A stretch of 55,754 nt of DNA, taken from positions 1 to 55,754 of the forward strand of contig JAIBAP010000040.1 in NCBI GenBank assembly GCA_019695115.1, given 5' to 3'. A program made the position numbers and the translations under genes. Under the pieces are notes generated by a model, which made no database searches, was not told the origin of the DNA, and saw nothing but the letters and a program-made list of their open reading frames with translations. Of the stretch, positions 1 through 55,754 are shown in pieces. This DNA is from Caldilineales bacterium. Lineage in GTDB: Bacteria; Chloroflexota; Anaerolineae; J102. Every line of letters begins with the position of its first letter. Positions within the stretch are counted from its first letter, which is position 1.

Positions 1-178
1 TCGCCGTCGTAAACGGCATCCCTGACCTCATTCCTCATCCTTTTCTATCGCTTTTGTAAGGTTCAGAACCGCAATACCGAAATCGCGGCGCTTCAACTCG
101 TCACCGAGTTACCGGAAACTAAAGTTAAGCTTCGTGGAGATTCGTGGATCGCATTCCGTTGCGCTAAAGACAGTACTT

Positions 179-1858
179 ATGGAACCACTTTCAAAAGTCC
201 TTGCCGCCGATTCGCAGGAACGAGGCTATCGCGAGACTTCACTGTGGCGGCGTGAAATCCAGGGACTCTATTTTGCCCGGAAGCAATATATCCCCTACCC
301 GCTGCCGAAATTCGAGCAGATGACATCCCAACTGCCATCGCCCGTCTTCGACGAGAACCCTTTGTGGGTTGATCTATACTGGAAGACGTGGGAACTGGCG
401 TTCAAGAATCTTCACGCACCCGCGCCGGAAAGCGGCTTCGTGTCGCAATTCTTCGACACCGCCTTCAACGACAACATCTTTCTGTGGGATTCGTGTTTCA
501 TGACGTTGTTCGGCAACCTGGCGCATCCGCTGGTTCCCGGCATTTCGATGCTGGACAATTTCTACGTCAAGCAGCACGAGTCCGGCGAAATCTGCCGCGA
601 GATTCAACGCGAGTCGGGTCTCGATTTCATCTTGTGGGCGAACGAAGCGGACGCGCCTCTTTTCAGCCGCTGGAGTTGGTCTTTCCCCGATAAGGTCGAG
701 CCCACCCCGGTCGTCTATACCGATCGGGCTGTGCCGTGCCCCAATCCCCGCCTGACGCTCGACGCGCTGAATCATCCTGTCGCCGCGTGGGCCGAGCTCG
801 AAAGTTATGGCGTCACGGGCGACGCGGAACGGCTGCGCCTGGTGTGGGAGCCACTGGTGCGTTACTACCGCGCCTTGCAGAAGTATCTACGGCAGGGCAA
901 CGGGTTGTACATCACCGACTGGGCGAGCATGGACAACTCGCCGCGCAATCCGCGCCTCGACAAGGGCGGAACCGGCGTTGATATTTCAGCCGAGATGGTT
1001 CTCTTCGCACGGAGCCTGTCGGAGATCGCCGGCGTAATCGGCCAGCCCGACTATGCCGATCTGTTTCGAGCCGAAGCCGATGAGTTGGCCGAGCGCATCA
1101 ACCGGCTGATGTGGGACGAAGCAAGAAAGTTCTATTTCGATCTCACCTGGGATGGGAAGAGCGCCAACGTCAAAACCATCGCCGGCTTCTGGCCCTTGTT
1201 GGCGAAAGTCGCTTCACCCGCGCAGGCGAACTATCTCGCGGCCGAGTTGCAGAATCCAAAGACGTTCGGGCGAGTTCATCCGGTGCCTACGTGCGCGGCC
1301 GACGAGCCGGGTTACGATCCCGCCGGGTGTTACTGGCGCGGCGGCATTTGGACAAATACGAACACCATGGTGATTCGCGGATTGGAAAACTACGGGCACG
1401 CTGCACTGGCGCGCGACATCGCGCTCAGACATCTGCGCATCGTCGCCAAAGTGTTCGAGAGCACCGGCGCCGTCTATGAGATGTATGCGCCCGACGCCGA
1501 AACGCCGGGGATGAATGCCATCGGCGAAACATCGATCGGGGATTTTGTGGGGCCTAGCGGCGTCACCCCGATTCTTCTGTTGATCGAGTACGGAATTGGC
1601 TTGAAGCCCGACGCGCCCAAGAATCAATTGAACTGGACAATCAACTCGAATCGTCGTTGCGGCTGCGAACGATACCGATTCAACGGGCGCGTCGTCGATG
1701 CGATAGCCGAACCTTCGTCGAATGGCGACACCCAGATCACGATTCAGTCTGACGGCGAGTTTCTGTTGAGCGTATTCCGCGACGGCAGGAAAGAGACCTT
1801 CCATATCGTTGAAGGGAAGAACGATTGCATGCTTCATGCCGAGGGATCGCAGCCATGA
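179..1858 (+). CDS. MGH1/GH63-like glycoside hydrolase
   Basis: Predicted (alpha/alpha)6-barrel glycoside hydrolase related to the trehalase/GH63/mannosylglycerate-hydrolase group, probably a cytoplasmic exo-acting glycosidase. Visible landmarks are DSCFM near residue 98, the TDWASMDNSPR stretch typical of trehalase/GH63-like active sites, and YWRGGIW later in the barrel; the last ~90 residues look like a beta-sandwich tail. No signal peptide is seen. The ATG at 179 gives 559 residues; a GTG at 134 in the same frame would add 15 residues, and neither has a clear ribosome binding site. It overlaps the next gene by 4 bases (ATGA). Clustering with sugar ABC permeases and a GH94 enzyme supports carbohydrate use, but the substrate cannot be read from the sequence. 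Confidence 0.8.
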   Translation: MEPLSKVLAADSQERGYRETSLWRREIQGLYFARKQYIPYPLPKFEQMTSQLPSPVFDENPLWVDLYWKTWELAFKNLHAPAPESGFVSQFFDTAFNDNIFLWDSCFMTLFGNLAHPLVPGISMLDNFYVKQHESGEICREIQRESGLDFILWANEADAPLFSRWSWSFPDKVEPTPVVYTDRAVPCPNPRLTLDALNHPVAAWAELESYGVTGDAERLRLVWEPLVRYYRALQKYLRQGNGLYITDWASMDNSPRNPRLDKGGTGVDISAEMVLFARSLSEIAGVIGQPDYADLFRAEADELAERINRLMWDEARKFYFDLTWDGKSANVKTIAGFWPLLAKVASPAQANYLAAELQNPKTFGRVHPVPTCAADEPGYDPAGCYWRGGIWTNTNTMVIRGLENYGHAALARDIALRHLRIVAKVFESTGAVYEMYAPDAETPGMNAIGETSIGDFVGPSGVTPILLLIEYGIGLKPDAPKNQLNWTINSNRRCGCERYRFNGRVVDAIAEPSSNGDTQITIQSDGEFLLSVFRDGRKETFHIVEGKNDCMLHAEGSQP

Positions 1859-2241
1859 ATTCGCGTGAACGTGTTCTGCTGGCGCTCAACCATAAAGAAG
1901 CGGACCGTGTGCCGCTAGATCTGGGCGGTACGGTTGTGACCGGAATCAGCGTGAAAGCCTATCTGTCTTTGCGCCGTTATCTGGGCCTGCCGGAGATCAC
2001 ACCGACCTTTGTCGATATCATCCAGCAAATCGCAACGGTTGATGACGATGTCGTGAACAAGTTGGGCGTGGACGTGAAGAACAACATCCAGGGCGACGTG
2101 CCGGTCGCAAACATCGTCGCGATGTGGGAGACGGTGCAGGAATACGGCAGCTATGGCCGCATGCCTCACGAGAAACACCCTGGTGCGCAGTTCACTGCCA
2201 ACATCCGCGACCCAGTGAAAACCCTGGAGGAGCGCCAATGA
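1855..2241 (+). pseudogene. Truncated URO-D/MtaA-like methyltransferase, N-terminal part only
   Basis: The reading frame starts at ATG 1855 (MNSRERVLLALNHKEADRVP), a start typical of uroporphyrinogen-decarboxylase-like proteins found near sugar-transport genes in several phyla. Family members usually have about 340-400 residues; this frame stops after 128. The family homology appears to fade before the last ten residues, and no URO-D-like sequence follows the stop in any frame. The stop TGA at 2239-2241 overlaps the ATG of the next permease. The expected order in such operons would include a solute-binding protein before the permeases, and none is present. I infer a deletion that removed the rest of this gene and perhaps the binding-protein gene. 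A short functional protein cannot be excluded. Confidence 0.65.
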
Positions 2242-3137
2242 GAGCCACTGCCGTCTACAAGCAAGCGATCCGCCACCGCTGGGGCTATGTCTTCATTGCC
2301 CCGTGGGCCTTGCTCTACCTGGCCTTTGGCATCTATCCCCTTTTCCTCTCATTCTACCTGACTTTTTTCCAGTACAACTTCATCAATCCAGCCGATCAGG
2401 CCTTCGTCGGTCTGGGCAACTGGCTGCGCGGGTTGACCGATCCATTGTTCTGGCGCAGCCTGTTCAACATCGCCTACAACCAGATCATCTTTATCTCCCT
2501 GACGTTGGTCATCGCCCTCGGCTTGGCCCTGCTGCTCCAGACCATCACCCGCTTCGGGCGTCTCCTTCGCACGATCTACTTCATCCCAACTGTCGTCTCG
2601 ATCGTGGTGGTGATGAGCATCTCCGGCTATCTGGTCAGCCCTGCCGGACCGCTGCAGAACTATCTGCTCAATCTCGGCATCCTGGACCAGCCCATCTTCT
2701 GGAAATCTGCAAAGTGGTTGTCCATGCCCGTCCTGGCGCTGATCAACTCGTGGAAGTGGTTCGGCATCCAAACGGTGATCCTGCTAGCTGGCCTCATGGC
2801 GATTGACCAGCAGCTATACGAGGCGGCGGCGATCGATGGCGCCAGTCCTCTGCAGCGATTCCGCTACATCACCATCCCTCAGTTGAATCCGCAGATATTC
2901 TTCATCGTGGTGATGAACGGGATCAATGGGTTGCAGATGTTCGTTGAAGTCTTCATGAACTTCGATCTCTACGGTGGCATCCACAACCAGGCGCTCACAC
3001 CGGTGATGTACGTCTACGCTCAGGCTTTCGACAAGTCCAGCATGGGATACGCGTCAACAATCGGCCTGATGCTGGCGGCTGTGATTGCGTTGCTCACTGC
3101 CGCCCAGTTCCGATTCGTCCAACGCGAGGTGGATTAG
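2238..3137 (+). CDS. Sugar ABC transporter permease, MalF/UgpA type
   Basis: Inner-membrane permease subunit of a carbohydrate ABC importer, 299 residues, with about six hydrophobic helices. It begins MRATAVYKQAIRHRWGYVFIAP, the usual start of this family. The cytoplasmic coupling loop EAAAIDGAS-PLQRFRYITIPQLNP is the EAA motif that contacts the ATPase. ATG 2238 is chosen because GGAGG lies just upstream (2226-2230) and the start overlaps the previous stop as ATGA. The partner permease follows after 13 bases. No binding protein or ATPase gene of this class is adjacent, so the ATPase is probably shared from elsewhere, as is common for MsmK-like systems. Confidence 0.93.
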   Translation: MRATAVYKQAIRHRWGYVFIAPWALLYLAFGIYPLFLSFYLTFFQYNFINPADQAFVGLGNWLRGLTDPLFWRSLFNIAYNQIIFISLTLVIALGLALLLQTITRFGRLLRTIYFIPTVVSIVVVMSISGYLVSPAGPLQNYLLNLGILDQPIFWKSAKWLSMPVLALINSWKWFGIQTVILLAGLMAIDQQLYEAAAIDGASPLQRFRYITIPQLNPQIFFIVVMNGINGLQMFVEVFMNFDLYGGIHNQALTPVMYVYAQAFDKSSMGYASTIGLMLAAVIALLTAAQFRFVQREVD

Positions 3138-3150
3138 GAGGTCGGTCATC

Positions 3151-3993
3151 ATGGCAAAAGCACAGACACACACCCGACGCATCCGCTGGGGCCGGTTGAT
3201 GGCCTACCTGATCCTCATCCTGGGAGCAGTGGCCGTCCTCTACCCCTTGTTCTACATCCTGATGAACTCCGTCAAACCAGGGCGCGAGATTCTGCACAGC
3301 CCCACGAGCCTTCCCAGTCAAATTGTGATGGATGGCTATCGTCTGATGTGGGAACAACTGAACATGCCGCGGCTCTTCGCCAACTCGCTGTTCCTGGCGC
3401 TCAGCGTCACACTGTTGAACTTGCTCTTGGATGGACTGGCTGCCTATGCCTTAGCCAAAATCCCGTTTCCGGGGCGAGAAGCGATCTTTGCCTTCATGCT
3501 GGGCACAATGATGATTCCGGGAATTCTCTTCCTGATCCCCACCTACGTCATCCTTTATCGCCTGGAGTGGGTGCCCTCGTTCAAAGCCCTCATCATACCC
3601 GGCGCCGTCAGCGTCTTCAGCATCTTCCTGTTGCGCCAGTTCATGAAGCAGATTCCGGACGAGTTGGTGGAAGCCGCTCGACTAGATGGAGCCAGCGAGA
3701 TCAGCATTTTCTTCCGCATCATCTTGCCGATAAGCCGCCCGGCGCTGGCGACGGTGGCGGTCTTGACCTTCATGGGTAGCTGGAATGACTTTTTCGGCCC
3801 GTTGCTCTATCTCAACAAGCCCGAGTTGTGGACGGTGCAAATGGGTCTGTATCAATTTCAGACCAGTGTACCAGGCGAGAACGCCGAGCAGATTTGGGCG
3901 GCCACAACCGTGATCACGGCCCCGTTGGTGCTGCTCTATTTTCTCATGCAGGACCAGTTCATGGCCGCGTTCGCCAATGTGCGCTTCAAATAG
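3151..3993 (+). CDS. Sugar ABC transporter permease, MalG/UgpE type
   Basis: Second membrane subunit of the carbohydrate importer, 280 residues, with about six transmembrane helices. The EAA loop reads EAARLDGASEISIFFRIILPISRPA, as in MalG-type permeases, and it should pair with the permease immediately upstream. ATG 3151 is chosen because AGGAGGT (3136-3142) sits at the correct distance; a longer frame open to 3085 would lie inside the upstream gene. The stop is nine bases before the TPR gene, so co-transcription is likely. The transported sugar is unknown; the neighbouring GH94 phosphorylase suggests an oligosaccharide. Confidence 0.93.
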   Translation: MAKAQTHTRRIRWGRLMAYLILILGAVAVLYPLFYILMNSVKPGREILHSPTSLPSQIVMDGYRLMWEQLNMPRLFANSLFLALSVTLLNLLLDGLAAYALAKIPFPGREAIFAFMLGTMMIPGILFLIPTYVILYRLEWVPSFKALIIPGAVSVFSIFLLRQFMKQIPDELVEAARLDGASEISIFFRIILPISRPALATVAVLTFMGSWNDFFGPLLYLNKPELWTVQMGLYQFQTSVPGENAEQIWAATTVITAPLVLLYFLMQDQFMAAFANVRFK

Positions 3994-4002
3994 AGGTAAC
4001 CC

Positions 4003-4548
4003 ATGGGCAGTCGGCGCTGGCTTATCGCTCTCCTGATCGTCATCGGTCTGTTCACGATCAACTACGTGGTCGGCTGGTCCAAGGCCAATAGCCTGGCCGC
4101 GACTTACTTTCGCGACGCTGAGGCGGCGTTGGCGCAGGGAGATTATCTGAATGCACTCGTGGGTTTCAAGGACTACGATGCGGCAAGGAACCGGTACATC
4201 CAGCGCGGCGGCTACCTGCAGGTGGAGCATATCTGGGGTCACCCCAATGCCTGGCCCCGACCCCCGGTCTACGAACAGGCGCGGGCGCGCATTCAAGAGA
4301 TCATCTCTCAGCACATGACGCTTGCGCTGGCCGAGGCGTTTGTACAGGCCAACATCGGCAAGAGCAATCCCTATTTGGGCGATGTCTATCTGCGGTTGGG
4401 CGAGCTCTACGAAGTCGACGGCGATCCGCGCAGTGCGATCGAGATCTACCGCGAGATCGCCAAGCTGTTCCCGGATCGACCCGATCTCATCGACCGGGCC
4501 AACGATCACCTTGCCCGACTGGATGCTCAACCATCATCACCGCATTGA
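4003..4548 (+). CDS. Membrane-anchored TPR-repeat protein
   Basis: Protein of 181 residues with one N-terminal membrane anchor (about residues 5-24) and a helical extracytoplasmic part. Residues ~135-170 (GDVYLRLGELYEVDGDPRSAIEIYREIAKLFP) form a clear tetratricopeptide repeat, and an earlier weaker one lies near residues 35-60. TPR units usually mediate protein contacts, so a scaffold or accessory role for the adjacent transporter is possible. AGAGGT lies eight bases before the ATG. Similar small TPR proteins follow sugar permease genes in Chloroflexota, but I know no assigned function. Confidence 0.75.
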   Translation: MGSRRWLIALLIVIGLFTINYVVGWSKANSLAATYFRDAEAALAQGDYLNALVGFKDYDAARNRYIQRGGYLQVEHIWGHPNAWPRPPVYEQARARIQEIISQHMTLALAEAFVQANIGKSNPYLGDVYLRLGELYEVDGDPRSAIEIYREIAKLFPDRPDLIDRANDHLARLDAQPSSPH

Positions 4549-4642
4549 CCGCTGACGGTGCGGTCAGCAGTCTGCCGCCCCTGGGTGCAACTCATAGACC
4601 GATTGGGAATTCGCTCGAGATGAGTTCGGAGCTGCTCAACAT

Positions 4643-7006
4643 ATGATGCTGTTTCAGACGGAGTACGGCTGCTTTGACGACGCGACGGACGAGTACGTCA
4701 TCACCCGGCCCGACACACCTCGACCCTGGTTGAACGTGATCAGCAACGGCGATTATGGTCTGGTGATCTCGCAGGCCGGCAGCGGCTACAGTTGGCGCAC
4801 GCACGCCAGCATGAATCGCATCACACGCTGGGAGCAGGATCTGCTGCGCGACGCATCGGGCAAATACATCTACCTGCGCGACGCCGAGAGCGGTGAGTTC
4901 TGGTCGACGAGCCGGCAGCCGTGTGGAAACGATCTTGATTCATATCGCGTCCGGCATGGCCGGGGATACTCGGTCATCGAAGCGGCGCAGGGCACGATCG
5001 CAAGCCGGGTCACGACCTTCGTGCCGGTCGAAGACCCATGCGAAGTCTGGTTGTTGCGACTGCACAATCAGGGCGACCGACCCCGCCACATTCAGGTCTT
5101 CACCTACTTCGAGTGGCTACTCGGCACCGCGCCCGATTGGCATCGCGAGTTCCGCCGCCTGTTCATCGAGACTCGTTACGACGCCCAACATAACACCCAA
5201 CTGGCGACCAACGTGCTGTGGGATATACCGGATGCGAGCGGCTCGCATTGGAATCGCACCTGGCCCTATGTCGCTTTCCATAGCGCTTCGATCTCGCCGG
5301 TGGGTTTCGATGGCGACAAGCAAGCCTTCATGGGCTGTCATGGCAGCCTTGCTCATCCGCAGGCGGTGGCGCAAGGCCGATCTCATGGCACACAAGGCCG
5401 CTGGGGCGACGCGATCGGCAGCCTACAAGCGAGTGTGGAGATTCCGCCGGGCGAGTCGGTCGAAGTGAGTTTTACTTTGGGCGCTGCCGACGACGAAGCG
5501 CACGCCCTATCGCTGGCCGGGCGCTATCAGACCCTCTCGGCAGTTCACGCAAGTCTGTCGAACGTGCAACGCTTCTGGAGCGGACTGACTGCTGCGCTGG
5601 TGATCGAGACGCCCGATCCGGCAGTGAATGTGATGGCGAACGGCTGGCTGGCCTACCAGGCGATCTCCGGCCGCCTGTGGGGACGCTCGGCCTACTATCA
5701 GACGGGGGGAGCTTTCGGCTTTCGCGATCAACTTCAGGACAGCCTGGTGTGGCTTCTGCTCGAGCGCCCGGAGAACACATTGGCTCAAATTCGCCTGCAC
5801 GCCGCTCATCAATATCAGGATGGCATCGTCCTGCACTGGTGGCATCCACTGACGGAGACGGGATTGCGTTCCGAGTACAGCGACGATCTGCTGTGGCTGC
5901 CCTTTGTGGTGTCGCATTATCTGGAAGAGACCGGCGACTTCGCCTGTCTTGACGAAGACATTCCCTTCTTCGACGGCGGATCGACGACGCTGCGCGATCA
6001 CTGTCTGCGCGCCTTCGAGGTCGCGCTCAATCGGCGCAGTCCGCGCGGATTGCCGCTGATCCTCAGAGCCGATTGGAACGACGGCCTCAATGCAGTCGGG
6101 CACAAAGGGCGCGGCGAGAGTATCTGGATGGCGCACTTTCTCTATACGCTGCTTAGGCGGTGGTCGGAATTGTCAGTTGCCGACGAAGCCACGCGTATGC
6201 GCTTTGGCGCCGAAGCCGAGTCGCTGCGCGAAGCGGCCAATACCTATGGCTGGGACGGCGCCTGGTATTGGCGCGCGACGACCGACGCAGGCAACGTCCT
6301 CGGTTCATCTCGAAACGACGAGGGTCGAGTCTTCCTCAACGCGCAGACGTGGGCGGTGCTGAGCGGGTTGTCAACAGCAGAGCGCGCCGAGCAAGCCATG
6401 CAATCGGCGCGCGCACATCTCTACACGCCGTATGGCCCGCTGCTTCTTGCGCCTGCCTATAGCCAACCCGATCCGGAGATCGGCTATCTCACCCGCTACG
6501 CCCCAGGCGCGCGTGAGAACGGCGGCGTGTATGTCCACGCCGCGTGCTGGGCGGTGCTGGCCGAGCGGAAGGTGCATGGTGTTCAGGCTGCTTACGAACT
6601 CTGGCGCAGTTTCTGCCCGGCCGTTCGAGGTCAAGACCCGGAAGCCTACATGGCCGAACCGTATGTGATGCCCGGCAACGTCGATGGTCCGGCTTCTCCG
6701 TTCGCCGGCCGGGGCGGCTGGACGTGGTACACCGGATCGGCGGCGTGGTATTTGCGGGCGCTGGTCGAAGGCGTGCTCGGCGTCGAGGCAACGCTGGATG
6801 GGTTGCGCGTGCGGGCGGCGCTCCCTGAGGGTTGGGATGGCTACCGGATCAAACGCCAGTATCGCGGCGCGACTTACGACATCCGCGTCCGGCGCGCGGC
6901 CCCCGGCGAATCGATCGGCTGCATGATCGACGGTCAACCCTGGCGAGGCGAAACACTGCCCATTCTGGAATCGGAGACGGAGCATCTAGTAGAGATCAGC
7001 GTCTAG
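4643..7006 (+). CDS. GH94 family glycoside phosphorylase (cellobiose phosphorylase-like)
   Basis: 787-residue cytoplasmic enzyme of glycosyltransferase family 36 / GH94, which splits beta-linked disaccharides with phosphate to give a sugar 1-phosphate. An N-terminal beta-supersandwich (GCFDDATDEYVI, then WLNVISNGDYGLVIS) precedes the (alpha/alpha)6 barrel. The barrel contains FRDQLQDSL and the ADWNDGLN segment at residues 476-483, which holds the catalytic aspartate of the family. The length matches GH94 monofunctional enzymes. Specificity (cellobiose, laminaribiose, chitobiose or another) cannot be assigned. It is the last gene of the carbohydrate block and would process what the upstream permeases bring in. 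Confidence 0.9.
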   Translation: MMLFQTEYGCFDDATDEYVITRPDTPRPWLNVISNGDYGLVISQAGSGYSWRTHASMNRITRWEQDLLRDASGKYIYLRDAESGEFWSTSRQPCGNDLDSYRVRHGRGYSVIEAAQGTIASRVTTFVPVEDPCEVWLLRLHNQGDRPRHIQVFTYFEWLLGTAPDWHREFRRLFIETRYDAQHNTQLATNVLWDIPDASGSHWNRTWPYVAFHSASISPVGFDGDKQAFMGCHGSLAHPQAVAQGRSHGTQGRWGDAIGSLQASVEIPPGESVEVSFTLGAADDEAHALSLAGRYQTLSAVHASLSNVQRFWSGLTAALVIETPDPAVNVMANGWLAYQAISGRLWGRSAYYQTGGAFGFRDQLQDSLVWLLLERPENTLAQIRLHAAHQYQDGIVLHWWHPLTETGLRSEYSDDLLWLPFVVSHYLEETGDFACLDEDIPFFDGGSTTLRDHCLRAFEVALNRRSPRGLPLILRADWNDGLNAVGHKGRGESIWMAHFLYTLLRRWSELSVADEATRMRFGAEAESLREAANTYGWDGAWYWRATTDAGNVLGSSRNDEGRVFLNAQTWAVLSGLSTAERAEQAMQSARAHLYTPYGPLLLAPAYSQPDPEIGYLTRYAPGARENGGVYVHAACWAVLAERKVHGVQAAYELWRSFCPAVRGQDPEAYMAEPYVMPGNVDGPASPFAGRGGWTWYTGSAAWYLRALVEGVLGVEATLDGLRVRAALPEGWDGYRIKRQYRGATYDIRVRRAAPGESIGCMIDGQPWRGETLPILESETEHLVEISV

Positions 7007-7155
7007 ATCGGCTTGCCAATCTGACGGAAAAGAGCCTCAACAGTTGGGGGCTGGGTGACGAGAGCGCTCCGCCATAGCCGGGACTGTTATCAGCAGATAG
7101 CCATCATTTGACGGAACCCACCCGCCCGGCTAACATTGCCCCATCCCCGCAGCAT

Positions 7156-7251
7156 GGGGGTGGATGTGTCCCGGTGGGCGCCCCGGTCTTCAAAACCGGT
7201 GGCGGGCGCTGCGTAGGCGTCCGCGGTGGGTTCGACTCCCATCCATCCTCG
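7156..7251 (+). tRNA. selC: tRNA-Sec (anticodon TCA)
   Basis: A 96-nt selenocysteine tRNA folded by eye. The acceptor stem has eight pairs (7156-7163 with 7243-7250) and the discriminator base is G7251. The D arm has six pairs (GTGTCC with GGGCGC) and a four-base loop. The anticodon stem is CCGGT/ACCGG with loop 7188-7194 and anticodon TCA at 7190-7192. A long variable arm follows (GCGGGCGC paired with GCGTCCGC). The T arm is GTGGG-TTCGACT-CCCAT. The 8-bp acceptor, 6-bp D stem and long variable arm are hallmarks of bacterial tRNA-Sec. CCA is not encoded. No selA, selB or selD lies in the window. Confidence 0.95.
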
Positions 7252-7330
7252 TGAATTGGAGATTGGAGATTGGCTACTGGCTACCAATCTCCAATCTCCA
7301 ACCTCTGGTCTCCAATCTCCAATCTCCACC
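7252..7330 (+). repeat. GGAGATTGG-family short repeats forming an inverted array
   Basis: Several copies of GGAGATTGG on the left are followed by copies of the complement CCAATCTCC on the right, so the RNA could fold into a long imperfect hairpin. It fills the space between the tRNA gene and the small gene starting at 7331. The same motif family recurs near 38.7 kb and 53.9 kb. Confidence 0.8.
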
Positions 7331-7675
7331 GTGACCATCCAAGACATCCAACTCCACGTCGACGCCGGGCCGTTGCGCATCGAGCGCATGGCCGTTAACC
7401 CCTATCCTGACCTGGCCCGGCTGTGGGTGCGGGTGCAACTCAGCACCTTCGAGCAGCCGCCTAATGTTCGCCTCCTCTGTCTGGATGCCGATGGCCAGGA
7501 AGCCGCCGAGATGCTGCTGGTGGAGTGGCGGGAACCCTACATCTCGCTGACCGTGCACCTGAAGAAGCCCCATCCCGGCGCCGAGTACATCATGCGGGCC
7601 GAACTCGCCCGCGACGGCCACTTACTCGCCAGCCACGATTTTCCCTTCGAATTGGTGTTCCAGGGGGAAGAGTAA
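7331..7675 (+). CDS. Hypothetical small protein
   Basis: I do not recognise this 114-residue protein. It starts at GTG 7331 directly after the repeat array. An earlier in-frame ATG at 7226 lies inside the tRNA gene and would translate the repeats, so it is rejected. There are no membrane segments or cysteine clusters. Alternating hydrophobic residues with PNVRLLCLDADGQEAAEMLLVEWREPYISLTVHL suggest a beta-sandwich fold. The final residues are acidic. It lies between the tRNA-Sec gene and the YbdK-like ligase on the same strand, with repeats on both sides, so an operon is not evident. Confidence 0.6.
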   Translation: MTIQDIQLHVDAGPLRIERMAVNPYPDLARLWVRVQLSTFEQPPNVRLLCLDADGQEAAEMLLVEWREPYISLTVHLKKPHPGAEYIMRAELARDGHLLASHDFPFELVFQGEE

Positions 7676-7790
7676 TTGGTTATTGGTAATTGGTAATTGG
7701 TTATTGACATATATTTCGTATTGCGTATTCTGTAGCGCAGATTTTACGCAATACGCACCACGCAATACGCACTACGTAACACACACCACT
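7676..7790 (+). repeat. AT-rich intergenic micro-repeats
   Basis: Tandem degenerate units GGTTATTGGTAATTGG are followed by CGCAATACGCAC-type units. They separate the hypothetical gene from the ligase gene at 7810 and resemble other intergenic repeats of the window. Confidence 0.7.
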
Positions 7791-7809
7791 CACACATCCG
7801 AGGCACCCC

Positions 7810-8934
7810 ATGTCGCGCAAACCCCCCTCCCTCACCCTGGGCGTCGAAGAAGAATACCAGATCATCGACCCGGAAAGCCGGGAACTGAAGTCGTACATCA
7901 CGCACTTCCTGGACGAAGGCGTGATGGTCGAGCGAGAACTGAAGCCGGAGTTGCACCAGTCGCAGGTCGAGCTGGGCACCAAAGTCTGCCATACGCCGGG
8001 CGAATTGTACGAAGAACTGGCGCGGCAGCGGGGCACCATCTGCCATCTGGCCGAGCGGCAGGGGCTGAAGATCGCCTCGGCAGGGACGCATCCGTTCTCG
8101 CACTGGATGAAGCAGGAAGTGACGCCCAAGGAACGCTATTACGGCGTGATGGAGGAGATGCAGATGCTGGCGCAGCGGCTGCTGATCTTCGGCATGCACG
8201 TCCATGTCGGCATCGAAGACCGCGACTTCGCCATCGACTGCATGAACGTCTTGCGCTACGTGGTGCCGCACGTCGCCTCGCTTTCGTTTTCGTCACCATT
8301 TTGGAACGGCCGCAACACCGGGCTGAAGTCCTACCGCTCGGTGATCTTCTCCGATTTCCCCCGCACCGGGCTGCCCGACTATTTCCCCGACTGGATCGCT
8401 TTCGAGCGTTTCGTAGGCACGCTGGTCAGCACCGGCTGCATCCCCGATGGCAGCAAGATCTGGTGGGATCTGCGACCCCACTTCACCTTCCCCACCCTTG
8501 AGTTTCGCATGTGTGACGCCTGCACGACCATCGATGAGGCCGTCGGCATTGCCTCGCTCTTGCAGGCGGTGGTGGCGTGGCTGTGGGACTTGCGCCAGCG
8601 CAACATGACCTTCCGCATCTACCGCCGCGATCTGATCGAAGAGAACCGCTGGCGGGCCATCCGCTACGGGCTGGACGGCAAGTTCATCGACTGGGGCAAA
8701 GAAGAAGAGGTGCCGGCGCGCTGGCTGATCCGCGAGCTGCTGCGTCTGGTCGATCCTTATGTCGAGGCATTGGGCAGCCGACCCTACATCGAGAAGATCT
8801 ACAATATCCTCGAGCACGGTTCCAGCGCCGAGCGGCAGCTGCGCGTCTATCAAGAGTCGGGCGGCGACATGAAGGCGGTCGTCGACCACCTGCTGAAAGA
8901 GACGGAACGGAATGTGATCCGGCCGGGGGCGTGA
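7810..8934 (+). CDS. Carboxylate-amine ligase, glutamate-cysteine ligase type 2 (YbdK-like)
   Basis: 374-residue enzyme of the GCS2/YbdK family, which joins an amine to the gamma-carboxyl of glutamate using ATP and has weak glutamate-cysteine ligase activity in characterised members. Key landmarks are [11 protein letters not shown] near the start (metal-binding glutamates), [17 protein letters not shown] with the conserved histidines, and [10 protein letters not shown] later in the fold. The length matches the family norm. The true substrate in this organism is not known. It is transcribed towards the YCF48-type gene, with a hairpin between the two stops. Confidence 0.88.
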
Positions 8935-8942
8935 GCATGGCC

Positions 8943-8972
8943 AGACACGGATGGCCTCGGTCATCCGTGTCT
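8943..8972. terminator. Bidirectional terminator-like hairpin
   Basis: Perfect 11-bp arms (AGACACGGATG and CATCCGTGTCT) with an 8-base loop lie between two convergent genes. There is no strong T run on either strand, so termination is inferred from position. Confidence 0.6.
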
Positions 8973-8975
8973 GCA

Positions 8976-11900
8976 TCATCGCCGGAGCAACGGCAGCCAC
9001 ACCGGCGCCACAACTGGCGTCGGCGTGGCAGTAGGGGCAAGCGTTGGGATGTCGCCAAAGTTGATCGGAACACTAACACCGGCCAGCACGGCTACGGTGA
9101 TCTGGTTGGGCGTGGTCGAGGAGAAACCGTCAGGGTCGCTCTCGCTGACCACATACAGCCGTGGCTCCAGCTGACTGAAAACATAACCGCCGTCGGCGAG
9201 CGTGGTTTGCACGGCCAACACATCGCCGGCCTCATTACTGAGGGTGATCTCAACACCCGGCAACGGCGCTTCGCCAACATCGCGTAGTCGGTCGGCGTCG
9301 GCATCGTGCCAGACCACGCCGCGGATTTCGCCCCAGGTGGGCGTGGCGGTTGGCGTGTTCGTCGAAGTCGGCGTGACCGTCGCCGTGGGCGTCGGCGAAA
9401 ACGTGGCCGAAGCCGTTGTCGTCCGGGTGGGGGTGGGGCTGAAGGTCGCGGTGGGGGTGGGCGTGGGCAATGACCCCAGCAGATGAAGCACCCCCCACTC
9501 CGGCTCCACCTGCCAGGTGCGGGTTCCCGTCCAAATCAGATGGGCGTCGGCCTCACCGCCGTTATCATCATCGATCAAGCCCAGGTTGAATCCCATCAGC
9601 TTGCCTTCAGCCAGTGTCCCGGCGCCAAGCTGGTCGCGAGTCAAGCGCAATTCGATATCCCAACCGTTGGCATGGCTGCGCCGGGCGGCCTGGATGACGA
9701 CCGGGCGCGTCCCCCCCTCGGTGATGCGCCCATCCACACTGAAGGTGTACTGATGGTCATCGGCCCCACCCCACAGCCCATCGTGCAGGCCATCGAAAGC
9801 TGCCTCCAGTTCGTCGTCCTCCCACACCTGGGCGCTATCGAAAACGAGAACGTCGTCGGAGATCTGGCAGGCGAAATAGAGGGCGTTGGCGTCCCAGCGG
9901 CTCCGGCAAGTCATGCTCAGGTCGGCGTCGCCCAGAACAACGCCGATGACACGGCTGGCGGTAGCCTCGCTCAGAAAGGCCGCGTACTGGGGCGGCCAGT
10001 CGCTAAGGTCGCCGTCGATAAGCGGTGGGTCGGAGGCCAGAAAGCTACGCAGCAGGCCCGGAACCGGCGTGGCAGTGGGGGTGGGCGTAGCGGTCGGGGT
10101 GGGCGAGGAGGTGGCGGTCGCCGTAGGCGTGGGGGTGGGCGAGGGCGGTTGTGGGCTGGCAGTCGGGGTGGGGGTGGGGGTAGGGGGCAGGAATGGCGTG
10201 GGGGTGGCGGTGGGCGGCTGCGGGCCGGGAGCATAGCGCAGAACGATGCCATGCTGTCCGACAATCCAGCCGCGGCCATCACCAACAAACGTGACGGCTT
10301 CCAGGCTCATGCCCACACCGCTGTCCGAGGGCATCCAACTCTGGCCGCCGTCAGTGGTGGCGATGACGCGCCCGCCCTCGCCCACAATCCAGCCTCGCTG
10401 CGCGTCGAGGAAGAAAACCCGGTTGAAGCGGGCGAACACAGGCGATTGCTGGGGCGTCCAGGCGCCGCCGCCGTCGGAGGTATGGAGGATGGTGCTGTAC
10501 TCGCCCACGGCCCAGCCCTGCCGACGGTCGAGGAAGAAGACATCGTTGAGGCCGCGGGTGGTGTCGGCCGCCTGGGGCAGCCACTGCGCCCCGCCGTTGG
10601 CCGTAAAAAGGATCAGTGGCTCGCCGCTGGCATGGCGACCGACGATCCAGCCCCAGTTGGCATCGACGAAATGCACCGCCGCCAGACTGCCGCCACTGAC
10701 GCCGCTGTTCTGCGGCTGCCACGAGACCCCGCCGCTGGTGGTGCGCCGGATGACGCCCTGATCACCCACGACCCAGCCGCGTTGATCGCCCACGAAAGCC
10801 AGACCGTGCAGCGTCTCCTGCGCGCCGCTGCTCTGCGGCTGCCAGGAGGCGCCGCCATTGCTGGTGTGGAGGATGACGCCAAGATCGCCCACCGTCCAGC
10901 CATCGTTGGCATTGGCAAAATGGACGCCGCGTAACCACACACTCGTGCCGCCCTCCTGCGCCGTCCAGATGCTCCCGCCTGTGTTGGTGCGGAGGATGCG
11001 GCCGCCGGCGCCAACCGTCCAGCCGATGAGGGCGTCGATGAAGATGGTATCGGAGAGATAATCGGCCGTGTTACTGATCTGCAAGGCCCAGGTGGCGCCG
11101 CCGTTGAACGTGTGAAGGATGGTGCCGCCCTCTCCTACGGCCCAACCGGTGCTGGCCGAAACCAGATGGATGTCCCGGAGTTCGACCGGGGCCAGGCTTG
11201 GTTGCTGCGCCCAGGTGATCCCCCCGTCGTTGCTAACGGCAATGACGCCCTGGCTGCCCACCACCCAGCCCTGGTTCGCGCTGACGAATTGGACGCCGTG
11301 CAGCGTTTGGCCGCCAGGCAGGGCCTGGCTCTGCCAGTTCTCGCCGCCATTGGTGGTGGTTAGAATGACGCCGCTGCCGCCCACGGCCCAGCCCCGGCCA
11401 AGATCGGCGAAGTAGATATCGTACAAGGGGATGCCGGTGGCGCCGCTTACCTGTGCGTCCCAAGTCTGGCCGCCGTCGGCTGTGTAGAGGATGGCCCCGG
11501 CCGTGCCGGCGGCCCAACCGTGGATTTCGTCTGCAAAGTGGACGGCCTGCAAGTCGACGCCACTCCACGGCAAGGAGGGCCGCTCCCAGGTTCCGCCGCC
11601 ATTCGTGGTCAACAACACCGTGCCGGCATCACCCACGGCCCAGCCCCGCTCGGCATCGAGGAAAAAGAGGCCGCGCAGAGAGCGGATCGTCCCGCCCGAT
11701 TGTGGCATCCAGGCCGCGCCGCCGGAGGTCGTATGCAAAATGAGGCCGCCATCGCCGGCGATCCAGCCTTCGTCCCGGCCCCGGAAGAACACCGCGTTCA
11801 ACTGCGTCTGCACCCCACCGGTCTGCGCCGCCCAACTGCTGCCACCATTGCTGGTGCGCAGGATGAGTCCATCACCGCCGACCGCCCAGCCGTAGCTGGC

Positions 11901-12074
11901 GTCGGCGAAAGCGACGCCCGTCAGCAGGCCGCCCGCCTGCCGCTGCCACGGCCCAGCCTGAGGGATGAGCGGAAAGGCTTGGGGACGAGCGTCCACCGAC
12001 CGTCCGCCCCCCTGGACGATGCCAACAAAGGCAACCAACACCACTACACAAACCATCATCCGTCTGCGCTTCAT
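8976..12074 (-). CDS. Secreted YCF48-like beta-propeller protein with CBM9-like and SdrD-B-like domains
   Basis: 1032-residue exported protein. A signal peptide covers about residues 1-30. Residues ~40-600 contain more than a dozen repeats of the form GWAVG..G.IL.T.NGG..W, the YCF48/BNR-like propeller blade related to photosystem II assembly factor Ycf48 and sialidase repeats. A Pro/Thr-rich linker leads to a CBM9-like domain (from PLIDGDLSDWP, about residues 665-860). A second Pro/Thr linker follows, then an SdrD-B-like Ig fold (GVVWHDADADRLRDVGEAPLPGVEI). The protein ends PVWLPLLRR. GGAGG lies ten bases before the ATG. The role is probably cell-surface binding or assembly; no catalytic residues are visible. 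Confidence 0.85.
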   Translation of the reverse strand: MKRRRMMVCVVVLVAFVGIVQGGGRSVDARPQAFPLIPQAGPWQRQAGGLLTGVAFADASYGWAVGGDGLILRTSNGGSSWAAQTGGVQTQLNAVFFRGRDEGWIAGDGGLILHTTSGGAAWMPQSGGTIRSLRGLFFLDAERGWAVGDAGTVLLTTNGGGTWERPSLPWSGVDLQAVHFADEIHGWAAGTAGAILYTADGGQTWDAQVSGATGIPLYDIYFADLGRGWAVGGSGVILTTTNGGENWQSQALPGGQTLHGVQFVSANQGWVVGSQGVIAVSNDGGITWAQQPSLAPVELRDIHLVSASTGWAVGEGGTILHTFNGGATWALQISNTADYLSDTIFIDALIGWTVGAGGRILRTNTGGSIWTAQEGGTSVWLRGVHFANANDGWTVGDLGVILHTSNGGASWQPQSSGAQETLHGLAFVGDQRGWVVGDQGVIRRTTSGGVSWQPQNSGVSGGSLAAVHFVDANWGWIVGRHASGEPLILFTANGGAQWLPQAADTTRGLNDVFFLDRRQGWAVGEYSTILHTSDGGGAWTPQQSPVFARFNRVFFLDAQRGWIVGEGGRVIATTDGGQSWMPSDSGVGMSLEAVTFVGDGRGWIVGQHGIVLRYAPGPQPPTATPTPFLPPTPTPTPTASPQPPSPTPTPTATATSSPTPTATPTPTATPVPGLLRSFLASDPPLIDGDLSDWPPQYAAFLSEATASRVIGVVLGDADLSMTCRSRWDANALYFACQISDDVLVFDSAQVWEDDELEAAFDGLHDGLWGGADDHQYTFSVDGRITEGGTRPVVIQAARRSHANGWDIELRLTRDQLGAGTLAEGKLMGFNLGLIDDDNGGEADAHLIWTGTRTWQVEPEWGVLHLLGSLPTPTPTATFSPTPTRTTTASATFSPTPTATVTPTSTNTPTATPTWGEIRGVVWHDADADRLRDVGEAPLPGVEITLSNEAGDVLAVQTTLADGGYVFSQLEPRLYVVSESDPDGFSSTTPNQITVAVLAGVSVPINFGDIPTLAPTATPTPVVAPVWLPLLRR

Positions 12075-12221
12075 ACGATTTTGCCTCCACGACTTTGTGC
12101 ATCGAGCGAAAACTGCCCGGTGGCAGGAGGGAACGACTTCGATGCGATTAGCCTAGCACATCATGTTGAAAGTAACATGAACTACAAGTCGAGAGCAAAT
12201 GAAAGGTTATTCATCTGGCAG

Positions 12222-12270
12222 AGGTGCGACGCACTTCGCGAGCGGGAGTCACTCGAAGTGCGTCGCACCT
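12222..12270. terminator. Long perfect inverted repeat after the protease gene
   Basis: AGGTGCGACGCACTTCG at 12222-12238 pairs perfectly with 12254-12270 (17 bp, 15-base loop). It sits eight bases after the stop of the gene ending at 12278 and could end its transcript, although no T run follows. It could also be a REP-like element. Confidence 0.65.
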
Positions 12271-12277
12271 GAACTGC

Positions 12278-15200
12278 TCATGGCCCCGATGCCAGGAGCA
12301 TGGGCAGCCAGGCGCGCCACACCACCGGCCCCTTGACAAAACTCACCCGCTGATTCCCCAGCTCGCCCACCGCCAAATCGCCCTCCGGGCCAAAGGCCAG
12401 GGCCACAGGCTGGCGGAAGGGGCCGGGGCTGCCGTCGTTGGGCGCCGTCCAGGTGGCCAGGACGGGCGCCGCCCGCACCGGGTCGAGGATCAGCACCTGG
12501 TCGCCGGCGGCCAGGGCCAGCAAGCCATCGCCGCCGGCGGCCAGGGCTTTGGGCGGGCCGGGCAAAAAGCCGCCGAGCGTCGCCAGCCGCTGCCAGGTGG
12601 CGCCGTCGAAGCGAAGCTGGAACAACTGCTGCGTCTGCTCGTCGGCCAGCCAGACTGAGCCGTCCGCGGCCAGAGCCAGGGCGCCGAATTTGTGGATGGC
12701 GTCGTCGTCGGGCGCCCAGGTCGAGACCAGATTGCCCAGCAGGTCGAGCGCTTTGACCAGACCCTGCCGCTCCTCCGTGACGAACACCTGCACCCGGTCG
12801 CTGTTGCCCAGGCGAGGGAAGCTGCTGAAACGGAGGTCGTCGAAGGCGGCGTCGGCCGCGTATTCGCCTTGTAGGGCGCCGCCGATGGCCACCATCGTCG
12901 CCGTGGCCGTGATCGGCCGGCGCAGCGCCTCGGCCCAGGCCAGACGGCCATCGAGATACAGGTTCAGCCGCTGCTCGTCCCAGGTCGCGGCCAGGTGATG
13001 CCACTCGCCCGCCTGCCAGCCGGAAACATCGCCCCAGGCAGCCTTGTCCAAATCATCGAAATCCGTCGCCCAGGCATAGACATAGCCGGATTCGTGCGCC
13101 AACCGCAGCCGGTAGCAGGGCGCGCTGGCCGCGGCCAGACAGGTCGGGTCGCCCACCTCCAGCAGGATGTGCGGGCCTTCGTCCTCGCCCGGCCAGTGGG
13201 GCTGCACCCAGAACTCGACCCCACCCCGCTGCAAGAAATCCGGCCCCGGCGAGGGATAGCGCAAGGCCGAGCCATCAACCACGCTCGCTGCTTGACCAAA
13301 TCGACCTGGGACGAAATCGATGTTGGCTGCCAACAAAGGGGCGATGCCGTGCACATCCAGCAAATCGCCGTCGAACGGCAGCAGGAGCAGGGCAGCCGGG
13401 TCGGGCAGGGCCAGTGGCAGGCCGGTGGTGAAAGGCTGCCCGGCCAAAGCGATGCCGGCCGGCTGATCCAGGGCCGAGGGGCGGTCATCCACCCGGCCGA
13501 ACCAGTTGACGATGTGCTGTTGGGGGTCGAGCACCCAGGCGCGCTGGCCGCCGCTCACCGCCACCGCCAGCAGCCCATCCCCACCCAGGGCCGCACCCGT
13601 GGCTCCCACCAGCCCGATGTGTTCGCTGCCCACGCGCCCCACCCAGGCCGCCGGTCGCCCGCCTTCGGGCGGCAGCAGCCGCAGGAGCGAGCCAGGATGC
13701 CCATCCACCACCAACAATTGGCCGCGCTCCGAGTAGGCCGACTCCGGTTCCCAGACCAGGCCGCGCGGCGAGTACAGCAACTCGGCCCGAGCCACCTGGC
13801 CGAAGCCGCTTTCCTTGCCGTCCGCGGCTACGGCGGTCAGGCCAAAGCGGGCCGTGCGGGGGAGGAGGGTGGTAAGGGTGGTGGTGGTCAGGCCGGAGGC
13901 GAGGAGTTGGAAGGGAGTGTAGTCGGGCCAGAGGCCGCGATAGAGCTTGTAGCTGGTCGCGCCGGGCGAAGGCTGCCAGGAAAGGACGGCGGTCGAGCCG
14001 GATGTGCGCACCGAGAGTTGGGGCGCGGGGGGCGCCAGGGCGGCGTCGGTCGGGAACTGGGTGGGGAGGGTGAGGGTGACGGCCTCCTGCCCCCGCCAGA
14101 AGGCTTTGTTGAGTTCGGTGATCGTCAGCCAGGTAAAGGTCTCCTGGTCGCCCCGCGCCGCCCGCAGCAGCAGTTGGCCGTTGCGCCCGACGACATCGAT
14201 CAGCCCGAAGGGGTTGGGGTGCAGGCTATGGCCGGTGGCAGTGGTCAGGGTGGGCGTCACGGGGCGATTGGGGAGCAGGAAGACGCCATCCGCCCCGGTC
14301 AGCCCGCCGAAAATGGGCTGGTTGCCGACGAGGTTGTTCTGGGTCTGGAAGGCGTCGATGCGCACGCCCGGCAGCCCGGCGCCGGTCGCATCCAACACCC
14401 GCAGCCTGACCTGCGCGGGAATATCGAACAGATAGTCGCCGAAATAGCCGCGGCGCGCGCCGGAATGGCTGCGCAAGCCCAGCGCTGTATGCGGGCTGTA
14501 GTAGGTGCCATCGTAGGGCCGCACATCGTCGCCGCCCATCAGGTCGGGGTAGGGCCAGTAGAAGCCCGACAGCAGCGGCAGCCCGGCCCGGTCGTTCACC
14601 TGGTTGCCGGCGCTGGGCGAGACGTTGAGCTGGTAGAGGTCGATGACGCCGAGCTGGTGCGTGAGTTCGTGGATCAGGCCCCAATCGATGCCGTTGGCGA
14701 AGGCCCGGGCGTAGTTGTCGGCCGAGATCCAACTTTCATCCTCAGGCGTGTCTTTGTAATCAGGCTCGACCCGGAACGTCCAGCGGCCGTCGTAGGCCAG
14801 GTCGCCGAAAACCTGGTCGCCGCCGACGCCGGTCGTGGCCGTGATCACGTCGATGCGGACGCGGTCGGGCAGGCCAGAGGGCGTTTCGCTGAAGACGGCC
14901 CCGGCCAGCCGTTGGTTCATCTGCTCGAACTGGGCCTGGATCCAGTCGGCGAAGGAGTAGGACCCCACCAGGTTCTGCCGCGCCCGAAAGGCCTGCAAAA
15001 AATAGGGGTGGGCGAGGATTTCGAGATAGATGGCATCGGTGCGATGATCCCGCCGGTTGTTCGCCAGCGTCACCTCGCCCCCGCCGTCGCCCAGTTCGAG
15101 CGTGACCGTGTGCGGCCCCGTCTGCCAGGCCCAGCCCCAGGTGAGGGTGAATTCCGCCCCCGCCGCCAGCCCCGGCAGACTCCCGCCCGACTGTGCGGCC

Positions 15201-15652
15201 CCATCCAGCCGCCAGGTGAAGCTGACCGGCTGCGCCGCGGCGTCGCCCTGGTTGGCGATGCGCGCCGTCAATGTCACCGGCTCGCCCGCATCGGGGAAGC
15301 GTTTCTCGTTTTCGGTCCCGGCGCAGAGTTCGGGCGCGCCCTGGCTGTAGTCCAGGCAATAGCGGTGGTAGCGCGGGGTGCGGCTGAGGTAGAGGAGGCT
15401 GAGGTCGGGCGGCAACGGCTGGTCGGGCCGCAGCCGGGCCGGAGATGGGCGGGGGAAGTCGGGCGCGGGGGCCAAGCCGGGGGCCAAGCCGGGGGCCGGG
15501 GCGGGCGGGGGACGCCGATCTTTCCAGGTCGAGGCGGGCGGCGGGGGCGCGGCAGCCTCCAGCAAGCCCGCCAGCAGCACCAGGAGGGCGGCGGCCGTGG
15601 TCAGGGCCAGGGTAAGGCGGGCCGAAAAACGGCGCCAGAAGATGGGCGCCAT
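12278..15652 (-). CDS. Large secreted metzincin-like protease with FN3, LamG and NHL-like regions
   Basis: 1124-residue exported protein. The ATG at 15652 (MAPIFWRRFSARLT) gives a signal peptide and starts 11 bases after the upstream stop; the longer open frame would run back through the L,D-transpeptidase gene. After a Pro-rich segment comes a CARDB-like Ig domain (about 130-220). The zinc-protease motif HELTHQLGVID then occurs, with H328, E329, H332 and D338 as in HExxHxxGxxD metzincin-like enzymes. A carboxypeptidase-regulatory-like fold lies near 430-500, a fibronectin type III domain near 540-625, a LamG/concanavalin-like domain near 765-940, and NHL-like strands to the end. It ends WRAWLPMLLASGP. 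It is likely a surface protein that binds and cleaves polymers. Confidence 0.82.
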   Translation of the reverse strand: MAPIFWRRFSARLTLALTTAAALLVLLAGLLEAAAPPPPASTWKDRRPPPAPAPGLAPGLAPAPDFPRPSPARLRPDQPLPPDLSLLYLSRTPRYHRYCLDYSQGAPELCAGTENEKRFPDAGEPVTLTARIANQGDAAAQPVSFTWRLDGAAQSGGSLPGLAAGAEFTLTWGWAWQTGPHTVTLELGDGGGEVTLANNRRDHRTDAIYLEILAHPYFLQAFRARQNLVGSYSFADWIQAQFEQMNQRLAGAVFSETPSGLPDRVRIDVITATTGVGGDQVFGDLAYDGRWTFRVEPDYKDTPEDESWISADNYARAFANGIDWGLIHELTHQLGVIDLYQLNVSPSAGNQVNDRAGLPLLSGFYWPYPDLMGGDDVRPYDGTYYSPHTALGLRSHSGARRGYFGDYLFDIPAQVRLRVLDATGAGLPGVRIDAFQTQNNLVGNQPIFGGLTGADGVFLLPNRPVTPTLTTATGHSLHPNPFGLIDVVGRNGQLLLRAARGDQETFTWLTITELNKAFWRGQEAVTLTLPTQFPTDAALAPPAPQLSVRTSGSTAVLSWQPSPGATSYKLYRGLWPDYTPFQLLASGLTTTTLTTLLPRTARFGLTAVAADGKESGFGQVARAELLYSPRGLVWEPESAYSERGQLLVVDGHPGSLLRLLPPEGGRPAAWVGRVGSEHIGLVGATGAALGGDGLLAVAVSGGQRAWVLDPQQHIVNWFGRVDDRPSALDQPAGIALAGQPFTTGLPLALPDPAALLLLPFDGDLLDVHGIAPLLAANIDFVPGRFGQAASVVDGSALRYPSPGPDFLQRGGVEFWVQPHWPGEDEGPHILLEVGDPTCLAAASAPCYRLRLAHESGYVYAWATDFDDLDKAAWGDVSGWQAGEWHHLAATWDEQRLNLYLDGRLAWAEALRRPITATATMVAIGGALQGEYAADAAFDDLRFSSFPRLGNSDRVQVFVTEERQGLVKALDLLGNLVSTWAPDDDAIHKFGALALAADGSVWLADEQTQQLFQLRFDGATWQRLATLGGFLPGPPKALAAGGDGLLALAAGDQVLILDPVRAAPVLATWTAPNDGSPGPFRQPVALAFGPEGDLAVGELGNQRVSFVKGPVVWRAWLPMLLASGP

Positions 15653-15663
15653 GATGAGTGCGC

Positions 15664-16686
15664 CTACCGCCGGATGACCACGGAAGTGCCGATGTCGGCC
15701 CACTCCCAGACCGCTTTCATGGCGGCGTCGTTCAGCATCACGCAGCCGTAGGTGATGGGCGTGCCCACCAGCCCGGCCCAGGTGCGCCGGCCGGTGGTAG
15801 CCTCCCAGGGCAGGCCGTGCAGCCCGTTCTCGGTCGATCCGGCCCAGTAGATGCCCAGCCAGTACGGCATCCAGATGTTCCAGGTGGAGCCAAAGGCCCG
15901 GCGCAGTTTGCTCTGGACACGAAAGGCGCCGGTGGCGGTGGAGTTGTTGCGCCCGGTGGAACAGCGCCAGGTATTGAGCAGGGTTTCGCCCTCGTAGCGC
16001 CAGCAGCGTTGTTCGGAAATATCGACGACGATCATCTTGCGCCCGCGCACAGTTGGCGCCGCCGGCGCAGCGCTGCCAGACACCAGCAGCCGTTGGCCGA
16101 CGCGGATCAGCGAAGCGTTGGCCAGCTGGTTGAGTTTGGCCAGGGCGTCGGCGGTGGTGCCGTATTTGCGGGCGATGGCTTCGAGCGTGTCGCCGGCCTG
16201 AACGACATGATATTGGCCCGTCCCCCCTCCCCCGCCTCCGGCTGCGGGGATGCGCAGCCGTTGGCCGACGAAGATGACATCCCCGCGCAAACCGTTGGCC
16301 GCGCGCAACGCCTCGACCGAGACGCCGTACTTGCGGGCAATGGCGCCCAATGTCTGCCCGCGGCGGACGATGTACACCCCGCCGCCCCCACCGGTTGGCG
16401 CCGCCGCTCCGGTATCGCCGGCGCCGACGATGAGCCGCTGCCCGGCATAGATGACATTGGGGTTGCGCAGGCTGTTCCAGCGCATCAGGTTGGTCACGGT
16501 CACGCCATAGCGGGCGGCGATGCTGGCCAGGGTCTCGCCCGATTGGACAACATGGACGGGCGGGGCTGCGGCTGCCTCCGGGCCGGGCGCCGGTTCGGCG
16601 GCCTGGGCGACGGCCGCGAACAGCAACGCCAGCAGAAAAGTGGCGGTCGCGACCGCCAGCCAACGGCGAAAGAAGCGTGATTTCAT
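15664..16686 (-). CDS. LysM-domain L,D-transpeptidase
   Basis: 340-residue exported cell-wall enzyme. A signal peptide (residues 1-30) is followed by three LysM peptidoglycan-binding repeats (each with VQSGETL, VRRGQTL or VQAGDTL, then IARKYG) separated by Gly-rich linkers. The C-terminal half is a YkuD catalytic domain with LHGLPW and ITYGCVMLN, which supply the active-site His and Cys. YkuD enzymes form 3-3 cross-links or attach proteins to peptidoglycan. The ATG at 16686 is chosen over the in-frame ATG at 16710 because AGGA lies upstream and it starts the signal peptide cleanly. It precedes the secreted protease gene by 11 bases, so the two are probably co-expressed. Confidence 0.92.
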   Translation of the reverse strand: MKSRFFRRWLAVATATFLLALLFAAVAQAAEPAPGPEAAAAPPVHVVQSGETLASIAARYGVTVTNLMRWNSLRNPNVIYAGQRLIVGAGDTGAAAPTGGGGGVYIVRRGQTLGAIARKYGVSVEALRAANGLRGDVIFVGQRLRIPAAGGGGGGTGQYHVVQAGDTLEAIARKYGTTADALAKLNQLANASLIRVGQRLLVSGSAAPAAPTVRGRKMIVVDISEQRCWRYEGETLLNTWRCSTGRNNSTATGAFRVQSKLRRAFGSTWNIWMPYWLGIYWAGSTENGLHGLPWEATTGRRTWAGLVGTPITYGCVMLNDAAMKAVWEWADIGTSVVIRR

Positions 16687-17026
16687 AGTCGATCCTGCCT
16701 GGAATAGCATCTTCTCGATCTTCCGAAGCCTGACAGCCCGTCAGAAAAGTCGCCTGGACACGGATGAACACGGAAAAACACGGATTGGAACGATGACTGT
16801 GTGTTGAAAATCCGTGTGAATCGGCCTCGATCCGTGTCCCAAGTAGCTTGCATGCGACTTCTTCGACAACCTGCTAAGACCTTTAGGATTTTGGAAACCC
16901 TCAAGGTCTGATCTAATGTCCCATTATACACAAATGCCCCGTTTTCCCCACAAATGACGCTCTACCCGCTTTCGACAAAGCCGGTAGCCGCCACCCTACA
17001 CGGAACACGCAACACAAAACACGCCC
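16687..17026. other. Intergenic region with degenerate repeats
   Basis: 340 bases without a gene. It contains CACGGAT-type repeats (16757-16818) and an imperfect inverted repeat AGACCTTTAGG...ACCCTCAAGGTCT (about 16876-16908), a degenerate member of the perfect repeat at 38881. Near 16990-17020 are ACGGAACACGCAACAC units. No promoter stands out. Confidence 0.6.
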
Positions 17027-17731
17027 CTACCCCCCTCTCCCCTGCTCCACCGCATCATCCTTATCCACATTCATCTCCGTCATCCGCCCGGTCTTGACGT
17101 AGATCACGCGTTCGGCGATGTTGGTCGCCAGATCGCCCATCCGCTCCAACTCGCGCGCCACCCGCAACAACTCATACGCCGCCTCCACCCGCTCAGGGTG
17201 CGCCGCCTGCGCCATCTGGAACATGACCTGCGTGAAAACGCTGGCGTACATCGTATCCATCTCGTTGTCCAGATCGCTCAAGGCCCGAGCCAGATCGATA
17301 TTGTCGTGCGCATACGCGAGCATGGCCTGGTGCAGCATATTCACGGCCAACGATCCCATCCGCTGTAGCTCCACCGGCCAGTCGGCCGGCGGATTCTTGA
17401 CCAAATGCGGGATGACCTTGGCGATGCCTTTGGCCTGGTCGCCGATCCGCTCCAAATCGACGATGATATTCATGGCCGAGACGATGGCGCGCAGGTCGCG
17501 GGCAGCCGGCTGCTGGGTGACGATGAGGGCGAAGCACTCCTCCTCGATGTCGAAGCGGGCCTGATTGACGGCGTTATCGGCGATCTGCACCTCGTGCGCC
17601 ATCTGCAAGTCCAGGTGCTGCAACGCCTGCAAAGCCAGCCGGATCTGATCCCCCACCCGGCTGCCCATGCGAAGGATGTTGTCGTGAAGAGTGTGCAGTT
17701 CGCGCTCGAAACGCTCACGGATGATGGTCAT
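17027..17731 (-). CDS. phoU: Phosphate signalling protein PhoU
   Basis: 234-residue cytoplasmic protein made of two three-helix bundles, as in PhoU. The repeated metal-binding patterns are visible as FDIEEECFALIVTQQPAARDLR and LERIGDQAKGIAK in the first half, and LERMGDLATNIAERVIYV in the second. PhoU proteins link the Pst transporter to the PhoR/PhoB-type sensor and limit phosphate uptake. It is the last gene of the first pst operon, 28 bases after pstB. No sensor kinase or regulator gene is in the window. A short Asp/Lys-containing tail follows the second bundle. Confidence 0.95.
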   Translation of the reverse strand: MTIIRERFERELHTLHDNILRMGSRVGDQIRLALQALQHLDLQMAHEVQIADNAVNQARFDIEEECFALIVTQQPAARDLRAIVSAMNIIVDLERIGDQAKGIAKVIPHLVKNPPADWPVELQRMGSLAVNMLHQAMLAYAHDNIDLARALSDLDNEMDTMYASVFTQVMFQMAQAAHPERVEAAYELLRVARELERMGDLATNIAERVIYVKTGRMTEMNVDKDDAVEQGRGG

Positions 17732-17759
17732 GGTGCGGTCTCCTTGTCTGTGGCGGGGT

Positions 17760-18521
17760 CTAGCCGCGGCGGCCGGTGATGTAGGACTCGGTCAGTTCCT
17801 GTTGGGGCGAAGTGAAAAGCTGCGAGGTGGGGCCGAACTCGACCAACCGCCCCAGCCAGAAGAAGCCGGTGCAATCCGAAACCCGCGCCGCTTGCTGCAT
17901 GTTGTGTGTGACGATGACGATGGTGTAGGTTGCGGCCAGGGTGTGCATCAGGTCTTCGATGCGGAGGGTGGCCACCGGGTCGAGGGCCGAGCAGGGCTCG
18001 TCCATGAGGATGACTTCTGGCTGCACGGCGATGGCGCGGGCGATGCACAGCCGCTGCTGTTGGCCGGGGTTAAGGCCCAGGGCCGAATCGCGCAGGCGGT
18101 GCTTCACCTCGTCCCACAGAAAGGCATCTTCCAGGCTCTTCTGCACGATTTTGTCCAGGTGCGACCCGCCCGACCTGGCCATCCCCAGCACGCGAGGGCC
18201 AAAAGCCACATTGTCGTAGATGCTCTGCGGGAAAGGGTTGGGCCGCTGAAAAACCATGCCGATCCGCTGCCGCAGCGCCACCACATCCACCCCCGGCGCG
18301 TAGATGTCCTCGCCATCGAGCAGGATCTGGCCCTCGGCCCGCACGCCGGCGATGGTGTCGTTCATCCGGTTGAGCGAGCGCAAAAAGGTGGACTTGCCGC
18401 AGCCAGAGGGACCGATCAGGGCCGTGATCTGGTTGGCCTGAATGGTCAGGTTCAGGGCGATCAGCGCCTGCTTGTCACCGTAGAAGAAGTTGAAATCCTT
18501 GACGACAATGCGATCTTCCAT
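17760..18521 (-). CDS. pstB: PstB phosphate ABC ATPase with degenerate signature motif
   Basis: 253-residue ATPase of the phosphate importer. Walker [10 protein letters not shown] (37-45), Q-loop Gln92 ([10 protein letters not shown]), Walker B with Glu175 ([11 protein letters not shown]) and His206 (VTHNMQQ) are all canonical. The ABC signature is not: where PstB proteins have LSGGQ, this reads LNPGQ (150-154). The DNA (around 18066-18080 on the - strand) confirms it. The start ATG at 18521 fits the family; a TTG at 18548 lies in the previous gene. The gene starts 20 bases after the other ATPase ends. The pattern suggests this subunit works in a heterodimer with the product of 18541-19299. 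Confidence 0.93.
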
Positions 18522-18540
18522 CGTGGCAACTGATCCTGGT

Positions 18541-19299
18541 TCAGCCAAAGCGGCCGGTGATGTAATCCTCGGTGCGCTGGTCCTTGGGACTGACGAACAA
18601 CTTGCCGGCCGCAGCCACCTCGATCAAGCTGCCGCTGAGCAGAAAACCAGCGCGGTCGGCCACGCGCGCGGCCTGCTGCACGCTGTGCGGGACCATGATC
18701 ACCGTGTAGCGGCTTTTGAGTTCCTGCAAGGTCTCCTCGACGGTGGCCGTCGACAGCGGGTCGAGGCCGGAGGTGGGGTTATCGAGCAGGATCACGTCCG
18801 GCTCCAGGGCCAGGCTGCGGGCCAGGCACAAACGCTGTTTCTGCCCGCCAGAGAGGGCGAAGGCCGACTCGTCCAGCCGATCCTTGACCTCGTCCCACAA
18901 GGCCGCCTGCTTCAACGAACGCTCCACCCGCTCCTCCAGCGTCGTCCGCTCCTTGATCCCGGCCATGCGCAGCCCGAAGGTCAGGTTGTTGCGGATCGAG
19001 CCGGGCAGAGGCGTGGGCAAGGCGAAGACCATGCTCACGCGGCGGCGGAGGTCGTTGACATCCATCGCCCGGGCGAAGATGTCCCGGCCGTCGAAGAGGA
19101 TGCCGCCCTGCACCCGGCCGCCTTCGGTCAGGTCAGCAAGCCGGTTCAGCAGCCGCAACAGGGTGGATTTGCCGCTGCGCGAGGGGCCAAAGAGCACGAA
19201 GATCTCGTGCGGCTGGATGGTCAGGCTGATGTTGCTCAGGGCTTCGACGCCGTCGGGGTAGGTGTAGAAAAGGTCGTGGATGGCGATGATCGGCTGCAT
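18541..19299 (-). CDS. PstB-like ABC ATPase with degenerate Walker B and Q-loop
   Basis: 252-residue PstB paralogue that ends in the family tail EDYITGRFG. Walker A is GPSRSGKST (38-46) and the signature LSGGQ (149-153) and His205 are intact. The Walker B catalytic Glu is replaced by Asn174 ([11 protein letters not shown]), and the Q-loop Gln is replaced by Ala93 ([10 protein letters not shown]). Such a subunit should bind ATP but hydrolyse it poorly on its own. Two ATPase genes in one pst operon are known in Firmicutes, but I know of no description of this motif split. ATG 19299 is used; GTG 19308, overlapping the pstA stop as GTGA, is an alternative start. Confidence 0.92.
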
Positions 19300-19304
19300 G
19301 GGCG

Positions 19305-20150
19305 TCACCAATCGCGGCGGCGGCGCATCGTGGTGCGGACAATCGTCGCCACCAGCGTCAACGAGAGGACGATGAGCATCAGCACCAGGGCCGTGCCATA
19401 TTGTACCTTCAGCGGCATCCCCGGCACCTGTGTGGAGATGACATAGAGATGATAGGGCAGGGCCATGGTCTGGTCGAAGATGGAACCCGGCAATTCGGGC
19501 AGATAGAAGGCCGCCACCGTGAACAGAATCGGGGCGGTCTCGCCGGCGGCGCGCCCCAGGCCGAGGATGATGCCGGTGAGGATGCCGGGCAGGGCGTGCG
19601 GCAGCACCTGGTGGCGGATGGTCTGCCATTTGGTGGCGCCGAGGCTGTAGCTCACCAGCCGGAAACTCTGCGGCACGGAGAGGATGGCCTCCTCGGAGGT
19701 GCTGATCACCACCGGCAGGGTGAGCAAGCCCAGCGTCAGCGCCCCGGCCACGATGCTGGTGCCCAAACCCAAGAAAAGGACGAACATCCCCAGCCCGAAC
19801 AAGCCGTAGACGATGGAGGGGATGCCGGCCAGATTGACGATGGCCAGCCGCACCCAGCGCGTCAGGCGGGTGTCGCCGGCATATTCGGCCAGGTAGATGG
19901 CGGCCAGGATGGCCAGCGGAAAGGCGGCGATGGCCGTGGCAAAGGTGAGGAGCAGCGTGCCCAGGATGGCCGGCATGATCCCGCCCTCCTTCATGCCATT
20001 GCGGGGGGCGGCGGTCAGGAACTCCCAACTCAGGGCGGAAAGGCCGTTCCACACCAGGAAGACAATCACCAGAATGACCGGGATCACCACCAGGGCCGCC
20101 ACCGCCGTGATCAACCCGGTCGCCAGCCGGTCGGCGCGCTGCCGGTTCAT
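19305..20150 (-). CDS. pstA: Phosphate ABC permease PstA
   Basis: 281-residue inner-membrane permease with about six helices. The family signature region is clear: NLAGIPSIVYGLFGLGMFV, then [39 protein letters not shown], the loop that contacts the ATPase. The ATG at 20150 overlaps the pstC stop (ATGA), so translation is probably coupled. It has the usual PstA length, unlike the second copy at 39725-40999, which has a long insert. Confidence 0.95.
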   Translation of the reverse strand: MNRQRADRLATGLITAVAALVVIPVILVIVFLVWNGLSALSWEFLTAAPRNGMKEGGIMPAILGTLLLTFATAIAAFPLAILAAIYLAEYAGDTRLTRWVRLAIVNLAGIPSIVYGLFGLGMFVLFLGLGTSIVAGALTLGLLTLPVVISTSEEAILSVPQSFRLVSYSLGATKWQTIRHQVLPHALPGILTGIILGLGRAAGETAPILFTVAAFYLPELPGSIFDQTMALPYHLYVISTQVPGMPLKVQYGTALVLMLIVLSLTLVATIVRTTMRRRRDW

Positions 20151-21094
20151 AGCTGCTCTCCTCGGCGGCGCGAGCTTTGCGAGCCGACGAAGCGCGCCGC
20201 CAACGAGTTGATGCCAAAGGTGACCAGGAACAGGAGGATGCCGATGGCGAACAGCGTGTTGTAGTGCAGGCTGCCCTGCTCCACCTCGCCCATCTCGGCG
20301 GCGATGGTGGCCGTCATCGTCCGCACCGGGGCGAAGAACATGCCCGGCCCCAGAGGGGGGAGGTTGGCGGCGTTGCCGGTCACCATCATCACCGCCATCG
20401 TCTCGCCGATGGCCCGGCCCACCCCCAACATGATGGCGATCACCAGCCCCGACCGCGCCGCCGGCAGCACCACCCGCCAGATCGTCTGCCAGCGCGTGGC
20501 GCCGATGGCCAGCGAGGCATCGCGATAGGAGCGCGGCACGGCATAGAGCGCATCTTCCGAGATGCTGATGATGGTGGGCAGCGACATATAGGCCAGGATG
20601 ACCGAGCCGGTGAAGGCGGTGAGGCCGGTGAGGGCGCCCATGCTCTGCACCAGCGGCGCCAGCGCCACCCAACCCAAAAAGCCCAGGACGATGGACGGGA
20701 TGCCGGCCAGCATCTCGATGATCGGTTTGAGGATCTCGCGCAGCCAGACCGGGGCGACCTCACCCAGATAGACGGCGGCCAGGATGCCGAGGGGGACGGC
20801 GATGACGACGGCGCCGACGGTGACGATGAGCGAGCCGACCAGCAAGGGCCAGAGGCCGAAAATGCCCTCGATGGGGTACCAGCGCGAGCCAAAAAGCTGG
20901 CGGAGGGGGATATCCAAAAAGGCGGGCAGGCCCTCGCGCAGCAAAAAAACGAAAATGAGGGCGATGATCACGATCGTCGAGATGCCGGCGACGACGATCA
21001 GCCCCTCGATCACGCGCTCGCGCCAGCGCAGCGGCGGGCGGGCGGGCTGCTCGGCCGTGGCCGAGACGGGCAACGATGATGGCGAGGTCGTCAT
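20147..21094 (-). CDS. pstC: Phosphate ABC permease PstC
   Basis: 315-residue partner permease of PstA. It has about six membrane helices, with EMLAGIPSIVLGFLGWVAL and SLAIGATRWQTIWRVVLPAARSGLVIAIMLGVGRAIGETMA as family landmarks. A hydrophilic N-terminal segment of about 25 residues precedes the first helix. It follows pstS after a 64-base gap and overlaps pstA by four bases. Confidence 0.95.
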   Translation of the reverse strand: MTTSPSSLPVSATAEQPARPPLRWRERVIEGLIVVAGISTIVIIALIFVFLLREGLPAFLDIPLRQLFGSRWYPIEGIFGLWPLLVGSLIVTVGAVVIAVPLGILAAVYLGEVAPVWLREILKPIIEMLAGIPSIVLGFLGWVALAPLVQSMGALTGLTAFTGSVILAYMSLPTIISISEDALYAVPRSYRDASLAIGATRWQTIWRVVLPAARSGLVIAIMLGVGRAIGETMAVMMVTGNAANLPPLGPGMFFAPVRTMTATIAAEMGEVEQGSLHYNTLFAIGILLFLVTFGINSLAARFVGSQSSRRRGEQL

Positions 21095-21158
21095 GATTCC
21101 TTTATCTTCATCCTTCGTATCGAGTTTCGTGATCTTCGTGTCCTTGTGTTCAAGGATT

Positions 21159-22049
21159 CTATTTCGGCAGGGGCACGAAGCCCAGGTCGGCGACGATCTT
21201 CTGGCCTTCCGGCCCCTCGATCCACTGCATATAGGAGGCGATAGCGCCTTGCGGCTCTCCGGCTGTCACCATGTAAAGCCCGCGGGAGATGGGATAGCTG
21301 CCATCGGCGCCGGTGGCCACGCTGGGGACGACGAACGGCCCCTCGGCGGTTTTCGCTACGGCGATCAATTTCTCGTGTTGGGGATCGACATAGCCCAGCC
21401 CGTCGTAGCCGATGGCGTTGGGGTTGCGCCGGATCTCGCTCGTGATCCCCACCGACGAGGGCATCAACAGCGTTTGCGGCGCAAAAATATCCTTGTTCTC
21501 TTTGTCACCTTTGCGCACAACCTCTTCCAGGAAGTAGACATGGGTGCCAGAGTTGGTCTCGCGCGAGACGAGGACGATGGGCGCATCGTTGCCGCCGACC
21601 TCTTTCCAGTTCGTGACCCGGCCGGTGAAGATGTCGGCAAGCTGGTCGATGCTGAGTCGATCGACCGGGTTAGCGGGGTGCACCACCACTGCCAGGGCGT
21701 CGATGGCGACCGTATGCTCGACCGGCTCGATGCCGTTGGCCCTGGCCGCTTCGATCTCGGCCTCTTTCATCTGCCGCGAGGCGTTGGCGATATCGACCGT
21801 GCCGTTGACGAGGGCGGCGATGCCCGTGCCCGACCCCCCGCCGGTGACGGCAATCGCCACCTCCGGCGCCACCTGGCGATAGGCTTCGGCCCAGGCCAGG
21901 GCCAGGTTGACCATCGTATCCGAGCCTTTGTTCTGGATCGCCCGCCCGCTCTCGCCGCCGGCTGCGCCCTGCGCGGCGCGGCTGCACCCGCCCAGAACCA
22001 GGGCGAGCACGAGGAGAAGGGGCGGGAACAGGCGACGGCTCAGGGCCAT
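21159..22049 (-). CDS. pstS: Phosphate-binding lipoprotein PstS
   Basis: 296-residue phosphate-binding protein anchored as a lipoprotein: the signal ends in LVLGGC with Cys22 as the lipidation site. The phosphate site of the family is visible in NKGSDTMVNL, GGGSGTGIAALVNGTVDIANASR and the SRETNSGTHVYF loop. It is the first gene of the operon that continues with pstC, pstA, two ATPases and phoU. It is clearly different from the second PstS at 42067-43143, so the two operons are not recent copies of one another. Confidence 0.95.
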   Translation of the reverse strand: MALSRRLFPPLLLVLALVLGGCSRAAQGAAGGESGRAIQNKGSDTMVNLALAWAEAYRQVAPEVAIAVTGGGSGTGIAALVNGTVDIANASRQMKEAEIEAARANGIEPVEHTVAIDALAVVVHPANPVDRLSIDQLADIFTGRVTNWKEVGGNDAPIVLVSRETNSGTHVYFLEEVVRKGDKENKDIFAPQTLLMPSSVGITSEIRRNPNAIGYDGLGYVDPQHEKLIAVAKTAEGPFVVPSVATGADGSYPISRGLYMVTAGEPQGAIASYMQWIEGPEGQKIVADLGFVPLPK

Positions 22050-22128
22050 GCCAGCATCCTCGCAGACAAGCGGCGACGCAGCATGGCCCGATTCTACCTG
22101 CGCGGGAAGCAGCCGCCGAATCGTATCG

Positions 22129-22160
22129 GTTAAGAGTTCTTTACAAGTTGGCTAAGGTTT
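22129..22160 (-). promoter_or_regulatory. Possible Pho box upstream of pstS
   Basis: On the - strand the segment reads CTTAGCCAACTTGTAAAG followed by AACTCTTAACC, with three TTA/TTG elements spaced about 9-13 bases apart, as in PhoB/PhoP direct repeats. The match is weaker than at the second pstS gene. It lies about 80-110 bases before the start codon. Confidence 0.4.
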
Positions 22161-22180
22161 CTTCACCGCCGCCAAACGCG

Positions 22181-22210
22181 CCGAGGAGCGCCGGTAGCGG
22201 CGCTCCTCGG
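22181..22210. terminator. Terminator-like hairpin after the HtrA gene
   Basis: Perfect 12-bp arms CCGAGGAGCGCC and GGCGCTCCTCGG with a six-base loop lie 20 bases after the stop at 22231. There is no long T run. Confidence 0.6.
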
Positions 22211-22230
22211 GGAACAGAGTGAAGCGAGGA

Positions 22231-24459
22231 CTATTTGCAGCTGGCCGGGATGGCCAACGGATAGACGTTCAAATCCTGGTCGTAGACGATCGGGATCAAG
22301 TAACCAACCCCAGCCTTGATGTCCAGCCCCATCGTGCCCTCGCCGTTGGGCGTGTTCAACACCAGTTCGTTATGTCCTGCCGGCAGGTCCAATAGCACCC
22401 GGCCGGGGACGTCGCCCTTCTTGGCGGGCACATCCCATTTTTGCGTCGTGTTGGCCTTGTCGATGTGGAGTGGTTCGCCGATGTGGTTCTCGATCAGGAC
22501 GACGCCCTGCCCGGCCTTGGGTTTGCGCAGGTAGGATGGGCAACTGCCCGCGGGGGCGGCGGGCGTGGAACCGGCAGCCGGAGCAGGCGCAGCGGGCGCG
22601 GCGGCCACCACCAGGCCCGACATGCCGCCGTCCACACTCACCAACTGGCTGGCAATCCAGGCCTGCGGTGCGCCAGAGATATCCAACTTGACCCACTTGC
22701 TGTCGGAGGTGCGACCCACGGCCTGGATGCGGTCGCCTTTGCGCAGGCTGGTGACAATGGCATAGTTCGTGCCCGGCCCGGCCCGCACATTGGCCGTATC
22801 GGCCGTCACCTCGGCGTTGCCGCCGGTGGTGCGCGGGCGGGCGGCGCTCTGGCCGGGCAGACGGCCCACGACCTCGAAGCTGCTAAAGGCGCGGTCGGCG
22901 GCCTGCAGGTCGGCCTCGGTCAAGGCCATCACCATCACCAGGGTGAAGAAACTCTCATCTTCGGGCGCGGCGGCGACGACGAAAATCACGCCATCCTCGG
23001 GGCCGCAGCCCGAATACTGATCGTATAGCCCGGTATAGACCTGGTCGGCGTAGTCGTCGCGGCCCTCGTACTTCCCACAGGTGTCTTTGAAGCTGGACTG
23101 ATCGAGCAATGCGTCGGCGTCGAACTGGCCCGACTGGATGGCCGCCGCCGAGAAGAGCACAAACGGGCCGTTCGTGGCGCCGCTCGGCTGGGCCAGGAGT
23201 TGAGCGCCGATCACTTTGCCGGCGTCGTTCTTCCAGGCGCTGCCATCTACCTGATCCCATTCCTCCGGCGCCTCCATTTTCAGCGCCCCAGAGTCGTCTT
23301 CGATGCGCACGTAGTTCTCGTAGCCGGCGCCGCTGGCGGCGTTGCCCACATCACCCTGGCCCTGTTCGGCGAAGGAGGTGACCTGCTCCAGCGGGCGGCC
23401 GTTCAATTGGCCTTCCCACACTTCCTGGGTGGCAAAGCGAACCACGCGCACATCCAGCGTGTCCTCAGGCTCGTGGGTGCGCAGGATATCGCAGTAATCA
23501 GCCATACTCCCGTCCGCACCCAAGGGTAATCCTTCCATCTCGACAATGACATCGCCGGCCTTGATCCCGGCCTTGTCGGCGGGCGAGCCGGACTGCACCG
23601 ACGAGGCCCAAACACCGGTCAGGCCTGAATCGAAGGCCACCGCTTCGGGGTTGATGCCGATCGAATCGACATTGTGGCGTCGGCGCAACTCGTCGATCAC
23701 CGGCAGGGCAGCCGCGCGACCAATCGCATAATACTGATTGCTCTGCTCGCGCCCGCGGTAGTTGACCCCTACCACCAACCCATCCTCGGTGATCAGGGGG
23801 CCGCCGGAGTTGCCGGGATTGATGGTGGCGTCGTGTTCGATCACGTTATCCACCGAGGCCCAGTTCGTCTCACCGCCGGCCCGCTCCTTGGAGACGATGC
23901 CACGGGTGAGGGTGTATTCCGGCTCGCCCAACGGGAAGCCGGCGGCATAGACATCCAGCCCCGGTCTGGCCCGACCTTCGAACCAGCCCAGGTAGGGATA
24001 GCCGCCGCCCTCGATGTCGATCACGGCCAGGTCCGAGCATTCCGAGACGCCGAGCACACGGGCGTTCTTGGGCCGGCTTTCGCCCGCCACCCAGACCTTG
24101 AGCAGCGCAGCCCCGCCCACGACATGATTGTTCGTCACAGCCAGGCCCGAGGGGTCGATGATGAAGCCCGACCCGCGCCCGGCCCCGCTGCTGGCCTCGC
24201 CAGCCGGGTTGACGAACTTGCCCTGGGCCTCGATCTGCACCACGGCCTGCTCGACATCGTCCAGCGACTCGACCAGGCCCGGCGGCTGCGGCGTGGGTGT
24301 GGGAGGCCGGCGGGTGGGCGTGGCGAGCCGGCGAGTGGCAGTGGGGGTGACGGCCAGTGATGAAACGTCGCGGTTGGACTGGGCTTCGACCTGGAACCCG
24401 CCATAGACCGCCAGGGCCAGAACCAGCCCAAGCATGGTGATCGTGAGTAGTTTTCGCAT
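22231..24459 (-). CDS. HtrA/DegP-like serine protease with PDZ and SH3 domains
   Basis: 742-residue exported protease. A signal peptide (1-26) is followed by a Thr/Pro-rich linker (39-60) and a trypsin-like domain with the catalytic triad His112 (TNNHVVGG), Asp143 (CSDLAVID) and Ser218 (NPGNSGGP). A PDZ domain lies near 270-345, then an unassigned region, and a bacterial SH3 domain near 565-625 (TANVRAGPGTNYAIV). A C-terminal beta-domain of unknown type contains two Cys. ATG 24459 is chosen because AAAGGAG lies just upstream; the frame extends further but without a start signal. It probably acts in envelope quality control. Confidence 0.9.
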   Translation of the reverse strand: MRKLLTITMLGLVLALAVYGGFQVEAQSNRDVSSLAVTPTATRRLATPTRRPPTPTPQPPGLVESLDDVEQAVVQIEAQGKFVNPAGEASSGAGRGSGFIIDPSGLAVTNNHVVGGAALLKVWVAGESRPKNARVLGVSECSDLAVIDIEGGGYPYLGWFEGRARPGLDVYAAGFPLGEPEYTLTRGIVSKERAGGETNWASVDNVIEHDATINPGNSGGPLITEDGLVVGVNYRGREQSNQYYAIGRAAALPVIDELRRRHNVDSIGINPEAVAFDSGLTGVWASSVQSGSPADKAGIKAGDVIVEMEGLPLGADGSMADYCDILRTHEPEDTLDVRVVRFATQEVWEGQLNGRPLEQVTSFAEQGQGDVGNAASGAGYENYVRIEDDSGALKMEAPEEWDQVDGSAWKNDAGKVIGAQLLAQPSGATNGPFVLFSAAAIQSGQFDADALLDQSSFKDTCGKYEGRDDYADQVYTGLYDQYSGCGPEDGVIFVVAAAPEDESFFTLVMVMALTEADLQAADRAFSSFEVVGRLPGQSAARPRTTGGNAEVTADTANVRAGPGTNYAIVTSLRKGDRIQAVGRTSDSKWVKLDISGAPQAWIASQLVSVDGGMSGLVVAAAPAAPAPAAGSTPAAPAGSCPSYLRKPKAGQGVVLIENHIGEPLHIDKANTTQKWDVPAKKGDVPGRVLLDLPAGHNELVLNTPNGEGTMGLDIKAGVGYLIPIVYDQDLNVYPLAIPASCK

Positions 24460-24657
24460 CGAAAGTTCTCCTTTGGGTGTGCCGGGGTGCGTGTTCCGTG
24501 TTCCGGGTGCCGGGTGCCGTGGGGTGGAGGGAGCGCCAGTGGCAAGCGGGCGTTTCAGGATCCTGTACGACCGATGACGAAAGAGAAGGTCAAGGGATGT
24601 TGGCCGATGGCAGCACCGAGGTGAAGGGATCGCTGCCATCCATCGCCCCTCGTCGAT

Positions 24658-26253
24658 TCAGGCCGCTTTGGCTGAGGCGGGGGTTTCCGGCCAGGGGGGG
24701 CGGTTTTGCAGCCAGGTGTAGGCCCGCGTCAGGGCGTCATGTTCGAGCGGGTCCATCTGGCCGCGGAAGTGCATCATCTGGTTGCGCACCTCGCGCACCC
24801 GGTTCATCAGGGCGAGGAAGACCGTCTGAGGTCCCAGCACCGGCTCCAATCGCCCCCAATTGGGTGCAGCGCACATCATCTGCAGACGGTCGCCAAAGCT
24901 GAGTTTGTAGGGGTTGCGCCGTGACAGGTTGGGGTTGTTGGGGCCGGGGCCAAAAGCGGCTATGGCTGCGGCATTGAGCGCCGCCTCGTCAGGGAAGGCT
25001 TTGGCCGTGTAGTCGCGCAAGAGCAGTTCGATCTCTTCGGCCAGGATGATGCCCTCGAACAGTGTGCGGAAGAAGTGAGTCATATCTTTGCCGCTGAGCA
25101 GACCGACGGGCTTACCCGCGGTGGTGACCACCACGGCCGGGGTGCGGGGGACGGCCAGCGCCTCCACTGCCTTGAAGAGATCATCCTCGGCATCCAGGGT
25201 GATGGTGGCTTCCAGGGCGTGATGGACGGGCATCTTCAGCAGGGGGGCCGCGCCCTGGGTGTGGAAATAGAAGCCGGCAAGGCTCTGCTGGGTGATCAGC
25301 CCCAGCAAGTGTCCGTCGGCGGCCAACACCGGCAATTGCCCAAAGCGGTTCTCGGTCATCACCTTCAAAGCGTCGCCGATGCTGGCATCGAAGGCGATGC
25401 AAACCGGCGGCTTGCGCTGCGCCAACACCTGCGCCAGGGGATGCATTTCCAGAGCCGGTACGTTGACGGAGGTAGCGCCGGCCGCCGCCTGGGCCGCCAA
25501 TTGGTTGGACAACCAGAGCAAGGTTCGGCGCAGGGTGTCGAGATCGAGCGCGTCGGGGCGACTCTGGAAATGGGCCAGTTCATTCCGGATCAGCCGCGAA
25601 CGATCCAGCAGTTCATCGAACAGGACCTTGGGGCCAAGCGTCGACTCGAAGGCCGGCCAGTTGTCGCTGTCGCTGATGATGATCAGCAAGTCGCTGAAGC
25701 TCAAGTACTTCTCGCCTCGCGCCGGCCGCTCCTTGTCATCCGAATTCGGGCCAAACGCGGCCAGCATCGCCTGACGCAGGACCTCGGGCGTCGGAAAGGC
25801 GGCGTCGATACAGCTTTTCAGGATCGTCTCGATCTGTTCGACCATCAGCAGCCCGTCGAACAGCGAGCGGAAGAACAGGGTCATATCTCGGCCGGTGAGG
25901 ATGCCGGCGGGTTTGCCATCGGCCACGACAATAACGGCGTACACCCCGCGCGTGCGCAAGCGATCCACGGCCGTGATCAGGTCGTCGTCCGGGGTCAGCA
26001 CAGCGGCCACATCCTGGCAGCTGCGCACCGGCAACGCCAGCAGGTCGATCTCGCCGCCGGTGAGGCAGTAGAGGCCCATGATCGTCTGCTGCGAGGTGAT
26101 GCCCACCAACTCGCCCGCCTTGCCCACCACCGGCAGCTGGCCGATGCCGTTGCCCAACATCACCTGCATGGCCTCGCCCAGCGTCGCCTCGGCGCTGATG
26201 CAGATCGGCGCCCGCCGCCCTTCCAGTGTCTGTGCCAGTGTGTAGCGCGCCAT
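24658..26253 (-). CDS. Duplicated CBS-pair plus HEPN-like domain protein
   Basis: 531-residue cytoplasmic protein made of two copies of one module. Each copy has a CBS pair (about 15-135 and 282-400) and a helical domain (about 136-255 and 401-520). Both helical domains carry an R-N-x3-H motif: R223...H228 (RNELAHF) and R490...H495 (RNQMMHF). Rx4-6H is the active-site motif of HEPN ribonucleases, and the helical context fits Swt1-type HEPN. CBS pairs usually bind adenine nucleotides, so a nucleotide-gated RNase or RNA-binding role is possible. The two copies are clearly diverged. ATG 26253 follows GAGG; an upstream TTG is less likely. Confidence 0.75.
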   Translation of the reverse strand: MARYTLAQTLEGRRAPICISAEATLGEAMQVMLGNGIGQLPVVGKAGELVGITSQQTIMGLYCLTGGEIDLLALPVRSCQDVAAVLTPDDDLITAVDRLRTRGVYAVIVVADGKPAGILTGRDMTLFFRSLFDGLLMVEQIETILKSCIDAAFPTPEVLRQAMLAAFGPNSDDKERPARGEKYLSFSDLLIIISDSDNWPAFESTLGPKVLFDELLDRSRLIRNELAHFQSRPDALDLDTLRRTLLWLSNQLAAQAAAGATSVNVPALEMHPLAQVLAQRKPPVCIAFDASIGDALKVMTENRFGQLPVLAADGHLLGLITQQSLAGFYFHTQGAAPLLKMPVHHALEATITLDAEDDLFKAVEALAVPRTPAVVVTTAGKPVGLLSGKDMTHFFRTLFEGIILAEEIELLLRDYTAKAFPDEAALNAAAIAAFGPGPNNPNLSRRNPYKLSFGDRLQMMCAAPNWGRLEPVLGPQTVFLALMNRVREVRNQMMHFRGQMDPLEHDALTRAYTWLQNRPPWPETPASAKAA

Positions 26254-26575
26254 AAGCCTCTTGAAAAACAAAAGGGGGAAGAAAATCGGCCTGCCGTCGC
26301 CTCCTCAGGCGACGATGGGGAGCAATCCTACCACAAAACGCTGCCCGCGCATAATACGGCAGCCTCCTGGGTGCACTTCGTTGGGGGGCGCGTGATTGGT
26401 GTACAAGCCGCACCTGGGGGTGCGGACTCCGCCAGGCGTGCGGACTCCGCCAGCCGTTACTGCCGATCACCGCCCCACGAGCGAAATGCGCCCGGCTCCC
26501 GGCCTTCGTTTGACGAAACGGACCAATGAGAGTACGATCCGTGACGGAAAGTGAGGCCACGCCTCATCAGCCTAC
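26254..26575. other. Divergent intergenic region with short repeats
   Basis: 322 bases between the CBS-HEPN gene and the toxin-antitoxin pair. A hairpin CGTCGCCT-CCTC-AGGCGACG occurs at 26295-26314. Two direct copies of GTGCGGACTCCGCCAG lie between about 26417 and 26455. Both promoters should be here, but I see no clear boxes. Confidence 0.6.
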
Positions 26576-26884
26576 ATGGAGTATATGATGCAAAATCCAA
26601 CCTACCTGATTGATTACGAAAGAGCCATTGCTGCGCTGGTCAGAAGGCTGCCTATGGAGCGCGCCGCACAACTCTACGATTTCGCACGCTTCCTGGTCGC
26701 AGACGACGGAGCCGACGACCTGGTTTCTGACGAAGAACTAGCGGCGGAGGACCTGGATTGGGAAATGAGCCTACGCCGTCACGCCGATCGTTTTGCCGCT
26801 TTGAAAGCTCAAGCCAAAGCGGATGTAAGTGCGTACAGAACGGCCCCGATGTTCAATGAGCGAGGAGAATTCGTTGTCGAGTGA
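26576..26884 (+). CDS. Antitoxin-like protein of a type II pair
   Basis: 102-residue acidic protein. Residues ~13-50 (ERAIAALVRRLPMERAAQLYDFARFLV) resemble the helical N-terminus of antitoxins that pair with RelE/ParE-type toxins. The acidic middle and a C-terminal extension would wrap the toxin. Its stop overlaps the next start (GTGA), the usual arrangement for such pairs. The start could also be the ATG at 26585. Confidence 0.7.
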   Translation: MEYMMQNPTYLIDYERAIAALVRRLPMERAAQLYDFARFLVADDGADDLVSDEELAAEDLDWEMSLRRHADRFAALKAQAKADVSAYRTAPMFNERGEFVVE

Positions 26885-27129
26885 ACTCCCGCATTACTCC
26901 ATCGTTTAGGGACGCATTCCGCAACCTGCCCCCAGAGACTCGCGCTCGAACGAGGCGGGCTTATCGAGAATGGCGAGCAAATCCCCTTGCACGTCGATTC
27001 AAGCGCGTGGGTGAAGATGTGTCGGTGCGAATCGACCGGAACTACCGCGCCCTCGGCTATATCGAGGGCGACACAGTCTACTGGTATTGGATCGGCAGGC
27101 ACGATGACTACGATCGTCTGCTCGAATGA
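26881..27129 (+). CDS. RelE/ParE-family toxin
   Basis: 82-residue basic protein of the RelE/ParE fold. The N-terminal helix is rich in Arg (PPETRARTRRAYREWRANP), followed by RFKRVGEDVSVRIDRNYRALG and the C-terminal WIGRHDDYDRLL, the H-x2-Y-D-x-L-L ending found in many RelE/HigB-like toxins. Members usually cleave mRNA at ribosomes or poison gyrase; which applies here is unknown. It uses a GTG start overlapping the antitoxin stop. Confidence 0.82.
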   Translation: MNSRITPSFRDAFRNLPPETRARTRRAYREWRANPLARRFKRVGEDVSVRIDRNYRALGYIEGDTVYWYWIGRHDDYDRLLE

Positions 27130-27193
27130 CCATGACCCGGCTACAATAACAGGGGACAAGTGAAGAGTGGTGTACAGGCATCCAGCGTGCGTG

Positions 27194-28297
27194 TCAGTTC
27201 CCCTCCACCAGCCAGCACGCGTGCGGCGCAAACACCACCTGCACCGGCTCGCCCACGCGCGGGGTCTGCAACAGCCGCTCGTTGAACAGGTCCACAGCGA
27301 TCATCGCCCCCGCCCCGGCCCCCGGTTCGGCCTGGCCGATCTGCACCCGCACCCGCACGATCGACCCCAGGAAGGTCACACTCTCCACCATCGCCGGCAG
27401 GTAGTTCAGGGTCGGGTCTTGTTGGGCCGACAGGCTGGCCAACGACAATTCCTCGGGCCGGATGGCCAGACGTACATCGGCCCCGGCCGGCCGCGCCAAC
27501 GGCGGCACGAGCCGCACCGGCTGGCCCTGGATGGTGCAGCCGCCGGCGGCGGGGTCAGTGATGCGGGCGGGGATGAGGTTGAGCTGGCCGATGAACGAGG
27601 CCGTGAAACTGGTGGCGGGATAGTTGTAGATCTGGAACGGTGTGCCGATCTGCTCGACCTGGCCGGCGTTCATGACCACGATCCGGTCCGAGAGCGACAG
27701 CGCCTCCTCCTGGTCGTGGGTGACATAGACGGTGGTGATCCCCAGCTGCTGCTGGATGCGCCGGATTTCGCCGCGCAACTCGACCCGGATCTTGGCGTCT
27801 AGGGCCGAGAGCGGTTCATCGAGCAAGAGCACTTGCGGACGGATGGCAAGCGCCCGCGCCAGGGCCACCCGCTGCTGCTGCCCGCCCGAAAGCTGGTGGG
27901 GATAGCGGTCGCCCAACCCGGCCAGCCGGATGAGGTCGAGCATCTCTGTCGCCGTGCGTTTGATCTCTTCCGCCGGGCGCTTGACCACTTTGAGGCCAAA
28001 GCCGATATTGCCGGCCACAGTCATGTTGGGGAAGAGGGCGTAGGATTGGAACACCAGCCCGACGTTGCGCTGGTTGGGCGGCTTGCGCGTCACATCCTGC
28101 CCGTCGATGGCGATGCGACCGGAGGTCGGCGTCTCGAAACCGGCGATCATGCGCAGGGTGGTCGTCTTGCCGCAGCCGCTGGGGCCGAGAAACGAGACGA
28201 ACTCGCCCCGCTCCACCCCCAGGTTGAAGTCCTCGACCGCAGGCCGCGGGGCCGAGGGAAAGGTCTTGACGATATTGGTCAGTTCGAGGAAGGGCAT
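27194..28297 (-). CDS. ABC transporter ATPase, PotA/FbpC/PhnT type
   Basis: 367-residue ATPase with canonical motifs: Walker A GPSGCGKTT, Q-loop VFQSYALFP, signature LSGGQQQR, Walker B LLLDEPLSALD and the H-loop VTHD. The C-terminal third is the TOBE regulatory domain (IRPEEL near residue 275). This architecture is typical of importers for iron, polyamines, molybdate or phosphonate-type compounds. It is the last gene of the order binding protein, permease, permease, ATPase. The substrate is not certain. Confidence 0.92.
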   Translation of the reverse strand: MPFLELTNIVKTFPSAPRPAVEDFNLGVERGEFVSFLGPSGCGKTTTLRMIAGFETPTSGRIAIDGQDVTRKPPNQRNVGLVFQSYALFPNMTVAGNIGFGLKVVKRPAEEIKRTATEMLDLIRLAGLGDRYPHQLSGGQQQRVALARALAIRPQVLLLDEPLSALDAKIRVELRGEIRRIQQQLGITTVYVTHDQEEALSLSDRIVVMNAGQVEQIGTPFQIYNYPATSFTASFIGQLNLIPARITDPAAGGCTIQGQPVRLVPPLARPAGADVRLAIRPEELSLASLSAQQDPTLNYLPAMVESVTFLGSIVRVRVQIGQAEPGAGAGAMIAVDLFNERLLQTPRVGEPVQVVFAPHACWLVEGN

Positions 28298-28305
28298 GGG
28301 AGGGA

Positions 28306-28456
28306 GGGTGGCAGGTGGCAGGGGGCAGGTGGCAAGTGGCAGGTGGCAGGTCGCAGGTCGCAGGTGGCAGGTCGCAGGTGGCAGGTGGCAGGTGGCAGGG
28401 GCAGGTGGTAACTGATTACTGATTACTGATTACTGATTACTGATTACTGATTACTG
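28306..28456. repeat. Two short tandem repeat tracts
   Basis: From 28306 to about 28400 there are degenerate GGCAGGTGGCAGGTCGCAG heptamer-type units. From about 28412 to 28456 there are five copies of the 8-base unit TGATTACT. They lie between the ATPase and permease genes of one operon, so they would be transcribed. No open frame is formed. Confidence 0.85.
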
Positions 28457-28531
28457 CCTCTATTCGTCCATTCGTGCCATTCGTGATCGATCCATTTCGC
28501 AATCCGCAATCCGCAATTCACAATCCGCAAC

Positions 28532-29347
28532 CTATCTGGCGCCAGACAAGGCGCCCTGACGCTCGCCGCCGGTGATGATCTGGATGACCATCATCGCCAT
28601 CCAGGTGAGGGCAAAGGTGAGGATGGCCAGGGCGGCCGGCTCGTAGGCGCGATGGTTGCCGAGCAGGGCCAGGTAGGGGCCAAAGGCCGGGCGACCGAGG
28701 AAGGTGGCCAGGGTGAGTTCGCCGACGACGATGGCGAAGGTGAGGAGGGCGCCGCTGAGCAGGGCCACGCGCAGGTTGGGGAAGATGACCCGCGCCAGGA
28801 TCGTCACCCAGCCGGCGCCCAGACTCTGCGCCGCCTCGGTCAGTGTGCGCACATCCATCGCCCGCAAACCGTTATCGACGGCGCGAAACATATAGGGCAG
28901 CGACAGCACCACATAGCCGCCCACCAGCAGGATGTTGGTGGTGGTGGCAGTGTTGGTGAGCGGCGGCAGCACGGGCAGACCGAAAACGGTCAGGGGACGG
29001 CCGTAAGTCTTGATCAATCCGAAGACGAGGACGATGGCCGGGATCACAAACGGCAGCAGGGTGATGAATTCCACCACCGGCCGCCAGCTGGGCACCTTCA
29101 GATGCACCCAGAAGACCGTCGGCACGACCAGGAGCAGGCTGACGACGATGGTGCTGACGGCCATCATGTTCGAGAACAGAAACGTCTCCACAAACTTGGG
29201 GTCGGCAACCGCCGACTGATAGGCCGCCAGGCTGAGGACGCCGCGCTGTTTCTGGAGCGAGAAGACGAAGGTGCCGTAGAGCGGGATCAGGAAATAGAGC
29301 ATGCCCAGGAGGAAGAACACCCAGGCAGAAAGCGAGGCTCGTTTCAT
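28532..29347 (-). CDS. ABC transporter permease, PotC/FbpB-half type
   Basis: 271-residue membrane permease with about six helices. The conserved coupling loop reads EAAQSLGAGWVTILARVIFPNLR. ATG 29347 (MKRASLSAWVFFLLGM) overlaps the upstream permease stop by four bases, so the pair is translationally coupled. The family serves Fe3+, polyamine and aminoethylphosphonate importers. The frame continues upstream of this start only as an overlap. Confidence 0.92.
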   Translation of the reverse strand: MKRASLSAWVFFLLGMLYFLIPLYGTFVFSLQKQRGVLSLAAYQSAVADPKFVETFLFSNMMAVSTIVVSLLLVVPTVFWVHLKVPSWRPVVEFITLLPFVIPAIVLVFGLIKTYGRPLTVFGLPVLPPLTNTATTTNILLVGGYVVLSLPYMFRAVDNGLRAMDVRTLTEAAQSLGAGWVTILARVIFPNLRVALLSGALLTFAIVVGELTLATFLGRPAFGPYLALLGNHRAYEPAALAILTFALTWMAMMVIQIITGGERQGALSGAR

Positions 29348-30234
29348 CGCAGCCACCTCTCTGAACGCCTTTGCAACACGGTGTAGAGTGCAATCGAAAC
29401 GGCCATGACCAGCACCATGCCGAAGGCCATGGCATAGCCCAGGCCGGGGTTGCGCAACACATCCCCGCGGATTTGCGCCCCGATTTGGATCGTCACCAGC
29501 TGCAAGCGCCCGCCGGTGAGGGCATAGGCCGTGGCATAGGCGCCGAAGGCATTGCCGAACAGCAGGATCATACCGCCGAGGATCGAAGGCATGAGGATGG
29601 GCAGGCCAACCATCCGCCAGAACTGCAAGTGCGTGGCGCCCAGATTCGCCGCCGCCTCGCGCCATTCCCGCTTCAGCCCCTCCAACGAGGGCGTCATGAT
29701 CAGCACCATGAGCGGGAACTGGAAATACATATAGGTCAGGCTCAGACCCAAGAAACTATAGAGATTGAACCCGGCCCCGTAGATGTTCAGCCCAAAGGCC
29801 TCGCGCAGGAGGACGGTGATGAAACCGGTGCGGCCCAGGGTGGAGATGAAGGCAAAGGCCAACGGCACCCCGGCAAAGTTCGACGCCACCCCCGATACGG
29901 TGACGATCACCCAACGCAGGGTGCGGGGAATGCCGCCCAGGGTGATGGCGAAGGCAATCAGAAAGCCGAGGATGCCGCCAGCGATGGCCGTCACCAGACT
30001 GATCTCGATCGTCAGCCAATAGGATTGGGGGATCGGCGGTTGGGTCAGGTCGAGCAGGTTCTTCAGCGTCAGCTTGCCTTCCAGATCCTGGAAGGCGCCG
30101 ATCAACAGCGAAAACGAGGGCAGAAGCAGAAAGAGGAGGGCGAAAAGGAAGAACGGCGTCAGACCCAGCCAGGCCCACGAACGGCGGCGGGCTGAGCTGG
30201 ATGGGGGCGGGAGGGCGCTGGCGGTGGCGGCCAT
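29344..30234 (-). CDS. ABC transporter permease, PotB type
   Basis: 296-residue membrane permease, first of the pair. After a Ser/Ala/Pro-rich N-terminus there are six helices, with the coupling loop REAAANLGATHLQFWRMVGLPILMP. ATG 30234 is chosen because GGGAGA lies upstream; an upstream TTG is less likely. It follows the binding-protein gene by 78 bases on the same strand. Confidence 0.92.
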   Translation of the reverse strand: MAATASALPPPSSSARRRSWAWLGLTPFFLFALLFLLLPSFSLLIGAFQDLEGKLTLKNLLDLTQPPIPQSYWLTIEISLVTAIAGGILGFLIAFAITLGGIPRTLRWVIVTVSGVASNFAGVPLAFAFISTLGRTGFITVLLREAFGLNIYGAGFNLYSFLGLSLTYMYFQFPLMVLIMTPSLEGLKREWREAAANLGATHLQFWRMVGLPILMPSILGGMILLFGNAFGAYATAYALTGGRLQLVTIQIGAQIRGDVLRNPGLGYAMAFGMVLVMAVSIALYTVLQRRSERWLR

Positions 30235-30312
30235 GGGGTGGTCTCCCTGCAAGTGGGATGTATCGAGCGGCGACCGTGGCGGTCGCCGCTCGATACAGGC
30301 AAGAAAGGCCCC

Positions 30313-32535
30313 TTACTCGGCGGCCTTGACGTCAGCACCAACGATGGAATCCCAGCCTTCGGTGATCAACTTCTTGGCCGCGGCCTGCTGATCCAGGCTG
30401 GGGAAGGCGGCGCCCGAAACGTCCGGCAGCTTGGCCAGCAGGTCGGCGGGGATGACCCCGCGCGCCCGCATGTCGGCCTCACGGATGGGATGGCAATAGC
30501 CCTTCATCCATCCCAACTGCCCTTCGTCCGAGTACAGATACTCCATCCACAGCTTGGCGGCGTTCGGATGCGGCGCATAGGCGCTGATCGCCTGCAAGTA
30601 CACGCCGCCCAGCCGTCCGCTGGCAGGAATCACCGTCTCTACCGGCGGGTTGCCCTCGAAGCTGTCCGCCCCCGACAGCGCGTTGTAGTCCCAGGTGATC
30701 CGCACCGGCGTCTCACCCTTCGCCACCGTGCCGTTGTTGGCGATCACCGGCACCAGGTTCCCCGCCTGGTTCATCTGGGCAAAGTAGTCCAGACCCGCCT
30801 GCGCATCGTCCAACGAACCACCGTTCGCCAGCGCCGACGCATACACCGTCAGGATCGCCTGGTTCGAGGTGCGCGGGTCGCCCGACATCCCCACCGCCGC
30901 CGCAAACTCCGGCTTCAGCAGGTCGGCCCAGTCCTGCGGCGCTTCGGCAATGATGTCCTTGTTGACCATGAACGACAACACGCCGTAGTAGTCGCCGTAC
31001 CAGTACCCGTCCGCATCCTTCACCTCGTCCGGGATCGTGTCCCAGGTCGAGACCTTGTACGGCGCAATCAGCCCTTCCGCCTGCGCCTGCGGCCCAAACG
31101 AGAAGCCCACGTCGATCACGTCCGGCGCTTGCGGCCCTTTGTTGCCCTTGTTCGCTCGGATCGCTTCCACCTCGTCCCCCGAACCGGCGTCCGGGTTCAG
31201 TTCGTTCACCGTCAATCCGTACTTGGCCTTGAAACCTTCGATCACCTCGCCATAGTTGCACCAATCGTGCGGCAGGGCAATCGTCGTCAACTCCCCTTCC
31301 GCCTGTGCTGCTTTGATCAACTCGGCCATCGCGTCGGCGGCCGGGGCAGCCGGGGCGGCATCGGCGGCCTGGATGTTGGCGCCGACGACGGAGTCCCAGC
31401 CTTTGGTGATCACGTCTTTGGCCGCGGCCTGTTGCTCCAGGCTGGGGAAGGCGGCGCCCGAAACGTCCGGCAGCTTGGCCAGCAGGTCGGCGGGGATGAC
31501 CCCACGCGCCCGCATGTCGGCCTCGCGGATGGGATGGCAGTAGCCCTTCATCCACCCCAACTGCCCTTCATCCGAGTACAGATACTCCATCCACAGCTTG
31601 GCGGCGTTCGGATGCGGCGCATAGGCGCTGATCGCCTGCAAGTACACGCCTCCTAGCCGTCCGCTGGCAGGAATCACCGTCTCTACCGGCGGGTTGCCCT
31701 CGAAGCTGTCCGCCCCCGACAGCGCGTTGTAGTCCCAGGTGATCCGCACCGGCGTCTCACCCTTCGCCACCGTGCCGTTGTTGGCGATCACCGGCACCAG
31801 GTTCCCCGCCTGGTTCATCTGGGCAAAGTAGTCCAGACCCGCCTGCGCATCGTCCAACGAACCACCGTTCGCCAGCGCCGACGCATACACCGTCAGGATC
31901 GCCTGGTTCGAGGTGCGCGGGTCGCCCGACATCCCCACCGCCGCCGCAAACTCCGGCTTCAGCAGGTCGGCCCAGTCCTGCGGCGCTTCGGCGATGATGT
32001 CCTTGTTGACCATGAACGACAACACGCCGTAGTAGTCGCCGTACCAGTACCCATCCGCATCCTTCACCTCGTCCGGGATCGTGTCCCAGGTCGAGACCTT
32101 GTACGGCGCAATCAGCCCTTCCGCCTGCGCCTGCGGCCCAAACGAGAAGCCCACGTCGATCACGTCCGGCGCCTGCGGCCCTTTGTTGCCCTTGTTCGCC
32201 CGGATCGCTTCCACCTCATCCCCCGAACCGGCGTCCGGGTTCAGTTCGTTCACCGCCAAGCCGTACTTGGCCTTGAAACCTTCGATCACCTCGCCATAGT
32301 TGCACCAGTCGTGCGGCAGGGCAATCGTCGTCAACTCCCCTTCCGCCTGTGCTGCTTTGATCAACTCGGCCATCGGGTCGTTGGCGGCAGGCTCGGCAGG
32401 GGCGGCGGTCGGTTCGGGTGCGGCGGTGGGCTGCGCCGCGGGGGTGGCGGCGCCACCTCCACACGAGACCAGCATGGCCAGGACGACCAGCAGGGCGCTG
32501 AGGTGGAGCAGGCGGCGCTTGGTTCGGAATCTCAT
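30313..32535 (-). CDS. Tandem-duplicated extracellular solute-binding lipoprotein
   Basis: 740-residue lipoprotein with two nearly identical substrate-binding domains in one chain. The signal ends at Cys25 (MLVSC), and a Pro/Ala/Thr linker runs to residue 54. Copy 1 is about residues 55-402 and copy 2 about 403-740; the repeat distance is 1044 bases (348 codons). The copies differ by scattered synonymous changes, one Ala/Thr change (GLAVNE versus GLTVNE) and divergent ends, joined by ADAAPAAPAADA. Start ATG 32535 has AAGGAGG in front. Each domain belongs to the group binding Fe3+, polyamines or phosphonates. A single long frame and the divergent ends argue against an assembly error, which cannot be excluded. 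Confidence 0.88.
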   Translation of the reverse strand: MRFRTKRRLLHLSALLVVLAMLVSCGGGAATPAAQPTAAPEPTAAPAEPAANDPMAELIKAAQAEGELTTIALPHDWCNYGEVIEGFKAKYGLAVNELNPDAGSGDEVEAIRANKGNKGPQAPDVIDVGFSFGPQAQAEGLIAPYKVSTWDTIPDEVKDADGYWYGDYYGVLSFMVNKDIIAEAPQDWADLLKPEFAAAVGMSGDPRTSNQAILTVYASALANGGSLDDAQAGLDYFAQMNQAGNLVPVIANNGTVAKGETPVRITWDYNALSGADSFEGNPPVETVIPASGRLGGVYLQAISAYAPHPNAAKLWMEYLYSDEGQLGWMKGYCHPIREADMRARGVIPADLLAKLPDVSGAAFPSLEQQAAAKDVITKGWDSVVGANIQAADAAPAAPAADAMAELIKAAQAEGELTTIALPHDWCNYGEVIEGFKAKYGLTVNELNPDAGSGDEVEAIRANKGNKGPQAPDVIDVGFSFGPQAQAEGLIAPYKVSTWDTIPDEVKDADGYWYGDYYGVLSFMVNKDIIAEAPQDWADLLKPEFAAAVGMSGDPRTSNQAILTVYASALANGGSLDDAQAGLDYFAQMNQAGNLVPVIANNGTVAKGETPVRITWDYNALSGADSFEGNPPVETVIPASGRLGGVYLQAISAYAPHPNAAKLWMEYLYSDEGQLGWMKGYCHPIREADMRARGVIPADLLAKLPDVSGAAFPSLDQQAAAKKLITEGWDSIVGADVKAAE

Positions 32536-32794
32536 GGTTCTACCTCCTTGTAGATGCAGTGAGTGTGACAATCGATGAGTTGCGATGTACAGCCTGTTTG
32601 CTCTTTCCGGGCCGTCTCTACCCCGAACGACGCCGGGCAAGCGGGCGGAATGATAGCAGAGACGGGGGCGGACGTAAAATGCGCAAGCGGGGGGAGGGGC
32701 CGACCCCGCACGGGCGCAGCGCCAGGGCAGTGATCCAGGAAAATCCGGCCGCCGGGCGCAGCCGAGGGGCCTCGCGGCCAGGCCGGCGAGTGGA

Positions 32795-35700
32795 TCAGGG
32801 CCGGGGCTGCGCTGCGCCTGGGCGGATGGGCCGGCCAAGAGGAGACAGGCCGGGGCCTGGCCGGCGACGAGCGACGATGAGGCCCAGGGCCAGGCCGAGG
32901 CCAAGCGCCAGGGCCAGCAACCACAGTGGGCGGGACGCGGCGGGGGCGGCGTGCAGCCCGGCCAGGTGGATGGCGGTGGGGGTGAAGTTGAGGGTGTGGT
33001 CCTCGACTTCGCCGCCGGTGGCGCCGCCGGTAGGGGGCAGATTGGCGCTGGGACCGAGGGGGGCGACAGCCGGGGCGTTGGCCTGGGCGGCGGCCTGGGC
33101 GGCGGCCTCGGCCCCGGCCAGCAGGTGGCTGCCGCAAGCGCCGGGGACGACGCGCAAACGCAGGTTGTAGCTGCGCGGGTTGGGGGCGGCGCCATCGAAG
33201 ACGGTGGGGGCGGCCCAGGCGACCTGGAGCGCGGCAGCATTGGCGGCGGTGAAGGCCGGTGTGCTGGCCTCGCCGCTGTCGGCAAAGCTGTTGTTCTGGT
33301 TCCAGTCGATCCAGCCGTAGACGCAGGCGCCGCTCGCGCCCACACCGCGGACATCGACGGTGATGTAGCCGCCGCCGCTGGCCCAGTTGGGGTCGAGGCC
33401 GACGAAGCCGACCACCCCGTCGTCGGCCCCATCGCCGCCGGCGCTAGTCTCGCGCGACCAGGCGGCGCCCAGTCTGGGTGCGCCGCTGCCGGTGTGCCAG
33501 GCATCGCCATAGGCGGTATTCGTGCTGTGGTCGGGGTAGAGACCGAGGCCGATGAGCACGGGGTCGTGATCGGAGGAGCGGTAGGCATTGGCCTGGTACA
33601 AATTGGTGGCCGTGGGCTTGGCGTCGAAGCTCTGTTCGCCTGCGTCCTGGATGGTGTCGTTGTAATCCAGCAGATTGACCTCATCGGCGTTGATGTGCCA
33701 TTCGGCCAGACCCGTCACCTGCGATGTCAACGTGGCGCTGCTGAGGGCGTGATCCAGGTAGCCAAGCTGACCGTCGAAGACATAGCCGTAGCCGGAGGCC
33801 CCACCATAGCTGTTGACAAGGTCGGTGTAGCCAGCGCCAGTGATATTCGTGATCGCCGTATCCTTGCGATGAGAATTGAGGTCGCCAATGATCAGAAAGT
33901 CCGAGTCGCCGAGGCTGGAGGCAAGCGACGGCAGCCAGGTGTTCACCAAATAGGTGGCGCCCTTCTGCCGCGTGTCGCTCCAGCAGCTCTGGCCATCAAG
34001 CTGATCGAGGTCAGCGCCAGTAGCGTCCCCGCAGCCCTTTGACTTGAAATGATTGACCACCAGCGTGAACTGCTCACCCCAAACGTTTTCCTGGAAAGTC
34101 TGCGCCACCGCCGGGCGGCTGCGCTGTGTGCCGGTGCCGTTGGGGTCGGTGAACGCGGCGGCGGTGAGCGTCTGCACCGCGCCCACCGGCGTCACCTTGC
34201 CGGGCTTGTAGAGGATGCCCACCGTGATCTGGTCGGTGCCCACGACCCCGGTGTTGATGTAGTCGTAGACGCCGGCGCCGGCAACAGCATTCAGCTTGCT
34301 CACCAGGTCGGCGATGGCCGTGCCATTGTTCTCGATCTCCATCAAACCGATTACATCTGCATCCAACCCGGTGATCGCAGCGACGATCTTGTCGGATTGC
34401 CGCGTAAACTCCGCCGCCGAATTCGCTCCACGCACATTGATGGTGGTGAAGTAGTTCAAAACGTTGAAACTGGCGACCTTGATGTTGCCGGTGACAGAGG
34501 GGGCCGACGGACGCGGGTTGCCGGAGGTGAAGGCGTAGCTGAAGGCCGCAGTGACAGGCCGGATGCGCCAGGCGTCGGTGCCGGTGAGACCGGCAAAGGA
34601 GTAATGCAGCACACCGGTGAGATCGGTGATGGTGTCGCCGCCACGGAAGTAGTTCGTGGTGCTGAAGCCGTCGGGCGCGGGATGGAAGACCGGGATGTCG
34701 GGATTCTCCATCAGGGCGTGGTTCTGCTGATTGCTGTCGTCATCCAGGATGACGATACGCCGGGCCAAGTCGATTTGGTGGGCGGTGTAGCCAGAGGTCG
34801 ATGGCGAACTGGTATCGGTGAGCTGGCGGAAGCGGCCGCCCTGGGCCAGCACCACCTGCCCATAGCGGAACAACTCGAAGTATTCGGTCACGCTCAAGGT
34901 CGTTGGGAACTTCACCAGCATCCCCTCGAACGGCTCGTAATAGGCGTCGATCTGCGCGGTCGCGCCAGCCAGATCGGTGGCGGTGACGCCGGGCACAGGC
35001 AGGGTGAGTGATGCCGGCGTGGGCAGCGTATTGCCGCTGCTGAGCACCACCACCGCGCCCGCTGTCGTGGCGTTCAACTGACTGTTGCTGAAGTACTCGC
35101 TCGAAGCGCCCGTTACCTGCACCTTGTCACCCACGGTGACATCGGTGGGGCACGTCTGGCAGTAGACAAAGATGCCCTCGGAGGTGGCGGCATTGCCATC
35201 GGCATCTCCATCCTCCTCCTGGATGAAAAAGCCGTCCAGCTTGAAGTCGTCGACCCCGGTCACGCCCTGGAAGTCGCCGATGACGATAGCCTCGACCGTG
35301 AATGTGCCGGCGTTGGCGGTGCTGCCGCTGCCCTGAACGTCATGAATCTTGCTGAGGGACACGGTTGTTGGCGTTGCTGTGGGTGTCGGCGTCGCTGTGG
35401 GCGTGGGCGTCGGCCCAGACGTCGGCGTCGCTGTGGGTGTGGGCGTCGGCCCAGCGGCGTAATCTGTCATCTCAAAATCATCTACCATCAACCGCTCACC
35501 GCTGGTTTTACTAATACGAATGATGATATCGTCAGCGGAATCAGCCCCATTTGAGGCATTGATCGTGCCCGACACCTGTTTCCAGTCACTGGAACCTAGC
35601 CATGTGTTGTTGATAGTTTGTACTGTTGTCCATGATAAGCCATTATTCGTGCTGTACTCAACGACATAGATCGGCTCGGGCGAGGAATCCCAACGTCGTA

Positions 35701-36094
35701 CCCATACCGAAAAAGTGCCAACGCCACCTGTGGTCACCGTAGCCCGCCAGAATGGCGTTCCACTATCTCTCAATCTCCACGCATAGCTGCTGCCACTATG
35801 GGACCCCGGGAAACCATCTTGAGCCGTTGAAGTTTGTCTAAGTGACTCTTCAGCATAAAAAATAACTTCTAGATGACTGGAATTGCTGTACTGTTTTGTT
35901 CCATAGGCGCTCAAGGTGGCTCCAGTCACATTGACCCAATTGCCATCTGTGTCGAAAGGTTCAGTGTACGTAGCCAGTGGCGCTTGCGGCACAGCCGCCA
36001 CCCGCGGCCCACCATTCACCACCAACACCAACAGCATCAACATCAGCAGAGACAACAGACGTCCACACATTCGCAGCAGGGGGAGGGTCTTCAT
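32795..36094 (-). CDS. Extracellular ExeM/NucH-type nuclease with GEVED domain
   Basis: 1099-residue exported nuclease. A signal peptide (1-33) leads to a beta-sandwich (35-215) and a Pro/Thr linker. An OB-like domain (about 245-370) precedes the endonuclease/exonuclease/phosphatase domain (about 545-850), with VASFNVLNYF, GLMEIENN, IIGDLNSHR and YRSSDHDP as the metal and catalytic motifs. A GEVED domain near 880-1035 includes GWIDWNQNNSFADSGE and GEVEDHTL. The C-terminus has a membrane helix with an Arg-rich tail, so the protein is probably surface-anchored. Extracellular DNA degradation would release phosphate for the Pst systems nearby. Confidence 0.88.
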   Translation of the reverse strand: MKTLPLLRMCGRLLSLLMLMLLVLVVNGGPRVAAVPQAPLATYTEPFDTDGNWVNVTGATLSAYGTKQYSNSSHLEVIFYAEESLRQTSTAQDGFPGSHSGSSYAWRLRDSGTPFWRATVTTGGVGTFSVWVRRWDSSPEPIYVVEYSTNNGLSWTTVQTINNTWLGSSDWKQVSGTINASNGADSADDIIIRISKTSGERLMVDDFEMTDYAAGPTPTPTATPTSGPTPTPTATPTPTATPTTVSLSKIHDVQGSGSTANAGTFTVEAIVIGDFQGVTGVDDFKLDGFFIQEEDGDADGNAATSEGIFVYCQTCPTDVTVGDKVQVTGASSEYFSNSQLNATTAGAVVVLSSGNTLPTPASLTLPVPGVTATDLAGATAQIDAYYEPFEGMLVKFPTTLSVTEYFELFRYGQVVLAQGGRFRQLTDTSSPSTSGYTAHQIDLARRIVILDDDSNQQNHALMENPDIPVFHPAPDGFSTTNYFRGGDTITDLTGVLHYSFAGLTGTDAWRIRPVTAAFSYAFTSGNPRPSAPSVTGNIKVASFNVLNYFTTINVRGANSAAEFTRQSDKIVAAITGLDADVIGLMEIENNGTAIADLVSKLNAVAGAGVYDYINTGVVGTDQITVGILYKPGKVTPVGAVQTLTAAAFTDPNGTGTQRSRPAVAQTFQENVWGEQFTLVVNHFKSKGCGDATGADLDQLDGQSCWSDTRQKGATYLVNTWLPSLASSLGDSDFLIIGDLNSHRKDTAITNITGAGYTDLVNSYGGASGYGYVFDGQLGYLDHALSSATLTSQVTGLAEWHINADEVNLLDYNDTIQDAGEQSFDAKPTATNLYQANAYRSSDHDPVLIGLGLYPDHSTNTAYGDAWHTGSGAPRLGAAWSRETSAGGDGADDGVVGFVGLDPNWASGGGYITVDVRGVGASGACVYGWIDWNQNNSFADSGEASTPAFTAANAAALQVAWAAPTVFDGAAPNPRSYNLRLRVVPGACGSHLLAGAEAAAQAAAQANAPAVAPLGPSANLPPTGGATGGEVEDHTLNFTPTAIHLAGLHAAPAASRPLWLLALALGLGLALGLIVARRRPGPGLSPLGRPIRPGAAQPRP

Positions 36095-36363
36095 TGCAAG
36101 GCGTCCTTTTGGCGATGCGCATCAGCGCGCTCGCCTGATCGATTGAGGGAGGGGAGGGGAGGGGAGGAAAAGAAGGGGCCGGTGGCGCCAGTTGCGGCTG
36201 CGGCTGGATGCGACCAGACTCAGGGCGCGGCAAAACCGGCGAGGCACTCTTTATACACGCCTCCTGCCGCCATCGCCAAACCAACGGCGCGGCCAGACAA
36301 GGGCCGGCAGCGCCGCCGGCCCCGCCATATGGCCACACCAAACGCTGGCGCAGTCGCCGGCGG

Positions 36364-37038
36364 TCAGGCGACATCCTCCTCCCAACCGGTGTCCAGCAAC
36401 TCGCCGGTCACACAGTAGATCACACGCTCGCAGATATTGGTGGCCCGGTCCGCGGCCCGCTCCAGGTTGTGCGCCGCCATCAACAGCAGATTGGCCTGGC
36501 GGATGCGGCTGACATCGGCAAACAGCAGGGTGATCAGCTCGCTGTAGATCTGGTCGTAGAGCGAGTCCACCTCCTCATCCCTGGCGATCACATGCTCGGC
36601 CAGGTGCACATCGCGGTGGACGAAGGCCCGCAGCGATTCATGCACCATCGTCTGGGCGATTGCGGCCATGCGCGGGATGTCGATCAGCGGCTTCATCAGC
36701 TCCTCCGCCCCGATCTTGACATTGACGCGCCCGATGCCCTTGCCATAATCGCCGATCCGTTCCAGCTCGTTGCAGATAAAAAGAACCGCTGCCAGGGTGC
36801 GCAAGTCGCCGGCGGTGGGCTGTTGCAGGGCGATGACGGTCAGGGTGTCGGCCTCGATCCGGTAGCGCAGTTCGTCGATGGCGCGGTCAGCTGCCACCAG
36901 CCGTTGCGAGGCGTCCAGGTCGCGCGTTCGCAGCGCCTCGACCGCGGTCAGCAGCGCCTCCTCCACCCTGGCGCCCAGTTTGAGAACCTCATCCTGCAAA
37001 CGGCGCAGATCCTGATCGAAAGCAGTGCGAAGCATCAT
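36364..37038 (-). CDS. phoU: Second PhoU-family protein
   Basis: 224-residue PhoU homologue with two helical bundles. Landmarks are YRIEADTLTVIALQQPTAGDLR with CNELERIGDYGKGIG, and HNLERAADRATNICERVIYCVTG in the second half. It differs clearly from the copy at 17027. It lies downstream of arsC and chrA on the same strand and not directly behind the second pst operon. It may serve that operon or act as an independent regulator. ATG 37035 is an equal alternative start. Confidence 0.93.
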   Translation of the reverse strand: MMLRTAFDQDLRRLQDEVLKLGARVEEALLTAVEALRTRDLDASQRLVAADRAIDELRYRIEADTLTVIALQQPTAGDLRTLAAVLFICNELERIGDYGKGIGRVNVKIGAEELMKPLIDIPRMAAIAQTMVHESLRAFVHRDVHLAEHVIARDEEVDSLYDQIYSELITLLFADVSRIRQANLLLMAAHNLERAADRATNICERVIYCVTGELLDTGWEEDVA

Positions 37039-37111
37039 TGTCTTTCTCCAACCATGAAGTGCAGCCCCCGCCTCGGCCGGCGCCGTGGGACGCGGGAGCG
37101 AATCGATGTCC

Positions 37112-38233
37112 TTACAAAGCGGTCAGCACCGACGCCAACCAGCCAGCAAGGGCGCCGCCCAACACCAGCCAGGCCGCGTTGAGACGAAAACGGAAGAAAA
37201 GAACCCCGCCAACGAGCAGCAACAACCACGCCTGCCAGGTCGTCAGCGTCAGGCGACCCAGATTCCAGGCCACCACCAACATCAGCGCCACCGCACTCAC
37301 CGTCACCGCATCCAGAAAAGCCGCCATCCAGGGCGAGCGACGCAGCCGGGGGACGAGCGGGTTGAGCGCCCAGACGAAAAAGAACGAGGGCAAGAAGATG
37401 GCCACCGTGGCCACGACCGCCCCCTGCCACCCGGCCACGACATAGCCGACGAAGGTGGCCGTGCTCAGCAGCGGGCCGGGGGTGAACTGGCCGACGGCGA
37501 TGGCGTCGATCAGCTGCTGCTCGCTCAGCCAGCCCAGGTTCTGCACCAGCCCGCCCTGCAAAAAGGCGTACAACACATAGCCGCTGCCATAGAGCACACT
37601 GCCGATGAACAAGAAGTAGGCGCCCACCTGCCACAGCGGCACGGCCCCACCCACAGCCAACGGCAAAGCCAGCGCCGGCGCCAACGCAGACCGCTCGCGG
37701 GCCGCCTGCCACCGCAGCCAGACCATGCCCAGCAGCCCACCGGCAAACAGCGCCGCCACCTCGTTCAGCCCGGCCAGCGCCGCCGCCGCCACCGCCAGGC
37801 CAATCCCCAGCAGCGACCCATTCTTGACCGCCGACCGGCCCAGCTTCCACACCGCCGCCAGGATGATGACGATGACGACCGGCCGCGTCCCCCACAGCAG
37901 CCGCTCCACCTGCGGCAGACCGCCAAAACGGACGTAGAACCAGGCGATCAGCCCGGTGATCAGCGCCGCCGGCAGGATGAAACTGGCCCCCGCCACCACC
38001 AGGCCCGGCAGCCGGGCGCGGGTGAAGCCCACGTGCATCGTCATCTCGGTCGAGTTGGGGCCGGGGATCAGATTCGTGGCCGCCATCAGGTCGAGGAAAT
38101 GCGCCCGCTCCAGCCAGCCGCGACGGGTCACCACCTCATCCTCCATCATGGCGATGTGCGCCGCCGGGCCGCCAAAGCCGGTGACGCCCAGCTTGAGGAA
38201 CACGGCTGCCAGCTCACCCAGCCGCGAGCTCAT
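37112..38233 (-). CDS. chrA: Chromate transporter ChrA (two-domain form)
   Basis: 373-residue membrane protein with two homologous halves of about six helices each, the long-chain CHR form. Signatures are GFGGPAAHIAMM near residue 18 and the PGPNSTEMTMHVG motif in the first half, and GQFTPGPLLSTATFVGY in the second. ChrA expels chromate using the proton gradient. ATG 38233 overlaps the arsC stop by four bases. The longer frame would run through arsC. Confidence 0.93.
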   Translation of the reverse strand: MSSRLGELAAVFLKLGVTGFGGPAAHIAMMEDEVVTRRGWLERAHFLDLMAATNLIPGPNSTEMTMHVGFTRARLPGLVVAGASFILPAALITGLIAWFYVRFGGLPQVERLLWGTRPVVIVIILAAVWKLGRSAVKNGSLLGIGLAVAAAALAGLNEVAALFAGGLLGMVWLRWQAARERSALAPALALPLAVGGAVPLWQVGAYFLFIGSVLYGSGYVLYAFLQGGLVQNLGWLSEQQLIDAIAVGQFTPGPLLSTATFVGYVVAGWQGAVVATVAIFLPSFFFVWALNPLVPRLRRSPWMAAFLDAVTVSAVALMLVVAWNLGRLTLTTWQAWLLLLVGGVLFFRFRLNAAWLVLGGALAGWLASVLTAL

Positions 38234-38670
38234 CCGTCCACCCTCATCGCCCCGTCCTGCCGCGCCGCCAGGTAGCCGACCAGCCGCCGGCGGATGTCGT
38301 CGCGCGCCTGCCGGAACACGGCCATCTGCTCGGCCAGGCTCCCGCTCGCCTTGGCCGGGTCGGGGAAGCCGATATGAGCCACCTGGCCCTGGCGCAGCCA
38401 TAGCGGGCAATTTTCGGCGGCGTCATCGCAGACGGTGATCACCAGATCGAAGTGAGCGTCCAAGAACTCATCGAGCGATTTCGAGCGCGCCTCGGCGATG
38501 TCGATACCGATCTCGGCCAGGACGCGCACAGCCAGGGGGTGAACGAAGCCGGCCGGCTCGGTGCCGGCCGAAACCGCATCCCAGCTGTTGGCGAGGTCAT
38601 GGTTGACCAGGGCCTCGGCCATCTGGCTGCGGCAAGAGTTGCCGGTGCAGAGAATGAGGACGGTGGGCAT
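38230..38670 (-). CDS. arsC: Arsenate reductase, low-molecular-weight phosphatase type (ArsC)
   Basis: 146-residue enzyme that starts [29 protein letters not shown] is the P-loop CX5R with the nucleophilic Cys. The pair in CDDAAENCP supplies the relay Cys residues of thioredoxin-coupled ArsC, and FPDPAK provides the late Asp. It reduces arsenate to arsenite. The position between a phosphate importer, which also takes in arsenate, and chrA fits oxyanion detoxification. No arsenite efflux gene is in the window. A tyrosine phosphatase role is less likely given the Cys pair. Confidence 0.9.
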
Positions 38671-38678
38671 GGTGGGGG

Positions 38679-38841
38679 GATTGGAGATTGGGGATTGGGG
38701 ATTGGAGATTGGTTATTGGAGATTGGTTATTGGAGATTGGTTATTGGAGATTGGTTATTGGAGATTGACACGCACCACGGAACACGAAACACGCACCACG
38801 GAACACGCATCACGGAACACGAAACACGCAACACGGAACAT
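38679..38841. repeat. GGAGATTGG and ACGGAACACG short repeat tracts
   Basis: About ten degenerate copies of GGAGATTGG/GGTTATTGG run from 38679 to 38768, followed by CACGGAACACGAAACACGCAC units to about 38841. They lie upstream of the arsC start and belong to the same families as the repeats at 7.3 kb and 53.9 kb. Confidence 0.85.
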
Positions 38842-38880
38842 AATCGCACACTGTGATCACATAGCCAAAATGCACCTTCT

Positions 38881-38913
38881 AGACCCTAAAGGTCTTGGAG
38901 ACCTTTAGGGTCT
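38881..38913. terminator. Perfect inverted repeat after the second pstB
   Basis: AGACCCTAAAGGTCT and AGACCTTTAGGGTCT (15-bp perfect arms, 3-base loop) lie 24 bases after the pstB stop. It probably ends the second pst transcript; related degenerate and variant forms are at 16876 and 42023. Confidence 0.65.
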
Positions 38914-38936
38914 GGTTTGAATGGGTCTGATTGGCA

Positions 38937-39725
38937 TCACCCAAACCGGCCGGTGATGTAATCCTCGGTCACGCGGCTCTTGGGCAGCGTGAACAACTCT
39001 TTGGTCGGCGCGAACTCTTCCAGATAGCCGGTGCGTTCGGGCGTGACGGTGAAGAAGGCGGTGAAGTCCGACACCCGCGATGCCTGCTGCATGTTGTGAG
39101 TGACGATGATGATGGTGTAGTTCTGCGTCAATTCACGCATCAGTTCTTCGATGCGCAGGGTGGCGATAGGGTCGAGGGCAGAACATGGCTCGTCCATAAG
39201 GATGATGTCGGGTTGGACGGCGATGGCGCGGGCGATGCACAGCCGCTGTTGCTGGCCGCCAGACAGGGAATAGCCGCTCTGCTTGAGCTTATCCTTGACC
39301 TCATCCCAAAGCGCCGCCCCGCGCAGCGCCTCCTCGACCAGATCATCCATCTTGCCCTTGAAGCCATTGATCTTGGCGCCCCAGGCCACGTTTTCGTAGA
39401 TGCTCTTGGGGAAAGGGTTCGGCTTCTGGAAGACCATGCCGATGCGCCGCCGCACCTGCACAGCATCCACATCGGCGTCGTAGATGTTCATGCCGTGGAA
39501 CAGAACCTCACCCTTGCTGCGGGCGATGGGGATCAGGTCGTTCATGCGGTTGAAGGCCCGCAACACCGTGCTCTTGCCACAGCCCGAAGGCCCGATCAGA
39601 GCCGTGATCTTGCGGCGCTCGATCTTGAGCGTGATGTCCTTGACGGCGTGAAAACCACCGTAATAGACGTTGAGAGCGGTCGCCTCGATGGCGTGGCGGC
39701 CGTTGCTTGCGACGGCATTTTCCAT
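38937..39725 (-). CDS. pstB: Phosphate ABC ATPase PstB (canonical)
   Basis: 262-residue ATPase with every catalytic motif intact: Walker [11 protein letters not shown]-loop VFQKPNPFP, signature LSGGQQQR, Walker [11 protein letters not shown] and H-loop VTHNMQQ. It ends in EDYITGRFG, as PstB proteins do. As the only ATPase of this operon it should work as a homodimer, in contrast to the two unlike ATPases at 17760-19299. The ATG at 39725 shares one base with the pstA stop. Confidence 0.95.
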
Positions 39726-40999
39726 CAGCCTGAACTCCGTGAATAGCGATTGCGCAGCCAAATGGCGGTGGCATTGAGGGCGAGCAGCAGCGCCAACAAC
39801 ACCAGGATGGCCGCTGCTGCCAGGTTGCGGAACTCCTCCTGAGGCCGGGAAGTCCACTGGTAGATTTGAGCGGGCAAGGTCGTGAATTTGGCGAAGGGGC
39901 TGTCGGGATCGACGACGATGAAGGTGGAGACGCCGACCACGATCAACGGCGCCGTCTCGCCAAAAGCGCGCGAGACCGAGAGGATGACGCCGGTGAGGAT
40001 GCCGGAGATGGAACTGGGCAGAACATGGTGCCACACCGTCTGCCACTTCGTCGCCCCCAGGCCGTAGCTGGCCTCGCGCAGGCTGCGCGGCACCGCCCGG
40101 ATGGCCTCGCGGGCATTGATGATCACCAGCGGCAGGATGAGCAGCCCCAGCGTCAGCCCGGCCGAGAGGATGGTGCGACCGTTGGCCGTGGAAGGGTCGC
40201 CGACGCCGAAGATCAGCCCACTGGTCAGCGGCCCCAGATAGCGCACGAACACGGCCAGGCCCAACATGCCGTAGATGATCGAGGGCACGCCGGCCAGGTT
40301 GTTGATGTTGGTCTCGATGATCTGATCGAAACGACTGCCGCGCGTGTACTCCTCCAGATAGATGGCCGCCGCCGCGCCCAACGGCACAGCCAGCAAGAAG
40401 GCGATCAGCGTCACCAACAGCGAACCGAGGATGGCCGTGCGGATGCCGGCGTGGGTGGGGTCGGAGGATTGCGGCGAGGTGATGAAATCCCAGCTCACCC
40501 AGCTGCGGAACTCGAGCGTGGCGTTGGCAATAGCGGCAGCCTCGGCCTCGATCTCGGCCCGGTGGAAGAGCGACTCGGCCAGGGTCCAGGTCGCGACGAT
40601 CTTCGGCTCGATCACCTCCGCCTGCACCAGTTCCACCAGCTCGGGCTGGGTGCGTTCGACCAGCGTCTGTGTGGCTGCAAGGGCGCGCAGACGCCCCTTC
40701 GACACGTTGGCCTGCAAAATCGCGATCAACTCGGCGGCGGAGAGTTCGGACAACGAGGTCGCGCCAGTGGATGAGGAGGCAAGCAGCGAGGTCGGCTCGA
40801 TTGCGTTCTGATAGGCCACGTAGCCAAAGGCATCGTTGGCGACATCGATCAGCAAGACGGCCAGGGCCAGGATGCCGGCCAACGTCGACAAAAAGAAAGC
40901 GCTGCGCCAGACCGTCCCCCAGCGGCGGCGACGACGCACGAAGGCTGTGTAGTCTGCGCCTGCGGGATAGCGGCCTGCGGGCTGCGAATCGGCGGCCAT
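39725..40999 (-). CDS. pstA: Phosphate ABC permease PstA with long N-terminal insert
   Basis: 424-residue PstA, about 140 residues longer than the copy at 19305. The extra part lies between the first helix (about 32-55) and the second: it is hydrophilic and helical ([13 protein letters not shown] to [13 protein letters not shown]), probably periplasmic, and reminiscent of the N-terminal extra domain of some PstA proteins. The core is normal: [18 protein letters not shown] and [39 protein letters not shown]. Start ATG 40999 lies two bases after the pstC stop. Confidence 0.93.
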
Positions 41000-41001
41000 G
41001 C

Positions 41002-41997
41002 TCAATACTCCTGGCGGAAGCGGCGCACGATCCAGCGGCTGATGATGTTGAGGATCATGGTGATGAGGAAAAGCATCAAGGCGATGGCAAAGATGCTGTC
41101 GTAATCGATCGAGTCGTAACTGAGGTCGCCGCCGCTGATGCGGACGATGTGGCCGGTCATGGTCTCGGCGGCCTTGAAAGGATTGAGGAAGCTCAGGCCG
41201 CTCAAGGCCTGGCCCCAACTGGCGAAATTACGCGGGCCGGAGCCGGCGGCAATCGCCACCACCATCGTTTCGCCGATCGCTCGCGACATGGCGACGATGA
41301 AGGCCGCGGCCAGGCCAGAGATGGCGGCCGGCAGCACCACGCGCACGGCCGTCTCCAGCCGGGTGGCGCCGATGCCAAAGGCAGCCTCGCGCAGGGCGCG
41401 CGGCACGGCGCTGAGGGCGTCCTCGCTCATCGAACTGACCAGCGGGATGATGAGGATGCCGATGACGATGCCGGCCGAGGCCACGTTGAAGACCTCCACC
41501 CGGTCGGCGCCGAAAATCGTTTGCAGAAGTGGGGTCACGAAGCCCAGGGCAAAGAAGCCATAGACCACGGTGGGGATGCCGGCCAGGACTTCGAGCGTGG
41601 GTTTGAGGAAGCTGCGGGCGCGAGCCGAGGCATATTCGCTCAGGTAGATGGCGATCATCAGACCCAAAGGCAATGCCACCAACATGCCGATGAGACTGGT
41701 GAGCAAGGTGGCATCGAAGAGGGCGAAGATGCCGAACTGACCGATTTGCGGCTGCCAGGCCGTGCCGGTGAGGAATTCCAGCACCGAGGCTTCGGGCCGG
41801 GCGAAGAAGCGGTAGGCATCGACGGCAAGGACGAGCACGATGCCGATGGTGGTGAAGACCGAGACCAGCCCGGCCAGCCACAGCAGCACCTGGATGATCT
41901 GCTCGCCCAGGCGACGCCGCCGGCGCAGGTCGATCTCGTCGCCGGTCCTGGCGTTGGCGGCGCCTGCGGCCCGCAGGCTGGTGAATTCACGTTGCAT
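41002..41997 (-). CDS. pstC: Phosphate ABC permease PstC
   Basis: 331-residue permease with six helices. The motifs [19 protein letters not shown] and [39 protein letters not shown] identify PstC. A 35-residue basic N-terminus precedes the first helix. ATG 41997 is used; the frame is open to 42030, but that start would fall close to the hairpin that separates pstS from pstC. Confidence 0.94.
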
Positions 41998-42022
41998 GGT
42001 GGCGTGCTCAGAAAAAGGGGGA

Positions 42023-42053
42023 GACCCCAAGGGTTTGCGAAACCCTTGGGGTC
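42023..42053 (-). terminator. Hairpin and T-rich tract between pstS and pstC
   Basis: GACCCCAAGGGTTT and AAACCCTTGGGGTC (14-bp perfect arms, 3-base loop). On the - strand it is followed by CTCCCCCTTTTTC, which resembles a leaky terminator or 3'-end stabiliser. This would give more binding protein than permease, as in many ABC operons. Confidence 0.65.
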
Positions 42054-42066
42054 GGGTCTGTCTCTG

Positions 42067-43143
42067 TTACTGGCCGGTAGTGGTCAGCCAGGTTTGTCGG
42101 GCCTGTTCAAGGGACTCTTGCGAGGCGGGAAAGTATCCCACTTTGGCGATCACATCGTTCACCCGGCTCAGAACGAAGTTGAGAAAGGCCGCCACCTGCG
42201 GCTTGCCTTTCATTACGCCCGCGTCCGAGTACATGAACAACGGCCGCGCCAGCGGGTACTCGCCCGCATCCACCGTCTCGGCGCTCGGCGACACGCCATC
42301 GATGGGGGCGTCCTTCAACCTGCTGGCGTTCTCCTCGAAGTAGGCATAGCCAAAGTAGCCGATGGCATACTTGTCGCCTTCTACACCCTGCACCAACACA
42401 TTGTCATCTTCCGACAACTGCAGGTTCGCTGCCCCCAGCAACTGCTGCTCGCCCTTGCCATTGTCAGCTTCCTTGTCCACCACATAGACGGGATCCATCA
42501 CCACCTCGACGAAGTAATCGAACGTCCCCGAATCCGTCCCTGGGCTGAAGCGTTTGATCGGCGCCGCCGGCCAGGCCGGGTTCACATCCGACCAGTTCGT
42601 CGCCTCCGACGAGAACAGTTTCGCCAATTCCGCCTTTGTGATCCCTTCTGGGCCAATCCAGTCATTGGCAGGATTCACCACCACCGCCAGGGCGTCGGTG
42701 CCGATCTTGAACTCGACCGGCTGGCGCGGCGGGGTCAGCTGCCCGCAACTCTCGATCTCGCTCTCCTTGATCGCCCGCGAGGCATTGGAGATGTCCGTCT
42801 CTCCCGCCTTACAGAAGCGTTCGAACCCGGCCCCGGAACCAATCGAGTCGATCGTGATGTTGCCCGCGTACCCTTCGTCAACGAACAACTCGGCCAGCGC
42901 CTCGGCCAAGGGGTACACCGTCGAGCTACCGGCGGCGATGATGTCGCCCTTCACTTCCAGCGGGTTCACCTCCGGCAGCGTCGCGCCGCCAGCCGGCGCA
43001 GCGGTGGGTTCAGGGGCCTGGGTCGGCTCAGGGGCCTGGGTGGGTGCGACAGTGGGCGCCGGCGTCGAACCGCCGCCACAGGCTGACAGCACGAGGCTGG
43101 CTACAACCAGAAGACCGAAAAGGATCAGTAGACTACGTTTCAT
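42067..43143 (-). CDS. pstS: Phosphate-binding lipoprotein PstS, second type
   Basis: 358-residue lipoprotein; lipobox VLSAC with Cys22, then a Pro/Thr/Ala linker. The binding protein has AAGSSTVYPLAEAL, SIGSGAGFERFCKAGETDISNASR and SPGTDSGTFDYFVE, which supply the phosphate ligands of the family. It is of the longer PstS/SphX-like type and starts the operon pstS-pstC-pstA-pstB. GGAGGAG precedes ATG 43143. A candidate Pho box lies about 150-200 bases upstream. Confidence 0.95.
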   Translation of the reverse strand: MKRSLLILFGLLVVASLVLSACGGGSTPAPTVAPTQAPEPTQAPEPTAAPAGGATLPEVNPLEVKGDIIAAGSSTVYPLAEALAELFVDEGYAGNITIDSIGSGAGFERFCKAGETDISNASRAIKESEIESCGQLTPPRQPVEFKIGTDALAVVVNPANDWIGPEGITKAELAKLFSSEATNWSDVNPAWPAAPIKRFSPGTDSGTFDYFVEVVMDPVYVVDKEADNGKGEQQLLGAANLQLSEDDNVLVQGVEGDKYAIGYFGYAYFEENASRLKDAPIDGVSPSAETVDAGEYPLARPLFMYSDAGVMKGKPQVAAFLNFVLSRVNDVIAKVGYFPASQESLEQARQTWLTTTGQ

Positions 43144-43457
43144 TTCTCCTCCAGAGAAGGTGGGACTATGTCCCGGTTGGGGTGCGCCGCTCAAGACGCT
43201 GTCGGTAACGGCGCTGTCGGTAAGGGCGTTGTCTGTGAAATTTCTTGCAAGCATGACGATAGCACAGCCGCCGCCCCCTGTCTTCAAGCCGCTGTTAATT
43301 TCCCATCAAGTTTCATTAACGACCGCCTCAAGCTTTCTTAACCTGTCCGGTCCGCGCCGGCAGCCCGCGCTTGACGCCGCCCGCAAGCGTGGTATCATGC
43401 GCGTGTGGCCCGAATCGCAGGCCAACGACTTTTCCTTCCCCGCCAGGAGACGCAAAC
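43144..43457. other. Divergent intergenic region between pstS and a toxin-antitoxin pair
   Basis: 314 bases. It holds two direct copies of CGCTGTCGGTAA near 43198-43226, the Pho-box-like array at 43294-43342 and AGGAG at 43445-43449 for the next gene. The promoters of both operons should be here. Confidence 0.6.
43294..43342 (-). promoter_or_regulatory. Pho-box-like array of 11-base repeats upstream of pstS
   Basis: On the - strand five elements follow one another: GTTAAGAAAGC, TTGAGGCGGTC, GTTAATGAAAC, TTGATGGGAAA, TTAAC. The TTAA/TTGA cores repeat every 10-12 bases. This is the layout of PhoB/PhoP direct-repeat operators, with cores on one face of the helix. The consensus is not identical to that of E. 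coli or Bacillus. Confidence 0.6.
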
Positions 43458-43781
43458 GTGACCACACTCACCCTGGAACTTTCGCCGCACTTGTTGGAAC
43501 GCCTGACCAGGGCGGCCAAACAACGCCAGCAGCCCGTCGAAGACCTGGCCTCGTCGCTGCTGTCAGAGAGTCTGACCGCGACCTCGTATCCTGCTATGGA
43601 TGAGCGAGAACGCGTGGATCAGGTGTTACGTGAATCGGCGATGCTCGTCTATCTCACCGACAGTCTACGCGCTCGCATCGATCCCACTGTCCATCGCGCG
43701 GATGTCATCGCCGCGCTGGACGCTGCTGGCGACGAACCCTTAAGCCAGATTGTCCAGGAGCAACGCGGCCAAAAAGGATGA
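43458..43781 (+). CDS. VapB-like antitoxin
   Basis: 107-residue protein that starts MTTLTLELSPHLLERLTRAAKQ, the beta-strand then helix of a ribbon-helix-helix DNA-binding domain, followed by helical acidic residues that would bind the toxin. GTG 43458 is chosen because AGGAG lies eight bases upstream; an ATG further upstream has no such site. Its stop overlaps the start of the PIN-domain toxin (ATGA). Confidence 0.75.
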   Translation: MTTLTLELSPHLLERLTRAAKQRQQPVEDLASSLLSESLTATSYPAMDERERVDQVLRESAMLVYLTDSLRARIDPTVHRADVIAALDAAGDEPLSQIVQEQRGQKG

Positions 43782-44245
43782 GTACACTCTATTTTGACAC
43801 GAGCGCGCTCGTGAAACGTTACAGTTCAGAAATCGGCAGTCAGTGGGTTATTCAACAGTGCTCGCCGGCGATGAACCATAGCCTGATCACGGCTGAGTTT
43901 ACAATGGCCGAAGTGGCGGCTGCTCTCGCCGCCAAACAACGCGCTCCAAAAGGTATTACTCTCGCTCAACGTGACGCAGCTATGTCGGTCTTTCTATCTG
44001 ACTGCAACCAACAATATCGTCTGATTGCTGTCGAGCGGCGGATCATCGAAAGGGCGATTGATTTGACGCAAAGGCATCGACTGCGCGGCTACGACGCCAT
44101 TCATCTGGCTACGGCGATCGAAGCGAATCTTCGCCTGCGGTGGGCCGGCTTGTCCACCCTAATCTGCGTCGCCGCCGACGATGACCTCCTGGCCGCCGCC
44201 GGCGCCGAAGGGCTTCTGACCGAGAACCCCAACCATCATCCCTGA
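43778..44245 (+). CDS. PIN-domain ribonuclease toxin, VapC-like
   Basis: 155-residue PIN-fold protein. The acidic metal-binding residues are visible as Asp7 in LYFDTSALVKRY, Glu in LITAEFTMAEV, Asp in LRGYDAIHLATAI and Asp in CVAADDDLL. PIN toxins cleave RNA with Mg2+. It forms a pair with the overlapping upstream antitoxin. Its last ten bases overlap the 3' end of the convergent hydantoinase-family gene. Confidence 0.88.
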   Translation: MSTLYFDTSALVKRYSSEIGSQWVIQQCSPAMNHSLITAEFTMAEVAAALAAKQRAPKGITLAQRDAAMSVFLSDCNQQYRLIAVERRIIERAIDLTQRHRLRGYDAIHLATAIEANLRLRWAGLSTLICVAADDDLLAAAGAEGLLTENPNHHP

Positions 44246-46284
44246 ATCAAATCAGCCGGATGACGGTCAACACTGGGCCGGGCTGGGCTGGGGCGGCCGG
44301 CGGCGGTGAAAAACAGCTCGGTGCCCAGATAGACCTCGCCATCCAGGGCGCCGGCCACGCGGGCGATGTGATCCTGCCGCCTCATCTGCGTCACGATCTC
44401 CTCGGCCCCGGCCTGCCGCGCCATTTCCTCGATCTGCGGCAGCATCAGCGCCTGCGCATGCGCCACCGCCGCTTCCACCCCCCGGAAATCGTGCACCCCG
44501 TCCTCCAGGTGCAACCGCACCGTCACCTCATCCAGCGGATTGATCAGCAGGCGGCGGCGCAGGATGATCCCGCCTGCCACCGCCCCCACCGCATTCGCCA
44601 CCTCGGCATGGTCGGGGATGACCAGATCGGTGTGCAAGTCCTCGGCCACCTGCGGCATATAGGCGGCGACCGGCGCGCCGATGGCCACCAGCGGCTGCTG
44701 CAAAGCCAACGCCACCGCCAGACCCTGCCCCTGGCCGCCTCGCAGACCCCGCCGCAACAACTCCTTCGCCGCCGGCTCCTTCTCCCAATTCGGCGCCGTC
44801 GCCTCATCGGCCAGCACCTTGCTCACCAACTCGGTGGCCACACGCTCGGCCACTGTCGCCACCACCCGCTCGCAAAACGCCTCCACCGCCATCCCGGCGC
44901 GCGCGGCCAGGGCCTCGGCGCCCAGCCACGCCGCCTCCAGGTTCCAGCGGTCGAAGCGCCCCAACACATGCAGCGCGTCCGTGGGTGTGAAGCCCGCCCG
45001 CCGCACCAGCGCCCGGCCCTCCAGGTCAGCCAGTCGCAGATGGATGAGGCCGTTGCCGGTCTGTTGCACCAGCATGGCCGGCGATTGGGGGCCGCCAGCC
45101 AGCCGGTCGAGCACTTCCCGGTCGCTCTCAGATAGGCGGCTGCCAGGCTGGCGGCCGCGCAGCAGGAACTCGGCGGCGTCGCGGCCGCGTTTATCCCAGG
45201 GGAGCGCAGCCTGCCGCCGGAGTTCCGGCAGGATGTCGGGATATTGGCTGGCCAGCAGAGATAGCGGCGCCACCCGGCGTGGGCCGATCAACAGCCGATC
45301 CATGCCATCGAAACGGACATGGCTATCGCCGCCCAGCCCCACCGTGTGCACATCCACCGCCTCCACCATCGTCCGCCAGCCCGCCACCTGGGCGCCGTCG
45401 GGGTTCAACAGCGGCCAACCCTCGCGCAGCGCCGCAATATCGGTCGTGGTGCCGCCCACATCCACCACCCACACGTCCCTGCGTCCGGCCAGATGCCAGG
45501 CCCCCACAGCGCTCGCGGCCGGGCCAGAGAGAATCGTCTCGATCGGGCGTTCCATCGCCCACTCGGCCCGCACCAACGAGCCATCGCCTTTGACCACCAT
45601 CAACGGCGCCTCGATCCGGAACCCGGCCAGCGTGCGCTGCACCGAGCCGATCAGCTCGCGCAGCGGCAGGATGAGATGGGCGTTGAGGCTGGCCGTCGTC
45701 GCCCGGCGCACCGAGTTCAGCCGGGTGGTGAGGTCGTGCCCGCAGGTGACGGGCAGCTCGGTCAGTTCCGTCACCAACTGGCGGGCGCGCAGTTCGTGGG
45801 CCGGGTTGCGCACGCCGAAATAGCCGGAGATGGCGAAGGCTTCCACCGTCTGGCGGCGGGCGGTGATGGCCGCCACCAGGGCGGCCTCGTCCAACGGCGC
45901 CGCCTCGTTCCCCAATTCATCGTGGCCGCCGCTGATGTAAACCACATCCTCGGCGGCCAGGTCGCGACGAAAACCGAATTGGCGGATCAGGTCTTCGTCG
46001 TAGCCGATCAGCAGCAGACAGACGGCGCCACGGTGGCCCTCGGCCAGGGTGTTGGTGGCCAGCGTGGTCGAGAGCGCCACCAGGGTGACGTGCGACGGGG
46101 TCAGGGCCAGCCCGGCCTCGGCGGCGGCAGTGAAGACCTGGCGGATGGCGCCTTCGATGCCGAGGGCCAGGTCGTGGCGGGTGGTGAGGGCTTTGGCGCC
46201 GGCCAGCACCAGGCCGCGCTCGTGGTCCACAAGCACGGCGTCGGTGTAGGTGCCGCCGGTGTCGATGCCGAGGGCAAGGTTCAT
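44236..46284 (-). CDS. Hydantoinase/oxoprolinase family protein (HyuA type)
   Basis: 682-residue protein of the ATP-dependent hydantoinase A/5-oxoprolinase family, with an actin-like fold. The start LGIDTGGTYTDAVLVD is the phosphate-1 loop, ALSTTLATN follows, and VVDVGGTTTDIAAL near residue 270 is the second phosphate loop. It has the length of a HyuA subunit; the B subunit usually found beside it is absent. The substrate (a cyclic amide) is unknown. It may instead act alone, as several related single-gene members do. Confidence 0.88.
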   Translation of the reverse strand: MNLALGIDTGGTYTDAVLVDHERGLVLAGAKALTTRHDLALGIEGAIRQVFTAAAEAGLALTPSHVTLVALSTTLATNTLAEGHRGAVCLLLIGYDEDLIRQFGFRRDLAAEDVVYISGGHDELGNEAAPLDEAALVAAITARRQTVEAFAISGYFGVRNPAHELRARQLVTELTELPVTCGHDLTTRLNSVRRATTASLNAHLILPLRELIGSVQRTLAGFRIEAPLMVVKGDGSLVRAEWAMERPIETILSGPAASAVGAWHLAGRRDVWVVDVGGTTTDIAALREGWPLLNPDGAQVAGWRTMVEAVDVHTVGLGGDSHVRFDGMDRLLIGPRRVAPLSLLASQYPDILPELRRQAALPWDKRGRDAAEFLLRGRQPGSRLSESDREVLDRLAGGPQSPAMLVQQTGNGLIHLRLADLEGRALVRRAGFTPTDALHVLGRFDRWNLEAAWLGAEALAARAGMAVEAFCERVVATVAERVATELVSKVLADEATAPNWEKEPAAKELLRRGLRGGQGQGLAVALALQQPLVAIGAPVAAYMPQVAEDLHTDLVIPDHAEVANAVGAVAGGIILRRRLLINPLDEVTVRLHLEDGVHDFRGVEAAVAHAQALMLPQIEEMARQAGAEEIVTQMRRQDHIARVAGALDGEVYLGTELFFTAAGRPSPARPSVDRHPADLIQG

Positions 46285-46323
46285 GAGTGTGCCTTCTCCA
46301 GATGTCGTGGGATGGCCGTCATT

Positions 46324-47214
46324 CTACCGCAGCCACTGCCGCAAGCGCGCATCCAAATCGCTGGGGAAGAGCACCCCAAAGGTTCGTTCAGCGCCGCCAA
46401 CGCCGACCGTGATGTCCAGCCGCAGGGCGGCCTCGTCTTCTTGCAGGGCCAGGCCACGCACCCGCCGAAGCGAACAATAGCGGGCGATCCAGCCATAGTC
46501 GGGCATGTGAGTGCTGTTGGTCTCACGGAAGAGAAGCAGATGGTAGTTGCTCAGCACCAGAGCCACGGCGGGAGCGCGCATCCGCCGCCAGATCCGCCAG
46601 CGCTGCTGCCACAACGCCGGTCGGTAGATCACATCATCGATCCGTTCATCAGCCAGGAGCAGGATGTTGTCGATCATGTTGCCAAATTTGTAGGGCAGGT
46701 CGGCCAATAGCCGTCGCTTGCGGTCTCCTTGCTCCGGCTTCAGATCGGCCTGCTGGATCATCGACCGGCAAAGCTGTCTGCGCATCCGCTCGAAGTGGGC
46801 GACGCCAACGGCATTGAACAACACGCAGAGGCGCTGCACACCGTCGGGGGCAGCCCAGACGCACTCGAACCACGAGAAGATCAGGATTTCTCCCAATTCG
46901 ACCCACAACAGCGCCGCGGTCGGGATCGACGCCACTGCCGGAGACGAACCTGGCTGCGTTATCGTCGCCACAAGCAGGCGTTCAGAGGTCAGGGCGATCA
47001 TCACATCGGGTGTTTGCAGGGTGGCGGTGCGGAGACCCAACCAATGCTGCCATGCACTGGGGATGCCGATCAGTTCTTGCCGCGGGGCAACGGTGAGTTG
47101 ATCGATGGCTTCGTCTGGCTCCAGTTCGCGGCGGAATGCGTCTTGCACCAGGGGATCCAGCTCGGCCAGGGTGCTGACCAGATAAGGGAAACGGTCCAGG
47201 CTTGAGGGATTCAT
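46324..47214 (-). CDS. Hypothetical protein with PH-like beta-rich regions
   Basis: 296-residue protein I do not recognise. Two similar stretches, DVMIALTSERLLVATI and AVALVLSNYHLLLFRET, have the pattern of bacterial PH/GRAM-like domains, whose strands often read as translating-lipid or protein-binding modules. A basic helical part (RRRLLADLPYKFGN) lies between them. No membrane helix or signal peptide is evident. ATG 47214 is used; the frame is open to 47277. It lies between the hydantoinase gene and the DUF190-CBS gene on the same strand. Confidence 0.6.
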   Translation of the reverse strand: MNPSSLDRFPYLVSTLAELDPLVQDAFRRELEPDEAIDQLTVAPRQELIGIPSAWQHWLGLRTATLQTPDVMIALTSERLLVATITQPGSSPAVASIPTAALLWVELGEILIFSWFECVWAAPDGVQRLCVLFNAVGVAHFERMRRQLCRSMIQQADLKPEQGDRKRRLLADLPYKFGNMIDNILLLADERIDDVIYRPALWQQRWRIWRRMRAPAVALVLSNYHLLLFRETNSTHMPDYGWIARYCSLRRVRGLALQEDEAALRLDITVGVGGAERTFGVLFPSDLDARLRQWLR

Positions 47215-47281
47215 GGCGCAGCACGGAAAACCATCTGGGACCGGATGGGAAAGCCAAAGCGCCGTCGCGGCAGGCATCCCC

Positions 47282-48553
47282 TTACAGGTCTCGAGCCAGC
47301 GCCTCCAGGACGCCCCCGCGCCCCACCAGCCCCACTAACCTGCCATCGCCATCCACCACCGGCAGACGCTTGATCTTGTGCGCCAGCAGCAGCTGCAAGG
47401 CTTCGAGCAGAGGCGTATCGGGTCGGACGGTGATGGGGTCGCGCGTCATCACCTCGGCGGCAGTGCGCCGGGCCAGAGCGACTTTGGCGCCGCGTTCGCC
47501 GGCGATACTCGTAGCCAGCGCCCGCAGCACACCCGCGCGCGCGGAGTCCCCCGCCCGTTTGAGCAGATCGCCGTCGGTGACGATGCCGATGACCCGCTGC
47601 TCATCATCCACCACCACCACCCGCCTTTGGGAAGTAGCGATGAGCAAATCAACCACCTTGTTCAGCGGATCGCCGGCGCGCACCCAGGGGACATCGGTCA
47701 TCATCACATCGCCCACCCGCACGTGTTGGCCGGGCCGCAATCCTCGCCGCGGCAGCTCGCGCGCCAACGGCTGCGCCAACGCCCGCAGCACATCCACCCG
47801 GCTGACCACGCCCACCAAGCGATTTTCGCGATCGACCACAGGCAGGCGTTTGATCTCGCGCTCGGTCATCAGCCGCACGGCCTCGGCCACGGGCGCGGCT
47901 TCGGCCACGGTGACAACGTTCGGGTTCATCATCTCGCCCACGGTTCGCCCAACCCCGCGCAAGGCCGCGAACTGGCTGCCCAGTTCCGCCTCGGTCAGTG
48001 CCTGCTGCAAGCCGACGTTGGGCAAATCCAGCCGGGCCAAGAGGTCGCCGTCGGTGAGGATGCCTACCACCTGCTTGTTGCCATCCACCACCGGCAAAGC
48101 ACGGTAGACTTTGCTGATCAGCAGATCGACTGCCTCTGCCAGCGGCGTTTCAGGCCGGACGAATTGCACCTCCCGGCTCATGACATCGCGCACCGGCGCG
48201 GCCGCCGGCAATTCGCGCAACTGCCGGTGGCCGTAGCTCACCACCTCGACTTCCTGACGGGTGATCAGCCCCTCTGGCGTCATCTCGATCAAACGCGGCA
48301 AGACCCGTTCGACGCGGGCGGGATCGTCCACCCACTCGATGCGCAACGGCAGATCGGAGGAGAGATCGACGATGCTGGCCGAACGGATGCGGCTGTGCGC
48401 GCCGAACCCGGCCACACCGCGCGTTACCGTCGCCCCGGCGCAGTCCTCCCGCTTCAGCATCTCCAGGATGGCCATGTAAAGCGGTTTCTGGCCCCAGCGG
48501 TCGCTCTCGCCGATGAAGATGGTCACTTGTATCGCCGTTCCCAGGATTTCCAT
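47282..48553 (-). CDS. DUF190 plus four CBS-domain protein
   Basis: 423-residue cytoplasmic protein. Residues 1-110 are a DUF190 (PII-like) domain (VTIFIGESDRWGQKPLYMAILEMLKRE), followed by four CBS motifs of the type VMSREVQFVRPETPLAEAVDLL and LPVVDGDGRLVGLV (about 118, 205, 275 and 360 onwards). DUF190 genes are commonly found with crcB in fluoride-responsive operons. It starts eight bases after the crcB stop, downstream of the fluoride riboswitch. The CBS array suggests nucleotide sensing, but its target is unknown. Confidence 0.85.
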   Translation of the reverse strand: MEILGTAIQVTIFIGESDRWGQKPLYMAILEMLKREDCAGATVTRGVAGFGAHSRIRSASIVDLSSDLPLRIEWVDDPARVERVLPRLIEMTPEGLITRQEVEVVSYGHRQLRELPAAAPVRDVMSREVQFVRPETPLAEAVDLLISKVYRALPVVDGNKQVVGILTDGDLLARLDLPNVGLQQALTEAELGSQFAALRGVGRTVGEMMNPNVVTVAEAAPVAEAVRLMTEREIKRLPVVDRENRLVGVVSRVDVLRALAQPLARELPRRGLRPGQHVRVGDVMMTDVPWVRAGDPLNKVVDLLIATSQRRVVVVDDEQRVIGIVTDGDLLKRAGDSARAGVLRALATSIAGERGAKVALARRTAAEVMTRDPITVRPDTPLLEALQLLLAHKIKRLPVVDGDGRLVGLVGRGGVLEALARDL

Positions 48554-48561
48554 GATTCACC

Positions 48562-48933
48562 TCACAAAGCCCGCGCCAGCACAACGCCGGCAAAGGCGGC
48601 AGACAGACCGAGCAGGACATTTCCGAACAAATTCACGCCCCCCAGCAGCCAGCGCCCGTCTTGCACCAGGTTGAGGGTTTCGACGGTGAGCGACGAAAAC
48701 GTCGTGTAACCGCCCAGCACCCCCACCGCCACGAACAGCCGCAGGTTGGGCGAGGCCAGCACCCGCCCCGTGATCAGGGTGATGAACAGGGCCAGGATGA
48801 AGCTGCCGGTGACGTTGGCGACCAGCGTCCCGTAGGGAAAGGCGCTGCCAAAGCGTTCCGCCGCCCACGTCTGCACCAGGAAGCGCAGGTTGGCGCCCAG
48901 GAAACCGCCGAGGCCGATGAGCAGGAATCTCAA
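48562..48933 (-). CDS. crcB: Fluoride channel CrcB/Fluc
   Basis: 123-residue membrane protein with four helices and the Fluc features GGFLGANLRF near the start, NVTGSF (central Asn) and the VGVLGGYTTFSSLTVE segment with the TTFSS phenylalanine/serine track. It works as a dimeric fluoride exporter channel. Start: TTG 48933 is chosen because AAGGAG lies ten bases upstream and gives the usual CrcB length; an ATG at 48963 lies directly behind the terminator T-run and has no ribosome binding site. Confidence 0.92.
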   Translation of the reverse strand: MRFLLIGLGGFLGANLRFLVQTWAAERFGSAFPYGTLVANVTGSFILALFITLITGRVLASPNLRLFVAVGVLGGYTTFSSLTVETLNLVQDGRWLLGGVNLFGNVLLGLSAAFAGVVLARAL

Positions 48934-48969
48934 TGCAACGCTTCTCCTTGAATCGAGGTACATAAAACG

Positions 48970-49066
48970 AAAAAGCCTCTACCAGGCAATCCTACTGCCG
49001 GTAGAGGCCATTAGTCTGGCGACGGATTGGAGGAAATTCCTCCCTGGGGAGCCTCATCCCCAACTG
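48970..49066 (-). promoter_or_regulatory. Fluoride riboswitch (crcB motif) with terminator
   Basis: On the - strand the leader has the aptamer stem-loop GGGGATGAGGCTCCCC (49061-49046), a hairpin GGAGGAAATTCCTCC (49043-49029) and then CTAATGGCCTCTACC, which matches the conserved 3' part of the crcB motif. An intrinsic terminator follows: GCCTCTACC pairs with GGTAGAGGC (48975-49008) and ends in TTTTT. The aptamer and terminator share GCCTCTACC, so fluoride binding would prevent termination. The middle region is longer than in the best-known examples. Confidence 0.8.
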
Positions 49067-49072
49067 GCTTGC

Positions 49073-49100
49073 ATTGTACCACTGCCGGTCGGACCCGCAA
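49073..49100 (-). promoter_or_regulatory. Promoter of the fluoride operon
   Basis: On the - strand a -35 box TTGCGG (49100-49095), a 16-base spacer and a -10 box TACAAT (49078-49073). Transcription would begin near 49066, just before the riboswitch aptamer. Confidence 0.65.
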
Positions 49101-49167
49101 AGCCTCGGCGCGGCTCGATTCCGCCCCGTACGGCGCGCCTGAAGTCTGGATCAGCCGGGCCACAATT

Positions 49168-49608
49168 TCAGTCATCACGCACAATCACGATCTCAGGCTC
49201 GATAGTGACTTCGCTCTTGACCGAATTGGCCACCAGGCTGTATTTCTGCGCCGCTTCCAGCGCCCGGCGCACGCGCTTTTCGTCAGCGCCGCGCACCACG
49301 ATCTCTGGGAACAGACGCAGGTGGGTGAAGGACTCGGTGCGGTCGAGTTCCACGCGCTTCGTCCCCTCGGCCCGGCAGGCATAGCTGACCAGGTCGAGCT
49401 TGAAGCGCTGGCAGGCCCAGAGGAACATCATCATGATGCAGGTGTTGGCAGCGGCGACGAAGGCATGTTCGGGGGTCAGCACGCCTTCGTGCCCGTAGGC
49501 GTCGGGCGGAGCCGAGAACGCCATCTCCGGCCCGTTGCCCAGCCTGAGATGGCCCCAATGCTCCCCTCGCCATTCCACATCCGTCACATAGCTTGCAGTT
49601 TGCGCCAT
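49168..49608 (-). CDS. OsmC-family protein lacking the usual second catalytic Cys
   Basis: 146-residue OsmC/Ohr-fold protein. Cys57 (AAANTCIMMM) is at the position of the peroxidatic Cys. Where peroxidase members have Cys in KYCPV, this protein reads KYSLVANSV with Ser124, so the standard two-Cys peroxidase cycle looks impossible; Cys66 and Cys78 are extra. It ends an operon with two DGC-domain proteins, a GcvH-like lipoyl protein and an ArsR regulator. A role in thiol or persulfide chemistry is possible. ATG 49608 is used; a GTG at 49626 is the alternative. Confidence 0.85.
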   Translation of the reverse strand: MAQTASYVTDVEWRGEHWGHLRLGNGPEMAFSAPPDAYGHEGVLTPEHAFVAAANTCIMMMFLWACQRFKLDLVSYACRAEGTKRVELDRTESFTHLRLFPEIVVRGADEKRVRRALEAAQKYSLVANSVKSEVTIEPEIVIVRDD

Positions 49609-49628
49609 ACCGATCCGCTTCCTCACTC

Positions 49629-50171
49629 TCAGGCCAACACCAGGTCGATGGCCTGGGCCAGGATGGCAGCACCCCGGCCACAGGCGCAGCCGCCGGTCGG
49701 GCCAGAAACAGGCGGCGCCTCGACCTGCAATTCGATCACCTCGCCCCGCGCCCGGCTCCAGCGCACCGCCAACAGCTCGTCCACTGTTGCCGCCAGCGCC
49801 CCGGCCAAGGCCTCGACCACCTGTCGCCCGCCCTCATCCAGCCGTCGCAGGTCGCCTGGTTGTGGCAGACCGTGCTCGGCCACGAAATCGGAGACGACGA
49901 AACTGGCCGCCGGTTTGTGGCTGTACAACTCGGTCGCCCTGGCTGCGCAGCGCTTCTCGCAGCCATCGACGGCAATCGTCGGGTAGAAACGGGCAAAAGC
50001 CCGATCGCCCTCGCCGCCAGCCAGGAAAAGCGGCAGACAAAGCGTGGTCGTTTCACCGGGGCGCAAGTCTTCCAGCAGCCGCAACGCCGCCACCCGCGTG
50101 ACCAATCCCTCCGGCATTTCTTCGCCCGAACAGGCGATGACGCCCACCTTGCGTTGTGGCAGATCAGGCAT
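49629..50171 (-). CDS. DGC-domain putative zinc-binding protein
   Basis: 180-residue protein of the DGC family (putative zinc-binding). Landmarks are GVIACSGEEMPEG (Cys14), Cys45, the family signature D69-G70-C71 in VDGCEKRC with Cys75, and a C-terminal GGCACGRG. The cysteines are arranged to bind a metal or carry sulfur. Function is not established for the family. AGGAGGAG precedes ATG 50171. It overlaps the upstream DGC gene by eight bases and the OsmC gene follows closely. Confidence 0.82.
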   Translation of the reverse strand: MPDLPQRKVGVIACSGEEMPEGLVTRVAALRLLEDLRPGETTTLCLPLFLAGGEGDRAFARFYPTIAVDGCEKRCAARATELYSHKPAASFVVSDFVAEHGLPQPGDLRRLDEGGRQVVEALAGALAATVDELLAVRWSRARGEVIELQVEAPPVSGPTGGCACGRGAAILAQAIDLVLA

Positions 50172-50577
50172 GGTCTCCTCCTGCTGGCGGCAGCGCATCA
50201 CAGAGCAGGGCGATCTCCTCGCCCAGGGCTTGCGCCAGGGCCAGGCCGCCCTCGTTCAGTTCGGCGATGCCCTGCGGTTTCAAGTCGCGATGCTGGCGGT
50301 AGAAATCCAGGATGGCGTAGGACTTGACCACCTGACCGCCCGCCTGTTGCACGTTCACGGTGGCGCAGGCCAGCTTGCAGCCATCCAATGTGATCGCGCC
50401 GGCCTGGCGCACGGTCGCGCACGCCTCTTCATCGCCCAACACCAGCAGCGATAGTGGCACGATCTGTGTGCTATCGGGGCGCAACTCCGCCGCCACATAG
50501 GCGGCCTCGCGGGTCACAGTGCCATAGGTTTTGCCGATGCCGCTGCACGGGATCAGCACCAGACGTGGGTCGCTCAT
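50164..50577 (-). CDS. DGC-domain putative zinc-binding protein, shorter form
   Basis: 137-residue DGC-family protein. It has VLIPCSGIGKTYG (Cys11), Cys53, D65-G66-C67 in LDGCKLAC and Cys71. It is a paralogue of the next gene but lacks its Cys-rich tail. ATG 50577 overlaps the GcvH-like stop (ATGA), so the two are translated together. The two DGC proteins may form a heteromer. No enzymatic role is known. Confidence 0.82.
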   Translation of the reverse strand: MSDPRLVLIPCSGIGKTYGTVTREAAYVAAELRPDSTQIVPLSLLVLGDEEACATVRQAGAITLDGCKLACATVNVQQAGGQVVKSYAILDFYRQHRDLKPQGIAELNEGGLALAQALGEEIALLCDALPPAGGDHA

Positions 50578-51014
50578 GCCGCTGCCTCCGCTTGCGCCGT
50601 CATCACCCGCAGATAGGCCGGGGCGTCGAGGAGGCCGGGGATGGGCCAGACGTCCGGCTTTAGCTCGACCAGCCAGCCATCGCCATAGGGATCCTGATTG
50701 ATTCGTTCGGGCGCCTCGGCCAGGCCCTCGTTCACGGCGGTGATCAGCCCGGCGCAGGGCGAGACCAGGCCGACATCGACCTTGACTGTCTCGATCGTTG
50801 CCAGCTCCTCCCCGGCCTCGACCCGACGACCGGCAGGCGGCAGCTCGAGGAAGGCAATATCGCCGCTGGATTGCTGCCTGAAGTCGGTCAAGCCGATGCG
50901 GACAGCGCCGGCGTCGCCCACCGGCGCCAGCCACAGACCGGCGTCGGTGTACCAGCAATCGGCCTTGACCCGAAAGATGAACTTAGCGATGGTTGCCTGC
51001 AGAAAAGCGGTCAT
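50574..51014 (-). CDS. GcvH-like lipoyl-carrier protein
   Basis: 146-residue H-protein-like lipoyl domain. The lipoate-attachment Lys is K78 in ATIETVKVDVGLVSPCAG. The N-terminal half contains RIGLTDFRQQSSGDIAFLELPPAG, as in GcvH. A longer N-terminal segment includes Cys20 and two Trp. No gcvT, gcvP or lpd lies nearby, and its partners are DGC and OsmC-type thiol proteins. This recalls lipoate-binding proteins of bacterial sulfur oxidation (LbpA), but no Hdr-like genes are here. Confidence 0.85.
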   Translation of the reverse strand: MTAFLQATIAKFIFRVKADCWYTDAGLWLAPVGDAGAVRIGLTDFRQQSSGDIAFLELPPAGRRVEAGEELATIETVKVDVGLVSPCAGLITAVNEGLAEAPERINQDPYGDGWLVELKPDVWPIPGLLDAPAYLRVMTAQAEAAA

Positions 51015-51026
51015 CGTGCTCCTTTC

Positions 51027-51374
51027 TCAAACGGTGGGCTGGCATTTCGGACAGTTGCAGCCGGGGATGCTGCCGCGCGCCACCAGGGCGAGGTCGCCCG
51101 CCGCCCGCGCCGGCCCGAAGGCGGCGTCGAGTTGGCGGACGATGCGTTCGTCCGCCACCCGGTAGAAGACGTTGTTGCCCTCTTTGTCGTCGCTGATCAG
51201 CCCGGCGTTGCGTAACACGGCCAGTTGTTGTGAGACATAGGGCTGTGGCTTGCCCAACACCGCCGACAGATGGCAGACGCATTCGCTCTCCCGGCGCAGC
51301 AGGTCGAGGATTTGCAGGCGCATGGGATGGGCCATCAGTTTGAGGAGGTGGGCTTGTTCGCGATACGGGTTCAT
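51027..51374 (-). CDS. ArsR-family regulator with thiol-rich sensor
   Basis: 115-residue winged-helix repressor. The recognition region is VLGKPQPYVSQQLAVLRNAGLIS. Cys32 and Cys34 in ECVCHL are at the position of the ELCVCDL metal/thiol site of ArsR. A C-terminal GCNCPKCQ adds Cys106, Cys108 and Cys111. It could sense As(III), Cd or a reactive sulfur species. ATG 51374 is chosen because the promoter boxes (51386-51414) lie upstream of it; an ATG at 51404 would be before the -10 box. It is 12 bases before the GcvH-like gene, so it heads the operon. Confidence 0.88.
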   Translation of the reverse strand: MNPYREQAHLLKLMAHPMRLQILDLLRRESECVCHLSAVLGKPQPYVSQQLAVLRNAGLISDDKEGNNVFYRVADERIVRQLDAAFGPARAAGDLALVARGSIPGCNCPKCQPTV

Positions 51375-51382
51375 AGGGAAAC

Positions 51383-51414
51383 GTCTATATAGACATTCTT
51401 GCATATTCTAGCAA
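51383..51414 (-). promoter_or_regulatory. Promoter with palindromic operator over the -10 box
   Basis: On the - strand a -35 TTGCTA (51414-51409), a 17-base spacer and a -10 TATATA (51391-51386). The perfect palindrome GTCTATATAGAC (51383-51394) covers the -10 box, the expected place for ArsR-type repression. The leader before ATG 51374 is very short. Confidence 0.7.
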
Positions 51415-51430
51415 CAAGCTTTGGCGCCGG

Positions 51431-51448
51431 ATATGACGCGCGTCATAT
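51431..51448. promoter_or_regulatory. Perfect 18-bp palindrome upstream of the arsR promoter
   Basis: ATATGACGCGCGTCATAT is a perfect palindrome, 17 bases upstream of the -35 box. It is unlike the -10 palindrome, so it may bind a second regulator. Confidence 0.65.
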
Positions 51449-51523
51449 TCAGGCGATTCGATGCCCCCTTTTGATCACCAAGAAGAGCGCGCCACAGCCC
51501 AGAAATCCGGCTTTGCCCTCGGG

Positions 51524-52669
51524 TCAGTCCGCCGATCTCGCGCCGATGAAACCCGTGAAATCTTCACTCGTAATCGTCGCCAACTCCGCGCCCGGATAGG
51601 CAGCAAGGAACTCTTCGCGCACCACCGCCCGCATTTTGCCCTGCCACTTGAACTCGTAGCCAAAGAGCCGGCCTTCCCGCTCCTCGACCAAATCCAATTC
51701 CTTCTGGTCGTAGGTGCGCCAGAAATAGGTGTTGGCCTGGCGACCGGCGTATTCGTTGGCTTTGCGACGCTCGACCATGAGATAGTTTTCCCATAGTTGG
51801 CCGATGTCGTTGCGCAGCCCCAGGCGGTTGAAGTTCTGGATCAGACTGTTGCGCACGCCGTTGTCATAGAAATAGTAGCGTGAGTTCTTGCTGATCTCTT
51901 TGCGCAGGTTGCGCGAGAGGCCGCCCACCTTGAAGATGACGAAGACTTTCTCCAGCAGGTCGAGGTAGCGTTCGACGGTCTGGCGGTTGAGGGAAAGATT
52001 GGTTGCCAGTTCCGACGCCGAGACCTCCTGGCCGATTTGGAACGCCAGCAGGCGGAGCAGATCGACGATCTTTTCCGAGCGACGCACGCCCTCCAGTTCC
52101 AGGATGTCACGGTAGAGATAGGAGCCGACCAGTTCGCCCAGCAACCGCTCGCGCAAGGGCGGGTCGCTGGTGACGATGGCCGGGTAGCTGCCCCAGATCA
52201 GCCATCGCTCCAGTTCGGTGCGGGCCGCGAACGCACCGACGGTGGCGGCAAGTTCGGCATAGCTGATGGGATAGAGCGAGAAAGTCAGCTTACGGCCGGT
52301 CAGCGGCTCGCTCAGCTTGTTGGCCAGGTCGAACGAGGCCGAGCCGGTGGCGATGATCGTCGCCTGCGGGAAGTTATCCACCATGATTTTGAGATTGAGG
52401 CCGATCTCGGGCACCCGCTGCGCTTCGTCGATGACCAGCAGCCGGTTGTTCCCCAACAACTCGCCCAGGGTGCGGCGATTCTGGCTGGCCAACGCCTCGC
52501 GATAGATCAGTTCGTCGGCGCTGATGTAGCCGTGCGGGAGATCGCTGGCTGCCAGCAAGTCTTGCACGAGCGTTGTCTTGCCGACCTGGCGGGGGCCGTA
52601 CACGATTAGAACCTTGCCGGGTTGGATGGCCTGTTGGAGTTGGGTGAGCAGAAACCGCTGTATTTTCAT
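51524..52669 (-). CDS. DUF4143-family AAA ATPase
   Basis: 381-residue ATP-binding protein of the AAA_14/DUF4143 type. Walker A is VYGPRQVGKTT (about 24-34), Walker B LLVIDEAQR, and ATGSASF is sensor 1. A winged-helix region and the C-terminal DUF4143 part (KELDLVEEREGRLFGYEFKW, with the nuclease-like D/E...E-x-K pattern) follow. Members are common mobile accessory genes of unknown purpose. A perfect palindrome TCATGAATTCATGA spans the start codon (52666-52679). It is not in an operon. Confidence 0.88.
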   Translation of the reverse strand: MKIQRFLLTQLQQAIQPGKVLIVYGPRQVGKTTLVQDLLAASDLPHGYISADELIYREALASQNRRTLGELLGNNRLLVIDEAQRVPEIGLNLKIMVDNFPQATIIATGSASFDLANKLSEPLTGRKLTFSLYPISYAELAATVGAFAARTELERWLIWGSYPAIVTSDPPLRERLLGELVGSYLYRDILELEGVRRSEKIVDLLRLLAFQIGQEVSASELATNLSLNRQTVERYLDLLEKVFVIFKVGGLSRNLRKEISKNSRYYFYDNGVRNSLIQNFNRLGLRNDIGQLWENYLMVERRKANEYAGRQANTYFWRTYDQKELDLVEEREGRLFGYEFKWQGKMRAVVREEFLAAYPGAELATITSEDFTGFIGARSAD

Positions 52670-52809
52670 GAATTCATGATACTATACCAGCGGAATTTGT
52701 GCTAGTTTTGCAGCTATCCAGCTTTGACCTCCACCCCCGCCTCGGTTATCCTTAGCACCCTGCCCCGGCGCCGCCGTTTGCGCCCGCCCCGCTCGCTCCC
52801 ACTCTCGCC

Positions 52810-53592
52810 ATGCTCGTCTGCACCGTCCTCCCTACCTTCAACGAACGCGCCAACATCGGCCCGCTGATCACCCGGCTGCTGGACGCCAGCCCGGCCGATT
52901 ACATGGTGCTGGTGGTGGACGACGACTCGCCCGATCGCACCTGGGAGGCGGCGCAGCAGATGGCCGGGGAGCACAACGGCGTTGGGTACAACGGGGCCGG
53001 GGCGACGCGGGTGGCCGTTATCCGCCGCCTGGGAGAATCCGGCCTGACCTCGGCCATCCAGCGTGGGATCGACGAGGCCATCCAGACCTACGGCGCCGGC
53101 ATCGTCACCTGGATGGACTGCGACCTCTCGATGCCGCCGGAGGATGTGCCGCGGCTGGTCGCGGCCATCCGCCAGGACGGGGCCGACATCGCCGTGGGGT
53201 CGCGCTGGGCGCCGGGCGGGGCCGACGTGGCGCACGGGGTCATGGCCCGCACCCTGAGCTGGATCATCAACCGCTTCGCCATCCTGCTGCTGGGCGGCCA
53301 GGTGCGCGACTACACCAGCGGCTTCATCGCTGCTCGCGCCGAGGCGCTGACCCGCTTGCGGCTACGCGGCAATTACGGCGAGTACTGCATCGACCTGCTG
53401 GGCCGGGCCGGCCACGAAGGCTACCGCCTGCAAGAAGTCGCCTATGTCTGCGTGCCCCGCACCGAGGGCGACAGCAAGACCGGCGCCAACCTCTGGGATT
53501 ATCTGCGCAAGGGCTACCCCTATTTCGGCGCCATCATCCGCCTGGCCTGGGAGCGGCGCGCGCTCGCCTCGCCGGCGCAGGTACGCGCCTGA
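52810..53592 (+). CDS. Family 2 glycosyltransferase, DPM1-like
   Basis: 260-residue GT-A fold glycosyltransferase. Landmarks are TVLPTFNERANIGPL, VLVVDDDSPDRTW (nucleotide-sugar binding) and VTWMDCDLSMPPE, the DXD-type metal motif. It lacks the C-terminal membrane helices of GtrB, like soluble polyprenyl-phosphate mannosyl or glucosyl transferases. It precedes a DegT aminotransferase on the same strand, with a repeat block between them, so a surface-glycan role is likely. Confidence 0.88.
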   Translation: MLVCTVLPTFNERANIGPLITRLLDASPADYMVLVVDDDSPDRTWEAAQQMAGEHNGVGYNGAGATRVAVIRRLGESGLTSAIQRGIDEAIQTYGAGIVTWMDCDLSMPPEDVPRLVAAIRQDGADIAVGSRWAPGGADVAHGVMARTLSWIINRFAILLLGGQVRDYTSGFIAARAEALTRLRLRGNYGEYCIDLLGRAGHEGYRLQEVAYVCVPRTEGDSKTGANLWDYLRKGYPYFGAIIRLAWERRALASPAQVRA

Positions 53593-53642
53593 AATTGAAC
53601 ACAAAGGCACAAAGAACACAAAGAAAACACGAAGGCGCGAAG

Positions 53643-53863
53643 AACGACTAAAGTCGTTACTACAGATTCACGCCTTCACGTTTCACGTTTCGACAGATTA
53701 ACGACTAAAGTCGTTACTACGGACTCACGTCTTCACGTTTCACGTTTTCGCAAAGAACGACTAAAGTCGTTACTACGGACTCACGTCTTCACGTTTCACG
53801 TTTTCGCAAAGAACGACTAAAGTCGTTACTACGGACTCATGTCTTCACGTTTCACGTTTCACG
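53643..53863. repeat. Four tandem copies of a 56-base unit
   Basis: Units begin at 53643, 53700, 53756 and 53812. Each begins AACGACTAAAGTCGTTACTAC (a 7-bp hairpin with a 2-base loop) and continues with CTTCACGTTTCACG. The copies are nearly identical and there are no variable spacers, so it is not a CRISPR array. Confidence 0.9.
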
Positions 53864-53875
53864 CCAAATAGCGAC

Positions 53876-53917
53876 AAATCTCCAATCTCCAATCTCCAAT
53901 CTCCAACCTCCAACCCC
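53876..53917. repeat. CCAATCTCC-family repeat before the aminotransferase gene
   Basis: About five copies of AATCTCC followed by AACCTCC variants directly precede ATG 53919. It is the complement of the GGAGATTGG family. Confidence 0.85.
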
Positions 53918-53918
53918 C

Positions 53919-55154
53919 ATGCTCCAACCCGCCAAACTCAGCCTGGAAGAAATGGGCGACCTGGCCCAGATCATCCCCATCGCCGACCCCGAAGTCAAGC
54001 TGCGCTACCGCGCCATCCCGGCCTTCGACCAGCCCACCCGCCGCCACATCATCCCCGTCTGCGAGCCGACGCTGGGCGGCAATGAGCTGAAGTACGTCCA
54101 GCGCGCCATCGAGACCAACTGGATCTCGTCGGCGGGCAGCTTCATCCCCGAATTCGAGCACCGTTTCGCCGAGTTCTGCGGCGCCAAATACGGGGTTTCC
54201 TGCAACAACGGCACCGTCGCCCTGCATCTGGCCCTGGCCACCCTCGGCCTGGAGCCGGACGACGAAGTCATCCTGCCGGCCTTCACCATGATCGCCACCA
54301 TCAACGCCGTCACCTACTGCGGGGCCAGGCCGGTGCTGGTAGACAGCGAGCCAACTTATTGGCAAATGGATGTGGCGCAGGTGGCGACCAAGATCACCCC
54401 GCGCACCAAGGCCATCATCCCCGTCCACACCTACGGCCACCCGGTCGATATGGACCCGCTGCTCGAGCTGGCCGACCGGCACGGCCTCTCCGTGCTCGAA
54501 GATGCCGCCGAATCGCACGGGGCCGAGTACAAGGGCCGGCGCACGGGCGGGCTGGGACGGGCGGGTGTGTTCAGCTTCTACGGCAACAAGATCATCACCA
54601 CCGGCGAGGGTGGGATGATCACCACCAACGACGAGCATCTGGCCCGGCTGGCCTGGAACCTGCGCGACCACGCCTTCAGCCACGAGCGCCATTTCTGGCA
54701 CAAATTCGTCGGTTTCAACTACCGCATGACCAACCTGCAGGCGGCGGTGGGGCTGGCGCAGACCGAGCAGTTGGATGGCTTCGTGGCCGCCCGCCGCCGC
54801 AACGCCGCCCTCTACAGCCAGCGCCTGGCCGCCATCCCCGGCATCACCACCCCGCCCGAAGCCAGCTGGGCCAAGAATGTGTTCTGGATGTACGGCATCC
54901 TGGTGGACGAGGCCGCCTACGGCATGAACCGCGACCAGTTGCGACAGGTGTTGGCCGAAAACGGCGTCGAAACCCGCACCTTCTTCATCCCCATGCACTG
55001 CCAGCCGGTCTACTGGCAGCAGTTCAAGGGCCAGCGCTTCCCCGTGGCCGAGAAGTTATGTCAACAGGGCTTCTACCTGCCCTCGGCCTCCTCGCTCACC
55101 CTGGCCGAGATCGAGTACGTGACCGACGTGATCCGGGAGGCGGGCAAGTCCTAA
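53919..55154 (+). CDS. DegT/DnrJ/EryC1/StrS aminotransferase
   Basis: 411-residue PLP-dependent aminotransferase of the sugar-modifying group. The PLP Lys is Lys224 in SFYGNKIITTGEGGM. Other family landmarks are GVSCNNGTVALHLAL (phosphate site), PAFTMIATINAV and VLEDAAESHGAEYKG (Asp contacting the pyridine ring). Members add an amino group to nucleotide-activated sugars. Together with the preceding glycosyltransferase it suggests amino-sugar surface-glycan synthesis. The start lies right after a repeat tract, with no clear ribosome binding site; later in-frame starts are possible. Confidence 0.9.
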   Translation: MLQPAKLSLEEMGDLAQIIPIADPEVKLRYRAIPAFDQPTRRHIIPVCEPTLGGNELKYVQRAIETNWISSAGSFIPEFEHRFAEFCGAKYGVSCNNGTVALHLALATLGLEPDDEVILPAFTMIATINAVTYCGARPVLVDSEPTYWQMDVAQVATKITPRTKAIIPVHTYGHPVDMDPLLELADRHGLSVLEDAAESHGAEYKGRRTGGLGRAGVFSFYGNKIITTGEGGMITTNDEHLARLAWNLRDHAFSHERHFWHKFVGFNYRMTNLQAAVGLAQTEQLDGFVAARRRNAALYSQRLAAIPGITTPPEASWAKNVFWMYGILVDEAAYGMNRDQLRQVLAENGVETRTFFIPMHCQPVYWQQFKGQRFPVAEKLCQQGFYLPSASSLTLAEIEYVTDVIREAGKS

Positions 55155-55199
55155 GCTCGCGTCCTCTGGCGCTGGTTGTGTGGGGAATCGGATCGATAC

Positions 55200-55490
55200 T
55201 CAGGCGGCAAGCTTCGTTGCTGGTTTGGCCGGGATCAATTTGATCAGGGAGCGTAGCGCCTGATTGACACTTTCGGAAGTTGGGAAATACTCCCGCACGT
55301 CAGGTTCCAACATCACCGCGCCATCTTCCAGGGTAAAGTACTGAACTTCAACCGTGCCGTCTTCTTGATAGATCCTGACCGTATGCCCTTGACGATAGGC
55401 TTGCGAGTACTTCCCGCGCATTCCCTGCCTGCCGGTGAAATCATACTCCGGCAGCATTTCGCCTTGGTCTGGCGAGCTTGACTTATTCAT
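55200..55490 (-). CDS. Antitoxin-like protein next to a broken BrnT gene
   Basis: 96-residue protein that starts at ATG 55490, preceded by AAGG; an in-frame ATG at 55502 would also work. The stretch YDFTGRQGMRGKYSQAY and the ending EYFPTSESVNQALRSLI resemble antitoxins encoded directly behind BrnT-like toxins. It overlaps the toxin remnant by eight bases. Its toxin is cut, so it is an orphan. It could still repress its own promoter if one remains in the insertion sequence. Confidence 0.65.
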   Translation of the reverse strand: MNKSSSPDQGEMLPEYDFTGRQGMRGKYSQAYRQGHTVRIYQEDGTVEVQYFTLEDGAVMLEPDVREYFPTSESVNQALRSLIKLIPAKPATKLAA

Positions 55491-55632
55491 TGCCTTCTTC
55501 ATAGATGCGGCGTTCCAATGGGGTTGCCTTTCGGCAACTGATGATACGAATAACCACGGTGTCTTCGGCTTCTCGTTTCTCAGAATGGATCAACAAAAGC
55601 ACCCTGTCATGATCTGAGAGACCGATACTAAG
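55483..55632 (-). pseudogene. BrnT-like toxin, C-terminal remnant
   Basis: The last ~49 codons (LSIGLSDHDRVLLLIHSE, then VIRIISCRKATPLERRIYEEGNE) match the C-terminal half of BrnT ribonuclease toxins, whose family ending is IRIISAR.AT..ER..YE. The 5' half is missing: the frame runs into the end of an insertion sequence near 55632, and a stop lies just beyond. BrnT proteins have about 90-100 residues, so about half is lost. Confidence 0.8.
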
Positions 55633-55754
55633 GGCCCGTCATAAAATAATCTACTCGATTTGGTAGACCAACGCAGGTGTGGCATACTGGCGATCATGGA
55701 TACAACTGCAATCAAAGAACGTTTTATGCACCTGAAACCGTTTCTGAACGAACG
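55632..55754 (+). mobile_element. ISAzo13-like insertion sequence, left end
   Basis: The boundary to the BrnT remnant lies near 55632, where a GGGCCCGTCATAAAATAATC sequence starts. A transposase frame begins 63 bases later. The element continues beyond the window, so the right end and any target duplication cannot be seen. Confidence 0.65.
55695..55754 (+). CDS. ISAzo13-family transposase, N-terminal fragment
   Basis: Only the first 20 codons are in the window (MDTTAIKERFMHLKPFLNER). This matches the usual start of ISAzo13-family transposases, which read M-x-I-x-x-R-F/Y...LNER. The rest lies off the right edge. Confidence 0.65.

Follow-up and report, generated by a model that had tools for sequence, protein, structure and literature searches.

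An ArsR-GcvH-DGC-DGC-OsmC operon conserved across several phyla, and its possible role in lipoyl-based arsenic detoxification

What does a protein resembling the H-protein of glycine cleavage do in an operon that starts with an ArsR-type repressor? The question is raised by a 55,754-nt stretch of a Caldilineales bacterium (contig JAIBAP010000040.1), which is called the window here. A sequence-only reading had described a unit of five genes, encoding ArsR, a lipoyl-carrier protein, two DGC-domain proteins and OsmC, and had proposed a thiol, persulfide or soft-metal relay that uses lipoate as carrier. The minus strand indeed encodes all five proteins, each with a strong Pfam match, and, as that reading stated, no further glycine cleavage gene was noticed in the window. 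The operon and its upstream region contain the following features:

51431..51448, no strand: perfect 18-bp palindrome ATATGACGCGCGTCATAT, TGAC-N4-GTCA, FNR/CRP-like
51383..51394, no strand: perfect 12-nt palindrome GTCTATATAGAC, between a -10-like box and the probable ArsR start
51027..51404, minus strand: ArsR/SmtB repressor (Pfam HTH_5, 55 bits; NF033788, 84.8 bits, cut-off 55)
50574..51014, minus strand: GcvH-like lipoyl-carrier protein (Pfam GCV_H, 91 bits)
50164..50577, minus strand: DGC1, DGC-domain protein (Pfam DGC)
49629..50171, minus strand, reading frame open from 50201: DGC2, DGC-domain protein (Pfam DGC)
49168..49626, minus strand, probable start 49608: OsmC variant (Pfam OsmC, 49 bits)

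The Pfam DGC (PF08859) scores of the two DGC proteins are 57.1 and 42.8 bits, both above the gathering cut-off of 27. GcvH and DGC1 overlap by 4 nt, DGC1 and DGC2 by 8 nt, and the remaining gaps in the operon are 2 and 12 nt. The OsmC start was moved to the ATG at 49608 because relatives place it there, and comparison with locus L019 indicates that ArsR probably starts at ATG 51374, 3' of the 12-nt palindrome. The palindrome GTCTATATAGAC has a single copy in the whole 6.0-Mb genome and is a candidate ArsR operator. The scan of the operon upstream region gave no consensus sigma-70 promoter; therefore, the -10-like box TAGAAT (51405-51410) was assigned by eye. The centre of ATATGACGCGCGTCATAT sits 29 nt before TAGAAT, a spacing that would be as at an FNR/CRP class II activator site. 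Sites of the form TGAC/TGAT-N4-GTCA/ATCA were found 5' of GcvH 15 times in 62 loci, against an expectation of about 4.4 derived from the flanks of those loci. The lipoyl lysine of the GcvH-like protein is K78 (codon 50781-50783), and it is present in 63 of 63 relatives. The repressor carries a CVC motif at the DNA-binding helix and a C-terminal GCNCPKC, and in relatives most ArsR proteins encoded nearby likewise have a CVC-type motif. The CVC motif of E. coli-type ArsR binds As(III). The earlier statement that every protein has a conserved Cys pair or a lipoyl lysine is correct for K78 but not for all of the proteins, given that ArsR has the CVC motif and the cysteine-rich tail in place of a classic pair, and OsmC has lost the canonical resolving cysteine.

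Using DGC2 in a genome scan, we collected 67 loci; because the loci were found via DGC2, the counts below describe conservation of the neighbourhood and not abundance. The complete set GcvH-DGC1-DGC2-OsmC is co-directional and contiguous in 47 of the 67 loci, and 13 further loci, 11 of them from Bacillota, contain GcvH-DGC1-DGC2; no OsmC gene was found beside GcvH-DGC-DGC in the Bacillota loci. The remaining seven loci, which have no GcvH, are interrupted by a contig edge or by Ns. Thus, the gene order, whose restriction to this genome would have spoken against a functional unit, is conserved in several phyla, far beyond chance. The hosts belong to Chloroflexota, Acidobacteriota, Aminicenantes, Desulfuromonadia, Bacillota and archaea, and include the cultured Acetobacterium species, Clostridium tepidiprofundi and Ornatilinea apprima. 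Of 301 genomes sampled evenly from the phylum, six contained any DGC protein and three, including that of the window, contained the operon, which is therefore sporadic. The copies from archaea and from Desulfuromonadia are nested among the others in the tree, and this suggests horizontal transfer of the operon. Several genomes have two operon copies (L024/L031, L034/L038 and L035/L041).

The neighbours of the operon were clustered without prior labels, and then checked by profile and phmmer searches. Among the 67 loci, an ArsE-type thioredoxin was found in 48, an ArsC-family protein in 21, ACR3 in 17, dihydrolipoyl dehydrogenase in 15, ArsD in 13 and ArsA in 12. An ACR3-like gene lies within approximately 8 kb of the operon in 15 of 45 genomes, compared to about 0.1 expected by chance, an expectation that is this low because there are only about 26 above-cut-off ACR3 copies across all 45 genomes, given genome size; it should be noted that the lineages compared are not all independent. 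Several observations count against an arsenic function. Of the 45 genomes, 18 gave no ACR3 match whatsoever and 25 gave none over the cut-off, the flanks recovered for about half of the loci contain none of ACR3, ArsA, ArsC and ArsD, and the ArsC-family matches score under the NCBIfam cut-off. Moreover, the linkage can be the result of hitch-hiking, because ars genes cluster with many stress genes.

Gene fusions bear on the same question. In Acetobacterium (L069), GcvH is preceded by a DGC domain in the same polypeptide, this fusion is followed by DGC1 and DGC2, and in some Acetobacterium species DGC2 is followed by dihydrolipoyl dehydrogenase (461 aa, TIGR01350, 514 bits), ArsA and ArsD. In an Aminicenantes locus (L061), an ArsC-family domain with a CX5R loop and a C..C pair is in frame with GcvH in one open reading frame, which scores 112 bits for TIGR02691 and 111 bits for GcvH. 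The same fusion occurs in L059, with a masked stretch, whereas in L063 the ArsC-family protein and GcvH are encoded by separate adjacent genes. Both loci with an ArsC-GcvH fusion are from MAGs. Because fused proteins are interspersed with unfused ones in the tree, the fusion may have two separate origins. Fusions of this kind point to a functional connection of the lipoyl protein with DGC and with an enzyme of the arsenate reductase type.

Other genes were also seen beside the operon. A radical SAM/SPASM protein adjoins it in 20 loci, e.g., L052 (1950-3203), and is related to maturases of tungsten-cofactor oxidoreductases (297 bits, below the cut-off of 380). A small protein with a CVCTGKC motif and a ferredoxin adjoin the Bacillota DGC-GcvH units (L074, 6070-6450; L075, 6485-6856; and relatives); this small protein is HdrA-like by eye and had no Pfam or NCBIfam match.

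The window's own genome yielded no exporter of the ACR3, ArsB or ArsP_1 type. Two window genes are relevant here:

38230..38670, minus strand: ArsC-family (LMW-PTP type) protein with a CTGNSCR loop and a VCDDAAENC pair (127 bits, NCBIfam cut-off 174.3)
37112..38233, minus strand: ChrA-type chromate efflux transporter, overlapping the arsC-like gene (TIGR00937, 293 bits, cut-off 171.7)

The arsC-like gene is 10.5 kb from the operon on the same strand, and is a possible pathway partner outside of it. This gene is directly downstream of an ABC cluster (38937-43287) that looks like PstSCAB, the phosphate uptake type. Since the genome has no exporter of these three types and only this arsC-like gene, an arsenic function in the window's organism is deduced from relatives. 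A second PstSCAB-looking cluster is located at 18541-21094, short tandem repeats CAATCTCCAATAAC and GTGTTCCGTG lie at 38680-38850, before the arsC-like gene, and one open reading frame at 30313-33684 (minus strand) contains two nearly identical tandem ABC substrate-binding domains, the result of a duplication or of an assembly effect.

Our leading interpretation, which we hold tentatively and at somewhat less than even confidence, is that the operon encodes a module under ArsR control that acts in arsenic (soft-metalloid) detoxification through a lipoyl dithiol. The set often adjoins ars genes and is twice fused to an arsenate-reductase-type enzyme; therefore, it probably represents a branch of arsenic defence that is based on lipoate and, as far as searched, undescribed. 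The GcvH-like protein would be lipoylated on K78, and the lipoyl arm would be recharged to the reduced form by the dihydrolipoyl dehydrogenase of the cell; the window's genome has one clear gene for this enzyme. The reduced arm would then serve as a swinging dithiol for DGC1, DGC2, the OsmC variant and, where present, the ArsC-type reductase. Such a relay would supply electrons for the reduction of arsenate or organoarsenicals and keep As(III)-reactive thiols reduced, and the As(III) product would pass to ArsA/ACR3-type export where such export exists. Lipoylation, the direction of electron flow and arsenic as the substrate are all putative, as are As(III) as the signal that de-represses ArsR and any part that the operon plays in the window's organism. 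Thioredoxin-type ArsC depends on a dithiol from outside to reduce its C..C pair. We favour a lipoyl dithiol relay because of this need, because lipoylated proteins reduce Ohr, and because dihydrolipoyl dehydrogenase is near in 15 loci. The lipoate-carried relay of the sequence-only reading gains from the invariant lysine and cysteines, from the DGC-GcvH and ArsC-GcvH fusions and from the nearby dihydrolipoyl dehydrogenase genes, and stands as a partly supported proposal. Of its three options, thiol, persulfide or soft metal, the neighbours point mainly to arsenic, and a partner for persulfide oxidation (Hdr) is absent beside most copies.

The main rival is carriage of As(III) on the lipoyl dithiol, which may coexist with the redox relay. 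Vicinal dithiols bind As(III) with high affinity. The reduced lipoyl dithiol would bind As(III) as a cyclic dithiolate and hand it to the three-cysteine sites of DGC1 and DGC2, and from there to a pump or to storage, with redox being secondary. The cysteines fit such a chaperone or sink: C11, C67 and C71 are near-invariant in DGC1, as are C14, C45, C71 and C75 in DGC2, which additionally has C162-A-C164. ArsA and ArsD genes are among the neighbours (12 and 13 loci, respectively), and an ArsC-GcvH fusion would hand As(III) on directly. However, ArsD, the known chaperone, is already encoded in some loci, the linkage to dihydrolipoyl dehydrogenase and the OsmC partner indicate redox cycling, and As(III) binding by GcvH or DGC is only putative; we rate carriage as the principal function as unlikely, though worth serious consideration. 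Structure adds the following on the DGC proteins. The AF2 model of DGC1 (pLDDT 92.8) is flavodoxin/Rossmann-like, and its fold search returned nothing at E<=0.001, the best Z of 7.7 being one that chance folds also reach; the rows for ArsC (2cd7) and ArsH in this search were not used as evidence. Searches with DGC2 gave no match among PDB sequences and none among plasmids. The window's DGC2 does not have the C-terminal approximately 60 residues, including a YN-x-IP motif, found in most relatives. A third DGC-like protein is encoded near the operon in L029 (9615-10007), L042 (9207-9587) and L054 (11097-11489); that of L029 starts with CTCSCSC.

Less probable still is a sulfur or persulfide relay, in which the lipoyl arm would carry sulfane sulfur and ArsR would sense persulfide like SoxR/sHdrR. 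The precedent is sHdr-LbpA sulfur oxidation (PMC10332631), which shares a dedicated GcvH-like lipoyl carrier outside central metabolism and has ArsR-type regulators in its field, ArsR-type sensors of sulfane sulfur being known; TauE-like, CcdA and thioredoxin neighbours of the operon also fit. Both kinds of gene that the earlier reading named as possible companions, lipoate ligase and Hdr-like genes, occur in the window's own genome, as two lipoate ligase/transferase (LplA/LipB-type) genes and one cluster on contig C7 that looks like sHdr. The locus in question (L008, C7 6001-26000) encodes DsrE, ferredoxin/CCG proteins, EtfAB, three different LbpA-like proteins and an LplA-type ligase. Against the sulfur relay, this separate cluster encodes LbpA-like proteins of its own, HdrB/HdrC families do not recur among the neighbours of the operon, small HdrA-like proteins of Bacillota notwithstanding, and ars genes dominate the neighbourhood. 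Furthermore, in a GcvH tree of 78 rows, with few columns and some long branches, the 60 GcvH proteins from operons group in a single clade (support 100/98) apart from both the canonical GcvH and the LbpA-like rows. Membership in LbpA was dropped on account of the clade and of the HdrB/HdrC result.

A lipoyl-dependent peroxide defence, with OsmC as the enzyme, GcvH as its reductant and the DGC proteins as accessories, has little probability. Lipoylated proteins serve as reductants of Ohr (PMC5962072), and the operon shares with these peroxidases the lipoyl partner, the peroxidatic cysteine position (C63) and the OsmC fold, which is confirmed by the match to 2onf_A (E 3.9e-13, TM 0.78-0.84). In contrast to them, the position of the OsmC/Ohr resolving cysteine is occupied by serine (Ser130 in the window) in 56 of 56 OsmC relatives, a new cysteine, C84, is nearly invariant along with C63, the regulator is ArsR and not OhrR, and no OsmC gene turned up beside GcvH-DGC-DGC in the Bacillota loci. 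Finally, a spare H-protein of glycine cleavage is hardly credible: the operon protein has the GCV_H domain and the lipoyl lysine, but it belongs to the separate clade, scores 91.3 bits against the gcvH equivalog cut-off of 115.85 and has no P- or T-proteins beside it, whereas contig C102 of the same genome, one of whose five GcvH-like proteins this is, carries a complete gcvT-gcvH-gcvPA/PB set with its own GcvH, so the candidate was dropped. Service in glycine cleavage encoded elsewhere, which would have spoken against the sequence-only reading, is thereby disfavoured.

Two further comparisons place the operon among known systems. It resembles ars operons with a thioredoxin-type arsenate reductase (ArsC pI258 type, ACR3, ArsA/ArsD, ArsE-type thioredoxin) in its ArsR control, in the CVC motif of the sensor and in the neighbour genes themselves; unlike them, it adds the lipoyl carrier, the two DGC proteins and the OsmC variant, shows the ArsC-lipoyl fusion in two MAGs and, in the window, has no pump. 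The Tso selenoprotein set, represented in NCBIfam by TsoR, GcvH_rel_desulf and TsoA/B/C (PMC13188914), likewise combines an ArsR-family regulator with a GcvH-related protein, TsoB being DsbD-like, but has LULAXC/rhodanese selenoproteins where the operon has DGC proteins. Membership in this set was dropped, the scores being 39.5 bits for TsoR (cut-off 115) and 35.6 bits for GcvH_rel_desulf (cut-off 150). Our literature searches covered open-licence PMC text, a scope that most subscription papers lie outside, and yielded no account of the operon; as far as searched, it is undescribed.

Lipoate is a classic victim of arsenic. If our interpretation is correct, a lipoyl protein has been recruited into arsenic defence. 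It is conceivable, although we lean somewhat against it, that a dedicated lipoyl carrier is a third reductant or carrier of arsenic detoxification beside thioredoxin and glutaredoxin, which reduces the ArsC-type reductase and DGC and/or carries As(III), among bacterial and archaeal anaerobes from several phyla. This would provide a testable role for the DGC family, now described as "putative zinc-binding" and with no solved relative found, and also for two clades that carry other annotations at present, glycine cleavage in the case of GcvH and peroxidase in that of OsmC. A GcvH annotation is, by itself, no proof of glycine cleavage.
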